From: Plicaturopsis crispa FD-325 SS-3
Taxonomy: Eukaryota > Basidiomycota > Agaricomycetes > Amylocorticiales > Amylocorticiaceae
Length of the DNA stretch: 64,000 nucleotides
Assembly (NCBI GenBank): GCA_000827205.1
Contig: KN832572.1
Coordinates: 1 to 64,000, forward strand
Direction: 5' to 3'
The notes beneath the pieces were generated by a model. It was given only the letters and a program-made list of their open reading frames with translations, was not told the origin of the DNA and did no database searches. Every line of letters begins with the position of its first letter. The first letter of the stretch is position 1. Made by a program: the position numbers and the translations under genes. Positions 1-64,000 of the stretch are shown one piece after another.

Positions 1-180
1 GAGATTGCAGTGTCCTGCAATCATTCCCACGCTCATTTGCCGCGCGTCGACTCTGTCGATTTTCTCAAAGTCCATTCTCTCATCTTATCTTGTATCTTCC
101 CTCCAGGCTTTTTCCACCACCATCCGGCCGTCGACTGCAGGGTAGCGGGAGTTTGTGACGAGGTCTCAAATAGGTAAGTA
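1..180. other. Unassigned leading sequence
   Basis: No convincing coding exon or RNA gene is visible. The segment has mixed composition and precedes the GC-rich repeat array. Open frames crossing it run into that array on both strands and look like by-products of its composition. Confidence 0.4.
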
Positions 181-189
181 ATAAGTTTA

Positions 190-1850
190 ATCTTCATAAA
201 TGTCCTTGTTAACACATGTACAGCCCGTAGTGTGCACGGCGCGCACGCCCACACCACACCGTGCCCCGCCGCACTCACAAAACGACGCCAGCGCACACGC
301 GCAAAACGGCAACGACGGCGCCACGATCTCCGCACCAAACCACCAGCACCCACGCGCAAAACGGCAGCGCAGCGCCAGAAGCGGCGCGCACATGCAAAAC
401 AGCGGCGTGCACGCGCAAAACGGCGCCACGGTCCCAGCACCGACTTACCGACGCCCACGCGCAAAACGGCGGCGGCGCGCCAACAACGCACCACCGACAC
501 CGACGCGCCAACAACGCACCACCGACACCAACGCGCATAACAGCGACGCGCACACGCAAGACGGCGGCGCCCGCACACATGCAAAACAGCGAGGGCGTGC
601 CACGGTCCCATTCGACAACGCCTGCGCCCTCACCGTTTTCGACGACGCCCGCGCCCTGCGCGCTCTCGACAACGCCCGCGCCCTGCGCGTTTTCGACGGA
701 GCACACGCCCCTGGCCCGTGTGCGTTCTCGACGAGGCCCGCGCCCTCACCATTCTCGACAGCGCGCACGCCGTGCGCATTCTCGATGACTCCCGCGGCGC
801 CCTCACCGGTCTCAACGGCACCCACGGGCGTGCGCGTTTCGACGACGCCCACGCCCGTGCGCGTTTTCGACGTCGCGCGCGCCCTCCACATCCTCGACGG
901 CGCCCGCGCCGTTGCGCAATCTCGACGGCACCCACGGGCGTGCGCGTTTCGATGACGCCCACGCTCGTGCGCGTTTTCGACGTCGCCCGCGCCCTCACCT
1001 TCCTCGACGGCGCCCCGCGCCCCTGCGCACCCTCGACGGCGCCCACGGGCATGCGCGTTTCGACGGCACCCTCGCCCTCACCGTCCTGGACGGCGCCCGT
1101 GCCCTTGCGCACTCTCGACGACACCCGCGCCCTCAGGCTTGCGCGTTTTCGACAGCGCCCGCGCCCTCGCCGTTCTCGACGGCGCCCGTGCTCTTGCGCA
1201 CTCTCGACGACGCCCCGCGCCCTTGCGCACCCTCGACGGCGCCCGTGCCCTTGCACGCTCATAACGACACCCGGCGCGCCGTGCGTTTGCGACAACGCCC
1301 CCGTCCTTGCGCGCTCTCGACAACGCCCCCGCCCCGCGCATTGTCGACAGCGCCCACCCCCTCGCGTTCTCGACAATGCGCACGCCCTCGCGTTTTTGAG
1401 AACGCGCACCAACGCCGTGCGCGTTTTCGACAACGCGCACGCCCCCTCGCGTTCTCGACAACGCGCAAGAACGCCGTGTGCGTTTCCGACAGCACTCAGG
1501 CCCTCGCATTTTCGAGAACGCCTACGCCCCCTCGCATTCTCAACAACGCGTACGAACGGTGTTCGTGCGCGTTCTCGACGCCCACCCTAGCGCTGCGCCA
1601 GAGGCACCGTCCTCGACGGCAATCACGCCCTTGCGTACTCTCGACGCCGCCCGCGCCCTTGCGCGTTTCCCAACGGCGCACCGCGGTCTCAGCACTGTGC
1701 CACCGACGCCCACGCAACAAACACACCAGTGCAGCGCCAGAGCTGGCACGCACAAAACAGCGGCGGCGCGCCATGGTCCCAGCACCGAACCACCCGCGCC
1801 CATGCCGAATCACGCCAGTGCAGTGCCAGAGGTGCATACACCTGGCCTAT
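190..1850. repeat. GC-rich degenerate minisatellite array
   Basis: From about 600 to 1600 a degenerate unit of roughly 24-30 bp built on 'ctcgac-ggcgcccgcgccc' and 'gcgcgttttcgac' recurs dozens of times. From 190 to 560 and again from 1690 to 1850 a related motif with 'cgcgcaaaacggc' and 'ccacggtcccagcac' alternates. Because the unit lacks stop codons in several frames, long ORFs appear on both strands; their translations are rows of A, R, P, T and H with no domain. I read this as a tandem repeat and not as genes. Confidence 0.8.
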
Positions 1851-1854
1851 TATC

Positions 1855-2110
1855 ATTTCAGTAGAAATATCTCATGTATAGCATTGCTCAAATACACTCA
1901 TTTTGGATTGTACTTCAATTTTACATCTATTATGACTATGCAAACTATTGGAGCTATAAAAGCTATAATAGTAACTTAGCCTTTTATTAGTTTCGATGCA
2001 CTTTTGCTTACAGTAGCTATAGTAGCTCTTATAGCTCTTATAGCAACAAAATTGCCTAAAGTAGCTCTTATAGATGATCTTATCTCGACTTTGTCTATAT
2101 AGCCAAAGTG
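1855..2110. repeat. AT-rich segment with 'agctataatagtaac'-like short repeats
   Basis: Base composition switches abruptly to AT-rich. Variants of 'gtagctcttatag' and 'agctataatag' recur at 1950-1975 and 2010-2075. No ORF of note is present. It separates the minisatellite from ordinary intergenic DNA. Confidence 0.5.
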
Positions 2111-3108
2111 ATTTTCCTGATGCCGAGGACAACAACACACGATGAAGACAAGCCGGAAAGGACCAGCTCCTACACCGCATCAAGAACGACGGGCGAGGCG
2201 CTGAGCGGCGCGTAGCCCACCGACATTCACTTCCTAAAAGACAAACCATACGCTCCCAGGCGGCACAATTTCGGCTTGGACCGCCTGCGACCTCAAGACA
2301 CCCATTTTCTTTCTTTTCTCTCTTTTTCTTTTATATTTATTCTATGCTTATGCTCTTACTATGTTTCAACGGTTATGCATAGATTACAGGGACACTCGAG
2401 ACGAGCAACCCCAACCACAACCGACACACAAAAGTAACTATACTCACGCCACGGTGCAATTCATCTGAACACATACTTTACCCTTCAATCCGCTTCGACT
2501 TCATACGATACTTGTTACCTACTTATTTCTCCTTACGACTACGTCGTCTTCGTTTAGGGTAGGTGCACCGCTCTTGGCACATATTTGCCTGCTGCGGTAT
2601 ACAAATGCAGAGTTCATCATCAGCGTTGTGCCGCGTCGAGGTCGTCCGCTTGCTCGCTTCCGAAATGTGTTTTGCCAGCCTCTCTATCGTGTTGCAGTGG
2701 GTCTCGGTGTCGGGTTTCGGATGTGTCTTCGGGTCTCTTATTTCTTTTTTATCTTATGTTTGTTCTTTCATCGAGCTGCAACACGATACGAGAGGCTGGT
2801 TTTAGGAGCCTGTGCTTTGCTATGAACCCCGCCGCCAAACTGCCCGACATGCTACACGCTAGTACTTGCAGGACATCCGGCGCAAGGGCTATCCTGCCTG
2901 CACAGTGCACACTGGCAACGTTTTGAACATGCAAGATGATTGACGAAGGTTGTATGTACTAAGTACATAGCCACTGTCCGCCAAGCTGGTTCGAAGAACA
3001 CGTTATTTCAACAAGCCATCATCTTATTTTCGTCGCGCGTCTGCGTGTTGAAGTCAAAGTTGCCCCGCTTTTTCTCCTTCCTTCCTTGTTCACGACCTCT
3101 ACGACAAG
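2111..3108. other. Intergenic region upstream of the Rim9-like gene, with one inverted repeat
   Basis: No gene is seen. A pyrimidine-rich tract lies at 2300-2340. An inverted repeat pairs about 2672-2698 (ccagcctctc...gtgttgcag) with about 2776-2803 (ctgcaacacgatacgagaggctgg), leaving a loop of about 75 nt. The last 150 bases are CT-rich and run up to the ATG at 3109, as in many fungal promoters. Confidence 0.45.
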
Positions 3109-4074
3109 ATGGCACGAATTTTCTGTATCCCCGGGATCATCTTCCTGCTCTCTGCTTTTGTCCTTAATTTCCTGACCAGTATCTCGCTGCCATACCTCAC
3201 CTCGTTCGACATCGTGCGCACGAGCTTCGGAAACGCGGCATCGTCGAGCGGCGGCGACACGAACTCGACCACGGGCGCTATCACTGAGTTACGGGTAAGT
3301 CGTATGCAGATAAGTATGCGGATGCAGTATGCTAACCGATGTCATCGATAGCTGGGAATCTGGTACGCAGCACGCAGGCGCTCGTAGAGGCGCGCCGTTC
3401 ACTGACCACCTACACGTGCCCACAGGTCGTACTGCTCGGACGACGAGCACGGCGACCGCACATGCAGCTCCAAGCACCACGGATACAACGTCGCCGTGCA
3501 CGACGCTGACAATGACTCGTCTGTGATCATCGGCGCATCCTGGACGCGCGGGCTCGCCGTGCACCCCGTCGGTACGTCTGCCCGTCCTAGCTACGTAGCG
3601 TGCAAAATCCACTAAACACCCCTGCAGCGGCCGCCGTCACGTTCATCGCGCTCCTGCTTTCTTTCTCTACGCACGTCACGTTCACGCTGCTGTCCTCGCT
3701 CACCGCGTTCCTCGCCGCGCTGCTTACGCTCATCGCGTTCGCCATCGACATTGCGCTGCTGGCATACACGAAGCATCAGTTCAAGAAGCTCAACAACGTA
3801 GACGAGAACACGTACACGGGGCCAGGTGCGTTCTGCGTCCTTTATCAGCGCGTGCCCGCGGGCCGCGCGCCCATTTAGCACAGAAGGACGCGATTTGCTC
3901 ACGCCCACGCCTATGACAGGTTTCTGGCTCACGTTCGCGTCGTTCTTGCTGCTGCTGCTGGCGGGGTGCACGGTGTGCTTCGGCCGCCGGCGCGACCGCA
4001 TGTCCGGCGCGACGAGCTATCCGATGACCACCACCAAGCGCCCCGGGTTCTTCTCCCGCTTCCGCAAAAACTAG
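3109..4074 (+). CDS. Rim9/PalI (SUR7-superfamily) four-TM membrane protein
   Basis: Five exons (3109-3294, 3352-3362, 3426-3571, 3628-3825, 3920-4074) splice to 231 codons plus stop. The product has an N-terminal membrane segment starting MARIFCIPGIIFLL, an extracellular part with LGIWSYC and two cysteines (the SUR7/PalI hallmark), two adjacent membrane helices, a fourth helix and a basic tail ending KRPGFFSRFRKN. Known members such as Rim9/PalI act at the plasma membrane in ambient-pH signalling, and SUR7 relatives organise eisosomes. Which subfamily this belongs to is inferred from layout only. Exon 2 is just 11 nt. The start follows a CT-rich leader and gives a good first helix. Confidence 0.82.
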
Positions 4075-5077
4075 CGCCCGCGCGAGCTCCGTGTCGGTCA
4101 TCCGCAGTGTATGCTTTCATGCGGCACGGTCATTGTTCTGCTTGTTCCTTTTACTATCTGCCCCTATATCCCACCACCTGAAGTACTTACCTGTTGACTT
4201 GTTAATATACCCTGCTAGAGTCATCTGCTGTGTTGTCTGCCTGACCATTCTGTTGGATTCGGAGGATGGTCATTAATGTTTAGGCGTTGCTTGCTTGCTG
4301 TTTGTGAGGTATCATCGCAGTCTCGTTTCGAGTCTCGGGACTGAGTGTTTCTCCGCATTTCTGTAGGTATGTCTTCTTCCACTCTCGGTGGCACCTGCGG
4401 CGGTTGTACGAAGGCCCTGCTCATGCGGACCGTTGGCGATGCATGTGTTTTGCTGTGGCTGCTAGTCCAGAGGAGAGTCCATCTAGGTCCTTGTCTGCAA
4501 AACGCAATAGATGTCTCGTGCCATAAGACCGAGCTAAACGCCTCTTCCTCCCCAAGCAGTGATGCATCAATAGTCAAGCAGGAGGTGAGCGCTCCGCGAA
4601 TCTCGAGACATGATATGAGACTCAAGCTTTTTGTTAGACGCCGCCAGCAAACGCACATCGAAGATCGCAAGAGAGAAGAGACCGGATGCAGCAGCATTCC
4701 GTAGGTCCAATATGTACAATGCTCGCAATTTACGCCGCGCGAGAGCTTGTAGCGGCTCGTATATGTGCGCCTCTGCGTACGAGCCGCCGCTTTATCCTAC
4801 GCCGGACGCCTGGCCATGGAAAGTGCACAAGTCCATTGCAAGATTAGCTGCGGAACTGTTGACCGGAGGACCAAGTCACCAGCTGACCGCTCCTCTTCGT
4901 ACCGCTGCCACTTGGACCCCCCGGCGATGAAGTCCCACTGCATTGCTATAAAACGCGGCCTGGAGGCAGCGGTCGTTCCAAGAACGCACCTGGCGAGCCC
5001 CCAGCGGTCGAAATTCAAATTGCAACATATTGCAACACTCGACGAAACGCGACCGATCACCTTGTTCGAACTACAAC
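4075..5077. other. Intergenic region with a small hairpin
   Basis: I see no coding gene; the open frames at 4220-4930 on both strands lack recognisable features. A hairpin pairs agcggctcgta at about 4750 with tacgagccgc at about 4778. The 3' part is the promoter of the GH30 gene. Confidence 0.5.
4947..4953 (+). promoter_or_regulatory. Probable TATA box of the GH30 gene
   Basis: TATAAAA lies about 125 bp before the ATG at 5078, followed by GC-rich sequence. Position and sequence fit a core promoter; no experimental support. Confidence 0.5.
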
Positions 5078-7621
5078 ATGCGCGCATCCATTCTCGCACT
5101 CGCGTGCACCTGCATCGGCGCCACACACGCTCAAGACATATATGATATTGTGCGTAGCTCCTTCCGTTCCCTTCCGCTCCCACTAAATATTTGCGACTCT
5201 GCAGTGGCAAACGACATGGAACCGGAGCCCGACCTTCGAGCGCATCCCTATAAAGACGGGGGACCTGCCTGTCTCATTCACGCCGCCGGGCAGCGCCAAG
5301 AGCGCGGTAATCACTGTGGATGATAATACGGTCTACCAGACTATCCACGGGTTCGGCGGGTCGCTCAGTACGTCGCGATGTTTGGTTCGAGTAGGCTCCA
5401 CTGACGCCGTGCATGCACTGTGTAGCGGACAGTGCGGCGCTTACATTGCATAATATGAAGGCATGTAGATGTCCCTTTGGTTGAGAGTCAAGCTGGCAAT
5501 GCTAACCGCGGGTCTGCACGTCCAGAATAAGAACCGCGCAAATTACGAAAAGCTATTGAATTCAATGTTTAATGGTCAGTGTAGATTGCGTCTCTTTCAA
5601 ATATGGGATGTTTAACTGGATGTTCGTTGTGCTCATAGCTACTGACGGAGCTAACTCCGCAGGCCTCTCGTACCTTCGCGTGCCTCTTGGCGCAAGCGAC
5701 TTCTCCGCCAAAGGTCAGCACTCACCCAAAGCTCTCACATCGTCCGGACGGTCCTTACTAACTGAGATGCCCCCTCCTATTAGAATACACCTTCGACGAC
5801 ACAAAGGGCGACACGTCGCTCAACAAGTTCAGTATCGATGCGGCCCCCTCGTACCTGTTCTCCATAATCAAGGACATCGTGGGGATCAATCCTTTGATGA
5901 AAGTGCACCTTCTTCCGTGGTCGCCGGTACGTCGTTGCGGATCCTCGTCTAGCGGAATCTCGGGATCAGTATTTGAATTTTTTCCGGCAGCCTGGGTGGA
6001 TGAAATCCAGTGGACACATTGGCGGCGGGTCGCTCGAGCCGCAGTACGAGACAGCTTGTACGTCCCATGATGTGCTCCAAAGCCTCGTAACCACCACTCA
6101 TGAATCCACAGACGCCCACTACCTGCTGAAAAGCCTCCAAGGGTTTAAAGACAAGGGCATCACCGCATATGCGATCGGGATCCAGGTACGTATGAGGTAT
6201 ACGTCTCTGCCGCCTTCGCTTCTAACCAATTCCGCGCGCAGAACGAGCCGCAGAACAGCAACCCGACCTACCCGACGGCCCTCGTCCCGTCCAACGTCGA
6301 AGCCGCCATCGGGAAGACGCTACGGACGCTCATGAACGCCAACGGGTTCAAAGACACCAAATTGATTGGCTTTGAGCATAACTGGAACGACGCGGGGAAA
6401 TACCCTGTGGACCTGGTGAATAGATCACCTTACTCTGTAATGATGACGGGCAGTGCTGAACGGTATGGCAGATGAATTCGGCGGAGAGCGCGTTTGATGG
6501 CGTGGCCTTCCATTGCTACGCGGGGAATGTAGGGGGACAAGCACAGTTCCGAGACAAGTTCCCTGGAAAGGAGATATACCTCACGGAGTGCGCAGGTCAG
6601 TGCTCATCTGATCGGCCTTACATATATGCTTGGAACGTCGAACGTTGAACACAGGCACCATCGGCACCGACTGGTGGACCGACATCAAGGTGCGTTTCTC
6701 TTAACATACGAAATATTTATCAGCTGGCTAATTCTAGGTAATAGTGGTACATGAACAACCTGTAAACGCCCGCCTTTGCCTCTTCTGACCTTGCCGTCGC
6801 TGACTCGTGCATTCAAAGGTGGATCGGCAGTCTCTCTCAGGGCTCAACGACAGGCCTCATGTGGAACATCGCGACGAACGCGAAGGGCGAGCCAAAGCTC
6901 CCGGGAACGTCCAGCTGCGGGGGACCAGGCTGCCGCGCGCTCGTCTCGGTCAATGACGATGCGAGCTACAGCTTCAACCAAGAGTGTGCGTCGCCTTCAA
7001 CTTGTACTCGCCATCGTGACACACCTTGATCGTTTACGATGTCACAGTCTATAGCATGGCGCAGGCGTCCAAAGCTATCATACCGAAAGATAAAGGCGGT
7101 CCGTGGGGTCGGAGAGTCAAAGTGCGTGCTATGTCGATGTCTGGGTGTATCGTGCATGCTCAGATTCCATAGGTAACGGTGGGCGGGTCGCAAGCCCATG
7201 CGCTGACGGTCGGAGCATATGTCACTGGCCGCAGCTCTTCGTCGCAGCCAGAACGCCACAGCCTAGTTGTCTTGAACCAGTGAGTCTCGCCTACCCTCCA
7301 CATGCAGCCCATCGCCGCCGTGTATCTGACCCGTGGTTTTACCTCAGACTCGATGGCTCGAACGCACTGTGGAAGCCTACCCCTGTTACGACTACCATCG
7401 AGTTCCGCGGCAAGCACGTAAGCCCATCAATCCCCTTTTTCAAGTTCTCCGCTCCTAATACGGTATATTGCACGCAGGCGACAATCACATTCCCTGTCGG
7501 AGTGACCACGCTCTGGTGGTTCGCCCCCAAATCTTCGTCCGGCGGCAAGGTTCAGGAGGGATGGGAGGTGTATGGCGACGCGTCAGGGGGACAGCAAGTG
7601 CCTATGGGCGTATGGAAGTGA
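5078..7621 (+). CDS. Secreted GH30 glycoside hydrolase (endo-beta-1,6-glucanase / glucosylceramidase fold)
   Basis: About 17 exons splice to 529 aa. A signal peptide (MRASILALACTCIGATHAQD) is followed by the GH30 (beta/alpha)8 barrel: IHGFGGSLTDSAALTL, then LSYLRVPLGASDFS, LLPWSPPGWMKSSG, the acid/base Glu in IGIQNEPQ (about E228) and the nucleophile in IYLTECAG (about E323). The C-terminal part ending near residue 529 is the beta-sandwich typical of the family (LVVLNQLDGS...TLWWFAPK). Fungal GH30 enzymes cut beta-1,6-glucan of fungal walls or related beta-glycosides outside the cell; the exact substrate cannot be read from sequence. The gene is very intron-dense: exon 12 (6745-6761) is 17 nt, and the exon ending at 5460 needs a GC-AG intron (5461-5525). 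It appears intact. Confidence 0.9.
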
Positions 7622-8180
7622 GGGATGTGTGATTTTGGACACTGAGTTTTTTTTTCGTTCGAGTCTGGAGGTAACGTTCGCATTTGTAATCATTTCACGC
7701 ATGCATGCTTGACATGCAGTGCTACATATTTATTTAATATTGATCCTTTCCGAGTTGTCTTCGAGGAAAAAGTATTGAGTGGTTGAATACTCACTTCCAG
7801 TCAGCCTTGTACTACAACTCGATATCGACTCGACCGCCTCGCCTACGATAGACATTCGCCCTGGTAAATTTGACCCCGTCTTTTGCCACAGGTTCTCTAC
7901 CAATCTCTAGGATGATTTGGCCCCGGACGGAATCAAAACTGCAAAAATTACTAAGTATTGGGAGTTATGCTTGTTGCCGCCGTGCCCTGTACATGGATCG
8001 AATAATCTTGGATGAGGTGTAATTTCGTGGTACATACCCAGGTCCTGCTGGAGAACCATTTTCGATTGACATTTGCACGTAGTTGTAAGGACATCATGAT
8101 ATTTAGCGGCGCTGTGGCGCGACTTCAACCGGATCTCGGAAGAAATTTAAGATTCAGAGTCCGCGGCGGTATGCCAATCT
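7622..8180. other. 3' flank of the GH30 gene, no gene seen
   Basis: A T-tract at 7645-7655 and AT-rich sequence at 7720-7745 probably belong to the 3' UTR and poly(A) region. No coding or RNA feature is recognised. Confidence 0.4.
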
Positions 8181-9142
8181 CCTTCAAGTGGGGGGTCTCA
8201 ATCCCTGTTCGCAAACTGTACAGGCCACGTGGTGCTTCAAGCCCCGCGATTCGCGACATATTCAGACCCAGCACGTCGGAGTTACAATTCTAGTGCGGCG
8301 GCGACGGCGACGCGCGAGGGACGCGCCTGCAAAAATGTCGACTCTTTTACCACTCGACACAGCACATTTTGCGACAAGTTTGAGTGACGAAAGTTGCTCA
8401 GAATGACCGTCTAATGAAAGTCTTCGGAGTAGAATTTTAAAATTTGGTCCCATCCCTCCGAAGTAATGTCTCAGTTGGCAAGTTTGAAAGCATGAGGCCG
8501 AAAACAAAAAATCTGTTCCGAAGACTTTGCTCTATGCACATTTGAGAGTAGGACCCACATTTTATTTCGAGCAAAACGGTTGAGGGGAAGTTGATATAAC
8601 TTGACCTCGATGGCGGGCATTTGGGTGAGCATGTCGCGTTCAGGCGAGAAATCGTTGTACGTAATCACTCAATGCGCGCCCAAAGGCAGCCAAATGCCCG
8701 CCATCGAGGTCAACTTATATCAACTTCCCCTCAATCGTTTTGCTTGATGTAAAATGTGTATCCTACTCCTAAATGTCCATAGAGCAAAGTCTTCGGGACA
8801 GATTTTTTATTTTCGGCCGCATTCTTTCAAACTTTCCAGTTGAGACCCAACTGCGGAGGAACAGGACCACAACTCAAAATTCTGTTCCGAAGACTTTAAT
8901 TAGACTGTCATTCGGAGCAACTTTCGTCACTCAGACTTGTCGCAAAATGTGCTGTGTCAAGTGGTAAAAGAGTCGACATTTTTCTTGGTGGCGCGCTCGC
9001 GGTGGCGGGCGCGTCTTCACATGCCGAACTTTCGGCAAAGTGTAAAGCACGGCAAGGTTCGGCATTTCTCGTTATAGTACGTCGTGGGAATGTACGCTCG
9101 GGGCTTTTATTTTGGCAGGCGTTGAGACCCCCCACTTCAAGG
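8181..9142. mobile_element. Fold-back (long inverted repeat) element, about 0.96 kb
   Basis: The two halves are inverted copies of each other. The outer ends match: ccttcaagtggggggtctca at 8181 against the complement ending at 9142. Middle blocks pair 8335-8430 (cgactcttttaccac... and agtttgagtgacgaaag) with 8898-8983, and innermost blocks pair about 8580-8625 with about 8692-8737. That leaves a loop of about 65 nt (8627-8691). Both arms give the same chance peptide MSTLLPLDTAHFATS on opposite strands, which proves the inversion. Outer parts of the arms (8210-8330 versus 9000-9115) have diverged strongly. There is no transposase and I could not find a target duplication. It resembles a Foldback-type or hairpin MITE. 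Confidence 0.75.
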
Positions 9143-9426
9143 CTTCAACCACTGGCCAGGTTGACTTTCCGACCTCTACATCCGCCGCAGTACCTCGGAG
9201 CTATAGATGCCTCTGTACGCCGTAGGTTCCGCGCTGATAAATCTTGGAAACGCAGCCCCATGTCGGAACCATACTGACCCCTCAAGGATTCGTACAAAGC
9301 CGCGAAATAATGAGAGCTTTACCCTATCAAATTATATCCCCCTCCCGCTCACGTTAACGACATCTTCTCGTCCAGCCTTCGTCCAACACAACAACCGCCA
9401 CTCGCTTTACTCTACAACTTACTATA

Positions 9427-11019
9427 ATGTTCCCCACTACCTCCCTTCTTTCTCTCCTAATGGTCGCCATCTCCCTCGGGAATATCGCCGCTACCCCTGT
9501 TGCTAAACCTCCTCCCACCATGTCGTTTCGGACTAGAATGAACGCGACAGACTCCGTTAATCTTCTAACCGCCGACATATCTCGCGCCTCTTTATTGATG
9601 CGCAACGGTCGGATAGCCTTCAGCGATAGGGCGCTAGGCAAACGCTCTTCCGTCCTTTCGTCCGACGTCTCGAATGCGGCAGTCACATACACGACGACCG
9701 TCAACATTGGATCGCCCGCCACAGAATGTACGCTCACCGTTTTTGCTCTTTTCATCATCTCACTGAATATGGTCGTCACTTTTAGACACTCTCCTAATAG
9801 ACACTGGTAGTTCTAATACTTGGATCGGCGCTACAGGTTTGCATCTTTTTCAGCTGAATGCAAGATCGAACCGGAGAATGACACCGGTTCCACAGGCGAG
9901 AAGACCTATACATCTACGTCCTCCAGCGTTAGCACTGGTCAGCAGGTGTCCGTCACATACGGCTCTGGATCTTTCTCCGGCGATGAATGTTCGTACATTC
10001 TACTGTTGACCAAAGACAACATGTTCATCTTTATTCTCTGTGTAGACACTGACACCGTCTCTCTTGGATCTGGATTGACCATCAGCCAGCAGTCCATTGG
10101 TGTCGCCTCCAGCTCAAGCGGCACATCTAATGTAGATGGAATTCTGGGCATCGGTATGTACTCTGCTCGACTCAGCATCGCATCATATGTTAATCATCCT
10201 TTTTTTTAGGCCCTGTTGGATTGACATCTGGCAGCCTTACCGGCTCGAGCTCCACAGTACCGACCGTCACTGACAACCTCTATAGTCAAGGAATCATCTC
10301 GTCCAACGAGATCGGCATCTACTTTGCCCCGCAGACGAGCTCCGACTCAGGCGGAGAGATGACCTTCGGCGGAACTGACAGCTCCAAGTTCGGCGGAGAC
10401 ATCACCTACGCGCCGATCACTAGCACCAGCCCGTCCTCCGAATACTGGGGCGTCGATGCGTATATCAACTACGGTGGCGCCACGATCATGAGCACGAACG
10501 CAGGCATCGTCGATACCGGAACCACCATGACGTTGATTCCCTCAGATGCTTTCGCAAGCTACCAGGCCGCGACCGGTGCTACCGTTGACAGCGCGACGGG
10601 TATGCTCACGCTCAGTGCTGCACAGTACTCCGCGCTCGGCAACCTCGACTTCAATATTGGAGGGTCCACGCTGACAATGACGCCCAATGCGCAGACGTGG
10701 CCGCGCGCGCTGAACACTGCTCTTGGTGGTGACGCTGACTCCATCTACTTGGTCATTGCCGACGTACGTTCCTTTTCTAGTTCGTCAACTTGGTGACTCA
10801 CCCTAATATAATGCCTCTCTCGTTAGATTGGTCACAACAGCGGTTCAGGCTTCGACTTCATCGCCGGGTACACGTTCCTGTGCGTATGCTGTTTCTTTGT
10901 AATCACAAGCACGCATCCTGACCGCTTGCCATAGTGAGCGTTACTACTCCGTGTACGACACTGCCAACAAGCGCGTCGGCTTCGCCTCGACGGCACACAC
11001 CAGTGACACGTCCAACTGA
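9427..11019 (+). CDS. Secreted pepsin-like aspartic protease (family A1, polyporopepsin type)
   Basis: Seven exons (9427-9727, 9786-9836, 9896-9988, 10046-10153, 10210-10763, 10827-10879, 10935-11019) give 414 aa. It opens with a signal peptide (MFPTTSLLSLLMVAISLG) and a propeptide of about 70 residues. The mature enzyme has both catalytic motifs, LLIDTGSSNTW (Asp about 106) and GIVDTGTTMTL (Asp about 286), plus the flap SVTYGSGSFSGDEYTDTV. The C-terminus FLERYYSVYDTANKRVGFA is typical of basidiomycete A1 peptidases. It should be an extracellular acid protease used in nutrient acquisition. The intron 9837-9895 is needed to keep frame and restores a family-like ATGEKTYTSTS segment. The gene appears intact. 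Confidence 0.93.
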
Positions 11020-11704
11020 TTACTTCACGGACGCGTCCCACATCCATTCATGCATCGGTCCACCTTGCTCTGCGAGCCATCGCGCCCACCGTCAAACAGT
11101 TGCGTAATGCATATCGCGCTATTCCACGTTCTCCCAGTGCTTCGCTCCTTTTTGAACTCTGACATTATCTTTCGCAATATATCCGGGAAGTACCTTTTAT
11201 CAATATCCTTTCCTCGAGTTGATATTGCACGCAGGTCCCTTTGGACTGCGGTTGAAGTTGATCCTAATACCATTGCTCGTAACTTTCTAGGCGGTAGCCC
11301 CCGCAACACTTCATTTCCTTATTTTTGCCACAGGTCATTAGACCTGCGCTTCGGCCGTTACAATGCAGGCCATTAAATTTAGATGGAAAGGATACTAGCA
11401 ATCCCTAATACATGTAGCCTGCGCGGCATTCACTGTCAATCCAACCATTCCCTTAATCATGAGCATTCTCTTCGGGACAGATATCTAGAGTCCGAGTCGT
11501 CGGCGGCACAGTGTGTCATATTCGGGGGACCATGCATGGTCAAGAGGGTACGGAAGACATGGTCAGGCTAGTCGTTGCGTGGGTATGTGTGGGAGGCAAT
11601 GGCTTGGATTGACGTGGTACAGATCGGTGCTTACTGGAACAAGGAAGGATTAAGGGCTGAGGGTCATCTGGGTAACATGACGATTATCGCAAGAGGCGAA
11701 CAGT
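11020..11704. other. Intergenic region between convergent genes
   Basis: About 685 bp lie between the protease stop and the stop of the minus-strand coiled-coil gene. No conserved frame, RNA gene or repeat is recognised. It should contain the two 3' UTRs. Confidence 0.45.
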
Positions 11705-12526
11705 CTACACCTTGCTCCCCTTCTTCGAAAACCGTTTGTGCGATGCTTTCGCCAGAGAACGCTGCACGAGGCTCTGTTTCCAGGACCCGCGGGACATCTG
11801 TTGCGGCGGGGCGTTGAGGATCGAAACGTTCTCGCCCAGACTCAGCGCGCTCTTCGCCCAGCGCTTCTGGCCAAGGCGCATGCTCCTCCTGCTGGAGACC
11901 TTCTGGGGTGGCTGGGGTATGGATACGGGGACGATGGTGCTCGGCACGGGAGTAGGTGTGCTCAAAGCGGGGGTGTCTGAGAAGAAGCTGTTGAACGTGC
12001 CGATCTGGGAAGGGCCGGCGGTAGGGAGCCCGCTGAACGTGAAGTTGCGCGTGAACGCGCGGTCGGGCTTGATCGAGAACTGGGGCACCCTCCAGGATCT
12101 ATCGAAGGAGGTGTCGAAGTCGACGGAAGGGATGGATGGGATGGACGGGAAGACCGCCGATACGTCATTCAACGAGCCAGTCCGGTCGGCGCTGTAGACA
12201 CTGGGCGCGCTCTGGTCGGCCTCGCTATCCTGCTGGAGGGAGTCGTCCGCCTCATGCTGACCCGCCCGCTCCCACGCTGCGGCAGCCGCCCCAATTTTCT
12301 TCTGGTATAGCTCCTGCGCGAGCAGTCCCTTCAGCACTTCCTCCAACGCTTCAGCTCTTGCACGCGCGGCGTCGCATTCCTCCTGTGCGCTCTGGCACCG
12401 CTGCTCGAGTTTGGCCACTTGCTCCTCGAGGATGCATGCCGTGGTAAGGACGTCGAAACCCGCGGGGCGCAGAGTCTGTTCCACGTTGAGGGCGGGTTCG
12501 GACTGCTCAAAGACGTGGGAATCCAT
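11705..12526 (-). CDS. Coiled-coil protein of unknown function with basic C-terminus
   Basis: Single exon, 273 aa from the ATG at 12526 (MDSHVFEQSEPALN). Residues about 30-85 form a heptad-rich coiled coil (ILEEQVAKLEQRCQSA...ALEEVLKGLLAQEL). The middle is low complexity, rich in S and P, and the last 60 residues are strongly basic (RRSMRLGQKRWAKSA...SHKRFSKKGSKV). I chose this Met because the frame extends upstream to 12868 only by running antisense through the first exon of the divergent gene. I do not recognise the family. The coiled coil and basic tail would suit a cytoskeletal or nuclear adaptor, but that is inference. Confidence 0.65.
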   Translation of the reverse strand: MDSHVFEQSEPALNVEQTLRPAGFDVLTTACILEEQVAKLEQRCQSAQEECDAARARAEALEEVLKGLLAQELYQKKIGAAAAAWERAGQHEADDSLQQDSEADQSAPSVYSADRTGSLNDVSAVFPSIPSIPSVDFDTSFDRSWRVPQFSIKPDRAFTRNFTFSGLPTAGPSQIGTFNSFFSDTPALSTPTPVPSTIVPVSIPQPPQKVSSRRSMRLGQKRWAKSALSLGENVSILNAPPQQMSRGSWKQSLVQRSLAKASHKRFSKKGSKV

Positions 12527-12706
12527 GTTGTATCGATAGCACGCGAAATGTGCATTGGCGTTTGACTTTAAATGCGTGAATGAGGCTGACCCTGCCACAA
12601 TATGAAAAAAATGGTCCATATCGAAATATGAACCATGCGTGACAGAAGCAGTCGACGAGAGCCAGCCCCAATTTTGACACCTACCACCACCTGCCATCAT
12701 ATCAAC
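12527..12706. promoter_or_regulatory. Short divergent promoter between two coiled-coil genes
   Basis: Only 180 bp separate the two ATGs, so the genes at 11705-12526 (minus) and 12707-13274 (plus) probably share a bidirectional promoter. An AT-rich stretch at 12598-12615 may mark the core. Confidence 0.5.
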
Positions 12707-13274
12707 ATGGAAGCTACCCGCCTCGCCCCACTTGTGACCGCTATAGTCGACCAGCTCCCTGCGCTCCTCGAGCGCACGCGCGAGACAGAGGCTGAGGCCG
12801 ACTCTCTCAAAGCCATCTGCCGCGCCCTGGAGTCCGAAATACAACGGGTGCAGAGGGTGCTTGCACACGAGCGCGCGGTGCAGAAAGCCAGAGCGTCCGT
12901 CGGCACCAGGGGCAGAACCAGCGATGTGGGCGGGAAAGGGCGGAAGCGGCAGCGAAACGATGACGGTGGGTCGTGCTCACAAGCATCGCGTTGAGACTGC
13001 CAAGGCGGCTCATCGAACTTGCATTTAGACGAGATTGAAAGGATCGTGAAGCCACGACTATCCGGCTCGAAAGCGGTCCCGAGAAAGAGAAAGGTGCGCA
13101 TAGATGAGTGCCATCGATGAGGCGAGCACTAACATGGACCATGAATGCGTATAGCGCGACTCGGGTGCATCATCTATGTCCGTTAGAACAAAGCGTAGGG
13201 GAAGGGTTTTCACCGAAGACGAAGCGGTGGAGATTATTGGCACAGTTGAGCAAGTAGATGGAGAGGAGAAGTGA
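12707..13274 (+). CDS. Small coiled-coil, basic protein of unknown function
   Basis: Three exons (12707-12965, 13029-13093, 13155-13274) splice in frame to 147 aa. An acidic and leucine-rich N-terminal coiled coil (residues about 10-65) is followed by a basic stretch with GKGRKRQRNDD and PRKRK that could be a nuclear localisation signal, and by an acidic C-terminus. No known domain is recognised. The three exons have clean GT-AG borders and consistent phase, which is the main reason to believe the model. Confidence 0.6.
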
Positions 13275-13565
13275 CGGTCAGCAAGATGCAATTGAGATGA
13301 TTTTCCGGTCGAGTGAACAATATACGCACCGGTGAAGTAAGGAATCGTACAGCTATAATTTTTCAGCGAAGAAAATGGCGTACCCAGGTTGTTTCGAGGT
13401 CATGTAGAGTCGTAGACGGCAACTTCGGTCAGGTACTGACTGTCCATGAACCGGACCTGTCGTGCTTATGGTCAGATATTTGGACAGGCTCCGCTGTCCA
13501 TTTCGTTGCTGGGTCTCGTAATTCCGTGCGATTTTGTAGGTTTCAAGTTGGATGAAGGAATGAAA

Positions 13566-15941
13566 CACCTGTGATTCCCACATATCGTGGCTAGTTAGCC
13601 TTGCTATCGACTCCCCTATCGCCTGGCTAAGTAGCCAGCGTTTGACGTACGTAATTCCTCAATATCTCTTGCGGGCACTTGTCAAATTTTGAGTGAGGGC
13701 AGCACGCTAATAGCCCATCAATTACTGATTGATGGCGTGCCGTGCGGCACGATGCCCCGCCTTTGCCTGTCGCGCGACTCGCCGCGCCCGAGCGCGTCGG
13801 TGACTCCGTCCTCGCTGTCGTCGCCAGTGAGCTCGACTTGTAGGCTCAGTTTTATTCCGTTTCCCCTAGTTTTTTTTGTAGTGGTATTGTATTGTCTATG
13901 TCGACACATTTTTAATTCATACACTTAACCACTGCAAATAAAAAGTAATATACAATTGCGACAAGGGTCACGGTGCGAGCCCGACGCGAGTGTGCTTAAT
14001 TACCTTGGCACGGTCAGCACGGGCATATGCGCAGAAGTCGTGAATGTGACCGCCGCCGCAGTGTGGGCATGGGACACAGGCACCGCCGAGGCCCGAGGGT
14101 GTGCAGTCTCTGCAATGCCGGTGTGTTTTCCGCTGATGTCGAGGCGGGCAGTGTATTGTGAGGCGAATTGTGAGACGCGATCGTGTGTGGAGCTCGTGAG
14201 GGTGTGGTAAAGCAGCAGGAAAAAAGGAATGCGCTCACCGAAGGGAAAAACAGTATTCTCTGCCATCTGAACCCTCCCTGAGCGGCATGTGAAGCCAAAG
14301 GCAACGGCATGCGGCAGTCTCTTGACATCTTTGCTGTACACCTCGGGCAGCAATAGATGGAGGGCGGACAGTAGCGGACGTGTGTCGCGCCCATGTCGAA
14401 CCTGTGTCGAACCTATGTCGAACCCATTGGATGATAGCGAACTATGTCGGACTATGTCGAACATAATGTCGAACGCATGTCGTACTGATGTCGAACGCGG
14501 TCAATACGCCTGCGCAAACGCAAATTAACACATACCGTAGCGTGGAGGTCGTAGAAGATGTAGATACATAAAGTGTACGAGGACCAGATAGGACATTGAC
14601 GCTGTGCCAGTGAGATAGAGGTAGGTCTATGCAGCGAGATCGTTCGGAATGTCGGACGCGGCAAAATCATGGAAACACTGAAATCTAATCTTCCCCGCGC
14701 AGCATCCTTGAATATTGTTCTCTACGTTCGACGACCTTTCCACCTTTGTTCAACCGCCGTCAAGATTGACGAGTCGACGACCACTGGTCTGCACCGACCT
14801 CTCACTGGCCACATAACTTGCTGTGAGATAATCGGTGTGATATTATGGACTCCGGATTAACATCTTTATTCATAGTACCAGGTATTCACTCCATGCGAGT
14901 CTTGTGAAGGAGACTCTGCTTGCACTGCGGTCCCAGGGGAGTTGAGTGGCAGTGAGTAGGCCCTACTAGTATCTATATCACTCCCATTCATCCACTTACG
15001 CGCCGTCCTGTGGCCAGTCAGATATCAATAAACAACTTTGTTGGCAAGTGCGCCCTGCCCGTAATCTGAGTTGGACGACCGTGATTCCGGCGACGAACAA
15101 CCAGGAAAGGAGACGGTACACGCTCTCAGGCTGAGGCTAGCACTGGCAGGTATCTGCATGCTTGGATGTAAGTATCGTATTCTATAACAGTACCGCTATA
15201 CTGAATGACTGTTGACTTCAATGCCGACAAATCCATACTCCCTGCCACTAACGTATGTATCACCCTCCGATACCCCAGTTCCCATCGCAATTCCTCCGCG
15301 CATGATACACGTAGCGCATTTCCGTGGTGCGCAATCAGCAATGGCCATGGAGAGCCTCCGAGGAATCGCAACATTCAATTCAATGTGCCCATCCTCCGAA
15401 GGGAGCCCGCACCCCTCGCTTTAGACATTTTACCAAGGTATTCACAAGGCCAATCGACGCCGCTCTATGATTCTGCTGGATGGTACCCGAGGCTTGCCGC
15501 CGCCGCCGTGTCGCGGTAGCACAAACTCACATGTGGCGCGCACACGCAGTTCACGAAGAACAGCGGGTATTGAGAACTAAATATCATTATTCACATGTAC
15601 ATACAAATCCACTGCGAAAGAACCAGGGGAAACGGAATAAAACTGAGGCTACAAGTCGAGCTCACTGGCGACGACAGCGAGGACGGAGTCACCGACGCGC
15701 TCGGGCGCGGCGAGTCGCGCGACAGACAAAGGCGGGGCATCGTGCCGCACGGCACGCCATCAATCAGTACCTGATGGGCTATTAGCGTGCTGCCCTCACT
15801 CAAAATTTGACAAGTTCCCCCAAGAGATATTGAGGAATTATTGGGAGACGCGGTACGTACGTCAAACGCTGGCTACTTAGCCAAGCGATAGGGGGGTCGA
15901 TAGCAAGGCTAACTAGCCACGATATGTGGGAATCACAGGTG
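13566..15941. mobile_element. Non-autonomous DNA transposon with long TIRs and 8-bp target duplication
   Basis: Inverted repeats begin CACCTGTGATTCCCACATAT at 13566 and, on the other strand, at 15941. They run inward for about 320-340 bp with few differences, the right arm carrying one insertion of about 18 bp near 15845. The 8-bp direct repeat gaatgaaa flanks the element exactly (13558-13565 and 15942-15949). Near-identical arms and an intact target duplication point to a fairly recent insertion. The 1.7 kb core has no transposase; it holds a cluster of 'tgtcgaac' repeats at 14392-14500. Long TIRs with an 8-bp duplication fit hAT-, P- or Mutator-like superfamilies; which one is not decided. 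Confidence 0.85.
14392..14500. repeat. Short tandem repeat 'tatgtcgaac' inside the transposon
   Basis: About nine imperfect copies of a 10-14 bp unit around tgtcgaac occur in roughly 110 bp. They lie subterminally within the TIR element; such clusters can be transposase-binding sites, but nothing here proves it. Confidence 0.55.
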
Positions 15942-16163
15942 GAATGAAAGCCGCGAAAATGAAAGAAAGACTCAAGAACTTGCGGGGCTTGGTTCGGACT
16001 GAGCGTATACCGCCGGGCCGAACGCGGGCCGGCACCGTGCAACGCCGCTCCAACAACTTCATTCAAGTTCATCTCTGAGTCCTCAGACCCTGGCCAAGTT
16101 CTTGTACTGGTGCTGTTGTCTGGCATTCCACATACTCAGTGCCGCTGCTTTATTCTGAAGACT

Positions 16164-17937
16164 ATGAGCGATCGGGCAGACCGCAAAGATGCTCCAGTTC
16201 TAGTTCACGATACACTCGTCCAAGTGCTGGAATACCTCAGGCTCCAGCAGGACTACCACTCACTATACCAGTGCTCTCTGGCGAGTCGAGAGTTCAATAA
16301 GGTTGCTTCAAAGGCCCTGTACACTCGTGTTGTACTCTCTCCTCCATTTGAACGCGTCCTCGACCTCAAAAACAGAAACAAGATCAAGGTGAGTTCTGCA
16401 CCGCGACAAGAAAGTACACGAGCCGACCTAATTCTACTTTTCGGAGTCAGGGCTCTGGCCTGTTTGATTCCGCATGTTTGCCTCACAATGCAGGATATGT
16501 ATCCATATTAGAAATAGGCGGTAAAACTAGCGACGTTCTCATCGCACAAGTACGACACTTATCATAGATGACCCAAGGATATCTACCAACTCGTCCACCT
16601 TCTGCCAATCCTCTCGGAGGAGCACTCCACAATGCCATACAATCCTTCTTCAATGTACAACACGTCGCGTTCGTACCGCTCGCAAGTCACCCTGACTTGT
16701 TTACCGATTCTCTACGTGCGTTGAAAAATTGCCAGTACCTGAGATCCCTGGACCTCAACGCAGCCTCTCTCGGGGAGTCGGGAAGCACCATTGTGGCCGA
16801 AATCGGCAAGCTGGAGAAATTGACCCTACGCGATCCGAGTCGGGCTACCCTCAATATTCTTCCCGAGTGGCTTCACAAGCTCTCGATGTCCTTGACCGAG
16901 TTACACTTGAGGGTACGTTTCTAGACATCGCATCTTGAACCTCGTGCTGCTGCTTATATTTATTCCAGGACAATGTGAGTAATTCGTGATTGTATCGATG
17001 ATCATCCAATGACATTCCTATGCACATGTAGTGCGGCTCGATCACCCCCGGGGTCCTGCGCTCCTTCCTCCCATACATACGCAATATAACGGCCTTCACC
17101 CTCGGTCTCTCGTACTCCCTCTCCGACGACGACGTATTCGATTTCCTGGACCAGCTCCCCGAGCTGCGCTCGGTTTCTCTCCATTATTATCTCGTGCGTC
17201 GAGGTCGACCACTTCACTTCCTGTCGCCACAGCTTACACCGTATGTCTTAGCAAAATAAACCGCGGACAGTCGAGCCGGCGCTTCCAAATCTCCGCGCCC
17301 TCACCGTGACATACTCGCCATGGGATATGCAAGACGGTCCCCTATCACAATGGGTCCAACACGCCACGTCGTCGTCGCCGTCTCTCGAGTGCCTGCGTTT
17401 GGTACTCGATCAACGACTCGGGACCGGCGATATCCTGCTCAACGCCGGAGACAGCATCACGGAATACGTCGCGGCGAAGTATGCTGGGACCCTCCGCGTG
17501 CTGGAGCACAAGTCAGCACACGTCCGGACCTATACGTTTGATGCTTTCGCCGCGCGGTGTCACAATATCGAGGTCCTCGCTCTCCGATCACTAGGCAATG
17601 ACATTGAGGTACATAGTTAAATTGTTTCTCGAGGCTTGTCGGAGACTGATACGGCTGCGTACAGTCGCCCGAGTCGGATGCTCCGAGCTCTAGAATCGAA
17701 CAAGCCACCTTCATTTTCAAACGGCTGCCGAGTTTACGGCGTCTGCGTCTCCTCGGAACAACCTGGGAGGTACGCGATGTTCTCGTTGCAACAAGATGGA
17801 CGCGGTTGCTTATTTTGTGTGCGGGAACAGCGATTTTGGACGTCGGACACTCCGGCTTCAGGCGCGAATTTAGTGGTGCGGGAGGTGGTGCCTCGTACAC
17901 CGCCTTGGGAACGAAGCGTCTAACAGTGAGCGTCTGA
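16164..17937 (+). CDS. F-box protein of the basidiomycete LRR-like type
   Basis: Seven exons (16164-16388, 16451-16520, 16578-16912, 16969-16974, 17032-17193, 17252-17608, 17665-17937) give 475 aa in frame. The N-terminus has an F-box-like segment (LVHDTLVQVLEYLRL...LYQCSLASREFNKVASKAL), then the conserved LFDSACLPHNAGYVSILEI block and degenerate leucine-rich repeats (CQYLRSLDLNAASL, LEKLTLRDPSRATL, LPNLRALTVTY). F-box proteins recruit substrates to SCF ubiquitin ligases; the substrate is unknown. Exon 4 is a 6-nt microexon (Asp-Asn) that joins LHLR to CGSITPG. The last exon past about residue 410 looks less family-like and its end is less certain. Confidence 0.75.
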
Positions 17938-18256
17938 CGCAAGGGAACAAGCACGGTGACCTCCAAGCTTGCTTGCGTGCGCCTATACTACTAGGGCCAG
18001 TCTATAGCCTGCCTCTCGTGCTCGATCAAGAAACCCCTTCAAAATCACTCCTACTCCCGCTGTGCAACAGGCCAGTCTTTATCCAAGATCGCGTTATGCC
18101 GTCGTTGTGCCGTCTACCAAACGTATAATGCGAAATTCCGGAAGCTAAGTCGCTGCGCAGCAACAAAGTATGTGGGAACAATCAAGCCTGCGCTAGGAGT
18201 CCGCCCGCGTTATCGGAGGGGGTGTTGCAGCTGAAGATGCCAACCCGACCAGCCGT

Positions 18257-20032
18257 TCAACCGCCCTCTTCATCAGCCAGGCGCATGCGGCATACGCTAG
18301 TGGTTGGCGCCTTGAGGCACTCTGTGCGTTCCATCGGGAGATTCTCGATATCTTCCGCCTGACGGGCTACTTCCGCACCATCGTGTATGACTTGCTCATT
18401 AGATTGGAGGAGGCGGACAGGACCCATGTCGCGGAATATGATGCCAGATAGGATGGAAGCGGATGCCTCATCACCGGTAGAGAGGACACCGGCATGGGCA
18501 CATTTGTGCAGATTCAGCATAAGCCGCGATGTCAAAGTCACTGAGAGACTGTATGCACATGACATTAGATGATGAGATGAGTCAGAGACACCGAGTAGAT
18601 TTACCAATTGGTGAATACACTGAAGTGGCCGGACAATCCGTCGAGATTGTGAGGGGGATCAGCGTAGCCATAGATGCCAGCAGGCAGCTGCAAGCGATTG
18701 AGTTAGAACGGATGTGGTCAATGATTCCACAGGTACATGCAATTATGCACCCAATATAGAACGATGTTCGCAAGATGCAGGAATGCCATGGCCCTAAAAC
18801 CATCCAGATTAGCACATTCATACGGTAAGAAACGCTTGCAATCACGCGAAGTATATCGAGCCTGACAGATATCGTCAACATGCAACTATGATATACCAAA
18901 GGAATTGAAAGTTGAGGAACACACCGTCTCTGCGGATTAAAGTCGCAAGGGCCATGCTCCCAAAAACACCTCGTAGATCTTTTGCGACCTGGTATGTCTT
19001 TGCCAGTGTCATGCCTAGTATGATGATGTCGAATGCAAGCATCCCAGGCCACATGACCCAGCCGGCTAGCAGAAAGTCGGTAAGAGCGATGGAACGGTAA
19101 TAGATACTGCGATCGTACGAACCAGTTTCCTGGCGTGCTAAGCATTGACTCCTGCGCAAATGTTAGATTGAAAGTACTAGGGGCAACTAGCGAAGAAGAG
19201 ACTTACTCGAGTAGGAGTCCGTCCTCGAATCCAGGGTCATTGACCGATGAGTGCAAGTAAGCGAATACATCCATTGCGCCCAAGCCAATGAAGCACTATT
19301 CCACGTTTCGTGAGTGGGATATGCTTTTGGGTATGTAATGACCCGAAATACTCACGACATTGACGATAAGAATTGCGAGAGCTACGAGGCCTAACGAGAG
19401 AAGGACTTTTCTGCGACAGCCATACAGCGCGTAGGTCCGCAACACGAAAATGACTAACAACGAAAGCGCTGTGTCAGCCGACGTGCTGCAGGATGCTGGC
19501 AGGCAGACAGGTACTCACATGCAACGATGAACTGGGTCACGCATTGAATGATTTCACGACCCCATTGAAATACAGCACAACTGGTCGCAGTTGAGCATGA
19601 AAAAAATGCTACCAGCACATCGAGAAAGCGCACGAGTAGCGAGACGAACCTCTAAGGACGACGTGTCAGTCATAGATGCAATAGTAGACTTCATGGGGAC
19701 ATACTCGAAAAGACCAAGGTGTCGCCAGGAACACCACGACGGTGCAGTTAGCGAGCGCCAAAACGTACCGGTTGGCAAAATAAAGGAGAGAAGACATCGA
19801 TTTAGGTCGTCTCCAAATGAGATGTACTTCATCTAAGAAGGTGAGAATCATGTCGAACCAAAGAATGGCTGCGTTGAGTTGTGAGAAAGGCCGCATTATA
19901 TTATGAGTTTCGACACTTACATAGGCCAACGACTTCCCAGTTGGAGGAGACGAATCTGCAGGATAATAAGTATCATTCTAGTCTACTATACGCGGAGGCT
20001 TACGGCGGGATATAATGGTCGGGGTCAGCCAT
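18257..20032 (-). CDS. DUF6533-type multi-pass membrane protein (copy A)
   Basis: Minus-strand, multi-exon gene starting MADPDHYIPP at 20032 (first intron at 20003, exon 2 reads FVSSNWEVVGL). It carries the DUF6533 signature FDMILTFLDEVHLIWRR followed by further membrane segments, FVLRTYALYGCRRKVLLSL near 19435, LAKTYQVAKDLRG near 18990, and the C-terminal block SVTLTSRLMLNLHK near 18520. The tail ends at 18257. The family is abundant in Agaricomycetes, predicted as seven-TM proteins with no proven function. It is a tandem duplicate of the gene at 20615-22400. Internal exon edges were only partly worked out. Confidence 0.75.
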
Positions 20033-20614
20033 GATTGGTCTTCAGAAGTGCAGTTACCACCTACGGTGGGTAGCTAAAATCTGTCGGGGAATTGAACCGT
20101 CGACGCCAACAGTGTTGGTATTTAAGGCTTCATCCCCGAGCAAACTTGGTCAGTTTAAGCGACGTCGCGCTTGCTTTCCTTCAAGCTTCGCAAGGCCTGC
20201 ATTTGCGGCCTACATTCCTGATGCTATCACGGTGCTGTGCGGTGGATCAGCGCTAGTATGATTCTAACTCGTAGGACTCACCGGATCTTCTTTACGTGCA
20301 GTAATGACTCCAACAGAACAGCCACAGCGTAAAACTTGAAAAAGTGCCACGGGTAGTAGATTGCTTTTTCAGTTGTGAAACTTACCGCGTGTGTACGATA
20401 AAACGCATATATTGTAGTCGCGATCGTGAAAAGTAGGCCACAGAGCGAGCAAGATGTGAAAGAGGATACAAGAAATTTAATGGCGTCCGCATTGAGCGTC
20501 AATATCGAGGCTCCCAAAAAGTCTTCACTTCTGCGTATGCATCCAAAGGTTAGCACTAAGAGTAATATTGCCGTCGATCCATCGGCCAGACATACCGTCC
20601 GTCCGTACTTTGCG
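20033..20614. other. Intergenic region, duplicated with the DUF6533 genes
   Basis: Sequence at 20195-20340 resembles 22580-22735 (gcatttgcggcctacattcc versus gcatttacggtctgcattcc, and onward). The tandem duplication therefore included the 5' flank. A TTAAATA-type element on the minus strand at 20117-20127 may serve copy A. Confidence 0.55.
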
Positions 20615-22400
20615 TCAGACATGCGACACGCGCGCGATGTCATCGTCCATTAACAGAGGCTCCATGATTTCCATCGGGGGGATATAGTCATTATCTTCGG
20701 CCTGACGAGAAATTTCCAGGCCATCGAGATTGGCAAGAGCATATTCGTCGGATTGGGGACGGTGGGTAGGGCCTAGGTCACGGAATATAATGCCAGATAC
20801 GAGTGAAGCGTCCGCCTCGGCACCGGTAGACAGGACACCCGCGTGGGCATGCTCGTGAAGGTTGAGCATCAACCGCGACGTCAATGTCACTGATACGCTG
20901 CACGGGAGAGATGAGAGAGCAAATGGAAGATGAAAAACGCCAAGTATATATACCAATTGGTCAATATGCTCAAGGGGCCGGATATGCTCCCAATATCATA
21001 GAAGATCAAAGAAGTGAAGAACTCCAACATATCAGGTGGCTGCGACTGCGACAAATACATTTGAGATCAACAATCCAAACACGGAAGTGCGACGTACCCA
21101 AAGTTCTGCCAAAGATGGGACAATATTTGCGAGATGTAGGACTGCCATCATCCTGAAAATGTCCGGATTGGCGGAATTCTGCGCAAGAGAGCATACGAGC
21201 TTACACGAAGTATATGGATCCTGGTACGACAAACCTCGTCAGTATATTGTCAAATGCAAAGGGGTTCAGAAACACACCATCCCGGAGCATCAGAGACGCA
21301 AGGGGCATTCTCTTTGGAGTAGCACGCAGCTCTCTTGAGACTTTATATGTTTTTGCAAGTGTCATGACAAGTACGACGATGTCAAATATAAATAGCCCTA
21401 GCCAGAATATCCATGAAGCTGGTCGAGGTCAATAGGTGCGGAGGCATAGCAACAGGCACTGGTTTACGCACGGCTTTCCATCAACTCTAGACATGACATG
21501 CTACATAGAGAGTTCAGCCCGAAATGCCAGTACTCAGCGAGCAAAATGCTTGCCCAGTGAACGATATGCCATCAAAATCGTCCCAATTTTGAATGGAAAA
21601 TATCATCGTCCAAACGATCAAGAACTGAGATTAGTCTTGTCAGTGAAGTAAACTTCAGGAAAAGACATGAGCCACTCACAGCATAGCCTATGACAACTGC
21701 AAGGGCTAAACTACTCAGTGAGACAAGGACTTTCCTGCTGCAGCCGTAGAGCGCATAAGTCCGCAAAACAAAAATCACTTGGAGTGAGAGGGTTAACGAA
21801 GAGTTCGATATGTGGCACTAAATTTTTGCGTCAAAATACTCACATAAAACAACGGATTGTGCCACAAGTTGCATGACCTTGAGAGACAGCTCTAATGCGG
21901 CACAGCTAGTGAATAACTCGAGCCTGAGTAACCATCGCATAGAGGCAGCACACGAGGAGCAGGACAAACTTCAGAGCCTTGAGGATAACACTTGTTAGTC
22001 ACAGATGTGTTTAATGGCACCATCACGTTATGAATCGGGGACTCACCATAGAGTCTAGGGGTAGCACCAGAGAAAGCACGAAGAAGCAGTTGAAGAATGC
22101 CAGAAGATACCGATTGGCGAAGAATAGAACAGACGAGATCGATTTGGGCCGCCTCCAAATGAGGCACACTTCATCTGAGAGTGTGAGGGCCATGTCGAAC
22201 CAAAGAATCGCTACGACATCAGATTGTCGTCAGTACGAAGGAAGCCATGAAAGTACGGATCATTGAACGTACTTATGCCAACGAATAACCAGGCAACGTG
22301 CCGAAGTCTACAAAGTAGCCCAAACTTATCACGGTAAATAGCGAAAGATGCCTGAGGGTACTAACAGTTCGATCCCGTAGAAGAGGCTAATGGGATCCAT
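20615..22400 (-). CDS. DUF6533-type multi-pass membrane protein (copy B)
   Basis: Starts MDPISLFYGIEL at 22400. Exons rebuild to ...LLRHVAWLFVGITILWFD, then the DUF6533 core FDMALTLSDEVCLIWRR and FFANRYLLAF, VLRTYALYGCSRKVLVSL near 21760, and the C-terminal SVTLTSRLMLNLHEHAH exon ending at 20615. The order, intron positions and C-terminal sequences (GIIFRDLGPTHRP versus GIIFRDMGPVRLL) match copy A, so the two are tandem paralogues. Function is unknown; the predicted place is a membrane. Internal exon borders are approximate. Confidence 0.75.
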
Positions 22401-22486
22401 TAGTGGAGTAGGATGAGATTACCACCTGGTACACTGGGTAGGCCAAACCAATAAGGGTCGCATCTTTTGCAGTCGACGCCGTTGTT

Positions 22487-22493
22487 CTTTATA
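22487..22493 (-). promoter_or_regulatory. Probable TATA box of DUF6533 copy B
   Basis: Read on the minus strand this is TATAAAG, about 87-93 bp before the ATG at 22400. The equivalent region before copy A has a weaker TTAAATA and shares a 'gtcgacgcc' motif just upstream. Confidence 0.45.
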
Positions 22494-23669
22494 AGTATTC
22501 GAGCGACGGCAAAGATGCACGAGGACTGCGTCAGATCGCAGGTCTCAGCAACGTCGAGATGTCTTATCACCTTGGGCATTAGGAGGTGCATTTACGGTCT
22601 GCATTCCTCATCCTGTGACCGTGCTGTGTGAGGGCGTATTAGCTATATGTATAGATCTAACTCGTCGGACAAACTGCGTATTGTTTCTGCGCGGAAATGA
22701 CTGCAGCGGGACAGCCGCATGCCTACAGCATTTCAGCTTAAGCGCCATGGACAGTATAGTATGCTGAGCAAAGGGATCTGAAACGGATAGCATCAGCAAA
22801 ATAGGCATTCATTTAACCAGATTAGCTGAAAGCACCGCGTGATGAGCACCCGAATCAACCTGAAACGGGCGCTAGATAACGGGCAGTGCGTGCCCTACTG
22901 AGCATGAGAGCTGTCCTATCTGCAACACCATCGTAAAAGCGGTGGGCCACTCGTATTCCGGCCTTCTCGTGATTGACGACGAACGACTCGATCGAGGCAT
23001 TTGCGGTCGCAAAATCGGATTTCGCATCCAGAAAAGTGGAGCCCGTGGCTTGGTTTATAGAGGCTAGTACCGAAAAGGAACAGGAGGGCTGTTATATGCT
23101 GGACGCACAGCGCGCAGCGCAAACTTCGAGGTTCAGGTCTCGCGAGAAAAGTGTTTGGACACCGCTATAGGCACGCGAATCACGCGAAGAAACCGGTGGC
23201 GAGAGGCTAGGCATAGACGCGTGCAGTACCAAGTACACATGTAGTGCGCGAAACGACAGTGCAGTTGCCAAGTATGTTGAGTGTGTAGTGAAAGGGCGCG
23301 CAGGCTCGTATTCACGTTCGTTAGCCACAAGCCTGAGGGCGTTGTCGTTTATTATTTGTCCTTTGTGGCGTCCCTTTCGATTTCTGCCCGGGTCTGCTCT
23401 ATCATAGTATCAATTTCAAAATCGGTCCTCGAACTCTCACCAGGGATTGGAGCCTTTGCAAATGCTTTTTCTGCTCGAAACTCTGACTATCCAAGTGCAT
23501 CGTCAAATGTCAATCAGTCGCCGCTAACGCTGACTGTCCTGGACTGGTACACATGGAAAGCTCGGACTCGGTGCTCGCCATGAAGGTGCTTCGCGAACAT
23601 CGGGTAGATTTTTGAGCAAAGCGACACTACCCTTATCATGCGGTTCACACGTCGCACCATGATTCTCGC

Positions 23670-23676
23670 CTTATCT
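23670..23676 (-). promoter_or_regulatory. GATA-factor site upstream of the first urea transporter
   Basis: AGATAAG on the minus strand, 145 bp before the ATG at 23821. It matches the HGATAR consensus bound by AreA/NIT2-type nitrogen regulators. The same 7-mer lies before the amidase and the second transporter. Confidence 0.45.
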
Positions 23677-23820
23677 TCAGCTTTCTGAGCGGATTTTGGT
23701 AGCGATCGTGCTCCAAAAAGTACCTCCGTGGGTATCGCAGAGTGTTTATATAGGTGCATGCATGGTCAGTCTATTCCTCTCTGTTCTTCTTGTCAGGAGC
23801 CCAATAACCCCCACCGCAAT

Positions 23821-26800
23821 ATGTCAGACGTTTCTGAATTCAAACCGCTACTTGGTCAGTGTTGAAGTACAATGCGCATTCAGTATCTATCGCTGGCTAA
23901 TTATTGAATTCCGCATTATAGACCAGAGTGTCGGCTACGGAGTCGTGGTCGGTATGTGCTGAGATGCTTTGTTCGCAGTACTGCGTAGTGAAGGATCGCC
24001 TTCCCCGTAGGCGTCGGATTTTTCTTTGCTTTTATTATGCTTCTGCTCACCACTCTGCAATCGAAATTCTCGAGCTTTTCTCCAACTTCCTCAGAGGAAT
24101 TTACGGTCAGCACCTATGCATCTTTGACGCGATGCCTGCTCAACTCGTCTTACCACCATAGAGTGCCTCCAGAAGTGTCAAAGTGCGTATCTCTGCCCCC
24201 AGTCAGTAACACTTTAAAACTGTCGCTGAAACGCGCCCTCAGCCGGGGCTAGTTTGTTGTGGAATGTTCGTGACTTTGCATCCACAGCGCAATATTTCCG
24301 AGGAACTTATTGTGACATCCTCCTCGTCAGTGTTAGTGCTTGGACATGGAGTGCAACCCTTCTCCAATCTTCAACGGCGGCATACACATTTGGTTCATTC
24401 ATTCAATTTCGTACTCGATCTATCTGAGTCTTGATACTCATTACGATCACTTCAGGTGTCAGCGGGCCATGGTGCGTCAAATTAATGATCTCGTCGACTT
24501 GATGGTAAATGCAGACGCACTCTATCTAGGTGGTATGGCGTTGGCGGCACGATCCAAGTCGCCATGTTCGGCATGGTCGCCGCAAAAGTCAAGATGAACG
24601 CTAACGGCGCCCACACGTTTCTTGAGATTGTGCAAGTAAGGTTTGGCACCGGCGCACACTTACTCTTCATGTTCTACGGGTATCTGTGCATCATGGTACG
24701 TGGAGCGTAACAGTACGTTCGTCAGGTTTTGACTTAGTACTTGCCAGGTTGTATCTGGCTCCCTTTTGCGTACGCCGCACTTTTTTCGTATACACCAAGT
24801 CTATCTTATATTCATTATCGTAGTTGGTGGTGCGGCGACGGTCAATGCGCTCACTGGAATGCCGATCATCGCAGCGTGTTTCCTGCTACCGGTCGGCATA
24901 GCCGTCTACGTGGTCGTCGGGGGCCTACGCGCGACCTTCATTTGTGACTGGGGTCAGTTCTTTCTATGACTTTGAACTCGCGGTATGGCTGATCCTCCGA
25001 CATGTAGCCCACACAATCATTCTGTTTGTCATCATCTACGTCTTCGCCTTCCGTACTTAGTGAGCTCCTTTCGACCGGATCGCACAGCTATTTATCTGAT
25101 GTTTGCGCCTCTTGGGATTCGTAGTGGCACTGCAGCGGAGATCGGGAGTGTTTCGAGAATGTATGATTTACTTGTGCTAGCTGCAGCCGACACACCTGTC
25201 GTCGGAAATGAGGCGGGGAGCTATTTGACTATGAAGTCGAACCAGGGTATGGTTTTCGGTGCGGCAACGATTCTATCTGGTTTTGCTGGTGTCTTCTGCG
25301 ACCAAGGTACGTCGGTCATCTTAGTTTCGAAGGATCGTTACTTCACTGAGCTATGCTTGACCAGGATACTGGCAAAGAGTACAGCCCGGATTTTCTGTTC
25401 CTTTGCGATAGAAGTATTGAACATGATTTAGGCTATCGCGAGTCATCCAGAGTCCACGACCAAGGCATATGTGAGCATGCTTCTTCGCGGCCTCGATGCA
25501 TTTGATAAGTGTACATCTCATACGCGTAGATGCTCGGAGGTCTTTCATGGTTCGCCGTGCCTTGGGCGTTCGCGTCCTGCCTTGGACTCGCCGCGCGCGC
25601 GTTGGTTAGCAATGTGGGTCTTCAACTAAATCTCTCGTCTGGGAATTGACCCCCAATTCAAACCTGTCCAGCCCAACTTTCCGACGTACCCGAATCCACT
25701 GTCCGCGAGCCAAACAAGCGCAGGGCTTGCAGCACCCGCTGCCGCTGCCGCGCTTATGGGCAAAAACGGTGCCGTTGCCATCCTTCTGGTCGTATTGTAA
25801 GCTGCCTAAGGTCGTCGGTAGATGCATATGCTGGCTAATCGGTACACATGCAGTATGGCTGTAACATCGGCGGCTAGTGCAGAGCTGATTGGCGTTTCAA
25901 GTCTCTTGTAGGCAGCCTATTTTATTTACGCATCTTATTTCAGCGCTAACACGGTCGACTTGCAGTTCGTACGAGTAAGCATGACGCTCAGTGCAAGTGT
26001 GAACGGTCAATGTCTGACCCTGCAGCAGCCTGTATAGAACATATTTTAGGCCACGCGCTTCGGGCGAAGAAATCGTGCGGGTTTCGCACTATTTCATCTG
26101 TTTCTGGGCTGTGTGGATGGGGTGTTGGGCTACGATCGTAAGTCAACTCATCTTTCGCTGCGTACGCCTTTCTCAGAGCCACTTCTCTTGATAGCTTAAC
26201 AAAGCCAGCATTGACCTCGGCTGGCTCTTCTACTTCCAGCAAGTCGCTCTGTCCTACTTTCTCAGCGCTCGCTCATCCTATTGCAACGACTAGAGGCGTC
26301 ATACTCAGCCCCGCCGTCATCCCTATTGCCCTCACGGTATCATGGCGGAAACTCACTCGAGCTGGTGTATTCTGCGGTGCGATAATCGGTGCCACCCTGG
26401 GCATGCTCGCGTGGATGATTAGTTGCTGGAAAATTTACGGTCAGTAGTGCCCCGAGACTGCCTCGCCAAGTGTTGCGCTTATCCATCATCGCTACAGGCG
26501 TTATCAACATCACGAATCTAGCCGAGCCATATTCCGCAGTGTGCAGTGGGTTGACTGGTTTACTTTTCTCCGGGGTGATCACGGTGGGGGTCTCTTTACT
26601 GAGTGCGTATCGTCCCTGGCCGTAGCCGTGTCGGTTGCTCACTTTTGTACATAGATCCCGACGACTATGACTTTCAAGGCACTCGCGCGATTACTATGTA
26701 CGAGGCCGATGTCATCGAAGTCGACCAGTCGAGACTGGGCGACGGGACAACCACAAAGGCCGCAACAGATATAGAGAAAGGGAACGTAGATGTCGACGGG

Positions 26801-27245
26801 GGCTCCGATGGCAAGCACGATACCACGCTCCTTGAGGAAGAGCGCCGCCAGCACCAGAGCCTGAAAGCTGTGTTCCGCAGAGCACTCTGGTACTCTTCCG
26901 TATTGACTGCCATTGTTGTGGTCATAGGTCTCCTCCAGTTCTTATCAGGATCTACTCGATCGCTAATTTCCGGTGTTGTATTGCAGTTCCGTTCCCCATG
27001 TTCTTCTCGCACTATGTTTTCAGCCGGGCGTTCTACACGTTCTGGGTATCGTGTACGATGTAAGTGGCGACTTCATCTCAAAGTTTGAATGAGCACTAAC
27101 GTGACACTGGGATAGAATATGGGTGCTTATGAGCGGGGCGTTCTGCATTATCTTGCCGCTCAGGGAGTCGCGCCACGAAATCGCGATTATCGGCAAAGGA
27201 GCGTTGAGTCTGATGTGGAAGCAAAATAACGCATCTCAGATCTGA
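23821..27245 (+). CDS. DUR3: DUR3-like urea transporter (SSS family), copy 1
   Basis: Many short exons start with MSDVSEFKPLL at 23821 and end ...WKQNNASQI at 27245. Recognisable blocks: DQSVGYGVVV, GVGFFFAFIMLLLTTLQSKF, WYGVGGTIQVAMFGMVAA, NANGAHTFLEI, GGAATVNALTGMPIIAACFL, VVGGLRATFICDW, EIGSVSRMYDLL, VGNEAGSYLTMKSNQGMVF and NLAEPYSAVCSGLTGLLFSG. DUR3 proteins are about 15-TM plasma-membrane symporters that import urea, and in yeast polyamines. The hydrophilic loop near 26650-26870 and the last two helices follow. Exons match those of the copy at 31283-34583, so the two are paralogues, with an amidase gene between them. No break was found. Confidence 0.87.
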
Positions 27246-27317
27246 ACGCCGAAATTAAAAGTGATTGCATTTGTTTAATAGAAAGTGGTAAATGAACAAC
27301 GCTATCTCGGCCGATTC

Positions 27318-27324
27318 CTTATCT
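27318..27324 (-). promoter_or_regulatory. GATA-factor site upstream of the amidase gene
   Basis: AGATAAG on the minus strand, 175 bp before the ATG at 27499. A second GATA core (AGATAGC, minus strand) lies next to it at 27300-27306. Together they suggest nitrogen-catabolite control. Confidence 0.45.
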
Positions 27325-27498
27325 TGCACTCACGAACACAATAATTTGTAGCGCTATCTGAAGACTGGCATTGGTGTTCAAGCATTCATCGACCATGGCC
27401 ATTAATTGTGTGGGATCCATGCCCATGCCCCTTGTCCGTATCCATTCCATATATCAGACAGTGATCTCCCGCTGGGTTTGTGACACTCGGACGTGAAA

Positions 27499-29427
27499 AT
27501 GTCAGTTATATCGACAGTCGTCTCCCCCGGAAACCCTATCACGTCTCAGGATGTCATCGACGCTGTCGCCGGTCTCGGGCCAGGCATTAAGCCTACTGCA
27601 CACCTCGACGAATGGACGACCATCCTCGCCGGCGCGCATGAGGTACTACAGAGTGTGATGGACGAGCCCGATTACATCCCGGACGTGGATGAGGAGCGCT
27701 TTCCGAGGACCAACTTGCATCGCCCAGAGCCGCACGACAACCCTCTCAATGCGTGGGCTTGGAAGTTCGACCTCCAAGACACGACCGGTCAAGCTGCTCA
27801 GGGACTGCTGGCTGGTAAAACACTGGCCATTAAAGATAACGTCTGCATCAAAGGTACGAACCCTCACTTGTCGTGCGATTTCCTGCTTATTTGACGATGC
27901 TCTAGGTGTCCCCTGTCTTATGGGAACGGAGGTCATTACCAACTGGACACCCAACACGGACGCTACGGTAGTCACACGTATACTTGAAGCAGGAGGGCGT
28001 AAGCTCAAAACGCCATCTTCTGTTCTATTCTGCCTCTAACTTATCTCTGCAGTAATCAAGGGCAAGGCGGTCTGCGAGAACCTGTCACTTCTAGGAGTGT
28101 CATACTCTGCGGCGACTGGCCCAGTTGAGAACCCGTGGGCGAAGGGCTATTCTGCGGCTGGTTCGTCGTCCGGAACTGCCGCGCTCATTGCCTCGGGCGC
28201 GGTGGACATGGGTATCGGAGGGGACCAAGGCGGCTCTATTCGTCTCGTGAGCCCATTCAAAATTATCCTTTCCACGAGATAACTCACTCCGTCTTCTACT
28301 CTAGCCAGCCTCCCACACTGGAATTGTAGGAATGAAACCCACCTACGGGCTCATCCCGTACACGGGTATTGCGTCCCTCGAGGCCTCCATCGATCACACT
28401 GGCCCAATGGCTCGCACTGTTCTCGATGCTGCGCTTCTCCTCCAAGCAATCGCGGGCACGGACGGCATCGATGACCGACAACAAGCCGGATGTCCATCGT
28501 ACCCAGATACCCCCAATTATCCGGCCCTCGCTGCTAAAGGCATAGAGGGCTACAAGATCGGGATTCTCACCGAGAGTCTCGTCGTACCCACGGCAGATCC
28601 GCGAGTCAGCGAGTTGGTGGTGAAAGCTGCTAAACAATTCGCTGAGCTGGGTGCCACTGTGGAGGAGGTCAGCGTGCCGATTCATTTGAAGGGTGACGAT
28701 TTCTGGATGGTGAGTTCCAACTCGGCGATGCATATAAGCCCGCTGGCTGACAATAACATAACAAAGGCCCTTACGCAAGTCGGCGCAGTCCAAGCATTCT
28801 TGGGCCACGCTTCTGGTCGGCGCGGCCTCATCCTCAACGACCTTCAAGAGAAGATTACACCGCTCACTCAGGACAAATTTGACAAGATTTTCCCGCTCGT
28901 AGCGCCCATCTTTATCAATGGACTCTATGGCGCGAAACAATTTCCCAATGTATGTCCAGCACGCACACAATACCTACTAGGACTCACATGTATGATTCCC
29001 CCGCAGATAATGGGGAAGGTCACCAATCTAACACGCAAGCTTCGGGACGCATACGACGCCGCGCTGTCCAAGTACGACGTGCTTATCATGCCCACCGTGC
29101 CCTGGGTTCCCGTCAAGATCCCGTCTCCTGAGACAAGCAGATTGGATCAGTTCAACAAGTTCGCGGGGCTGGCTCGCAACACTTGTCCAACGGACTTGGT
29201 GAGCACGCACATCGAGCGTTGTTCATAATATCTCATGACATTGTATCACACAGACGGGGCATCCGAGCTTGAGTATTCCCGTTGGTTTGTTGTCTCCGAC
29301 CGACGAGTCGGAGAAAGTGAAGCTGCCGATCGGTATGCAGATTGTAGGGCCTTGGTGGAAAGACGACAAAGTTCTCGCCGTGGGTCACGCTTGGGAGAAA
29401 AGTAACGACTGGAAATCGTTTGCTTGA
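27499..29427 (+). CDS. Amidase (amidase-signature family)
   Basis: Seven exons (27499-27853, 27906-27998, 28053-28246, 28305-28709, 28767-28949, 29007-29198, 29254-29427) give 531 aa. The Ser-cisSer-Lys triad is visible: Lys in LAIKDNVCIKGVPCLMG, and the two serines in GYSAAGSSSGTAALIASG and GIGGDQGGSIR. The fold continues with GIVGMKPTYGLIPYTG and DHTGPMARTV. The enzyme should hydrolyse a carboxamide to a carboxylate plus ammonia in the cytosol; the sequence resembles aliphatic/nitrile-pathway amidases more than acetamidase AmdS, but substrate is not decided. It sits between two urea transporter genes and shares their GATA motif, which suggests use of organic nitrogen. Confidence 0.9.
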
Positions 29428-31282
29428 ACTTTGTGTCTACCTTCGTTGACCTTCGACGTTCGTCGACATCATTTGACAACACCGAATATAGTAATAACTA
29501 CTCCTATGGACGCTGTATGACCTGCCGGGCCGTCACCCTGATTTTGCAATTTGGTACAATACATATCGGTAGCGGCGCAAGCACCAGTCCCCGACTCTCA
29601 GTGGGCTCATCAGCACAAATGGCCCGTCGCCAATATACTTGAGACTGTGCATCGAGTTAAACAGACTAGCACCACCAGGTACATGAGATGCGTGCAAAAT
29701 ACGAACGCTGACTGAGACAACTGATTTAATCCATCTCGTCTGAAACCATATCGACACTAGTACTTTTCAGACTCGTCCCCGTCGTTGCCCGACTCCAAAT
29801 TGAGTGTTGAGATCGTGGTCGTTGTAAAACCCGTCATCCTGTAGCTTTAAGGAAAACACCGCCTGCGATCGAGTTCTGCGTCGACCATCCCGAGCCTGTG
29901 AGGAGCCGATGATGTTGCAAGGCAGATGAGACCCTGCACGTAGTAGACCTGTGTACGGTATCTTAGCTACCTTAAAGCTGGCGGACGCAGAGCAGCGGCT
30001 TGCGACAGAATGCCGCAAATTTAGAAACATACAACGAACAAAGAATCGCGCGTCAGTTAAACGATTATCTTCCTATTCGTGTGGCTGCCTACGGGAGACT
30101 ACGCGTCAGTAGGAGTCGAACGGGCGACGCGCTGCGACGCGTCCAGGGTCATTCAATTTTCCCACGCCGTTTCGTCCTCTGGTGAAGAGAAAATTTTATC
30201 TCCCTGGACAAACCCTCCCTCTTGTACCAAGAGAGTCGGGGACTTACTTTGATTTTGAACGTTGACCGCAACAACCATCCTTGACTCAGGGCGTGAAACG
30301 GTACGTCTCGCAGCTCTACGCGCCATGCTATGTACAGTATGCGGCACTGATCAAATTGTGGATTGCGCAGATCGATTGGCACAAAGTCCATTGTTTTTCC
30401 TATCAATGGCGGCCAACTTGGCCCTTTCGCGTTATCGCTCGAGGGCTTTCTGATGATTCAAGACCCAAGAGAGCTGTCTGGAGGTGCCCATGCAGAATGT
30501 CGCGCGAATAGGGCTCAGACTGGCTCAGATCAACCTCAGATATCAATTTGATGTGTCTTCCACCGGCTAGTTCTAAGTGCGTTGCCCTTATCGTCCTGTA
30601 CTTAGTACGGCTCAGCGCTTAATGCGAACTTACAATGTTACATAGCGGTGGTCTGATCAGTCCTGCCGATTCCAGCACTGTCTAGTAATTACCTCATCCT
30701 GGATGCGTGCTACGACAGACATTGCTAAGAGTCACTGCACTAGGGGCAGTCGCCATATCAGAGAGGTAAGTACACTCTTGGAAACATATCTTCACGAAAG
30801 GACAATTAATATTGGGGGCTTCACCGTATTGTTGGTTCAAGGGTTTCGCCTTGCCAGATGCCTTAAAATCCGCCTGTCCCAGATCAATCCTTATTGCATT
30901 CTGTGGCGGTGGTTATCGTTGACTCGTTGAATAAACTCGGTCAAGGCTCGGCTGTCGACTACATCAGGCGGCCTTTTTACGAAGGAAGACCGGAAATTGG
31001 CGAATGCTATCGTTTATTTTGGCATTTGGTGTGCTGATAACCGGAGGGTTATAGGATTCTCCCAAACGACTAAGACCCCCCAAGACCATCAAGCGGACCT
31101 ATTTGCTCTGAAGATCATTCGCGCTACATTCAGAATGCGTTATCGTCTTATCTCTCCAGACTCCGCATTTCCCTCCGATAATGTAAGGGATACACGACCG
31201 CAACGCATTCAAATATGTTCGCCGCAGTGGAAGGAAGCAAAGGCCCCCCGGTCCTCTTCATACCCCGAACAGCTTTCCCGAC
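29428..31282. other. Long intergenic region before the second urea transporter
   Basis: About 1.85 kb without a supportable gene. Short frames exist on both strands but none has a domain or consistent splice sites. The last 250 bp hold several GATA cores (31138-31182) and form the promoter of the next gene. Confidence 0.45.
31147..31153 (-). promoter_or_regulatory. GATA-factor site upstream of the second urea transporter
   Basis: AGATAAG on the minus strand, 130 bp before the ATG at 31283, with further GATA cores on each side (about 31139-31144 and GATAAT at 31177-31182). Clustered GATA sites are typical of AreA/NIT2-regulated fungal promoters. Confidence 0.5.
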
Positions 31283-34200
31283 ATGTCTGATGTCTCCGAT
31301 TTCAAGCCTCTGCTCAGTGAGTGCTTGCCTAGTACTTTCTATCAGTCTCGCTGACGCTACTCAAGGTCAAAGCGTCGGCTATGGTGTGGTCGTCGGTAAG
31401 ATACTACTCAGTGAGCTCTCAAACGAGGAATAGTGCACCAACTCTACTCCTTTAGGCGTCGGGTTCTTCTTCGCCTTCCTTATGTTAGGTTTGACGGTTT
31501 TGCAATCAAAGTTCTCCCACTTTTCTCCTGCATCATCCGAGGAATTCACGGTCCGTACTCGCATCTCGTTCAACACGCGGATTCTCGAACTTATTCTCTG
31601 CACAGAGTGCCTCGAGGAGTGTGAAAGTGAGACACACTCCACACATAAACTAACCTTCGATCCCCTCATACTGACCATATTCTGCCTAGCCCGGTCTTAT
31701 TTGTTGTGGAATGTACGTTCGTTCACCGTGTTTCCTTGCGTTGAGGTTTGCTTATCGCGATGTCTCTATATCCAGTGTCAGTGCTTGGACATGGAGTGCC
31801 ACTCTGCTACAGTCGTCGACTTCGGCCTATACATTCGGTACGTGGTGGCGCCTCCATTGAAGATATTTCTCTGACATGAAGGCTCAGGCGTCAGTGGCCC
31901 ATGGTGCGTTGGAAGCTTCGCCCAAGACCTGGAGCACCATATGCTTATTACAATCTCACCAGGTGGTATGGCGTCGGAGGCACGATTCAGGTCGCCATGT
32001 TTGGCATGGTCGCTGCGAAAGTCAAGATGAACGCTAACGGCGCCCATACATTCTTGGAGATCGCGCAAGCGAGATTCGGCACGGGTGTTCATTTGCTGTT
32101 CATGTTCTACGCATACCTTTGCGCCCTCGTCGTATCCGGCTCCCTGTTGCGTGCGTTCGCTGTGTGTTTCCAATTCCACGGAGTCATGCTGACGGCTCAA
32201 CCAGTTGGTGGCGCCGCAACGGTGAATGCGCTCACGGGCATGTCCACAGTTGCAGCGTGTTTCCTGCTCCCAATCGGCATTGCCGTTTATGTCGTCGTCG
32301 GAGGGCTTCGCGCGACCTTCATCTGTGACTGGGGTAAGTGCATCTCGGATACGACTATCGTCCCATAGCTGACATCTGGCAGCCCACACGATCATTCTCT
32401 TCGTGATCATCTACATCTTCGCATTCCGCACATAGTACGTTTACACCTGCTTGCATATGATCGCGCCTGGCTTAAATTCCTGCCAGTGGTACCGCCCCGG
32501 AAATCGGTAGCGTATCGAAGATGTATGATCTCCTCACTCAAGCTGCTGTCGTTACACCGGTGGTTGGGAATGAGGGTGGAAGTTACATGACCTTGAAGTC
32601 GAACCAAGGGATGGTCTTTGGAGCTGCGACAATATTGTCTGGGTTTGCAGGTATCTTCTGTGACCAAGGTATGATCATTTTCATTCTTCTCCTCTCGCTA
32701 TATATGGCCGCTAATACAATTGGATAGGATACTGGCAGCGTGTACGTACTCTTCCATTTCGATGCGCTCATAGACGCCAATTGAACGGCGTACATAGGCT
32801 ATCGCAAGTCACCCCGAGTCCACCACGAAAGCCTACGTGAGTCAACTATCGATTTGTTCCGTATAATCACAGGTTATCTGATACCATATGTACAGATGCT
32901 AGGAGGGCTTTCCTGGTTTGCAGTACCTTGGGCGTTTGCGTCGTGCATGGGCTTGGCTGCGCGTGCATTGATCACTAACGTACGCTTTTGCCAAAACATG
33001 CTTTGTATCGCCGATGCCTGACAAGACCTCGCGACCTAGCCCAACTTCCCGACCTACCCGAACCCACTGTCCGCCAGTCAAACGAGTGCAGGACTTGCCG
33101 CACCAGCCGCCGCCGCCGCCATCATGGGGGAGAATGGCGCTGTTGCCATTCTCCTGGTCGTGTTGTACGTATCCTTAGCTTGGAACATGCTGGTGCATAT
33201 TCTGATCGTCAACCTAGTATGGCAGTGACATCGGCTGCTAGTGCAGAGCTGATCGGCGTGTCCAGTATCTTGTGAGTGACTCTCCGTGTTTACATGTCGC
33301 AATCCGGTCAGCTGACAGCCTGCTTTTTCAGCTCATACGAGTAAGCAGTATTCTCAGAGGCGTAAGCATTGTACCTAACTGTGCAACAGCTTGTACCGGA
33401 CATACTTCAGGCCGAAGGCTACGGGCGAGGAAATCGTGCGAGTTTCTCACTACTTCATCTGTTTCTGGGCGATCTGGATGGGCTGCTGGGCAACGATTGT
33501 GCGTGGCATTTTTTCGTCGCAGAAGTCCTCTCCTCTAATCAAAACATACAGCTCAACAAAGCAAGCATTGATCTCGGCTGGCTGTTTTACTTCCAGTAAA
33601 TCATTTTGTTTGTCTTGTCTAACGGCTTTCACTAACCACGGGGAGTATAGAGGCGTGATCTTGAGTCCTGCTGTTATTCCCATCGGGCTTACGGTCTGCT
33701 GGAAGAAACTTAGTCGCAAGGGTGTCTACTTTGGTGCTATCATTGGTGCCGTCTTGGGTATGCTTGCGTGGATGATTAGCTGTTGGAAGATTTATGGTGA
33801 GTACCTTCATCATGCCCTGACAAGTCGCATACGGGCTGACTCGTCACGCAGGCAAAATCAACATTACGAACCTGGCCGAACCTTACTCTGCAGTATGCAG
33901 TGGTTTGACCGGTTTGCTGTTTTCTGGCGTCATCACCGTAGCGGTGACTTTGATGGGTATGTCTATCATCTCTAACCTGGGTCAGTCGTTCGCTGATCGC
34001 CTCTGCAGACCCCGATGACTATGATTTCCATGGAACACGCGCGATCACGATGTACGATGCTAATGCCAGCACCTCCGACATCAACCAGTCAGCAGCGGAG
34101 GTCGGCAACGCAGAGACTCCGGCCGACGAGAAGACCGACCTCGAAAAGGGGAACCTTGGCGTCGATGTCAAACCGGCGAAGCACGACCCGCAGGAGGGGA

Positions 34201-34583
34201 TCGACAACGTAGCACTCGAAAAAGTGTTCAAACGCGCATTCTACTACTCGTCGATATTGACGGTAATCGTTGTCATCCTCAGTATGTTTTCTCTTTTCAT
34301 AGGCACCTGTGCACAAAGCTGATCATCATACGCAGTTCCGATCCCTATGTTCTTCTCGCACTACGTTTTCAGCAAGAAATTCTACACGTTCTGGGTATCA
34401 TGCTCAATGTGAGTGCTCTGTCTACTGTTGCTCTCAATTAATTTTGGCTAACCAACTTGCTGTAGTATCTGGGTGCTTCTGAGCGGGGTATTCTGTATCA
34501 TCCTCCCATTGTGGGAATCGCGTAAAGAAATTGGGATTATCGCGAAAGGAGCGTTCAACATAGTCCGGAGAAAGAAGGACTAG
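31283..34583 (+). CDS. DUR3: DUR3-like urea transporter (SSS family), copy 2
   Basis: Multi-exon gene from MSDVSDFKPLL at 31283 to ...FNIVRRKKD at 34583. Blocks in order: GQSVGYGVVV, GVGFFFAFLMLGLTVLQSKF, VSAWTWSATLLQSSTSAY, WYGVGGTIQVAMFGMVAA, NALTGMSTVAACFLLPIG, LRATFICDW, VGNEGGSYMTLKSNQ, QRAIASHPESTTKAYMLGG, NPNFPTYPNPLS, SAASAELIGVSSI, VSHYFICFWAIWMGCWAT, NKASIDLGWLFYFQGVILS and IPMFFSHYVFSKKFYTFWV. These are characteristic of fungal DUR3 urea symporters. It has the same exon pattern as the copy at 23821-27245; the cytosolic loops and C-termini have diverged. The gene looks intact. Confidence 0.9.
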
Positions 34584-35280
34584 CTGTTCGCAGTTTGACG
34601 AATGCATGACGAGTATTTGAACGAGACAATGATTTAGATGATTTTTTTAGGGCTGTGGCCTTGTATCGTAGAGTGGTCATTGTCGTAGAGGTATACTAGC
34701 TGATGAAACTTGTATTTGCGGGAGAGCTACCACCGGTTGTACATTCTCAAAATGGTGTGGTCAACGTTATCCAAGGTTACAGGATCCCTAAGTAGACCTG
34801 CCTGCCAGCCGTTCCTTGCATCCACATCTCCCCTCTTGAGCGTCGACATGTCAGACGCTCACGGTCGGTAATCCATCGGTGCCCTGCTCGATTACTCAAA
34901 GAGATTCCAGATCACATGCACCTCATCCCATGTGCCAACGGCGGTACAGGATGACAACCGCGTCGTTGAATGGTCCTCAGACTTCGTATCCTCAATGCGA
35001 GCGAAGTGTTTCCCCACATTTGGCGGCGGCATATCTTCTGATCTCGTACCACGGAGAGGTCCAGCATGTTGACGCATCAGAGTGTCGCGACGCACAACGT
35101 GTAGCTCTGCGCATGCACTGGTATTGGGCGATGAATAAAATTACAAGATGGTTTGATAGTGGCGAGCAATGCGAAGCGATACCCATTGACGTCGATCTAC
35201 GTTTACGATGATGGTAGCTTTGGCTTCGACCAGCTCGCAACGACAGGCTGTAGGATATGCATGGCTTGAGCAGCGATATT
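34584..35280. other. Flank of the proline-rich gene, possibly holding its 3' exons
   Basis: On the minus strand an intron-like start at about 35310 (CCC followed by gtgagt) and an acceptor near 35251 suggest that the proline-rich gene continues. Candidate coding sequence includes FARIEDTKSEDHSTTRLSS and TAVGTWDEVHVIWNLFE, ending at 34892. I could not build one consistent splicing path, so these exons are left unassigned. Confidence 0.35.
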
Positions 35281-35946
35281 CTAGCGACTACAGGACGAAC
35301 TCACGGGTGGACCAGGCCGCAGCCCTTGTGAAGCGGGAGGTGGCGCTCTCGGTTGTGGGGCGACAGGGGCAGGAGCTGGTGAGCGCGTCACCTCGAGCGG
35401 AACGGGCTGTCCCAAGTACCGTGCAAAAAACTCGTCTAGCCAACTGAAGAACACCTCTTTGTCCTCTTGCGATAGATTCGCCCAGTCAATGCGATCATCC
35501 TCCTCTTCCTGAGCGTGCACCTCCGCTTGCCATGCAGAGACAGACTGGTATGACGGCGGACGAGATTTGCGCGCTATAGGCGGCGGTGGTGGTCGCGGCG
35601 CGCTACTACTGGCAGGCGATGGCGACGACTGAGACGATTCCGCAGTACGTGCGCTCGACGCACTGTCGTATCTCGTTGGCGGCGGAGGCAGTTTGGGAGG
35701 CGGAGGCTTGGGTTTTACATGGCTTCCACTGCGCATAACAGGCGGGGGCGGTGGAGGCGGTTTGTTGTAGTCCCAGTTCGTCTTCGCGGTGGGTACGCTG
35801 CTGTATCTGTCCTTGGTGTCTTGGAAGCCCTTCACCGATGCATCTTTCGCTTTCGCTGCTTTCTGTTTCAGATCTGCGACTACAAAGAGATAAGTAGGCG
35901 ACTCTGGCGGTAGAAAGTCGCGATATTTACCTGAGAACGGCGCCAT
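35281..35946 (-). CDS. Proline-rich protein with conserved acidic/aromatic motif; 3' end uncertain
   Basis: The start at 35946 reads MAPFS, an intron of about 50 nt follows, then (V)ADLKQKAAKAKDASVKGF and TKTNWDY-like sequence. Two polyproline blocks come next (PPPPPPP and KPPPPKLPPPP), then RPPPPPIARK. The best conserved part is IDWANLSQEDKEVFFSWLDE. Polyproline tracts with a lysine-rich N-terminus recall SH3- or profilin-binding proteins of cortical actin patches; that is inference, and the family name is not certain. The stop at 35281 lies just after a good donor site, so the real protein is probably longer. Confidence 0.6.
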   Translation of the reverse strand: MAPFSGKYRDFLPPESPTYLFVVADLKQKAAKAKDASVKGFQDTKDRYSSVPTAKTNWDYNKPPPPPPPVMRSGSHVKPKPPPPKLPPPPTRYDSASSARTAESSQSSPSPASSSAPRPPPPPIARKSRPPSYQSVSAWQAEVHAQEEEDDRIDWANLSQEDKEVFFSWLDEFFARYLGQPVPLEVTRSPAPAPVAPQPRAPPPASQGLRPGPPVSSSCSR

Positions 35947-36094
35947 GGTCGTCGTTCGTTTGAGAAATGAGCGCTTCACTGAGAGAGCGCCGCTGTAAAG
36001 AGCATAGATAGGGGCTATTTACTGCTGCTAAAGAAAAGTATCTGCCATCTGCAATTTTCGCCTACCAAGTACCTGCATCCTACCACGTTTTATA

Positions 36095-38063
<1,969 letters not shown>

Positions 38064-39500
38064 ATGTTCTCGATGCTGGACGACCATCTAGACCCGCATC
38101 AGGTATGGGTAGACCACGTCCTTAGAAGTAGCCACGGTACGTCACACGTTTTCTCTGTTAAAAACGTAGCTTAAAAAATTCTGGGCAGTGGCTGCAGTAG
38201 CCCTTCTGGTATGGGACATATTGATCACTTTTGACGACGAGGTTAGATATATATGGATGTGAGTATGTTGAGTTCTCTTACTGGGATGTGACGCTAACTA
38301 GACATCGTCTTGCATCCTGATAATAGTGGGGGGAAGTACTCGATACCCACAGTGAAATATCTGTTTCTATTCATTCGCTACTTTGCCGTTTTTGTTCAAA
38401 TGTAAGTCTCATTCTCTGTGTAGCTCTCAGTTGTCTGATGGTCCGTCATCGCAGCGCGCAAATCATATTCCGAAGATTCATCCAGGTGCGATTCGCACAA
38501 CCTTCGCTTGCGCTGTGCCATGCCTGGGAGATATTCGACTTGATGTCCGCAGAGTGTGTACTCGTAGCGGTTGAGATTTTGCTTATGCTTCGCGGTCAGT
38601 GCCTATTACCCATATTGCCATGTCCAGTGCATTTACCACTCTCCTCTGCCAGTATATGCTCTTTTCGAGCGCGACTTGCGTATGGCGTGGTTTCTTCTCC
38701 TGCTCCTGGTGATCGAAATTACGATTATGACGTTCCTCGTCGCGTACACACTCCCGAATATGCACTTCAGCGTCTTTTGCATCTCTACCTCGACCCCGCG
38801 GGACGTCATCTTCTTCTGGTGTGCCCATGTCTTTCTGGTTTTGTTGGTAGGAGCTGACGTGATGCAATCTCAGTTTTGCTTTGGTGTCGACGCAATCCCT
38901 TGTCTGGATTTTTAGCGTGTACAAATACTTCAGTGCTTTGCGTGCGGGGTGGGGGCGCAGTCCCATGATGCGGCTTTTGGTTCAGGACAGCGCTTATACA
39001 TTCGCTGGTCTCATTCGTGCGTGCATCTGCCCCATGTTATTCGACATGGGCTCATATTTCTCATGCCTACCTTGCATTCGCAGTCACCGTCCTCGCATCG
39101 GGCTTGATATACGGCTTAGTCGACCGGTCACTCTTTTCCGGTGGAGCTGGGTACGCCATCTTTCTCTACCAGGTACACTATGGATGGACCTCTTACCAGC
39201 TAACGCAGGTGGCTTTTAACGTTGATGTCCTGTGCAGTAAGTCTGCTCTTCCTCGCTGCGGCGTACGGTACGGTACTCATCCACGCACGCTGACAGGGGT
39301 GCCGGATCATCATCAACATGCACGACCTCGCCGAGCGCTGCGGCAACGCTCCAGATAACGACTCGGAGACCAAGCCAGTCCAGCTCACAACCGTCCTGGG
39401 GATGCTCGGAACCTGCGAGGAGTTTCAAACTGGCACGACTGAGCACACCACGGACACGAGTAGCTTGACCCTCCCCGACGCGGCGCACCTGCACTGCTGA
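38064..39500 (+). CDS. DUF6533-type multi-pass membrane protein (third, diverged copy)
   Basis: Starts MFSMLDDHLDPHQVW at 38064. After the first intron the DUF6533 core VALLVWDILITFDDEVRYIW appears, then KYLFLFIRYFAVFVQI, AECVLVAVEILLMLRVYALF, LVIEITIMTFLVAYTLP, YFSALRAGWGRSPMMRLLVQD and a final CRIINMHDLAERC-like segment. The tail is hydrophilic and ends at 39500. It differs strongly from the tandem pair at 18-22 kb in sequence, C-terminus and strand, so it belongs to another subgroup. Function unknown. Internal borders between 38840 and 39310 are approximate. Confidence 0.68.
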
Positions 39501-39857
39501 CGCATGATACGCCCATGTGTCCCCGCGCACCTTATTGACGGTGGAGAGCACCGTTACGACACTGGGGTCGGCGGTCTTCGCGGGTCAGGGAGAGGGCGTG
39601 GGCACGCATTCCGTCGTCCCTTGCTTTTCGGGGATACATCTTCCCGCGCCTGCTTACAAGCACGACATCATCTTTGCTCCCCATTTTTTTTGTAGCGGGG
39701 ACACTACTCTTACTTCTTCTGTCTCAATATTGTACTCCTCTGCCCTCCTATGCCAGCCGCTTAATTCCACTTGTACAGGAAACCTACATGCATATCCCAC
39801 TTAGTATTATCGAGTACCGAATTCTTACATTCACACTGTACACCGTACACCGTAACG
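39501..39857. other. Short region between convergent genes
   Basis: It separates the stop of the DUF6533 gene (39500) from the stop of the eIF2D gene (39858, minus strand). A T-tract at 39685-39693 lies in it. No feature beyond the two 3' flanks is seen. Confidence 0.4.
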
Positions 39858-42608
39858 TTACCTCTTCTTCCCATCACCCAGGTCCGCCGCCGCAACCCAC
39901 TTTCGCGGGACGCCCTGCGAAGCCAGAAGCTCGGTCACGGCTTTGATCTGCTTCCCCTGTACCAGGACTTCGAGCGCGCTGCCTTTCCCCGCGATCGGGG
40001 ACACTGTGATCGTACGGTTAGCGCGGGTGCATCATGCAGAAGAGATCAAAGGAGGAGATAGCGACGATGCGCGATCATCGTGGAGGCGCGTAAAAGGAGC
40101 CTTTGGGAGGGGGCAGATGTGTGCGCATTGGCAGAAGAGATCAAAGGAGGAGCCAGCGACGACGCGCGATCATCGTCCACACGCGTACTTCGCCTGGCCT
40201 GGAAAAAAAGCCCTTGTGGGGAGGAAGCGCGCCAGTGTGGGCGTCAACAGGGACGCGCAGAAGAGAAGACGAAACAAAGTGGCAGGAACCGCCGACCCAC
40301 TTTCGGGACCGAAACAACTGAATTCAACGCAACAAAGACGCACCAGATGTAGCACTCGCGCAAGCATGTCTGAGCTCTTCTGCAAGGAAGTTGGCCTCCA
40401 GACCAAACGGCTCAAACCCCGCGATGAGGGTGGACGCTTTACGCCCTTGTCGGATTTTGGTGACCACGGATATCGGCTTCAGCGCGCCCTTCCTGTGTAC
40501 GCACAATACGCCGTCAGTTTGCCGTAGTACACCGCGAAAGAAACTTTGCATGGGCACTTACTTAGGTGACGAGGGCTCCTTCGCGTCCACGCGTATCTCG
40601 TGCCACGGCTGCATCCTCTCCAGCAGCTTCGCCAGTATCTCCTCCCTCTTGATAAACTCCAGCGGCGGCTCCGGCTCCGCGCCTGGCTTGGGCTTCGATT
40701 TCGCGACAAGGAACGAGCGCAGGAGGGCGTCGACGTTGACGTATTGCTGCTCTCGTGGGTTCACGAGGTGTTGTGCGGTGATGTACTCGTTTAGGATAGA
40801 TTTGAGCTCGGGGTGCGCGTAGAGCTTGGTGGTCCTGTCGCCACACACCAGTCAGCAATATCAATGAGCAATGAACGCTCGAACGACGGAGTGATACGGA
40901 GCATGGAAAACTCACTCCTTCCCCACGCCGTCAAAAAACGCCACACTCCCCTGCCACGGCTTCCAAAGCTCTGTAACCTCCATCTCGCCCTTCCCTTCCC
41001 GTTCTCTTTCCTTCTCGCGTTTCTCGGCGCGTTCGCGTTTTGTCTCGATGTCTTTTATCGTCACGTAGCCCCGGTGTCCGGCGACCTCCGCATGCTTTGG
41101 GCTTACGCCCACCACGACGAGCCCGTCCGCTTTGGTTTCCTTGAGCTTGAGCAGTCCATCCTTCTCTGTGCTTTTGAGAAAGGCCGAGAGAGACTTGAAT
41201 GCGGAATGTTTGATGTCGATCGGCGTGGAGGAAGCGCTCGGTGGCGGATGATAGGGGCGGGCGGGAAGAATGTATGTGGAGTAGAAGGCCGGGGCAGGGA
41301 GCGGGAGCGCGGAGTGGGGGAGGGCGGAGAGGGTGGTGGAGAGGGCTTGGAGGAGGGAGGTGCGGAGGATGGTGGATACCTCTGCAGTACAATAGGATCT
41401 CTATATGAGAACGAATAGCGGAATACATAAGGATATAAGCAGACCTTGAGGCGATAGCGGAGGGCTCTGTGCTTCTCCACTTAGTACACCATTCGCGGAT
41501 TCACCACTCTCCTCGACCCCACCACCCTCTCCAGGCCCTCTTTCACCCTCCGCGCTAGCTTCCCCGCCATCCACCTGCCCATCATTTACAACCACAACCT
41601 CAGGCACATCCCCGCCCTTCCCCACCTCCCACAAATGGTCCTTCCACGTATGCAGCACCCGTACCGCCTTTCCTTTCCTCCCCTCCCCCTCTATTCCTCC
41701 ACCCTCATCGCCAATTAACTCGCCGCTCGAGACGACCATCCGCCCGACCGCAAGCGGCGGCCCCCTCTTGCCAGGCCCCGCGTACTGCGTGATGCTGACG
41801 AGACGCCCCGGGGAGAGGTCGGGTGCGCATTCGACGACTAGCTTATGTAGTTCGCGAGGGATGTGCGTTAGTATATGTAGTTCGCGAGTATCCGTGCGTT
41901 AGTGTTAGTGTTAATCAGCGGCTCGTAGGAGAATACGGTACAAAACGCACCGCCGGGTATCATCAAATCGGCGCCGCCCACGAGGACGGGTATCACCGCG
42001 GAGGGGGTGGACAGGAAGGGGAGGAGTGTGGGGCGTTTCCAGAGCGTGTATACTGCATGCATCGGTAACAAAATTCATGCATGCATATATATCATCGGTG
42101 AATCAGGATACGGCACGCGCGCTGGGGGCAAAGGATGGGGATGGGGGAAGGGAGGGAAGGTACGCACCGGTAGGAATGAGATCCTCCGCCTCCTTCCCGA
42201 TGCCGAGCGTGAACCAGAGGGGGTCGCCGTCCGGCGAGAGGTACGCGACCTGCGCGTATTAGTATCACACACATCAGCCCGTGTTCAGCGCTCAGCCTTC
42301 CCCTTCCCCTTCCGCCGCATTTACGCGTCGGACGTATGGATGGATAGATGGAAGGATGGTGCTCACCCCAGGCTCATCAAGATGCGTACTAAACTTCACC
42401 GCCAGCAGCCCGTCGGGGACGAGCGCATCGCCCTCCTCCGCCGGGATCGCGAATGTCTGCAGCGCGCGCTGCTTCAGCTTGCGGCGGTCGGAGCTGCGTA
42501 GTGGGGCTTTAACGGTGGGCGTTAGAATGGGTGATGGGTAATGGGAGGAAGGGAGATGAGGGGGTACGGACCTGATGTTTTGAGGTGTGCGAGCGGTTTC
42601 TTGAACAT
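39858..42608 (-). CDS. TMA64: Translation factor eIF2D (Tma64/ligatin)
   Basis: Starts MFKKPLAHLKTS at 42608 and ends ...VAADLGDGKKR at 39858. The N-terminal MCT1/PUA-like module is seen in KLKQRALQTFAIP, GDPLWFTLGIGKEAEDLIPT, YTLWKRPTLLPFLST and VLVGGADLMIPG. The middle has STKLYAHPELKSILNEYI (SWIB/MDM2-like region) and DALLRSFLVAKSKPKPG. The C-terminal SUI1 domain reads PISVVTKIRQGRKASTLIAG, FEPFGLEANFLAEELRHACA, VSPIAGKGSALEVLVQGKQI and VTELLASQGVPRKWV. eIF2D releases tRNA and mRNA from recycled 40S subunits and can deliver initiator tRNA without GTP. The last intron (40004-40343) is unusually long at 340 nt and holds a direct duplication. Confidence 0.93.
40037..40180. repeat. Direct duplication inside the last eIF2D intron
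   Basis: A block of about 46 bp beginning gcagaagagatcaaaggagg occurs at 40037-40082 and again at 40133-40178 with three or so differences, a period of about 96 bp. A third partial copy (cgcagaagagaagacg) follows near 40257. It lies wholly in intron sequence. Confidence 0.7.
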
Positions 42609-43113
42609 GGTATACTTACAATATGGTACAAAATGAAGTGTGTAATTGAAGACGAGCGGCGCTGCGAATTGCGAAAGCAGAGGGGGAGAGAGGGGCTATT
42701 TATCTATATGTGGTTTCGTAGTACGTCGGACTCGCCTTCTCGGGACATCCGCAATCGTATCGGGCGCCTTTGTTAGTTGTATCTGCCTCTATGTTCTCAA
42801 CCCATTTCCGCATACTTAAACCATCCCCGCCCACCGAAACCATGCCACACCCTGACAGCAGGAATACGTACGCGACATATGACGCAACGGATCCGGACTA
42901 GCGCTTCAGAATCAAAAGGCGAAGCAGACGCGAAAGGGCTCTTGCTCCACAATCACTGCCGCACGCACTATTTAAAGGTCTACGCACTGCACTTACCGAC
43001 CGCTTTACCATTACCATCACCACTACCACCCCCCACCCCACCCATTTAACCCCCACCCTACCCTATTTCAACCCATTTCAACCCCCACAATCCACAAAAG
43101 CCAGTCATCTAGG
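42609..43113. promoter_or_regulatory. Divergent promoter region of eIF2D and the SMP-domain gene
   Basis: The two ATGs face away from each other across 505 bp. On the plus strand a TATTTAAA element lies at 42969-42976, about 140 bp before the SMP gene, followed by a C-rich leader at 43010-43095. Confidence 0.5.
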
Positions 43114-43974
43114 ATGTCTACTACGACCCTCATTGACACGCGTACCGAGGCCTCGCCCGAGCTTGCTCCCGCAGCGGAGGCCCCGCAGAAACCCGACGTG
43201 GAAGAGAGCGCAAGCACGCTAAATCGTGAAGCCGCTGTCGAAGATGCGTCCGCGGCGCAAAAGGACGCGGAGAAGATCTCGTGCGTTGTTTGTCCTCTCC
43301 CCGTGCAGATGCATACATACGTACTGATACTGATACACGCGTTCAGGAGCGCGAAACCGAAGACGATTGATCTCTCCACTGTGAACGCGGCTGCCGCGCG
43401 CACGCTGATGTCTGTCGAACACAAGGTATGTGCCTCCGCCTTGATGAAATGCTAACACTAACGCTCGATTGGAACGCAGGCACTAAACTACCGCCCACCG
43501 CCGGGCTCGCTCGCCGCCAACGCCCAAGCCGCCGCCGCCCAACACCCCGACGGCGCCGAGGGCGCCCCACCCCCACCCACCCCCGGCACGCTCAAAACCG
43601 CCGCCCTCCTCGACGCCGAGCGCATCGAAGCCGCCCGCCGCGCCCTCTCCAATGCTAATGGGGAATTGGGGGTGGACATCAGCGGCGTGGGCGAGGCGGA
43701 GGCGCGCAAACTGATGTCTGCCGCGCACAAGACGCTGGGATTCAGGCCGCCGCCGGGGTCGCTGGCGGCGGAGGCGCAGCGGGTGGCGGCAAAGCAACCG
43801 GGGGGCGGAAAGGTGAAGCCGGATGTGCAGGTGTTGACGGAGGCGGCGAAGAGGGATGCGGTGAAGATTGCCAGTGAGAGGAATGGGAATGGGGGGTCGC
43901 CGGTTGCGGGGGAGAGGAATTCGAAGTCGCCGGTGGGGAGCGAGAGGAAGGCTGGGTCTCCTGTGGCGGCGTGA
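43114..43974 (+). CDS. SMP-domain (seed maturation protein / LEA-like) protein
   Basis: Three exons (43114-43280, 43347-43425, 43480-43974) give 246 aa. Two copies of one motif are seen: ARTLMSVEHKALNYRPPPGS LAANAQ and ARKLMSAAHKTLGFRPPPGS LAAEAQ, about residues 72-100 and 160-190, each followed by an Ala-rich helix-like stretch. The rest is acidic or Ala/Glu/Lys-rich and predicted to be disordered, ending in RNSKSPVGSERKAGSPVAA. This resembles SMP domains of plant LEA proteins, which also occur singly in fungi and are linked to desiccation and heat tolerance. A stabilising role in spores or under stress is inference. No signal peptide is present. Confidence 0.7.
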
Positions 43975-44603
43975 GGCGGGGACGGCGCTGGAGCTGTTGT
44001 CGAGCCCCGTCATGATACAACATAACATCAATGTACAATAATGATACCCCACATTTTCATCTCGGTAATCCTTAGACGTGTAAGGTCAAACCACAGTACT
44101 GTCGGGATTCGGGCGGAGAAGCGCCCAGACTGAGATGCGCCCGTCAACCGACTCAACGTCTCTTGTCCTCTCCCCATCTGCTCAAGTTTGTTCGTCTACA
44201 ACTTTTTCGACCCGCCCACCATCCCACTGCAGCACTAGCATTAGGTTTGGTTAGTCTCATTTCAACGTTTCTGTACGTTTTGCGGGACTTTCTTTGACCG
44301 AACGCTCGGACGTCTGGTTCTCGATTTCTTGTAGCTTTCGGATCTCTTCCTGCTACAGGAAGAAGGAGCTGGTTATTAAGGTCCCCACTGGACACTCCAG
44401 AGTGCGTACTACACATACGGACGTAAGTATGTGCTACTGCCTATACCTGAGTCGTGTCGCTCTGAGCAGCCATCCTTCGAAATATACAGGTGTTGGTCGG
44501 CTTTGCGCCACTTGCGAAATTCCGAGGACCGAGGTACGATTATTTCGGGTCTGAAGCAGACGCTTCCCAACCAACCCTCGATACTTGGATTAACAAAGTG
44601 TTA
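43975..44603. other. Intergenic region before the kelch gene
   Basis: About 630 bp with no supported exon. The frame of the kelch gene stays open upstream to 44490, so a more distant start is possible. Confidence 0.4.
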
Positions 44604-46457
44604 ATGTCTGATTATCAGCAGGATCGTAGATCCGTTTGTTCTCAGTCTGTACAGACACCCGTTACCAGGAAGCCTGCCACCTCCTCTGCAAGCGGACTTT
44701 CGAAACACACCGAGTACCCATTCACTTTCGACTCGGCGACGACGATGGCCAGTACTGCACGACTGACGCCGCTGAGCGATGTGCCCGAAGAGAGCACCGC
44801 GTCCTTTGGGTCGCGCTCCGCCAGCCCGATCACCCGCTCGCCTTACATCCACCACGCTGGCTCCCCCTCCTCCTCCACGATCAGCTCCTCCGCTTCCCTC
44901 ACTACAACAACAGGTGCCAGCGCCACAACACCCACCACGCGCCAACCATCTGGCCCCCGCAAACCCTCCGGCCTCCGCGATCGGCCACCGAGTACACGCG
45001 CCACCTCCACCAACGGCGACTCGTCCTCCCCGTCCTCATCCACTCGCCGTGCAACAGGTAGTCCAAGCAACGCCAACACTGCGCAAGGAGGAGCGCCGCC
45101 GCTGCAGCAGCGCATCCGGACGAACCCACACATGCCGCACGCGAAGGACGTCGAGATCGCGCCCGCGACGGTGATGTACTGGAGCCGCGCGCCCGTCCAC
45201 GGCGCCCTCCCCATGCGCAGCATGCGCGCCCACAGCGTCACGCTCGTCGACAACGTCGCGTGGCTGTTTGGCGGGTGCGATGATAAGGGCTGTTGGAAGG
45301 ATGTTTATTGTTTTGATATCGGTGCGTCTCCTCCCTTTCACATGAACCGTAAATGCGAGCGCGATCGTTCATCTACTACTTTTCTACACAACCCAACACG
45401 AAAATCAATGCTAACACCCCCCTAGACACGATGTACTGGACCCACCCGGACACCTACGGCCACATCCCGCCCCCCTGCCGCGCACACACCGCCACCCTCG
45501 TCGACCGCCGCCTCGTCGTCTTCGGCGGCGGTCAGGGCCCCGTCTACTACGACACCACCTACGTCCTCGACACCGTAACGCGCACCTGGACGCAAATCCA
45601 CCTCCCGCGCAATACGGGGTCTAATGCTTTTGTTCATCCGTCGCCGCGCCGCGCACACACGGCGGTGCTGTACAAGGGCAAGATATGGATATTCGGCGGC
45701 GGGAACGGCATGACCGCGCTCAACGATACCTGGACGCTCGATGTCAGCGGCGTCGGCCGGGCGCGCGGGAGGGATGACGTGGGTAAAGAGGCAGATGGGA
45801 CGGCGATGGGGATGCGGTGGGAGATGATCGAGACGCGCGGGCGGAAGCCGCTGCCGAGGGGGTACCACACTGCGAACCTCGTGGGGAACATTATGGTCGT
45901 TGTGGGCGGGAGCGATGGGAAGGAGTGTTTTGGGGATGTTTGGTGTTTGAATCTCGGTGCGTCGTTGCGCGGGCTTTTGCCGTCTTCAATTGCTAAATAC
46001 ATCTTACATTTGAATAGATACTCGACAGTGGAGCCAGATAACACCCGCGATCACGCACCGCAGGCTGTCGCACACCGCGACCCAGGTCGGCTCGTACCTC
46101 TTCGTCATGGGCGGGCACGACGGCAGCACGTACACCAACGAGCTCCTCCTCTTCAACCTCGGTGTGTCCTCTCTCCCTCTCCCTCTGTTTCTCCCCCATC
46201 TCCGTCTCCCCTTCTCCTCATTTGCGCGTCGTTTTAATGACGCCACGCACACAGCAGTATCCCTCGAATACGAGCCGCGCCCCGTGCTCGGGCGCCTCCC
46301 CTCCCCGCGCGGCTACCACGTCGCGCTCCTCGCGGACAACCGGCTGTTCGTGTTCGGCGGGTTCAACGGGCACGATGTGTACGACGACGTGCATGTGCTC
46401 GATTTGGCCGCGGCGGCGTATTTGCCGCAGGTGACGAGTTTTGTTATTGATATCTAG
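44604..46457 (+). CDS. Kelch-repeat beta-propeller protein
   Basis: Four exons (44604-45321, 45426-45956, 46018-46161, 46255-46457) give 531 aa. The first 180 residues are Ser/Thr/Pro-rich and probably disordered. Then at least five kelch blades follow: MRAHSVTLVDNVAWLFGGCD, CRAHTATLVDRRLVVFGGGQ, RRAHTAVLYKGKIWIFGGGN, RGYHTANLVGNIMVVVGGSD, LSHTATQVGSYLFVMGGHDG and RGYHVALLADNRLFVFGGFN. Introns fall at blade ends, each after a Leu-Gly-like position, a sign of repeat-by-exon evolution. Such proteins are scaffolds, for example in polarity or ubiquitin ligases; the partner is unknown. The start at 44604 (MSDYQQDRRS) was chosen over the inner Met at 44745 because the frame is open and has coding-like composition. 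Confidence 0.82.
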
Positions 46458-46484
46458 GAGCTTCGAGGTTGACGTTGTGGTGGG

Positions 46485-46630
46485 GGATCAATGTCTCGCT
46501 TGTAGTTGCTGCCTTTTCTTCCCTTGCTATGTTCCCTACATGCGCGGGTTGGGTTGGGGATTTCTTTGCATACGATGATATATTTACAGTCGCGGTTGTA
46601 CTCGCCATCACCATCTATCTTGTGTTTCAC
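46485..46630. repeat. Left copy of direct repeat flanking the F-box-like gene
   Basis: Sequence from 'gggatcaatgtctcgc' through 'gatttctttgcatacgatga' and 'tatatttacagtcgcggt' recurs in the same orientation at 47838-48000. It starts just after the kelch stop and contains the promoter of the following gene. Confidence 0.65.
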
Positions 46631-46656
46631 CGCGTCCAAACTAGCGGCATTCGAAC

Positions 46657-47616
46657 ATGCATGCCCACGAGCGAAATTCAGATGAGCAGTCAATGGATTC
46701 GTTGCCGGACCACGACATAGAGCTCACAGTTGTCTCTCTACTGCCAACCGAGCTGATACTCAAGATCCTCGACATCGCCGCCGCCTCGTCGAGGTCAACA
46801 GCGCTCGCACTATGCACGGTCTCTTCCTGGACACACCCATTTGCGCGCCGCTACCTCCTCGACACCGTGACCCTCTCGACGGAACGCGCAGCGGAGGCCT
46901 TCCAGTCCATGCTCCTCCATCCGGGGCCGCACATGGCGGCGGTGCGCCACCTGTGGGTATCGCCGGACATGGACATGGGTTGCGTAGTCGCCCAGCTCCC
47001 CAACCTCGCGCACCTCGCTATCAACGCAGCGACCCTGAGCCGTACTCTTTCGCATTTGCGTTTGGCAGACGCCGTGTCGTCCGCGGCGGCGAGGAGGACC
47101 TGTGACCTCTGCCTGACGTTGATCCCTTCCTCGGTCGTTGAGCATTACTTCGATTCTATGCCCCGCTTCCCTCTCGCCGAGTCCTACAATGAACGCTCTC
47201 CTTTCCTCCGCAGCGTCACCCACCTGTCGCTCACGTTCCCTACCTACAATCCGCTGCTGGGCATACTACTCCGACGTGCGGTCGGGTTTGCCCACATGTT
47301 CCACCGGCTCACGCACTTGGCGATCCGCGTGCCGCAAGAGCTGCAGCACGACGAGATGGTATTGTTTTGTAGGCGCACACTGGCGTACAGGCCCTCCACG
47401 CTTCAGGTTCTCATAATAGTGGTGAGCGCGTCGGTGCGATCGAAGCATACGCCCGCAGATCTCGCGTTTTTGGACTCGTTGTCGCAGCGGCCTCCTCGCG
47501 TCTATGTCGTGGACGGTCCCGTGGGCGACACGGAGGAGACTTGGTTGGAGGAAGTCCGTGGAGTGGATAGCATTTGGGACAGGGCCATACGGGAATACGC
47601 GAACGCCGCGCCGTAG
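46657..47616 (+). CDS. Single-exon F-box-like protein
   Basis: 319 aa without introns. A degenerate F-box lies at about residues 28-60 (LLPTELILKILDIAAASS...ALALCTVSSWTHPFARRYLL), followed by leucine-rich sequence typical of basidiomycete F-box proteins (LPNLAHLAINAATLSRTLSH, RSVTHLSLTFPTYNP, HRLTHLAIRVPQEL). Its expected role is substrate binding for an SCF ubiquitin ligase; the target is unknown. Lack of introns sets it apart from the seven-exon F-box gene at 16.2 kb and most genes here. It is bracketed by direct repeats of about 150 bp. A shorter start at the inner Met (residue 13) is possible. Confidence 0.72.
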   Translation: MHAHERNSDEQSMDSLPDHDIELTVVSLLPTELILKILDIAAASSRSTALALCTVSSWTHPFARRYLLDTVTLSTERAAEAFQSMLLHPGPHMAAVRHLWVSPDMDMGCVVAQLPNLAHLAINAATLSRTLSHLRLADAVSSAAARRTCDLCLTLIPSSVVEHYFDSMPRFPLAESYNERSPFLRSVTHLSLTFPTYNPLLGILLRRAVGFAHMFHRLTHLAIRVPQELQHDEMVLFCRRTLAYRPSTLQVLIIVVSASVRSKHTPADLAFLDSLSQRPPRVYVVDGPVGDTEETWLEEVRGVDSIWDRAIREYANAAP

Positions 47617-48341
47617 TTCTCGTCTGCCCATCCAATGCCACCACCACGAATTTGTCTAAAACCTCAATACGCTGGCGTACACTCTCCAACTCCCTTTCCG
47701 GCGCATAGGACACCTCGCCGACATTGTGCAGTGTTGAAAGCTAAGCAGCGACGACTCGTACCACCCAGCACGGACTCGAATTCGGCGGATGGTGCGATTT
47801 TCACTTTCGAGTTGTTGGGGATTGGGTGGGTGCGCGGGATCAATGTCTAAGTTATATCTGCTGTCCCTTCTTCCCCTCCCTATTCCCCCAGGACGATAAG
47901 TGGTTGGGTCGGATAGGGAGCATTGGGATTTCTTTGCATACGATGATATATTTACGGTCGCGGTCACTTGTACTTGCCACCACGATCTATATGTGTCTGG
48001 CCGCCAGATGGTCTGCTTAAGTTCGCTGGGAAAACAGGCTGCCGGGCGTACAGGCTGCTACATCGACGCACCATTGCTCGCACGAGGGTACACACCGCGG
48101 GGAGATGGTGCACCAAAAATAGCCCCTGTAAGCGATCTCCATAGCCCAGATTTATAGACCTGTTATCTTCCTGCTCCCAACGTCCTCAACCGCAGCGCTC
48201 CAGTTGCCCCTCAACGTTACTTAACTCGTGGTCTGTGAAACAAAAATCGCGTAGGATTCAAACTGACCTTTTGTTACAACACAGTACATCTGCCCCGCGC
48301 ACATTTTTATCCAAATATTTATTATAACTGCTCGCACGGCC
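47617..48341. other. Intergenic region holding the right direct-repeat copy
   Basis: 47838-48000 repeats 46485-46630 (gggatcaatgtcta..., gatttctttgcatacgatga, tatatttacggtcgcggt). The rest has no recognised gene. The last 100 bp precede the hydrolase gene. Confidence 0.55.
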
Positions 48342-49401
48342 ATGTCGCCGACGCACGTCTCGAAAGAAACCCTCCCCATCGCGGGCCTCCTCGTGAACGT
48401 CTTCGGCCTCAAGGAGCTCCGCGCCCACAAGCCGCCGATTACCGTGCTGTTCCACCTGCACGGCCGCGGCGGGTCCGCGCTGCGCGAACAGACGCTGTGT
48501 AGGACGCTGTATGCGGGGATCGTGTCGCGCCGGGATGGTGAAAGGGAAGGAGGGGAAGAAGGGCGCGATTTGCTGGTGGTGTCGTTCGACCAAAGGAACC
48601 ACGGTACGCGCGTGGTCGCGGAGGGCGCGAACATGTCGTGGAAGGAAGGCAACGAGCGGCATGCGCAGGATATGTATGGGATGTACACGTTCGTCCCCCC
48701 TTCGCTCGCTCGCTTAACACGAGACTAGGCTAATGGGCTGATGTGTGTGTGTTTGCGCGTTTGCAGGGGGACGGCGTCGGACGTATCGTGGCTGATCGAC
48801 TTTCTGCCGACGTATCTATTCCCGAACGACGAGCGGGAGATCGTGGAGTGGACGCTGACGGGGAAGAGCCTCGGCGGGCACGCCGCATGGATCGTGCTCA
48901 AAGACGGTGCGTATCATCCGTCCTATTCCTACGCATCCGTTCGTAGTGACGAGACGAGACGACTCACGAGCTGCAGAGCCCCGCGTCCGCACCGCAGTCT
49001 CCTTCATCGGCTGCCCGGACTTCCTCAAGCTCCTCGCCACGCGCGCGAAAAACTCCTCCCGTACCCTCTCCCCACCAACCCTCCCATCCACCCTGCGCGC
49101 TCTCATCTTGCGGCGCGACCCCGCTTCCACCCCCTACACCTCCCCCGACACCGCACTCAACCCGTTCATAGGGAAGCGCGTGCTGGTGTGCTCGGGCGCG
49201 GACGATAAATTGGTGCGGTGGGAGTACTCGCGGGAGTTCGTGGAGGGTCTGAATGTGGGTGAAGGGGAAGAGGGGGGCGGGGCGAAGAGGGTGGTGCTGC
49301 AGGAGGGCGTGGGGCATGCGGTGACGGAGGAGATGCTCGCGGAGGCGGCGGGGTGGATATATGAGTATGCTGTGAAGGCGAGCGTTGGGGCGCGCATGTA
49401 A
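48342..49401 (+). CDS. Alpha/beta-hydrolase of unknown substrate
   Basis: Three exons (48342-48688, 48767-48906, 48977-49401) splice to 303 aa. The oxyanion loop HLHGRGGS, the conserved DQRNHG, the nucleophile elbow TGKSLGGHAAW (Ser), the acid in CSGADDKLV and the base in GVGHAVTEEM complete a Ser-Asp-His triad in the proper order. There is no signal peptide, so a cytosolic esterase- or peptidase-like enzyme is likely. Similar fungal proteins are annotated only as alpha/beta hydrolases. Exon phases match and nothing suggests decay. Confidence 0.85.
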
Positions 49402-49599
49402 GGGTGTTCGAGACTTCGAGTATAGCGTAGAACGAAGATGTAAAATTATGAATGTATTGAAAGTGTATGCATGACAAGAATTCGACGAATAGTAGTGCAC
49501 TGTAAAAGTATACAAAAGCAACATCCATATGCGCGGGTTTATGCGTGTGAGGTGTGCGGGCGGGCCTGCGTATACCACCAACGCGAGAAGGAAGAAAAC
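49402..49599. other. 3' flank of the hydrolase gene
   Basis: AT-rich sequence at 49430-49520 probably carries the poly(A) site. No other feature is seen. Confidence 0.35.
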
Positions 49600-50400
49600 C
49601 GGATCTGGGCCAGTTCCTGTCAGTAGAAATGAAGCTGAACGCGGGCGTACCGTATTACAAGGCTCCTCGATCCGAGACGGAGAGTATCGGCCTGTCCTTG
49701 TCCTGCTCCTTCGAACATATGTGAGGATCCCAATATGTTGCCAGTTGCGAGCGCCTCTCCGTATCGCCAATGCAATCGCGGTCCGAGTAGCGTGGGCAGT
49801 GCATTGCGCTCATTGCTCGGTAGGGACGGGCAGGGTATTCGTAGCGAAAGGAGAACCGCTGAGAGAGCTTCAAGTTGTGTATAGGCGAGAAGGGTACCAC
49901 AGATCATGAGGCCCAGACTCGTTGTGGTGGTGTGCGAGCCGAGTACAGGTTGAGGGGAGGTTGGCACAAGCTCTGTGTGAGTATACCGTATCGCGGATAG
50001 GCCTGCGGATACCAATGCCAGAAGAAGAGACAGTCCGGGCCATTTTCGCCGTCAGTGGAGGTGAAGCTGCACGCGGGCGTACCACATTGCAAGCCATGCA
50101 TGCAACTCTCGCGCGCACCCAAGGCTCCTCAACGAGAAGGAGAAAAATCGCCATCTCCTTGGCCTACTCCTTCGAAAGAAGGTGAGGATCCTGGTATGCT
50201 GCCAGCTGCGAGCGCCTGGCCGTGTCGCCAGCGATCGCAGTCTGCGCAGTGCGTTGCGCTCGTTGCTTGGCATCGATGGATAGGGCATCGAGGAGTACGG
50301 CGGAGAGAGCTTGGGTATGGGCAAAACGGGGAAAACAAAATCATGAAGTTTCGAGCTTCGAGCCTGATGTCGTTGTGTTGCTGTGCGAGCAGCGACGAGG
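49600..50400. repeat. Tandem pair of diverged blocks, about 400 bp each
   Basis: The block at about 49620-49945 (gtcagtagaaatgaagctga... gaggatcccaatatgttgcc... gtgggcagtgcattgcgctc) recurs in the same order at about 50050-50400 (gtcagtggaggtgaagctgc... gaggatcctggtatgctgcc... gcgcagtgcgttgcgctc). Identity is roughly 75-80% by eye, with an extra segment of about 40 bp in the second copy. No domain was recognised in either strand. Confidence 0.6.
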
Positions 50401-50901
50401 AGAGAAGGGTTGTGAGGAAAAATAGAGAGTATAATCCAGAATAATTCCTGCAGCCTCGTTTGCGCTTCAAAAAATGGGAAACTTGGTCGCAGCGATGTCG
50501 TGGGGCGTTGAAACCAGTAAACAAACCGGCGGACGAATGTTTGGCGAAATTGCGACCGCCGGTTGACATCCGCTGTTTGTTTGGTGGCGCCCACTTTGCC
50601 CTTCGCGCAGCACACCCATCTTCCAGGCTATCGCTGGCACCGTCGGGAACACAGTTTACACCACCAGGATGCTGAGAGCTCGCCGCTGTCGTCGTCGTCG
50701 GGACCGGCGAGTATTTGATGGAGGCGGACTTCAAATAACGGAAGCAACATTCAGCGTCTTGTCGTGGTGACTTGAACGGCTTTCTTGCGCCTCTTCTTCC
50801 GCTACGAGCTCCCGGATGTTCTGTAAAGGCCCGCAGAACTTGCGCAGTAGTCTCGGATCCAGCCGTTGTCGGAGGTTGAAAACACACGACTCAAAACCTC
50901 C
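50401..50901. other. Gene-poor flank of the repeat that hosts the inserted element
   Basis: No gene is supported. The last 80 bp (gtagtctcg...ccgttgtcggaggttg...gactcaaaacctcctac) resemble the complement of 57528-57600, marking a repeat shared with the hairpin-rich locus. Confidence 0.45.
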
Positions 50902-50903
50902 TA

Positions 50904-51929
50904 CAACGTCTGGTGCACTCAGTAAGAGACACCCCCCATCGGGTCACTTCAGGGGCGTCACGCCCCCAAAATGGTGCAAATTGTTACTTTCTGTGACTTC
51001 TGTCACTACCGAGCAAGGTGCGCGCGATCGGCACCGTGACTTATAATTAACGTTTAACGCTCGACGTTCAACGTTCAACACTGTGCTTATCAGCTGAGTA
51101 CAGGACGCGCAAAGGACGCGCACTATCTGGCTCATATGCTCTCTGATCCACTCGCTGGACAAGTTCCACATCTCGCTTCCTGGGTCTCGTCGTCTGCTGG
51201 ATCAAAACGCACCGGTAAACGCGACGCCCTGCTGTCCTCGATCTTTACGCGGCAACGAATGGCTCGGACGGTCCTCTCTCGTGCAAGGGCCTGATGCTTG
51301 GTGGCCTACGCACTTGCTGGTAGGAACGGAAATCGGGCTTCACAGACTCCGCAGAGGACGTTAGGTGGCAGTGGAGTTTGCGTAAAGGTGCGTTTACAGA
51401 GACTGGCAGTTTGAGTTGTACGCTAATCACGTCCTCTACCTGCTAGCTAGTGCTGGCTCGTCTCCACCCTCGTCGGCCGTCCTTTTCCGAGAGATGCCTG
51501 TCGTATGGGCGTTCCGAAACAGCTCGATGCCGCCCTGCACACCTCGCTCTCGCCATTTGCTGTTTCGACAACTCGGATCTCCGCATCACGCCTCGGGGTC
51601 TACGCCGCTGTTAGCCAGCACTCTCGGTATCGTCCACTTAACGGTGCTCGGAGTCTTGGCTGGCTGCGTACATGTTGGGCGTGTATTTAGCTCATGCGTG
51701 CATACCATCCATTGAATTTATTTCTTGACTACACGATATGGACATGTGCGGGATTGGTTTGTATGTACGTGCCGACAACGCGCTGTGCTTTCCATACGAC
51801 TTCAAGTGCACACTGCAAGTGCGGCCTGCCCGACGCCCGTAGGCGAAAATTCGGGTTACTGCATTTGGGCCGTGACACCCCTGAAGTGACCCGATAGGGG
51901 GTGTCTCTTACTAAGTACACCAGACGTTG
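50904..51929. mobile_element. TA-flanked terminal-inverted-repeat element, 1.03 kb, non-autonomous
   Basis: Terminal inverted repeats of about 68 bp begin CAACGTCTGGTG at each end (50904-50971 and 51862-51929), with about seven mismatches. They continue through gtaagagacacccc and gggtcacttcagggg. TA dinucleotides lie directly outside both ends (50902-50903 and 51930-51931), as expected for Tc1/mariner-type insertion. The related sequence near 57.53 kb lacks the insert (complement reads cctcctacatagtgctgcc), giving an empty-site comparison. There is no transposase. The TIR itself can fold (ggggcg...cgcccc). Confidence 0.75.
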
Positions 51930-51931
51930 TA

Positions 51932-52640
51932 GGAGTAGTGCTGCCGCTGATGTGAGGTGAGCTCAAGTTGACCTCAACTCAAATCAAGCGCATTACCTTA
52001 TTGGGCGTCTTGAGGTGCCTCAAGGTGAACCGACCTTGAGTTGCATCGCGATTTGATGACCGATTTAGAAAGCTCGAGAAATGTCGCGCGACGCGCCGTC
52101 GCGGGCAGCCTCTGGGCAGCCTGAGACCCTATGGGCTCGAGTGTGGCCTGCCAGTAACACTGTCAGATGTGTAGTATCATTATAACATGTAGCTCAGTGT
52201 TCCAACATTATTTTTCGCTACGCAAGTTGAAAGCTATAGGCGCTCCGCTGCTGTCCAAGAGTCAACTTTGTTCTGGAATCCGCGCCACTTCATTCACGGG
52301 GGTGGTCGGTCGTCCGACTGTCCACCATGGTATACATGACAAGTGGACGGGACTAGGGCTCCTGTTTTATCTTACCGCGCTAGAGGATATCGAGTGAAGA
52401 AAGAATTTTGCAGTGTTACAATTATCAAAACCGGCATTCTAGCACTAGGTGCTGACTTACGACCGGCCGTCAACGCGTCTAGGCTAAGGGCTGCCATCCC
52501 CCGAAAACATTGACCCAGATTGACAGTGGTGGACGCGGCGAGGGTCAACGGTACAATAAATGCATCTTGCAAGTCACCTCATGCAGTAGCCCTTGTGCAA
52601 AGGAACACGCACTTTCCCATAATTGTCAATGCAATGGAAC
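51932..52640. repeat. Right flank of the interrupted repeat, related to 57.28-57.53 kb
   Basis: tagtgctgccgctgatgtga at 51936 and aaggaacacgcactttccca plus aattgtcaatgcaatggaac at about 52600-52640 match the complement of 57500-57525 and 57297-57340. It also contains a perfect stem-loop at 52009-52024 (CTTGAGG/CCTCAAG). The order of the blocks is the same, so this is a diverged, inverted copy with different sequence in between. Confidence 0.6.
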
Positions 52641-53319
52641 CCGAGAAAGTCCTACACAGCCATTTACTCACCTCTTGGGCATTTCGGCTTGTCCGGCACC
52701 TTGCGCTTGCCTTCGGACCTTCAATTTTGCTTTGCTCACGCCCATTGCCGCCTCGGACGGCTTCCACAACTTTGGCATGCGTTGAGGCTCGTCATCGTCG
52801 TGCCTCGAGGCTCGCAAATTTCTATTTTTACACAATTCTCAAAAGCATTACACCGGGCCACGCCTGCCGTACCGCATTGAGAAATCGGTAAAAAAATTAT
52901 TACAATTGCGGTAGGGTCCTGTATGACCCTCTACGACATGGATATGCAGAATAAAAATAATTTCCACACCTGCGCAGTGCACAGCAGGTGCAGAATTGTG
53001 CAGGTGCGGGCGCGCATGCACTCACCCTCATTTCCTACATCCCCGATTGCAACCACGGAGACTGGGAGTAAAACCCAGTTGGGTCACGGTTGGGGAGGTA
53101 GGGAGAGTGTGAGTGTGCGCGTGCTGCTGTGGAGAGGGTGCACACACATGGAGTGGGAGCAGGGCCCTGGTTGGGCCCTCCCACACTACGGGCACCGCAT
53201 TACCGTGGAAGCGATGAGAAAGTGGGGCAGGCGACGTGAGAACGCCATGGGCGCGTCGTCGAAAGCACGGGATGCCCTGGGCAGCGTGGAGCTGGTGTAC
53301 ATGACACGGAACGGACGTG
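52641..53319. other. Gene-free sequence
   Basis: No exon or RNA gene is recognised. A short inverted repeat gggccc...gggccc lies at 53163-53179. Confidence 0.35.
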
Positions 53320-53500
53320 GATAGCGCGGAACTGGTGTGGACGGCGCGGGGGCTAACGTGGATGGCGCGGGGGCTAACGTGGATGGCGCGGGGCTGGTGT
53401 CGGCGTCACGGGGCTGGCATAGTGGCGGGCCGGCGTAGATGGCGCGGGGGCTAACGTGGACAGGGCGGGGGCTAACGTGGACGGCGTGGGGGCTTCCCGG
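53320..53500. repeat. GC-rich minisatellite
   Basis: A unit of about 24 bp, 'gcgggggctaacgtggatg', is repeated about six to seven times with variation (for example at 53348, 53372, 53444 and 53468). Frames on both strands stay open through it only because of the repeat. Confidence 0.75.
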
Positions 53501-54242
53501 TGCAGCTGGATGCTGGTGGTCGGTAGGAGGTGGGGTGTGTGCGCACGCGCAGCTCATCAGAAGAATGCGGGGTGCGCGGAAGTGTGTAAGTGCAGGAGGT
53601 TGGGGGTGCACACACACGGACTGGCCTAGATAATGGGCAGGGCGCACAAAGCCTTCAGTGCGGAGATGGGATGTGCGGGGGTTGGTCGATGCAGTTGGGG
53701 TGGGTCGCCTTCGCACACGAGCATGTGCGGCGGTGAGGACAGTGGGCAGTGCGCGTGGCACCAGTGCCAGCGCACCACCTGGATGCGCGGACGTGGGTGC
53801 AGGCTAGCGCTTGCAGGGAGGATGTTGGCATTGCGCATCTGCACGCAAAATCATTAGTAAGAGAAAAAGTGAACGGTAAAAAAAAGGAAACTCACCACGC
53901 GCTGGTGAGTACACATTGTAGAAGGGCAATACATGGGCCAGGGGCTTGCAGCAGCCATATTGGCGCTGCACGGTACATCCCCACCTCGCACCGCGTGCGG
54001 TGTGTTGACACGGCGGCGATGTTGCCACCGGTGACGTTTCCACAGGCAGCACTTGGTGCTGACATGGGAGTCCGAGGGGGCGGAGGCAAAGCGACACAGG
54101 TGGGGAATGGGAGGAGCAAGCGACGTGGGTGGGAGGAGTCATGTGTAATGCAGCGTCGAGGTGTACTGCAAATTGAAGGCAATGAATGAGTCAGTATCCT
54201 CGCAAGGTGAGGAGAAAAGTGGAATAGTGAAAAAAAAGCCCA
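53501..54242. other. Gene-free, GC-rich sequence
   Basis: Several frames are open on both strands but show no domain, signal or splice logic. I see no supported feature. Confidence 0.35.
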
Positions 54243-54386
54243 AGCCGCGCACGTTCTGCTACCCAAGGTCGGGCGATCGTACTAGAGCGCGGCTCGGGGA
54301 AGAAATAAAGCAGTAGGTACAATGGCCAAAGCCGCGCGCGTTCTGGTGCCCAAGGTCCGGGCTCACATACTAGCGTGCGGCTTTGG
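54243..54386. repeat. Two tandem stem-loop units
   Basis: Two related units each end in inverted arms: AGCCGCGC (54243-54250) with GCGCGGCT (54287-54294), and CCAAAGCCGC (54326-54335) with GCGGCTTTGG (54377-54386). Between the arms both carry a 'gttctg-tgcccaaggtc' segment. The period is about 83 bp. Confidence 0.65.
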
Positions 54387-54859
54387 AAAATAAAGGGGGA
54401 AACATTGATAGAAAGGGAGCGAGGGCTTACCTATGACCGGCGCTCACGCGCTCGACGGCGACGTGGCAGACTCATACTTCAAGAAAAAATGCGACAGTGG
54501 GCTGGGGTGAGCAGCTGGTCTTCAGGGGAATGGTGCTAGTGCTGGTGCTGGTGCTGGTGCTGGCATAGAGCGTCGGGGCAAGATCCAGGGGAAGAATACA
54601 CGGAGTGGCAGCGAGACAGCAAGATGCAGCGACGTTGAAAGGATGTACAAGGTTGAAGAGGACAACGACGAGGCTTGAAAATGAACCGTGGGAACCTTTT
54701 TCGGGCTTCTCCGCGCTGTGGCGCTGGTTCCAACAACGCCGAATCTCTTTCCTCAACGCTCGTACGAGCGTTGTTCCGATAATAAAAATCAGAGGCATAC
54801 TCGAGTATATCTAGATGTACTGTAGAAATTCCCAATTTTTTTCGTTGGGTGTGGAATGT
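54387..54859. other. Gene-free sequence with a short hexanucleotide repeat
   Basis: A run of 'gctggt' units lies at 54535-54565. Otherwise there is nothing that I can assign. Confidence 0.35.
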
Positions 54860-55310
54860 ACGCGGTGCGAAACAGTCGCAAAATATCGCAAATCATCGCA
54901 AATCACTTTTGGATTCGCGACGATTTTGCGCTGTGCTCTTGTCCCTCGCCGTTTTGCGTCGCGAAAAAAATATATTCATACTCTGGGGACCCGTTTGCAT
55001 GGTCCCCAAAGGCGCAGTAACAATCCGTGCAGTGTGGCCGGTAGAGGAGCCCGAATCGTGCTGGAAAGCACAAAGATCGAGCATTCCGAGTATCTGGAAT
55101 GCTCAATCTTCGTGCTTTCCAGCGCGATTCTGGCTCTTGCAATGGCCTCACTTCTTGGATCTTCATGGTAAATTGCACTACCATGTAAATAGGTCCATAG
55201 AACGCAAATATGATTTTTTCAGAATAAAAACTACCTGTGGAGGAGAGCGCGACGCGTAACCGTGCTCGAAAACGCGCTGAATGCATACTTTTCACGACTT
55301 TTGATTTACT
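54860..55310. mobile_element. Fold-back element with a near-perfect central palindrome
   Basis: The centre (55046-55142) is a long hairpin: gagcccgaatcgtgctgg, aaagcacaaagat and cgagcattcc on the left mirror ggaatgctcaatcttcgtgc, tttccagcgcgattctggctc on the right, with a loop of about 6 nt. Outward the arms are weaker but still related (gcatggt...aaaaaaatat on the left against its complement near 55165-55215). No coding capacity is apparent. It probably is a small hairpin MITE or an old palindromic duplication. Confidence 0.6.
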
Positions 55311-56900
55311 GACTCAAATTGACCCGTTCAAAAAAATTGAGACTTTGTGTGCACTACGTATGGATATATACGAGTGCGAAAATCATTTTTTCTAGCTATA
55401 TTATTGCCCTGTGAAGTGTGAGGAGGGCGCTCGACACTGTGCAGAGCCAGTTCGGGCGACGCCGGCGGAGTTTAAAATCCGCAAATCGTCGTCGTCGCGT
55501 TCTCTCGTCGTCGTCGCTGTCGCCCACATCGTTGCACGCTGTGCGCTGCATCCCTGTCTCACCCCCTGCAACTTTGCAGGGGGTATGCCGCTCCTCGTCC
55601 ATATCAGGTACGTTCATTCCTTCTTTTTTCGACCGCTGCACGTCGCGCTAACTGTTTTCTTTCTAGCCAGTTCCTCACAACCACCTCGCGCGTCCCAGCC
55701 GCTGCATTCGCGCACCGCGTCCAGCACGCTTTCCCCGCCCAGGCGCATTTGCGCACGCCAATGGAGATGACGGGTTAGACGTGAGGCAGAAGGGAGCAGA
55801 GGGAGCAGAAAGGCCGGGCGAGGGAATATGCCAGCAAACCGCCGTCGACGCCATGCGCCCTGCGCGTCCCGCTCCCCACGCACCAACATCCCGCTCCCGC
55901 TCCCATCTCGTCGCCGCTCCTCAACGCGCGCATCAACAACCCGCGCACCGCTATGCCAGCCCCGCGCACTCTTTAGCGCATCCAGCGCACAGCCGCGCTG
56001 CCTCGCTGTGCACGCCAGCACAGAGCCAGCGCCCACGCACCCGTGCGTTGCCGAGATATTAGGAGGGACGCAATGCCGAGAGGACGAGGGGGATGGGGCT
56101 GCAGCATCGCAGGGCGCGGCACCAACCCGGCAGACCGCCGTCTCGACGCCCTGCGCCCAGCTTGTCCCGCTCCCCATGCCCCATCGTCCCCCTCCTGTTC
56201 CCCTCCCGCTCTCGTACCATTCAGTCGCCCCTCCCCTGCCAGCGCACTGCCCACGCTATCCCCACATCCGCGCCAGCGCACCCAGCGCACGGTCCCAGGG
56301 CCATGTGCGCGCTTTCCCGGTGCTAGCGCGCTATCGCATCGCTCGCACCAAGATAACGGAGAGGCGCGGTAGAGAGTGGATGGCCAGCGCACCGCCATCT
56401 CACTCTCCGTGTACCCTCTCCTACTCCCTGCGCATACCCGTCCCACCCCCAACCCGCCAATGTTCCCTTGCCAGCGCGTCTCGCAGCGCCGCCTGCACCT
56501 GCCGCTTCCCAACGCATCCCGACGTCCACCGTCGAGCATGCCCCATCTGGCTGCCAGCGCCCCCACTTCCCTGCTGCCTCGTCGGAAGCGCAGGCCAGAC
56601 GCGCAGCCGTCTCATTGCTAGCGCAGGCCAGCGCATCTCGATAGAGAGCCAACGCGGGTTGCGCTGACGAGTGCGCCGGCTTCGATAGCGGCTCCGGCGT
56701 GCCTGCGCAACCCGCACAGTCAGCGCATCCTGACGCGTGCGGTGATGAGGGCGCTGGCTGCGCACCTCCACACCGCACAACCAGCACGGGCTCGCGAGCG
56801 TGAGGTGCGCGAGCAGGATGTGCGCCGGCCGCTCCCGTGTATACCAGCAACCCATAAACCCGGAAACTTTTGTATTCAATAGAATTAATAAATTTGTTCT
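55311..56900. repeat. Low-complexity GC-rich region built on 'gccagcgcac'-type motifs
   Basis: From about 55680 to 56830 the motif family gccagcgca / cagcgcacc / ccgcgcac recurs irregularly. Long open frames run through it on both strands at the same place (for example 55828-56667 plus and 56421-56927 minus), a mark of biased composition. I do not call any of them a gene. Confidence 0.6.
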
Positions 56901-57260
56901 TTTTTTCCAAGCAAGGTGTCTACGCAAGACTAAGTAAAGGAAGGGAGATAAATATGATAGAGAGGAACCATCCTAACGCGATAGACGGCACCGAACAAAA
57001 ATTCGCGTACAAGACAATCAGGGGTCAGAGCCCAAAATAAATGCCCGAAGCCTACCCGAGGAGAGGCGAGATTTGGGCGAGAGGCTCAAAGTCAATGCTA
57101 GGGGCTAATGGTACAAAAGCGGATGTCCGCGATATGCCCGAGGGAGCGCGGACAAAGTTCAGTCGGGCCTAGGGGCTATGGAGCTGTTTTTGGAAGCCAA
57201 AAAAGCGCCCGAGGAATGGTTTTGAAAATTTCCAAGTCCGAAAGCTAGCCCGCTGACTAA
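56901..57260. other. Unassigned sequence before the hairpin-rich locus
   Basis: The phrases 'gcccgagg' and 'aggggcta' recur several times in about 250 bp (57040-57220). No gene is seen. Confidence 0.35.
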
Positions 57261-57898
57261 TCAGATCCGGTTTGGCTGTAGATCGGATCAGCGCGTTCCA
57301 TTGCATTGACAATTATGGGAAAGTCCGCGTTCCTTTGCAATTATCTCACATCAATGGCTGTGCAAGTGCAAGCAGCGACGCGCAACAACGCGTCACGGCA
57401 CCCTCTGCCGTCGTTCCCAAAATGGAATGCCATCTCAAGGTGAATCAAGTTGGAATCACCTTGAGTTGCTTGAGATGCACAGCCACTTCATCTTGAGCTG
57501 ATCTCAACTCACATCAGCGGCAGCACTATGTAGGAGGTTTTGAGTCGTCGAAATTCAACCTCCGACAACGGATGGGGACGAGACTACTTGCGCAGAACGG
57601 ACAGCATTCTGCGTATCCAGCTTGCTTTCTCTATCGCGCACCAGCGACTCGGCCACGGGGACCTGCATCTGCGAGTGCCACTCGACACGGCCGCACTGGA
57701 CGCACGTAGCTATCCTCACGACGACGTCGTGCGAGGCCAATAAATGCTCTGCACTTGGGCAACCCTATGTCATCCAATATGCGCGGTCAGCAGTCCACGG
57801 GGCACGGGGAACAGACGCAAAAATATCGTTCCGCCGAATGGTTGTCATGACCTGTCAGGTCTGGGAATTTGGCAGTGGCTGAAGCCACTGCATTGTTG

Positions 57899-59920
57899 AT
57901 GGATGTTTATCCAGACAACTATATAGCCGTTCTCAGGACATTTCCCACGGCATCTTTTTACCTTTATACTTATCACACTACGCTTGTACGCTACATTGTC
58001 TCCCTATACATTGGGTCCGGTGTATTGCAGGCGCTTCAGATAAGTCAGAGGTACGCAGATCTTACACTTTTTTACACCGCCATCAAAGTACTAGGGACTA
58101 CAATGGTAGTACCGAGCACTTCTACTCCCCACAATGCATTTTCACCCCTCAATAGAGGGTTTTCATCCTATTCTCATGGGAGTAGACCTCCGGATGCCCA
58201 TTGGCATCCTACTGAGGTTTCGAGAACACTCGAAATTTACAACGTGCTTCTACATGCGCACGCGGACGACGAGGAAGAACTCGAAGTCATCCGAGAAGTC
58301 GACCCAATTTGGGCCGTCTTCGGGGAGCATCGCAGCCGATCGGCTGTCTGGGATGGTCAAGAGACCATACCCAACTACTTAAGAGGTAGTCGAGGACCTC
58401 GGATGGGCACCGATCATAGAGATCGTGCCCGATACGAGGAAGCAGTCGATGACTGCATTATTGAGCGACTGCGCATTGCTATTGGCAGGACGCGCGTCGC
58501 GCTGCAATCACGCAGACAGCTTGGAGCGGCTCGAGACATAAGGTCTCGAGAGATGTATAACGCAGGTCGTTACAATGGTGACGACACATTCACGATGACA
58601 GGCGTGAACAGGCGCTACTACACGCCTGTGGCGCATGGGACCACTGAGCGGTCTATCGGATTGCCGACGCCCTCCTCTCGGAGGAACGTCTCGACGACAC
58701 CGCACGGTGTCGCCGCTGACAGCGGTCGTCACACCGCGAACGACTCGCAAAATCTTCATAACGAAGATGTGGTACGATACCGTACGCCAGAGGGCGCATG
58801 CGTACTGCACCCAGCGGAGCAAGTACCGCCCACCCCGATGTCGCAGGACGACATAGTCCGGCGCGGTGGTAGAGCATCAGAGCTGCAATTGCAGCCCCGG
58901 CGCTCTCTTTCCCGAGGGGAAGGAAATGTGCCGTCAATCGGATGGGCGCAGTATGACAATCGAGTAGGCCGTGGGGGAATGTTATCTGCCATACAAGAGG
59001 CTGACGATCACTTGATCGTCGGAGAGGCGCAGGTGCGCGGCTCGAATGAGTCGACCGCCGCCGGGTTGGCGGTGGAGCACGATACACGCTACGGACCGAG
59101 GACATCAGCAGACGGCCACGCATCAATTGATGCAGCGAGCGGCAGCAGAGTACGTCGAGGGCAAGGCCGGTCCAGCTTGCTAGAAGTGCGAAAAGGCGGC
59201 ACAATAGTACCGCGCGTGTGGCACGGCGCAAATGCGCCGCACATGCCCACCATTGCAGGCAAAGAGTCGGTTATTCGTCGCAATGTGCGAGGGAATAGAG
59301 ACGCACCTGGACCTGGAGTCGATCAACTCCGCGCACCTGGCAGTGCGCCCAGCGAGAACCCAATCCCATCGTCGAGAAGCCAAGCTAGGTTGCAGGCGAG
59401 AGAAGCACGCGAAAGCGGCACAATAGTGCCACAAGCGCACAACGCACAGCCCACTGTTGTAGACGATGGATACGTTAGCCGTCGTAAGGAGTCAGCCAGC
59501 GATGACGCACCTCTGACCGGAATCCATCGACTCCGCGCACCTGAGAGTGCGCCCATCAACCCAGGTCCATTGTCGGAACCGCCAGCCGCAGCGCGCGAGG
59601 GAGAAGGACCAAAGGGGACGTCAAACGACGTCGGTGAATTGACCGCGATCGACGCTAGCGCAATTGCGCGCGTGAGCGAGTCCATCAACGATAGCGCGGA
59701 GCGGAGCCGCAGACGCGAGCGAGACACTCATAACGCAGACGCGTTGAGTAGAGCGGTAGATTGCGTAGGCAGGAGCTGTGCGAACGCCGACGACAGTTGT
59801 CGTGAGCGTCGAGACGCTGGGACGGCAAGGGACACGTCGTCTAACGAGTACAATAATTCGTTAGCGTATGACGACCGCACAGTCGTGCGAACACCTCATG
59901 CTGTACCGTTAATACATTAA
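57899..59920 (+). CDS. Uncharacterised 673-aa ORF embedded in the hairpin-dense locus
   Basis: One uninterrupted frame runs from ATG 57899 (MDVYPDNYIAVLRTF) to TAA 59920; an inner start at 58103 (MVVPSTSTPHNAF) is possible. An N-terminal hydrophobic part of about 60 residues is followed by an acidic helix-like part (ADDEEELEVIREVDPIWAVF), an Arg-rich part, and a long polar, disordered C-terminal half. That half holds two related segments of about 90 residues, marked by GTIVP then QLRAPGSAP and GTIVP then RLRAPESAP. No known domain is recognised. Lack of introns over 2 kb is unusual here. It may be a mobile-element gene, an orphan gene, or an ORF kept open by chance; its DNA is dominated by palindromes. 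Its 3' end faces the KDZ gene's. Confidence 0.45.
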   Translation: MDVYPDNYIAVLRTFPTASFYLYTYHTTLVRYIVSLYIGSGVLQALQISQRYADLTLFYTAIKVLGTTMVVPSTSTPHNAFSPLNRGFSSYSHGSRPPDAHWHPTEVSRTLEIYNVLLHAHADDEEELEVIREVDPIWAVFGEHRSRSAVWDGQETIPNYLRGSRGPRMGTDHRDRARYEEAVDDCIIERLRIAIGRTRVALQSRRQLGAARDIRSREMYNAGRYNGDDTFTMTGVNRRYYTPVAHGTTERSIGLPTPSSRRNVSTTPHGVAADSGRHTANDSQNLHNEDVVRYRTPEGACVLHPAEQVPPTPMSQDDIVRRGGRASELQLQPRRSLSRGEGNVPSIGWAQYDNRVGRGGMLSAIQEADDHLIVGEAQVRGSNESTAAGLAVEHDTRYGPRTSADGHASIDAASGSRVRRGQGRSSLLEVRKGGTIVPRVWHGANAPHMPTIAGKESVIRRNVRGNRDAPGPGVDQLRAPGSAPSENPIPSSRSQARLQAREARESGTIVPQAHNAQPTVVDDGYVSRRKESASDDAPLTGIHRLRAPESAPINPGPLSEPPAAAREGEGPKGTSNDVGELTAIDASAIARVSESINDSAERSRRRERDTHNADALSRAVDCVGRSCANADDSCRERRDAGTARDTSSNEYNNSLAYDDRTVVRTPHAVPLIH

Positions 59921-60013
59921 ATTCTGGGATCATTCCCCCCCCTCTATGTATTAATCCTAGAGTGGCCCCAGATACCAGTTTCTAATGTATTAGTTCTGGC
60001 TCCTAATGCATTA
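59910..60013. repeat. Four spaced copies of a palindromic decamer, TAATRYATTA type
   Basis: TAATACATTA (59910-59919, containing the ORF's stop codon), ATGTATTAAT (59946-59955), TAATGTATTA (59983-59992) and TAATGCATTA (60004-60013) lie within 104 bp. The accompanying phrase agtggccc also occurs twice (59961 and 60022). They follow the end of the ORF directly. Confidence 0.65.
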
Positions 60014-60407
60014 TTTCTCTCAGTGGCCCTTCCCCTGCCTTTGGCCGGCTTCTCGGCTACTTAGCTCAACCTGTCGGACCTTGGGCTGGGCTAGAAATCT
60101 TGTGCACAGTGCCGTGCCACCGTTCACAGGTTCCGAATACCTCGGAACCTCAGCACTTCACCTCATGCTGTAGCCAAATTACAAAGGATTGTGGAATATT
60201 CCATTGGACTTGATGCAACGGTTCCCGAGTACCTGCTACACTGCCACCCACCAAATTTTCGGCTTGTAGCCACCCTCGGCATCCTCTACAAGCCGTTCGG
60301 ACACTGAAATACATTGCCCATGGCCCTGGCCTCCTCGGGCGCATTCCCTTTCGGTACCCACCCCCCATAAATCCTGCAAAAATCATTTCTCTGCAAAATA
60401 TTCATCA
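60014..60407. other. Noncoding spacer between the convergent ORF and the KDZ gene
   Basis: No gene is seen. It contains the strongest stem-loops of the locus (60128-60150 and 60260-60295) and a 12-nt perfect palindrome TGGAATATTCCA at 60192-60203. Confidence 0.5.
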
Positions 60408-63400
60408 TTAAACCGCTATTTCGTACAAATTTTCCATGAACTCTTCCTCAACCGTACGGGCAGCCGGCGCGTTCTCCTCCTCCTCCTCCTCCTCCTCCCC
60501 CTCCTCCTCCATGCCCGCGCTCTCCCCCTGAACCTCGACCTCGCTCCAAACATCCTTGAACTTCTGCGCGATCCCCCGCAGCACCAAAACTTGAGAATCT
60601 GCAAATGCGCGCACACCCTCTGCATGCGCGGCCTCCAGATCCCCCGCCCCCTCCCTACGTCCGATCCATCCCTGGGCACGGTGCTCAAGGGAGACCAGCA
60701 CGCGCCGCATCTCCTCCTTCACGAGCAGCACCTCCTCCTCCCAACGCCGCGCGCGCGACCACGCCTTGGCCCACTCCACCCGGAGCGCGTCGCGGACATC
60801 CGCGTTGTCAGCACCGTTCCAAATCCACGAAACGGATACCACTCGCGTCCCCTCTCCGTGGCCAACGCCGACCGTGTCGCTATCCGGCCGCTCCCTTTCC
60901 GCAATGGCCCCCTCCCGTCGATCGCGCGCCTCTAATCCTCGGCGCCGAGCATGCATAGCCTCGCGACGCCGTGCACGCCGCTCAACCTCCTCTGAGTCCT
61001 CCATGCATCGGCAGTCGTTCCGCGTCAGCTCTCGGAGAGCAATGCTAGAGGCGTCCCCTCCAGCAAGGCCGATCTTTGCCCTCCGTGCGTCTTGGTACTT
61101 CGCGGCGTGTAATTGTATCTTGGTCTCGTTGCGGGTAATGAGAGTCCGGGTGCGCGTTGCCATGGCCTGGTGTCTGGATTCGAATTGCTTATATGTGAGG
61201 TAGCGCGACTTGATGTGCAGCTGTGTGCGAAGGCTGTCCAGTGCCGACGCGCACTGGGCGTCGCGTAGCTTGTCCTCGATCTCCGCTAAACCGGCGGTGC
61301 ACCCCCTCAGCTGCTCCGCCATCAGCGCTGAGGGGAGATACAGAGCGACGTCCTCGGGTTGAACCGTAGACGCAGCGGCCGTGGGGTTGTTCTCGAGCAG
61401 CCGGAGGGCGGCGGGCATGTAGGTGGCCTGCAGCGTTCGGAAGCGCGTGATGTTGCGCGTTAGCCGGGTGCGCAACTGGGTGATGTCGGTTTCCTGCGAG
61501 CTCGTAAGGTTGGTGCGGAGGCGCGAGGCTTCAGCACCAGCGGCCGCCCAAGGGCCCGAGCCCTCTATACGAATGCGCCGTCTGCCAAATCAAATCAGTA
61601 AATACGCGGTGTGCCCACAGCCAATAGGGTGCGTACTGTTGCTCCTCTAGATCAAGCCCTGCAATGATGAACCCGCTGGGGGTGACATTGTGCAGGGACG
61701 GTGCGCCGGATGCGGCAAGCTCTGCGTCGTGGCGCGCAAGGTTGAGGCGAACATCCGCCTCCGTGAGCCCGGACTTCGGCAGATGGTACGGGTTGGGGCT
61801 GCTCGCGTCAGCCTCGAAGGCGAGAACCATCGCCCTCCACTCCTCTACATCTCGGGCCTCCTGAGATTCCGTAAACGCGTCGAACGCGGCCTGGTGCTTT
61901 ATGCGCTCCGGGATCGACGCTACCAGCTTCTTCTTTAGTGATTTGCCTTAACAATCACCGTTAGACACCACTATCACAGAGGACAGCAGCAGGCGTACTC
62001 ACCAAGCCCCACGAGCTTCTGCCAATTCCAATAGCCCCAGTGGTCGTCCAATGTATCATGCCGAGACCCGGGCCCCATCTCCCGTGTGCTGGTGCACACT
62101 GGGCCCATGTTCGCCCACGCCCTCTCGATGCCCTCGCCATCCGTGCGACCCGCACCCGCCAGCCATTCAAACGAGTATGTGATTTGGCATTTGACGATAT
62201 GGGAGTGGATGTGGAGTTTCGGGATCGCGTACCAAAAAATAGCCGACGGAACGATGAGGCGGACAACAGGCGGGAGAGCTGCGAGGCGGGCCTCCAGATT
62301 GCGGTGCCATTGGCAGGCGATGTCGTATGACACCACCGTTGGCTGCCGGGGGTGCTGATGCTTGAACATGGAGGCAAAGGCCCAGTCCATATTGCAGTAT
62401 CTGTTGTGAAGCGTTAGCGCATGCTGCGGGTGTCAATAGCGACGGTGCGCACCTCTCCCCTTTCTGAAGGTCGACAACGGCATTCCGCCCCACAAACTCG
62501 TGCCGACTGCATAACCCCAGACCCGCGGCAGTCGAGGCATACCCAGCCTGCACTCGGTCGTTGGCGTGGTCGACGGCAGACAGCCCGGTGCACGTATTGA
62601 TCTAAACTAACCGTTAGTTCAATTAGCGCTATCAGGGTACGCGGCCACTAACCTCCTTCTGTTCACCCTGCGTCGATACCCACTTGCGATATATCGCATC
62701 GGGTACAAAATACGACCATCCGCACCCCAGGCCGGGGTCGCGGTGCTCACTTGAAACCAGCCGCCGCTTCAGCCGAAAGCACGCGTCAAAGGCAACGAAC
62801 AGGCGGTATAGAAACCTGGGACAGAGCGCGTTAGCATCCTTTTATTGCCGCAAGAAACCGAACACAACGCACCCTCGCTCCTTTGGCGCATTCTCCCAGT
62901 CGTCTGGCAGATTCACGGCGGGGTCGGGGCACGCAGGGCAAACCACGGCCAGCTCCCCTGCCCTTGTCCCCTCGACGCCCGATTCATCGTGGCCCCGCCC
63001 CCCGCGCTTAACCATCTTCAAATGTCTCCACTCTCGGACTATGCGGAGAACGCTCCGGTATCGATCCTGGGCCGTTAGGACGAAGCAATTAGCACACACT
63101 GTGGGCAGCCGGGGCAAAGGCAACTCACAGGAGATGGGCTAAGCCCCGTATTATCCGTTAACTTTTCGAGGGCCCCGTAGTAGTCGTAAGCCGATATTTT
63201 ACCCTGTAGAGTGGCGAGGTGGAAGTGCTCGAGCATTCGAAAGGTGCAGGCCGTAGCGGGCGTGTCGTGCGTAGCGGGATACCACCCAAACCGAAGCAAT
63301 TGCTGGCGATAGGACCCGGCGTCAACCCCGTCGACGCATTGGCAGTAGTCCACCGCGACGCGGTGGATGCCGTTGGTATGCACAACGACAAACGACTCAT

Positions 63401-63924
63401 TGGCGCAGTGCGAGTTTGGGCAGGGCGTGCGTGAGTGATTACCCAGTTGCACGCGCAGCCCAAGGTCACGGAGCGACGACCGTACAAAGCACGACCCTGT
63501 CCAACGCTTGAGGCACTGGTCAGCGCGGGGAATGGTCGCTGCGCACAACGGAACGCACCTCAATGACATCAAGGGGATGGCGCGCGTGGGCCGACACGCA
63601 GCACTCCAAACAGAGAAGCTCCAGCGAGGAGCAGTCCAGACACCGGTACGCAGGCCGCCTCCCTGTGCTGCCAGCGGGGCACGCAGGGCACCGATCCCCA
63701 GTGAAAAATCCGCGACCCTCCCTGCGAAGGAATTCCGCCAGGTACTCGTCTCGGTAAGGCATCCATGCTTTGAGGGGGAAATCCTGCAGTATAGTGAGCG
63801 CTATGCATGGCTGTGAAAGGTATGTCGACTCACCGACGCAGAATAACGCTTTGCCCCAGGCCTCCATGTAGTACTTTTTAAAAACGACCTGGTCCTTACC
63901 ACAAACTGTTTTACAAAACACCAC
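60408..63924 (-). mobile_element. KDZ (Kyakuja-Dileera-Zisupton) DNA transposon, transposase gene
   Basis: Minus-strand, multi-exon gene. N-terminal exons carry the CxC2-like cysteine cluster: CPACPAGSTGRRPAYRCLDC and LLCLECCVSAHARHPLDVIE (about 63560-63720), then SFVVVHTNGIHRVAVDYCQC. The KDZ transposase core follows: SRHEFVGRNAVVDLQKGER, MDWAFASMFKHQ, TVVSYDIACQWHRNLEARL (catalytic-type Asp near 62325), IPKLHIHSHIVKCQ and EGIERAWANMGPV. C-terminal exons (60408 to about 61870) are charged and coiled-coil-like with ARRWEEEVLLVKEEMRRVL, an acidic run and the stop at 60408. KDZ elements are large cut-and-paste transposons expanded in mushrooms and often linked with TET/JBP genes. The catalytic core looks uninterrupted. 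The true start may lie beyond the window edge; terminal repeats were not found. Confidence 0.88.
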
Positions 63925-64000
63925 CCAAATTTGTGGTGGCCCACCACCGGTGAGGCACCAGCTCGTTTTTAAAAAAGCGTCAGCTAAGATTCCTAACCGA
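63925..64000. other. Right edge of the window, probable continuation of the KDZ element
   Basis: The frame of the first transposase exon stays near-open toward the edge, and a short inverted repeat (ggtggcccaccacc at about 63936-63949) is present. The element's 5' end is not resolved here. Confidence 0.35.

Follow-up and report, generated by a model that had tools for sequence, protein, structure and literature searches.

The closest published parallel to the locus described here comes from the mitochondrial genes of Nematomorpha, whose coding sequences hold palindromes (PMC6649704). The account given there suggests that arms are converted by template switching, ascribes a preponderance of the protein-restrictive codon phase among short repeats to codon composition, and stops short of a sufficient mechanism for how perfect stems arise. 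The origin of perfect stems was also raised as a question for RNA genes in PMC8794818, which ties to template switching an enrichment of four-nucleotide loops (56% versus 42%) in hairpins with instantaneous compensatory changes. At double-strand breaks in yeast, inverted fold-back insertions, mostly of ~5–34 bp, are described in PMC11724301.

We analyzed a stretch of 64,000 nucleotides (the window) from contig KN832572.1 of Plicaturopsis crispa FD-325 SS-3 (GCA_000827205.1), read on the + strand. It contains a hairpin-dense open reading frame (ORF) at 57899–59920 (+), which encodes 673 amino acids from the ATG at 57899, or 683 from a TTG at 57869, and is open beyond chance expectation (277 codons was the longest frame in 300 dinucleotide shuffles, over the three forward frames). 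A profile search at E ≤ 1 found no Pfam domain in the ORF; there was no significant match to NCBIfam, to PDB sequences (best E 0.95) or to PHROGs (a single match at E 0.56), and tblastn at E ≤ 0.01 against plasmids and phages found nothing. Scans of IMG/VR and GTDB with six short peptide patterns each, which could therefore detect close relatives only, returned none for the protein. These sources, none of them a fungal-genome collection, made up the homologue search. Rfam covariance models gave no match at E ≤ 1 across 56500–61000. Structure prediction without an alignment gave a mean pLDDT of 37.8, with helical ends and a featureless middle, and the protein is probably disordered.

Adjoining the ORF on the opposite strand is the gene region of a Kyakuja-Dileera-Zisupton (KDZ) transposase (60408–63924, −), made up of several ORF pieces, with a KDZ domain in the ORF at 61974–62390 (−; PF18758, E 1.1e-35) and a CxC2 cysteine cluster at 63075–63572 (−; PF18803, E 4.9e-43). 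A fragment of this gene, searched against IMG/VR and GTDB for fungal contamination, matched nothing significantly, and the search for a TET/JBP gene was confined to the eight ORFs run against Pfam. No inverted pair of at least 16 nt encloses the hairpin-dense ORF in 56000–64000; the window stops just past the transposase gene, so the right end of an element would fall outside it. An element that took in both genes would be expected to have termini (TIR or CA..TG) and a target-site duplication of 7–8 bp around them. We infer that the ORF may belong to a KDZ element; it is probably accessory to a fungal DNA transposon of the KDZ type, either as part of it or as a neighbour. The KDZ DNA transposons of fungi in PMC12730594 and PMC12810828 share the KDZ and CxC2 domains with the neighbouring gene, and the word "hairpin" is absent from the main text of both papers.

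An earlier, sequence-only reading had counted 22 perfect inverted repeats (arms of at least 6 bp, loops of 0–8 nt, the definition kept here) in the ORF and its immediate 5' edge. Our recount of 57873–59920 gave 24, with arms of 6 bp in 13, 7 bp in seven and 8 bp in four, against 4.18 ± 2.3 (maximum 11) in 200 dinucleotide shuffles; the shuffle means were 1.07 for arms of at least 7 bp and 0.24 for at least 8 bp, close to the rough random expectation given before (4–5 for 6-bp arms and about 0.3 for 8-bp arms). Within the ORF proper (57899–59917), 23 inverted repeats compared with 5.42 ± 2.25 (maximum 14) in 300 synonymous-codon shuffles that kept the protein, 3.74 ± 1.84 (maximum 9) under codon permutation and 4.01 ± 2.09 (maximum 12) under dinucleotide shuffling. 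Shuffled controls with similar counts had been named as what would refute the pattern, and no shuffle of the three kinds reached 23 at arms of at least 6 bp. The remainder of the window looked ordinary, as had been asserted: the mean z was 0.04 (SD 1.21, maximum 3.5) over 58 overlapping 2-kb windows starting outside 56–60.5 kb, and 9.7 for 58001–60000 in the same scan (30 shuffles per 2-kb window). The transposase gene region was near normal (11 versus 7.2 expected). Short perfect inverted repeats in the ORF are thus about six times as frequent as chance would give.

This leaves chance, composition, codon usage or the copying of one hairpin with a negligible share of the probability. Nothing speaks for it at arms of at least 6 bp, where the most extreme of 300 shuffles gave 14 against 23 observed; at arms of at least 8 bp, the three in the ORF were equalled by the top shuffle of each of the three kinds. 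The arms are unrelated to each other by eye, as the sequence-only reading held, and the one clear internal duplication holds just three of the 24 hairpins. The shuffles, the window scan and the unrelated arms together refute this explanation.

Along the locus, the first of the reported 8-bp sites (57873, 58530, 58695 and 59003, all four where they had been placed) proved to be a 9-bp hairpin with a 2-nt loop (57872–57891) that ends 7 nt 5' of the ATG. A hairpin group follows at 58192–58456, with perfect arms at 58192, 58218, 58333, 58353 and 58442 and a bulged 10-bp stem at 58405–58430; the 150-nt window at 58351 folds at z −6.8 (+) and −7.3 (−). The densest part, 58501–59250, holds 12 perfect inverted repeats where 1.9 are expected (16 per kb), and the C-terminal part (59251–59920) holds six where 1.4 are expected, none with arms of at least 7 bp. 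The three 14-nt palindromes (58333, 58882 and 59120) lie where reported. Both examples of nesting that had been named are present, but nesting overall is not clearly beyond chance; the spacing of the hairpins shows no regularity by eye. Five perfect inverted repeats lie in the 5' flank (57264–57871; 1.2 expected) and two in the 3' flank (59921–60300; 0.7 expected). Five of the eight flank sites listed before fit the definition (57672, 57717, 57849, a hairpin with 9-bp arms at 60128–60150 and a 12-nt palindrome at 60192–60203), whereas 57434 (6-nt loop, 12 of 13 positions paired), 57497 (6-bp arms, 10-nt loop) and 60260–60295 (a 10-bp stem with a 16-nt loop) do not. Inverted repeats at 57377 and 57395 were not on that list.

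The 5' flank also carries CTCAAG/CTTGAG four times in 64 nt (57434–57497), and a second, broken copy of parts of this flank (50841–52643, −; matching 57292–57339, 57499–57528 and 57529–57594) has such a hairpin cluster too (four in 79 nt, 51962–52040). Cut-and-paste elements generally have subterminal inverted repeats to which the transposase binds. The two clusters are consistent with repeats of this kind; within the ORF, however, no motif evidently common to the arms emerges (the most frequent 6-mer appears six times in 2 kb), and transposase binding would account for the flank alone. As an explanation of the hairpins at large we consider it highly improbable.

Upon closer inspection of the arms, enrichment was confined to lengths of 5–9 bp. 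The ratio of observed to expected exact arms was 1.02 at 4 bp, then climbed through 2.1, 4.3 and 9.6 to 18 at 8 bp, and no perfect arm longer than 9 bp occurs in the ORF region at loops up to 8 nt. The excess of arms of at least 6 bp was 7.5-fold at loops of 0–2 nt, 6.7-fold at 3–5, 3.5-fold at 6–8, 1.5- to 1.7-fold at 9–20 and 0.65- to 1.4-fold at 21 to 200. Loop length peaked at 4 nt (nine of 20 stems, versus 0.67 of 3.47 expected, in an overlap-filtered scan; P = 0.008), so that the ORF has the short-loop, tetraloop-biased perfect stems that are a feature of template-switch products. None of 14 tetraloops is of GNRA or UNCG type. On the + strand only, loops are rich in A (28 of 70 nt, 0.40, versus 22% in shuffle hairpins, P = 0.0007; 36% versus 26% at arms of at least 5 bp, P = 0.004), an enrichment that E. 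coli hairpins (50 kb scanned) lack; in the ssRNA phages Qbeta, SP, MS2 and GA, both A and U tend to be abundant in loops. Perfect stems exceed expectation more than decayed ones do (11 versus 0.93–1.07 expected, 10- to 12-fold, at arms of at least 7 bp; 10 versus 3.5, 2.9-fold, for single-mismatch stems with at least seven pairs). We noted that A-C and G-T together make up 12 of the mismatches in 20 single-mismatch stems with at least six pairs, six of 10 with at least seven pairs and four of eight in the overlap-filtered scan, and that A-G was enriched as well in a cruder count; decay of stems by transitions is suggestive only. A comparison of G-U with A-C pairs as a test of RNA selection was dropped: the four ssRNA phages are enriched equally in both (pooled 1.80 and 1.83), and the test is powerless since it fails where RNA structure is real. 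If anything, the figures for the ORF (3.7 and 2.2; 4.4 and 2.3 in another count) lean to coding-strand RNA.

Folding was then compared with that of ssRNA phages. Fold energy was far below that of protein-preserving shuffles on both strands (z −7.3 on + and −8.9 on −), with mean z of −2.31 (+) and −2.44 (−) in 150-nt windows over 58001–60000. Mean fold z was −2.34/−2.21 for the ORF and −2.87/−2.48 for MS2, both well below shuffled controls; because MS2 is nearly symmetric too, equal folding of the two strands is weakened as proof of a DNA-level cause. When 40-nt blocks were permuted such that local hairpins were kept (300-nt windows), the mean z was −0.33/−0.19 for the ORF (n = 11), −2.34/−2.40 for Qbeta (n = 10) and −2.67/−1.96 for MS2 (n = 9). 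With 50-nt blocks in 500-nt windows (n = 5), the ORF gave −1.28 on the + strand and −0.24 on the − strand. The excess folding of the ORF is mostly that of local hairpins, and hierarchical structure is weak or absent.

Next, we considered how the hairpins sit with the coding sequence. Synonymous shuffling of the ORF left 5.1–5.5 hairpins; simulated imposition of hairpins blind to coding left 4.87 ± 0.45, and synonymous-only imposition, which overshot to 32 hairpins rather than 23, left 4.07 ± 0.47 (12 simulations each). Synonymous change alone is insufficient for the hairpins, and amino acids bear part of the burden. The most protein-restrictive codon phase, in which third positions pair with third positions, was found in 23 of 47 hairpins at arms of at least 5 bp (P = 0.02 versus one third, codon permutation predicting equal thirds) and in 12 of 23 at arms of at least 6 bp (P = 0.05; P = 0.016 versus the synonymous-only simulation); in ssRNA phage genes it was found in 30 of 99.

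The only clear internal duplication in the ORF is a tandem one (59153–59584, +), with copies at 59153–59382 and 59370–59584. Between the copies, pN/pS was 0.86, with clustered differences (runs P = 0.013), so protein change in the duplicated part is near-neutral and constraint weak. Three stems are matched in both copies. The arms of these stems, which were picked by eye in well-aligned blocks, differ at four of 38 positions, compared with 68 of 161 elsewhere (P = 0.00014), and their loops at three of 14. All four arm differences affect one side of a stem and turn a pair into an A-C mismatch; none is compensated on the other side, and synonymous codons differ about as often in arms (two of nine) as elsewhere (six of 24). 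A 7-bp hairpin at 59224 is confined to copy 1, within a 15-nt net length difference where the alignment is ambiguous.

With somewhat less than even credence, we lean to rounds of local fold-back or template-switch DNA synthesis acting on a gene under loose constraint; both the cause and its concentration at the ORF we infer from the pattern of the hairpins. A single strand would fold onto itself around a loop of ~4 nt while the DNA is replicated or a break is repaired; the polymerase would copy a few bases off its own strand and then rejoin the original template, and each such event would yield one perfect inverted repeat with arms of 5–9 bp. We propose that in-frame events could persist and pile up because the protein tolerates replacement. 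This reading draws on the greatest excess at short loops, the 4-nt peak and the steep rise with arm length, on the near-equal and local folding of both strands, on a burden beyond synonymous change with the third-with-third phase not avoided, on the greater excess of perfect over single-mismatch stems, on the pN/pS between the repeats, and on the tetraloops of PMC8794818 and the short insertions of PMC11724301. The mending of quasi-palindromes by template switching, one cause proposed by the sequence-only reading, fits best with the tests on loops, strands, codons and locality, but leaves confinement to this stretch unexplained; a local cause would be required, since the rest of the window, stretches without an obvious gene included, shows no such excess. 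Counted against fold-back synthesis are the A-richness of + strand loops, which it alone does not predict, the moderate + strand signal with 500-nt windows, unlike the 300-nt test, the better conservation of the eye-picked shared-stem arms, more like upkeep than turnover, and the fact that the sole candidate for an event (59224) is ambiguous both in alignment and in direction. A locus-bound factor that repeatedly copies arms within this one gene, and so diversifies the protein by in-frame inverted micro-copying, would be a further step that we consider unlikely; candidates would be a dedicated polymerase, a single-stranded stage that persists, or the transposition and gap repair of the element itself.

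A strong rival, in our judgement only somewhat less probable than fold-back synthesis, is that selection favours local hairpins in RNA of the coding strand or in a single-stranded DNA stage. The transcript would be a chain of small tetraloop hairpins, with gains such as stability, packaging or escape from silencing. The A-rich loops of the + strand, the tetraloop peak, the restriction of the pattern to the ORF and its flanks beside normal neighbours, the + strand fold energy under protein-preserving shuffles, the similar arm spectrum of Qbeta coding RNA and the sparing of the three eye-picked stems in the repeat all speak for it. Yet the − strand is equally significant, GNRA and UNCG loops are lacking among the 14 tetraloops, one-sided arm differences went without compensation, synonymous codons in arms are not better kept and amino acids carry part of the burden. 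The folded transcript or single-stranded stage proposed earlier thus has the A-rich coding-strand loops on its side, but little or none of the nested, hierarchical folding that Qbeta and MS2 show. For the third cause proposed there, a source of small RNAs, nothing in the analysis gave support, Rfam included. Lenarviricota include fungal viruses as well as ssRNA phages, and the ORF might have been copied into DNA from a segment of an RNA virus, such as one of this group, with hairpins inherited from a compact RNA genome. Among the comparators a clear excess was seen only in three of the four ssRNA phages (Qbeta, SP and MS2), which agrees with such an origin; the ORF, however, is without their strong hierarchical folding, has no Pfam domain or significant PDB match and is followed by a DNA-transposon gene, and we regard this origin as very unlikely.

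Were the hairpins mutational, one gene would record dozens of template-switch events and offer a natural hotspot for the origin of perfect stems; a gene-targeted mutator would be a eukaryotic diversification system acting by fold-back synthesis. Were they selected, a coding sequence denser in perfect short hairpins than Qbeta RNA would represent a new kind of structured transcript.

The density of inverted repeats in the ORF (11.7 per kb) exceeds that of E. coli rRNA, phiX174, 50 kb of E. coli and all four ssRNA phages, of which Qbeta is nearest (7.7, versus 5.6 in SP, 4.8 in MS2 and 2.9 in GA; z 9.0, 5.9, 3.8 and 1.5, respectively). E. coli 16S and 23S rRNA, tried as positive controls, were without excess (1.9 and 1.7 per kb). 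The phages resemble the ORF in that short perfect hairpins are over-represented in their coding sequences (clearly so for three of the four), in the arm spectrum of Qbeta and in near-equal folding of both strands (tested in MS2), and differ from it in the hierarchical folding of MS2, Qbeta and SP (SP in the 500-nt test) and in their lower density.

The sequence-only reading knew of no described family with this design. That holds for the searches made here. Related ideas have been published twice (PMC6649704 and PMC8604942). In Saccharomyces, as described in PMC8604942, template switching likewise perfected arms of 7–11 bp (one of 16) in genes and changed amino acids; those events are scattered (30 significant genes in 4304 orthologous sets) and placed on a tree, whereas 24 repeats crowd into 2 kb here. 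The RNA hairpins of PMC8794818 share the perfect stems and the preference for tetraloops, but in RNA genes of conserved function rather than an ORF. The yeast break insertions of PMC11724301 are alike in being very short inverted copies; the local case described has a 41-nt loop and an insertion at a break, while in the ORF the excess is at loops of 0–8 nt, in a frame kept open. With the nematomorph genes of PMC6649704, the ORF shares many perfect and few imperfect inverted repeats within coding sequence, above the codon-shuffled level (23 versus 3.7 and 5.4). It differs in lying next to a transposase gene on the chromosome of a fungus, not among the respiratory-chain genes of a mitochondrial genome, in having arms of 5–9 bp, whereas those of Nematomorpha are tens to hundreds of bp long (repeats up to 284 bp), and in its codon phase: the protein-restrictive phase, depleted among the long nematomorph repeats, is the commonest in the ORF.

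The sequence-only reading had described the open reading frame (ORF) at 57899–59920 (+ strand, 673 codons) as rich in perfect inverted repeats, and the excess held up against shuffled controls. Counting perfect inverted repeats with arms of at least 6 bp and loops of 0–8 nt (hereafter hairpins), we found 24 in the ORF with its immediate 5' edge (57873–59920), versus 4.2 expected from dinucleotide shuffles. With arms of at least 7 bp there were 11 (1.1 expected), and with arms of at least 8 bp, 4 (0.24 expected). When synonymous codons were shuffled with the protein kept, the mean fell to 5.4 hairpins and the maximum in 300 trials was 14, versus 23 in the ORF. The arm-length excess set in at 5 bp and reached 18-fold by 8 bp; no perfect arms longer than 9 bp were found at loops of 0–8 nt in 57873–59920. 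The loop-length excess was greatest up to 8 nt, being 1.5–1.7-fold at 9–20 nt and 0.65–1.4-fold at 21–200 nt. Tetraloops predominate (9 of 20 overlap-filtered stems, or 14 of the 24 hairpins once loops of 0 or 2 nt are opened to 4). At arms of at least 5 bp, hairpins span 33% of 57873–59920 versus 11% in shuffles. Loops were A-rich on the coding strand only (0.40 versus 0.22, P 0.0007), and hairpin loops from 50 kb of E. coli showed no A bias.

The pattern had been said to continue into the flanks and to set the ORF apart from ordinary genes of the window, and both observations stood. The 5' flank (57264–57871) holds 5 hairpins versus 1.2 expected and the 3' flank (59921–60300) 2 versus 0.7, and in 2-kb windows the remainder is ordinary. 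The next-highest window, at 56001 (z 3.8), overlaps the 5' flank; others were raised at 1001 (z 3.5), in the tandem repeat near the start of the window, and at 52–55 kb (z 2.8–3.5). The GC-rich tandem array at 611–1685 (units of ~27 bp) also yields hairpins, the first 2 kb containing 10; these, in contrast to those of the ORF, probably derive from copied units. A 138-bp self-inverted stretch at 55023–55160 (77%) resembles a small foldback element and may account for part of the raised folding at 54–56 kb.

By the same count, the ORF carries 11.7 hairpins per kb, versus 7.7 in Qbeta, 5.6 in SP, 4.8 in MS2, 2.9 in GA, 1.9 and 1.7 in E. coli 16S and 23S rRNA, and 1.5 in phiX174; 50 kb of E. coli gave 2.2 per kb, with no 2-kb stretch exceeding 11. 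The folding-energy check proposed from sequence gave z = –2.34/–2.21 (+/– strands, 150-nt windows), nearing MS2 (–2.87/–2.48), but the likeness to these single-stranded RNA phages fails at the next level of folding. Upon permuting blocks that hold whole local hairpins, so that lost stability reports structure beyond them, phage RNA lost much stability and the ORF little or none (300-nt windows: ORF –0.33/–0.19, Qbeta –2.34/–2.40, MS2 –2.67/–1.96). With 500-nt windows and 50-nt blocks, the ORF gave –1.28/–0.24 (n = 5 windows), and the + strands of Qbeta, SP and MS2 gave –3.81, –2.80 and –3.49; the two tests concur on the phage contrast, not fully on the ORF + strand. Because block permutation costs so little, the extra folding of the ORF resides mainly in a series of small, mutually independent hairpins.

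The frame codes for a protein, or once did, since the longest open stretch across 300 dinucleotide shuffles of the region was 277 codons versus 673. Codon position 1 is G-rich (0.376) and T-poor (0.137). GC at third positions (0.545) lies below the 0.625–0.75 of eight other ORFs, four of them pieces of the region of a KDZ (Kyakuja-Dileera-Zisupton) transposase and four host-like ORFs of the window. Lysine is scarce (5 of 673 residues), a domain search returned no recognized domain, and structure prediction gave a low-confidence model. Were the hairpins built by synonymous change alone, synonymous shuffling should restore the permuted-codon count; it left 5.1–5.5 hairpins, above the 3.7–4.0 of permuted codons. 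Simulated imposition of hairpins blind to coding left 4.87 ± 0.45, similar to the real ORF, and synonymous-only simulations left 4.07 ± 0.47, below it, and overshot to 32 hairpins. All of these gaps are modest. The third-with-third codon phase, most restrictive for proteins according to passages of PMC6649704, is not depleted but the commonest in the ORF (23 of 47 at arms of at least 5 bp, P 0.02).

An internal tandem duplication (59153–59382 and 59370–59584) bears on both protein and stems. The copies differ at codon positions 1, 2 and 3 by 21, 29 and 25 of 71, with clustered differences and pN/pS = 0.86; hence the protein is weakly constrained, at least here. Three stems lie at corresponding places in both copies. 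One is perfect in both, with an altered loop; the other two carry one A-C mismatch per copy at different pairs, and so neither copy shows compensatory change. A fourth stem, at 59224, occurs in copy 1 only, within a net 15-nt length difference. Arm positions vary less between copies than positions elsewhere (4/38 versus 68/161, P 0.00014), although the stems compared were selected by eye from blocks that align well, and for synonymous codons the arms show no better conservation (2/9 differ versus 6/24). Across the ORF, perfect stems with arms of at least 7 bp reach 10–12 times expectation, and those with one internal mismatch and at least 7 pairs 2.9 times.

Judging by its interrupted host-like reading frames and by a KDZ transposase with a CxC2 cysteine cluster, the window appears to be part of a fungal chromosome, probably from a basidiomycete. 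The ORF faces this KDZ transposase gene (60408–63924, – strand) and may lie within the KDZ element, whose right terminus would fall beyond the end of the window. A 19-bp inverted repeat (63875–63893/63957–63975, 95% complementary) lies near the start of the transposase reading frames, and the ORF end (59892–59930, CACCTCATGCTGTA...) recurs 267 bp downstream at 60159–60197 (72%). Parts of the 5' flank recur on the opposite strand at 50.8–52.6 kb, which makes the flank part of a dispersed sequence. This second copy is broken, being interrupted by a 1.04-kb element (50898–51935) whose 72-bp terminal inverted repeats share 92% identity and which shows no clear target-site duplication by eye. CTCAAG and CTTGAG are clustered, in inverted order, in each of the two flank copies. 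Subterminal binding repeats are a feature of such transposable elements, and the clusters look like putative examples; they probably explain the flank hairpins at 57434–57497, separately from those of the ORF. Elsewhere in the window are a large imperfect palindrome (8331–8983, 653 bp, 83% match to its own reverse complement), an inverted pair of about 340 bp with 91% identity (13566–13892/15601–15941) that may bound a 2.4-kb element, and direct repeats in four pieces (24328–27205/31773–34555, 68–82% identity), possibly duplicated genes.

How might the ORF hairpins have arisen? We tentatively lean towards fold-back or template-switch synthesis, which would generate local perfect hairpins, because their arm length, loop length, perfection and near-indifference to strand and codons fit such a process. 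It leaves unexplained the normal DNA a few kb away and the A-richness of loops on the coding strand only. Both points favor selection for coding-strand hairpins, and the lower divergence of arms between the copies of the internal repeat points the same way; we regard this explanation as a strong rival, somewhat less likely than fold-back or template-switch synthesis, and a mixture of the two is possible.

A literature search, going by paper titles, found no hairpin-dense fungal ORF of this kind. The survey in PMC13155455, as its available sections describe it, covered no arms shorter than 10 bp and so would have missed this class. For fold-back or template-switch synthesis, the local features of the ORF hairpins match what the consulted portions of three studies describe: template switching in yeast genes (PMC8604942) and in RNA genes (PMC8794818), and fold-back synthesis at yeast breaks (PMC11724301). 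In nematomorph mitochondrial genes, the authors suggest, in the same passages of PMC6649704, that such conversion keeps coding palindromes perfect.
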